Notes under the pieces: generated by a model | The model's database searches: none | Told to the model about the DNA's origin: nothing | The model's input: the letters and a program-made list of their open reading frames with translations, nothing else | Translations under genes and position numbers: made by a program | Source: an uncultured Clostridia bacterium | GTDB lineage: Bacteria; Bacillota; Clostridia; Christensenellales; UBA1242 | Assembly (NCBI GenBank): GCA_944363385.1 | Contig: CALVUB010000053.1 | Coordinates: 1-5,748, forward strand | Length of the DNA: 5,748 nt | Direction of reading: 5' to 3' | Shown here: positions 1 to 5,748 of the stretch, piece by piece | Position numbering within the stretch: the first letter of the stretch is position 1 | How the letters are laid out: each line of letters starts with the position of its first letter

Positions 1-237
1 TATTTCTTTTTCGGTTATTTTGTCCTTTATACATCCTGCTGCCACTTGTAGTAAATGTGCACCAATTCCAAGGGCTCCCAATATAGGCACAACTGGATGT
101 ATTAAAACCCCCATAGTCACACCTAACATTGCTATTGTAGCCGCAGTTCCGAGATAGAGAATTTTGTTGCTTTTTAACACTCCACCTTTTCTTTTTTCTT
201 TACCATCTGTATTTTTTTTCTTATAATTATCTGCCAT
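1..237 (-). CDS. Partial membrane protein of unknown function (N-terminal 79 residues)
   Basis: Open from an ATG at 237 to the left edge of the window, so only 79 codons are seen and the C-terminus is missing. The start is supported by a GGAGG ribosome binding site at 245-249 with a 7-base gap, and by a perfect promoter just upstream. The first 25 residues are hydrophilic and rich in Lys. Residues about 26-47 (beginning ILYLGTAATI) and about 49-70 are hydrophobic and read as two membrane helices or one helical hairpin, followed by a charged stretch (KDKITEKE). The basic N-terminus predicts a cytoplasmic N-end. I do not recognise a family. No hairpin terminator lies between it and the four-gene SPFH operon upstream, so it could also be reached by read-through, but its own promoter suggests separate control. 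Confidence 0.8.
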   Translation of the reverse strand, partial: MADNYKKKNTDGKEKRKGGVLKSNKILYLGTAATIAMLGVTMGVLIHPVVPILGALGIGAHLLQVAAGCIKDKITEKEI

Positions 238-264
238 CTCAATTCCTCCGTGATCTTTAAAAGT

Positions 265-284
265 ATTATAACATGTTTTATAAT
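265..284. repeat. Small inverted repeat overlapping the -10 box
   Basis: ATTATAA (265-271) and TTATAAT (278-284) are perfect 7-base inverted arms around a 6-base centre, CATGTT. The left arm contains the -10 hexamer and the right arm lies in the spacer, a position where a repressor could block RNA polymerase. The arms are pure A/T in an AT-rich region, so chance is a real alternative. Confidence 0.3.
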
Positions 285-293
285 CACTGTCAA
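265..293 (-). promoter_or_regulatory. Perfect sigma-A-type promoter with extended -10
   Basis: Read on the minus strand: TTGACA (plus-strand 288-293), a 17-base spacer, then TATAAT (265-270), with TGT directly before the -10, giving an extended -10 as well. The expected transcription start is near 258, about 20 bases before the ATG at 237. The -35 box begins only a few bases after the TAG stop of the preceding 145-residue gene. Both hexamers match the consensus at every position, so this is predicted to be a strong vegetative promoter for the partial gene at 1-237. Confidence 0.85.
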
Positions 294-296
294 CTG

Positions 297-734
297 CTAT
301 TTTTCTTCCTGCTTTTCTTCTTCTTTTTTGCGCTCATGATAATTTTTGTAGCCAACCTTATGATTGTCGCCTTCGTCCCATTTTTTGCCTGCCGTTGCTA
401 AAATTGTTATCATAAAGCCAACCGCAACCACCACTGCGATGATTGGAATAACTAGATTGTCAGGAATTGTTATAGCTGAAACAAGGCAAAGAACTGCACA
501 AACGATAAGCGCTACGCCAAACCAAATCTTTAATTTTTTGACAGTTGTTGCGTCTTTTTGAAAAATACCATTAAGCATAAAAATCAGACCTATTCCACCG
601 CACAAAAGCACGCCTGCCCATGCAAGTGAAAAAGCGCCAAAAGTTTCTGGAATTGTAAGCGACAAAATCCAAAATACTGCCGCTGCCACAACCACAAGTC
701 CACCTAAAATTTTATAAATAAAATTTCTGCTCAT
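297..734 (-). CDS. Four-helix integral membrane protein of unknown function
   Basis: A 145-residue protein that is mostly membrane. Hydrophobic segments lie at about 7-27, 35-56, 69-89 and 93-114, with short loops and a basic linker (KKLK) between helices 2 and 3. The tail (about 117-145) is highly charged and ends in a Lys/Glu-rich stretch. The basic residues suggest that both ends and the middle loop are cytoplasmic. The start at 734 has a full AAGGAGG site, which overlaps the TAA stop of the gene before it, with a 10-base gap between genes. It is the last gene of the SPFH operon, so it may be a membrane partner of that assembly; this is inference from position. I do not recognise the family. 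It occupies the slot where a further membrane component might be expected, but no similarity to B. subtilis YdjH is evident by eye. Confidence 0.85.
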   Translation of the reverse strand: MSRNFIYKILGGLVVVAAAVFWILSLTIPETFGAFSLAWAGVLLCGGIGLIFMLNGIFQKDATTVKKLKIWFGVALIVCAVLCLVSAITIPDNLVIPIIAVVVAVGFMITILATAGKKWDEGDNHKVGYKNYHERKKEEEKQEEK

Positions 735-744
735 TTTTCCCTCC

Positions 745-1143
745 TTATCTTAAAACCACATTGTGTGAAACTGCCGAAATTTTTTCACCTTCAGCCAAAA
801 CGATGCTTGAAAGGTGTTTATATTCTTTGACAAGTCCACCAACTCTTATATAAAAACTGTTGTTGCCGTCACCTGACAAAATAGTATACTTGCCTGGCAA
901 AAGTCCACCTTTGCCCACAATATACTGCTTGCCCTGTTGCAAGATTATATCGCCTTTATTAAGCGTTACAACAGCATTGTTTTGCTCGTCTACTGTGTTG
1001 CTGTTTTTTGTATAACGAACACCGCCTGAAATGTCAATCTTGTCATTTTTATCTTTTCCTCTTACAACGCTCACAATAAGAGCAATTGCAAGCACAAGAT
1101 TTATCACTCCAGAAAAAATTAAAAGAATTTCAATTGTATTCAT
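745..1143 (-). CDS. Single-pass membrane protein with a beta-rich soluble domain
   Basis: A 132-residue protein. Residues about 4-27 form one hydrophobic helix, followed by a positive patch (RGKDKNDK), which places the soluble part in the cytoplasm by the positive-inside rule. Residues about 57-131 alternate hydrophobic and polar residues with many Gly turns (KGDIILQQGKQYIVGKGG, then LLPGKYTIL and a final VVLR), which suggests a compact beta-sandwich or barrel. There are no Cys ligands and no evident catalytic motif. The start at 1143 has a GGGGAGGG site 4 bases upstream, and only 12 bases separate it from the YdjG-like gene before it. Function unknown. Its position in an SPFH operon and its cytoplasmic domain suggest an adaptor or scaffold at the inner membrane face. 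Confidence 0.85.
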   Translation of the reverse strand: MNTIEILLIFSGVINLVLAIALIVSVVRGKDKNDKIDISGGVRYTKNSNTVDEQNNAVVTLNKGDIILQQGKQYIVGKGGLLPGKYTILSGDGNNSFYIRVGGLVKEYKHLSSIVLAEGEKISAVSHNVVLR

Positions 1144-1155
1144 ATTTCCCTCCCC

Positions 1156-2244
1156 TTAACTAAAAAGATACAGCAAAATTATTCCAGCAATAAGCAATAA
1201 AATTACAAACACGGTCAAGCAAACTTTTCCTGCCGAAACAGGTGTTTTTCCTGCGACTTTTCCATTTTCGCCATTGACAAAAAAGTTGTAAATTTTGTTT
1301 CTATAGCGATAATTTCCTACATATATTGGCACAAGAATATATTTGTAGCTGGCACTTAAAAATTTTGTATTGACAGAAAGGCTATATTTTACATCATAAT
1401 TATATCTTTTTAAGATTGAATTTTCAATTGAGTTTTTTATAATCTCCTTTCCTTCTTCCCAACACTCTTTGCCCTCTTTGTTGTAAGTGTTTGCGCCAAA
1501 GCCAATAAGATATTCTGGCTTGTATGCCAATGCGTTTTTTGTGGAGAAAGGTTGCAAACGATTGACTATGTCGATTGGTATTATGCTTGAAGCTTGAACG
1601 AGAAGGTCGTCAAAGGTTCTGTCAATATCGCCTTGAATGTTGAAAACTCTGGTTCTTGTTTCTGTGACAACCTTGCCGTTTATATGGCGCGTGACTGTGT
1701 AATGTTTGCCAAGTTGACCATGATAGTCCGATTGTGTTGTTGAGTCAAAAGTAAACACTGGATTGTAAACGCCATGCAAATTTTCTGTTTTTGCGCTCTT
1801 TTTAAATTTTCTAGGCGCATACAATTTTTTTCTGACAAACTTAGTGGCATTTAAACTTGCTGTTTTTTTGTCTATCTTAAATGGAATTATCCCTTGCGGT
1901 TTAAGTCCAGGCAATTCTTCCACTTTAATCACATTTTTTGTGCCACAAAAAGGACAAATATGACTGACTTCTTGGTTGTCAACAATTTCTTTTGCACCAC
2001 AGCTTTGGCACTGATAGACCTCGGCCTCTTTCCAAACCTCGCCTTTTGAAATAAGCTCATTTAAATTGCGCTCGACGACAATCTCGTCCATTTTGCCTTT
2101 TATGTCAAAAAGGCTTCCGCAATAAAGGCATTTGAGCTTTTGCGTTTTGGCGTCAAAAACACTGCCTCCACCACAATTTGTGCATTTGAATGTTGTCACA
2201 TCAATGTTGTCATCTGAATAAAGCTTCTTTTCAATATCAGTCAT
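1156..2244 (-). CDS. Zinc-ribbon protein with C-terminal membrane anchor (YdjG-like)
   Basis: A 362-residue protein. Two four-Cys zinc ribbons are visible at the N-terminus: C21-x2-C24 with C39-x2-C42, and C79-x2-C82 with C97-x2-C100. A mixed soluble region (about 110-325) follows, and the last 22 residues form one strongly hydrophobic segment, so the protein is tail-anchored with its bulk in the cytoplasm. This layout, next to an SPFH gene, resembles B. subtilis YdjG, which with YdjH and YdjI recruits PspA to the membrane; that role is known for the relatives and inferred here. Such proteins are often labelled as helicase or primosomal N' because of the ribbons, but no helicase motif is visible. 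The ATG at 2244 follows AAAAGG with a 7-base gap. The site overlaps the preceding stop codon and the intergenic gap is 11 bases, so translational coupling is likely. Confidence 0.85.
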   Translation of the reverse strand: MTDIEKKLYSDDNIDVTTFKCTNCGGGSVFDAKTQKLKCLYCGSLFDIKGKMDEIVVERNLNELISKGEVWKEAEVYQCQSCGAKEIVDNQEVSHICPFCGTKNVIKVEELPGLKPQGIIPFKIDKKTASLNATKFVRKKLYAPRKFKKSAKTENLHGVYNPVFTFDSTTQSDYHGQLGKHYTVTRHINGKVVTETRTRVFNIQGDIDRTFDDLLVQASSIIPIDIVNRLQPFSTKNALAYKPEYLIGFGANTYNKEGKECWEEGKEIIKNSIENSILKRYNYDVKYSLSVNTKFLSASYKYILVPIYVGNYRYRNKIYNFFVNGENGKVAGKTPVSAGKVCLTVFVILLLIAGIILLYLFS

Positions 2245-2255
2245 CAGTTTACCTT

Positions 2256-3287
2256 TTATTTAAGTTTCTTTCCACATTCTGGACAGAATTTTGCATTTGG
2301 TTTGACTTCGCTTCCGCATTCTGGACAGGTAAGCGCAAGTCTTTCACCACACTCTGGGCAGAATTTTGCACGAGCTGAAACTTGAGCGTTGCAACTTGGA
2401 CAAACTCTTCCTGCATGCTGATTTTGCTTTTGAGTGCTTGCCATGTTTTGCATGTTGTTTGCAAAGATGTTTCCAAGTCCCATGCCCATGCCAAGTCCCA
2501 TGCCTGCGCCCATTGTTCCGCCTGCCTGACCTGGATTTTTTGCAGCTTCTTTCATCGCCTCAAGGGTCTCAACTTGAGTGTAAACATCAATGTTTCCACG
2601 AAGCATTCCAAGGCTTGTGTTTTTGTCGAGTGCTTTTTCAAGCTCTTCTGGAAGAGAGAAACTTTCAAACACAAAATTTGTAAGTTTGATGCCAATTGCC
2701 TTAAACTCTTCAGCAACTTTTGCTTCCACCATTTTTGAAAGTTCTTGAAGGTTTGCTGCCATATCAAGAACGGAGATTTTGCTTTCGCCGATTGCGTCAG
2801 AAATTCCGCTCAGCACCATGCTTCTAAGATAATCAGTGATTTGCGAAGCATTGTAACTTGCAAGTGTTCCGCTTAAGTTTTTCATAAATTCGTAAGCATC
2901 GTCAACTTTGAAAGCGTAGTTGCCAAATCCGCGTATGCGCACTGCGCCATAGTCTTTGTCGCGAACAATAATTGGATTGACTGTTCCCCACTTTTGATTT
3001 GTAAATTGTTTTGTGTTGACAAAATAGATGTCTGACTTGAAAGGTGTTTCAAATCCATATTTCCAAGACATAAGTTTTGTCAAAATTGGAAGATTGTCGG
3101 TGTCAAGTTTGTAAAATCCTGGCAAAAAGACATCGGCAAGTCTGCCTTTGTCAACAAAAATTGCCACTTGGCTTTCTCTGACAGTAAGAGCTGAACCTTT
3201 GTTTACATGGTCTTTGCTGATTGGATATTTATAGACAATAAGGTCACTGCCTGTGTCTGTCCATTCAATGTTCTTTAAAATTCCCAT
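2256..3287 (-). CDS. SPFH/band-7 domain protein with tandem C-terminal zinc ribbons (YdjI-like)
   Basis: A 343-residue protein. Residues about 25-245 match the SPFH (band 7) fold of the YdjI / virion-core-protein-like type, including VNPIIVRDKDYGAVRIRGFG and a later helical stretch (MAANLQELSKMVEAKVAEEF). There is no N-terminal membrane helix, so it is probably a peripheral cytoplasmic protein that oligomerises on partners. A flexible Gly/Met-rich linker (about 253-282, with GMGLGMGMGLG) leads to two zinc ribbons, C296/C299/C310/C313 and C321/C324/C335/C338, which are near-copies of each other (both contain KFCPECG). In B. subtilis the homologue YdjI helps recruit PspA during envelope stress; that is family knowledge. 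It is the first gene of a four-gene operon, with AGGAG at 3294-3298 six bases before the ATG and a promoter about 30 bases upstream. No pspA-like gene is visible in this window. Confidence 0.92.
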   Translation of the reverse strand: MGILKNIEWTDTGSDLIVYKYPISKDHVNKGSALTVRESQVAIFVDKGRLADVFLPGFYKLDTDNLPILTKLMSWKYGFETPFKSDIYFVNTKQFTNQKWGTVNPIIVRDKDYGAVRIRGFGNYAFKVDDAYEFMKNLSGTLASYNASQITDYLRSMVLSGISDAIGESKISVLDMAANLQELSKMVEAKVAEEFKAIGIKLTNFVFESFSLPEELEKALDKNTSLGMLRGNIDVYTQVETLEAMKEAAKNPGQAGGTMGAGMGLGMGMGLGNIFANNMQNMASTQKQNQHAGRVCPSCNAQVSARAKFCPECGERLALTCPECGSEVKPNAKFCPECGKKLK

Positions 3288-3316
3288 TTCCTTCTCCTAT
3301 TTTCTAATATATGTAT

Positions 3317-3345
3317 ATTTTAACATATTAAGTTTTTTATTGCAA
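3317..3345 (-). promoter_or_regulatory. Probable sigma-A promoter of the SPFH operon
   Basis: Read on the minus strand: TTGCAA (3340-3345), a 17-base spacer, then TAAAAT (3317-3322), preceded by TGT, an extended -10. The -35 matches TTGACA at four of six positions and the -10 matches TATAAT at five of six. The expected start is near 3310, giving a leader of about 20 bases before the ATG at 3287. It lies between the dnaJ terminator and the SPFH gene, where a new transcription unit should begin. No CIRCE-type heat-shock operator is seen next to it. Confidence 0.65.
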
Positions 3346-3376
3346 ACATTTTGATATAAAATGATTGGGTTAAACT

Positions 3377-3483
3377 AAAAAAAGGCTTATGAGCGCTGAA
3401 AATTCTTTCAGCAAGGGCAAAAAATTTTTTGCCCTAAAAAAATGAAAAATGGAATCCATTTTTCACTTTTTTGCTCATAAGCC
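3377..3483 (-). terminator. Branched intrinsic terminator of the dnaJ unit
   Basis: Starting two bases after the dnaJ TAG stop, the minus strand reads GGCTTATGAGC (plus 3473-3483), three internal hairpins, then GCTCATAAGCC (plus 3384-3394) and seven Ts (plus 3377-3383). An 11-bp stem followed directly by a T run is the form of a Rho-independent terminator, but the loop is replaced by about 78 bases of further hairpins. On the plus strand no comparable T run follows the stem directly, so the direction is dnaJ-side termination. Confidence 0.7.
3384..3483. repeat. 100-base cloverleaf-forming inverted-repeat element
   Basis: Four perfect or near-perfect stems pack into one four-way junction. The outer stem is 3384-3394 with 3473-3483 (11 bp). 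Hairpin 1 is 3395-3401 with 3406-3412 (7 bp, loop ATTC) and abuts the outer stem. Hairpin 2 is a 22-base perfect palindrome at 3414-3435 with A6T6 at its centre and GGGC/GCCC arms. Hairpin 3 is 3443-3452 with 3456-3465 (10 bp, loop AAT), extended by six A-T pairs (3436-3441 with 3467-3472) across one mismatch, and it abuts the outer stem. Only A3413 is left unpaired at the junction. There is no coding potential and no transposase. It could be a structured terminator, a small non-autonomous mobile element with 11-base terminal inverted repeats, or a structured RNA. Confidence 0.7.
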
Positions 3484-3485
3484 AC

Positions 3486-4610
3486 CTATTTTTTCATCTT
3501 TTTCAAGAAATTGTTGTATTTTGTATAGTCATTGTCGTTATAGCCACTAGCAAGTTGCTCAAGAAGCGCTTTACTGTTTTTGCTGAGCGACTTTGGACAT
3601 TCTGCCTTTATCGTGATAAGCAAATCACCATATCTGTCTTTGTTGAGAACTTTGACGCCTCGTCCTTTAAGCCTCATCATTGTTCCACTTGGCGTAAGAT
3701 CAGGAATGGTCAAGCTATAGTTTCCATTAAGAGTTGGCACATCGACTTTGCCACCTAAAAGAGTTGTCGTGAAAGGCAGATAAAGATCCATATACAAATC
3801 ATTGCCCTTTCTTGTCAAAATTGGATGACTTGCAACGGTGATATGCACATTTAGGTCGCCATTTATGCCTTCCTTAAGTGGAGCATTGCCTTCACCTCTC
3901 ATTCTCAAGGTCTGTCCATTGTCAATTCCTGCAGGCACTTTGATGGTGATGGTCTTTTGAGTGCGTTTATAACCCTTTCCAGAGCAAGCTTCACATTTTT
4001 CTCTGACAATTTTGCCTGTTCCTTCACACTTTGGACAAACACTTTCTCTTATTGTTGTGCCAAAGAGAGTGTTTTGCTGAAAACGAACTCGCCCAGTGCC
4101 TTGACAAGAAGTGCAAGTGGTAAATTCTCTGCCATTTTTTGCGCCTGTTCCATTACAGCTAGAACATTTGTCAATCTTGCCAATAGTCACCGTCTTTTCA
4201 GCGCCAAAGCAAGCCTCTTCAAAAGACAAATTCATTGAAATGTCGATATCTTCACCTTTTTGCAAAGTTTGCCTTCCACTTCGGCTTCCACCAAAAGCAG
4301 AAAAAATGTCTGAAAAGATATCAGAAAAGCCACCGCCTCCGCCAAAGAAATCTTCAAAGCCACCTTGCGCGCCACCAGCGCCAAAAGGATTGCCTTCGGC
4401 AGAACCAAACTGGTCATAGTTTGCCCTTTTCTTTGGGTCGCCAAGCACTTCGTATGCTTCATTTATTTCTTTAAACTTGTTTGCGGCTTCTTCTGTTTTA
4501 TTAAGGTCTGGGTGATATTTTTTTGCAAGCCTTCGGTAAGCAGATTTGATTTCGTCTTCGCTTGCCCCTTTGTCCACCCCAAGAATTGAATAATAATCTT
4601 TATTTGCCAT
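3486..4610 (-). CDS. dnaJ: Chaperone protein DnaJ (type I Hsp40)
   Basis: A 374-residue co-chaperone that binds unfolded protein and stimulates the ATPase of DnaK. The J domain spans about 2-68 with the HPD motif at 33-35. A Gly/Phe-rich region (about 69-115) carries two successive DIF motifs. The zinc-binding domain has all four CxxCxGxG repeats, beginning at C149, C166, C192 and C206, so both zinc sites are complete. The C-terminal substrate-binding and dimerisation region is full length (about 215-374). The start chosen is ATG at 4610, giving [11 protein letters not shown] as in DnaJ proteins generally. An in-frame ATG at 4655 would add 15 residues that lie inside the upstream gene and is rejected. 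AAGGA at 4616-4620 is the binding site. The first 11 bases overlap the upstream metallopeptidase gene, so translation is probably coupled. Confidence 0.98.
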
Positions 4611-5622
4611 AATTTTCCTTTTTATTTTCAATTGCTTTTGAAATCTCATTAGCAATTTCTATATAGTTCTCTTCAAAAGTTTTATTGTCTCGCATATGTT
4701 CTTCTAGTTTATCAGCAACTGCAATTAAAATATCTTTTGAATAACCATGCTTTGCATGCATTTCAAAAAACCAATCTAGATTTTTTGAGTGCTGCCTTAT
4801 AAAACTAAGTTGAATTGCTCGAATCACATACTCACATATAATAGAAAAACGGTCAGAATATGCGTTTTTTGCAAGCAAATCGCGCCCTTTTTTAGTTAAT
4901 TGAGGTTTATCAATTTCATTCCAATATTTTTCTGTCAATGGATTGACAAATGAGTGAGAAAATTCGTGTAAAAAGAAAGATTTTTCACCAGTACTATTAT
5001 ATCCCCAAATATTATCGACATTGCCCTCTTTGTCGCCCATTTTGCTCATAGTGCAAAAGATGTTGTTTCCATTAAAATAGCCATAGCCACCATTTGTCAA
5101 TAATAACGCCAGATTTACAGTAAACTGTTTTTCATCAACATTCATTTTCAGCTTTTTCATAAAGGATATAACTTCATCAAGATCAAAACACGAATTAAAT
5201 GAATCAACTTCCTGCTGATAATAATCTTTATGTTGCTGGAAGAATTCTTCGAAATTTGATTCCCTTGCCATAGCTTTCAATTCTTTGAGAAAATCTAAAA
5301 CCAGTTTTGATTTTTTTAACCTATTTGCAAAAGGATATTCATTTTGTCCATGAAAGTTCCACTCCTCATCAACGAATAGCATAAGTTGAACAGGTGCGTC
5401 ATAAGAAAATGAAAGCTTTTCAATAACCTCATTTAACAATTTTATTGCTTTATGGTTTTTAAATTTGGAGAAATATTTGTTAACCTCTTCAAGATATGGG
5501 TAATTTTTTAAATCGCTAACCAAATGATAAAACTTATCATGATAATCAGAAAGTCTTAAACAAATCCCCAACATTTCTATTCTTTTATCAATTTTGACAC
5601 TTACTTTTTCCGTTTCTGCCAT
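4600..5622 (-). CDS. Putative zinc metallopeptidase, DUF4932-like
   Basis: A 340-residue protein with a gluzincin-type zinc site: [14 protein letters not shown] places His219, catalytic Glu220 and His223, and Glu264 in [10 protein letters not shown] is a good candidate for the third ligand. The [10 protein letters not shown] signature and the downstream E-x-x-x-RA match my memory of the DUF4932 family, whose substrate is unknown. There is no signal peptide or membrane segment, so it is probably cytoplasmic. The N-terminal half is helical and charged. The ATG at 5622 is preceded by only a weak AAGAG; a strong GGGAGGAG at 5645-5652 is 22 bases away, too far to serve it. The gene lies between probable dnaK and dnaJ and overlaps dnaJ by 11 bases. 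Its DNA is poorer in G+C than dnaJ (15-17 per 60 in three sampled rows against 24-27). Role in protein quality control is inference from location. Confidence 0.85.
4605..4624 (-). repeat. Direct repeat copy 2, over the dnaJ start codon
   Basis: This 20-base segment includes the dnaJ ribosome binding site, ATG and GCA codon. It matches 5617-5637, over the start of the metallopeptidase gene, at every position except one extra base in that copy. Both copies have the same orientation and sit at the same functional position, bracketing the 340-codon gene. Confidence 0.65.
4616..4620 (-). promoter_or_regulatory. dnaJ ribosome binding site inside the upstream gene
   Basis: AAGGA on the minus strand, five bases before the dnaJ ATG at 4610. 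It lies wholly within the last codons of the metallopeptidase gene, whose stop codon (4600-4602) is inside dnaJ. It fixes the dnaJ start and makes coupling between the two genes likely. Confidence 0.75.
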
Positions 5623-5637
5623 AATTTTCTCTTTTTA
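5617..5637 (-). repeat. Direct repeat copy 1, over the metallopeptidase start codon
   Basis: A 21-base segment covering the weak ribosome binding site, ATG and GCA codon of the metallopeptidase gene. It equals the dnaJ start segment at 4605-4624 plus one inserted base, which turns AAGGA into AAGAGA on the minus strand. See the partner copy. Confidence 0.65.
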
Positions 5638-5666
5638 AAAGATTCTCCTCCCATATTTTGCCATCG

Positions 5667-5697
5667 GGGGCAAGCAAAACAAATTGCTTAAATCCCC
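5667..5697 (-). other. Intercistronic hairpin after probable dnaK
   Basis: In the 96-base gap between the probable dnaK stop and the metallopeptidase ATG, GGGG and CCCC (5694-5697 and 5667-5670) flank a 6-bp stem AAGCAA/TTGCTT with a 6-base loop. The two stems are separated by a small asymmetric internal loop (4 bases against 1). No T run follows on the minus strand, so it is unlikely to terminate. It may stabilise the 3' end of the dnaK message or lower downstream expression. Confidence 0.4.
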
Positions 5698-5718
5698 TTA
5701 AAGCACTTTTTATTAAAA

Positions 5719-5748
5719 TTATTCAACATCAACAACAGGGTCGCCGTC
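5719..5748 (-). CDS. dnaK: Probable C-terminal end of DnaK (last 9 residues)
   Basis: The frame from the right edge reads DGDPVVDVE followed by TAA at 5719-5721. A short acidic tail with a VVD core is typical of the DnaK C-terminus, and dnaK commonly lies directly upstream of dnaJ in this kind of bacterium. Nine residues cannot prove identity; the call rests mainly on gene order. The rest of the gene is outside the window. Confidence 0.5.
   Translation of the reverse strand, partial: DGDPVVDVE

Follow-up and report, generated by a model that had tools for sequence, protein, structure and literature searches.

What is a stretch of 100 bases, predicted to fold as a fully paired four-way cloverleaf and placed directly behind a dnaJ gene, for: does it act as DNA, as RNA, or is it the trace of a mobile element? 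The structure lies at positions 3384-3483 of a stretch of 5,748 nucleotides (here, 'the window' denotes the whole of this stretch) from an uncultured Clostridia bacterium, referred to as G000, the assembly of which comprises 764,228 bases in 99 contigs and is 73% complete; the closest named record as judged by DnaJ is CALVMU010000003.1, an uncultured Clostridia bin, with 99% identity. An earlier note had offered three roles for the structure, namely a processed RNA 3' end, a protein-binding cruciform, or a small mobile element with terminal inverted repeats. The dnaJ gene (3486-4610, minus strand; Pfam DnaJ, DnaJ_CXXCXGXG and DnaJ_C) carries the element at its 3' end and is followed, on the same strand, by a gene (2256-3287; Pfam Band_7_1) whose SPFH/Band 7 product has zinc ribbons. 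In the remaining gap towards the SPFH gene, a consensus scan marked a promoter-like site (3317-3345, minus strand; 9 of 12 matches); the scan returned 31 such sites in the window versus 14.2 in shuffles. Further out, a 362-residue protein (1156-2244) with a TFIIB-like zinc ribbon (27.9 bits, Pfam cut-off 29) adjoins the SPFH gene, and a DUF4932 protein of 340 residues (4600-5622) is encoded upstream of dnaJ, its gene sharing 11 bases with the start of dnaJ.

Read in the sense of dnaJ, that is, on the minus strand, the predicted fold consists of an outer arm of 11 bases, a hairpin of 17 pairs, a hairpin of 9, one unpaired base, a hairpin of 7, the second outer arm of 11 bases and TTTTTTT. The 5' arm of the outer stem (3473-3483) starts 2 nt past the dnaJ stop codon (3486-3488) and pairs with the 3' arm (3384-3394). 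The first hairpin (3436-3472) has 17 continuous pairs including one G.U, which on the plus strand appear as 6+10 bp, and is terminator-like by itself due to a T-tract at its base; the second (3414-3435) is a perfect palindrome, AGGGCAAAAAATTTTTTGCCCT, of 11 bp on paper and of 9 bp with a 4-base loop when folded; the third (3395-3412) has 7 bp and a loop of 4. The sole unpaired base at the four-way junction is position 3413 (A3413 on the plus strand), and the T7 right behind the outer stem (3377-3383) is a predicted terminator U-tract. The earlier note had thus placed the arms and the unpaired base correctly and had given the right lengths for the outer stem and the 7-bp hairpin, while its hairpin of 10-11 bp folds with 9 bp and its hairpin of 10+6 bp is continuous on the dnaJ strand; neither the T7 nor the recurrence of the topology elsewhere with unrelated sequence, described below, had been part of it.

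Folded as plus-strand RNA, the element reaches -52 kcal/mol versus a shuffle mean of -19.5 (z -9.3), and none of 200 shuffles was as good, which bears out the earlier statement that chance does not easily yield such a layout. Folding as DNA gives z -9.2, in agreement with the view that either nucleic acid could adopt the structure. The minus-strand transcript, which the earlier note had proposed to fold, gives z -7.9 with slightly different flanks from those of the plus-strand run, and in a direct comparison the dnaJ-sense fold is slightly better (-53.9 vs -50.5) because one A.C mismatch in the long, 17-pair hairpin becomes G.U. With respect to intrinsic termination, the dnaJ element (i) has a stable stem at the 3' end, (ii) has a T-tract directly after it, and (iii) departs from a single unbranched hairpin with a short loop in that three hairpins lie within the outer stem. 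The outer stem is not among the terminators from a consensus scan of the window, which marks the hairpin at 3436-3472 as terminator-like on the plus strand only.

In order to follow the element into relatives, we used the SPFH gene to mark the orthologous gap. A protein search with it matched 39 of 112 genomes of the genus, and 30 loci were read out, in six of which (G000, G028, G094, G117, G099 and G083) dnaJ is directly upstream of the SPFH gene. In G088 and G084 the locus breaks off within 200 bases upstream of the SPFH gene, which places both outside this judgement, and G114 was left out as a dnaJ/SPFH locus since its HPD motif belongs to another protein. Five of the six gaps contain the cloverleaf, whereas the sixth, that of G083, holds a plain hairpin of 12 bp that leads into T6. 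The copy in G028 differs from the window element by a single base, the one in G094 is identical at 83 of 97 ungapped positions, and those in G117 and G099 at 52 and 51 of 79, respectively. The 300 bases preceding the element show similar identity (232 of 291 in G094, 224 of 295 in G117), and the element therefore changes about as fast as its neighbours with its pairing kept.

Pair-by-pair comparison of the window and G094 copies locates this change. When read by hand in a loop-anchored register, four pairs are changed on both sides (three in the first hairpin, one in the third) and one on a single side, and the first hairpin loses the pair that closes its loop; a helix alignment yields 39 pairs that are the same, one double change, one one-sided change and eight pair insertions, and both counts are confined to pairs formed in each fold. 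Either count points to covariation of the stems in homologues. As a control, random substitutions were introduced into three copies, and the cloverleaf was kept in 0 of 1000 cases for the window copy (22 changes), in 1 of 1000 for the dnaJ copy of G117 (18 changes) and in 2 of 1000 for a copy from a second site, named C below (20 changes). The predicted structure is far beyond chance, and its shape is kept in relatives.

The sequence itself shows no sign of having spread. Within the window's own genome, which is 73% complete as assembled, the search gave one full-length place and no second copy. Searches of 61 genomes (best 14 candidates or fewer each) and of the 112 genus genomes (best 8 or fewer each) gave full-length matches only in G000, G028 and G094, and the remaining matches were short and without a cloverleaf fold. 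The outer-arm pattern had no match in viral contigs, a 301-base query had none in phages, and plasmids gave no match to the element. The earlier note had named a second copy and covarying homologues with conserved stems as the evidence to look for; the former was not found, the latter were, and the element came through on their account. These findings make it very unlikely that the cloverleaves are small mobile elements of one family whose outer arms serve as terminal inverted repeats: the full-length type is confined to three genomes among the candidates considered, phages, plasmids and viral contigs yielded nothing, and the element is inherited with changed letters at fixed sites. What speaks for mobility is a dispersed 82-bp repeat of the genus (ACTATGTGATG...CATCACATAGT), which also folds as a three-hairpin cloverleaf and occupies one of the sites, C, in the outgroup genome G088. 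This repeat is found, for example, at L195:12121-12202, at L193:1717-1797 (in G028) and in L303-L322, has matches with E of 0.01 or better, some of them weak, in 61 of the 112 genus genomes with up to 22 per genome, and frequently forms tandem arrays with a spacing of about 135-150 bp, another conserved segment lying between the copies. Being a separate repeat conserved in sequence, it was left out as a member of what follows, except that the census of gaps given below counts it at C in G088.

Is the dnaJ element then one of a kind? A strict scan of 20-kb stretches for outer arms of at least 8 bp closing at least two hairpins of at least 6 bp identified three-hairpin junctions in G028 (5 in 400 kb), G117 (3 in 390 kb) and G099 (2 in 400 kb), that is, ten cloverleaves in 1.19 Mb from three close relatives, with the dnaJ copies making up three of the ten. 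The scan detected no three-hairpin junction in G083 (392 kb), in five further genomes of the genus (400 kb) or in five representatives of other families (319 kb), so that these eleven non-close genomes contribute none in 1.11 Mb, and one shuffle of every scanned stretch likewise contained none. The same scan gave seven two-hairpin junctions versus three in shuffles, and none with four hairpins. A looser scan of G028 and G117 found 12 junctions with three or more hairpins, including one inside an open reading frame and one copy of the 82-bp repeat, versus two in shuffles. A scan confined to intergenic sequence returned ten, of which eight belong to the strict ten and two are related to the dispersed repeat, with none in shuffles and none in other genomes. 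The window element is thus one of a class which, as far as sampled, is found in a small group of related Clostridia and in which an outer stem of about 8-14 bp (the smallest searched being 7 bp) closes exactly three hairpins. Arm sequences differ between sites and, for the most part, between species as well, and BLAST between elements of different sites yields short matches only.

Eight sites were compared across genomes. In addition to the dnaJ 3' end (site A), these are the leader of glnS (tRNA-synt_1c), where the element lies between a TATAGT-like -10 box, recognised by eye, and the ribosome-binding site (B); the gap between convergent tyrosine recombinase and RNase Y genes (C); that between convergent recA and penicillin-binding protein genes (D); that between a GDPD gene and lepA (E); a convergent gap after a short-chain dehydrogenase gene (F); the leader of a GLUG-repeat protein, G028 being the only genome examined (G); and the gap between an SMC/AAA gene and ruvC (H). 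Six sites are gene 3' ends, at which outgroups carry plain terminators, and two (B and G) look like 5' leaders. Three of the eight (C, D and H; L215, L201 and L195) flank tyrosine recombinase, RecA and RuvC genes, and one of these also flanks an RNase Y gene; this may be due to chance. At site H (L342; L195:2589-2749), the outer 5' arm has, as judged by eye, a second possible partner in the opening part of the first hairpin (GGCGC...GCGCC), immediately ahead of T6-T8, and this alternative pairing would form a terminator that excludes the cloverleaf, in a switch-like manner.

For the census of these gaps, genomes were grouped by SPFH identity into close genomes, in which the protein is at least 90% identical to that of the window (G000, G028, G094, G117 and G099), and outgroups (G083 with 84%, G095 with 85%, G088 and G106). 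A relaxed detector applied to 47 gaps found 29 three-hairpin junctions, one two-hairpin junction and 17 gaps with none, and, applied to 940 shuffles, found 16, 66 and two junctions with three, two and four hairpins, respectively. In the close genomes, 27 of 31 gaps have a three-hairpin junction; since the sites were chosen because at least one genome has the element, eight of the 27 reflect ascertainment, and 19 of 23 remain without them. Four gaps of the close genomes were negative, namely D in G099 and D, E and H in G117; at H the fold does have three hairpins, and it was an interruption in the outer arm that escaped the detector. In the outgroups, 2 of 16 gaps were positive, namely F in G095 and C in G088, the latter being the dispersed repeat. 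Under a stricter rule, 4 of 18 elements fail, by our reading one each for an extra end base, a 5-bp hairpin, the paired fraction and branching inside a hairpin. At A in G099 the census detector took a longer alternative, the 82-base element itself being found in the strict scan, and the stems at site B are too different for pair-by-pair reading, so that shape alone was compared there. Taken together, the same shape is predicted with changed letters in close relatives at dnaJ and at least six other gene boundaries.

Which molecule is then kept in shape? Where one strand has a G.U pair, its complement has an A.C mismatch, and wobbles therefore hint at the strand that is maintained. We used 26 elements, with A in G028 and G099 (near-identical), C in G088 (the repeat) and H in G117 (undetected) dropped. 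At the sites having one gene direction (A, B, E, G and H), internal wobbles are 13 on the sense versus 3 on the antisense strand (two-sided binomial 0.02, for related copies that are non-independent and with 11 of the 16 positions at site H); without site H the count is 5 to 0, which is not significant (0.06), and at the convergent sites it is 4 versus 2. Overall, G.U pairs make up 3.9% of the pairs on the sense and 1.2% on the antisense strand in the 78 hairpins of these elements, compared with 9.0% in plain terminators, for which 114 of 1315 candidate hairpins were selected on the sense strand (17 in shuffles). Nearly pure Watson-Crick pairing on both strands would also suit a DNA structure, that is, a branched cruciform, or a fold of single-stranded DNA during replication, whose four-way shape is read by a junction-binding protein. 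Such a DNA-level element, in line with which are also its placement at gene boundaries whatever the gene direction, convergent gaps included, the tyrosine recombinase, recA and ruvC neighbours of sites C, D and H, and inner T-tracts that could halt RNA synthesis before the fold is complete, appears to us rather doubtful: wobbles lean towards the gene-sense strand, outgroups carry ordinary terminators, an RNA function, at 3' sites, and extrusion of branched structures from duplex DNA is slow.

The ordinary terminators deserve closer attention. In the outgroup genome G083 a plain terminator is present at A, C, E, F and H. A T-tract follows the outer stem at site C and in four of the five copies at A (window, G028, G117 and G099), and is missing after the outer arm of several elements (A in G094, sites E and H). 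An inner hairpin bears a terminator-like T-tract ahead of the outer 3' arm in the window copy, whose first hairpin runs out into T7 ahead of the remaining structure, and at sites D and F; at D in G028, a plain terminator is, by eye, already present after recA. At site F, the stem of the G083 terminator (ACTCATAA...) has its counterpart in the cloverleaves of G117 and G095, where it matches hairpin three, and the old terminator hairpin therefore seems to have become one arm. At site A, it is the outer stem with its T-tract that, by eye, looks like the plain G083 terminator. Both sites suggest growth in place, and not insertion of a ready-made unit. It could then be argued that the elements are elaborate intrinsic terminators and nothing else, with selection acting on termination and with the extra hairpins and the outer stem as tolerated baggage, left by successive inverted duplications about an ancestral terminator hairpin and refined through template switching. 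The terminator hairpin recognisable within the site F elements, the T-tracts behind the outer stem at A and C, and a published proposal that clusters of adjacent hairpins act as terminators (PMC8355165) fit this reading. However, the strict scan, open to any number of hairpins from two upwards, returned ten three-hairpin junctions and no four-hairpin one, B and G resemble 5' leaders, and the outer stem is kept even where no T-tract comes after it. We consider this reading unlikely.

We favour, at a probability of about one half, an RNA cloverleaf that would cap transcripts and that, at dnaJ, would act as terminator and 3' end, with shape maintained over sequence. An RNA 3' end is favoured because of the position of the element, the plain terminator at the same place in G083, the T7, and the 13:3 excess of sense wobbles; of the three roles originally suggested, the processed RNA 3' end is accordingly the best supported, its function being our inference. 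The acting molecule would be the sense RNA of the gene. At dnaJ, the outer stem and T7 would end transcription, and the compact, loop-poor cloverleaf would block 3' exonucleases and slow decay of the dnaJ message in the manner of a blunt cap, while at sites B (glnS) and G the element would protect or tune the 5' end of the message. As the letters are free and the shape is fixed, recognition, if any, would go by shape. Several observations count against the RNA reading: if an inner T-tract stops the polymerase, the RNA never holds the whole cloverleaf; some elements lack a T-tract behind the outer arm; recA at site D in G028 already has its plain terminator; the sense bias draws on 16 positions, mostly at site H; and the scarcity of G.U pairs on both strands would, as mentioned above, suit a DNA structure as well. 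The window element (spacer and stop codon at 3484-3488) and those at L183:10943 and L195:2589 start 0-2 nt past a stop codon; a terminating ribosome would therefore cover the outer arm, and folding may be coupled to translation.

It is tempting to go further, and tentatively to propose a new class of nucleic-acid element whose only defining trait is its topology, namely a four-way junction, perfectly paired, that encloses three hairpins and no other number. The sequence would be free, the shape would be what is recognised, perhaps by a protein that binds junctions, and the elements would sit at both ends of messages, 5' and 3', within a single bacterial group, some of them next to recA, ruvC, recombinase and RNase Y genes. 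Terminators and mRNA caps are usually found via a stem with a T-tract or via conserved sequence, and a class kept solely by shape would escape both types of search. The many unrelated sequences with natural four-way junctions would also constitute a test set for enzymes that read shape, in RNA or DNA, and for the growth of plain terminators into branched structures.

How does the element relate to what is already described? The earlier note had named no known element with this layout, and none emerged here: Rfam 15 has no match to the window at E of 1 or better; across 120 kb with sites B, D, E, F, G and H its matches are seven tRNAs and one L10 leader, none of them at the elements; and for 14 loci nothing reached the gathering score over an element, the sub-threshold overlaps being mir-316 on F in G000 (32.2 vs 80 bits) and GEBRO on H in G000 (19.4 vs 284.7 bits). 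Among the open-licence papers listed by literature searches, no title or abstract opening described a fully paired four-way layout. The cloverleaf at the 5' end of enterovirus RNA is likewise a four-way RNA at a transcript end, but is viral and has conserved protein-binding loops, and no relation is claimed. The dnaJ element resembles an intrinsic terminator in its place at a gene 3' end and its strong stem followed by T7, with G083 having a plain terminator at the same site; it differs in that three abutting hairpins replace the loop, that some members lack the outer T-tract, and that two look like parts of 5' leaders. In another member of the Clostridia, Ruminiclostridium cellulolyticum, intergenic stem-loops of the cip-cel (cellulosome) operon are reported to stabilise both ends of processed transcripts (PMC10311766), which is a precedent for the RNA reading, whereas the abstract of that work speaks of stem-loops and not of a four-way shape. 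AT-rich, terminator-like stem-loops of low-GC Firmicutes (PMC1590033) share the A-rich 5' and T-rich 3' tracts, the position behind the stop codon and a possible bidirectional use, but are stem-loops, and the word 'branched' does not appear there. Finally, the hairpin clusters of PMC8355165 likewise comprise several short consecutive hairpins after a stop codon, contiguous hairpins being defined there as less than 15 bases apart; in its main text, the terms 'nested', 'branched' and 'multi-loop' do not occur, whereas in the elements described here an outer stem closes the hairpins into a four-way junction.
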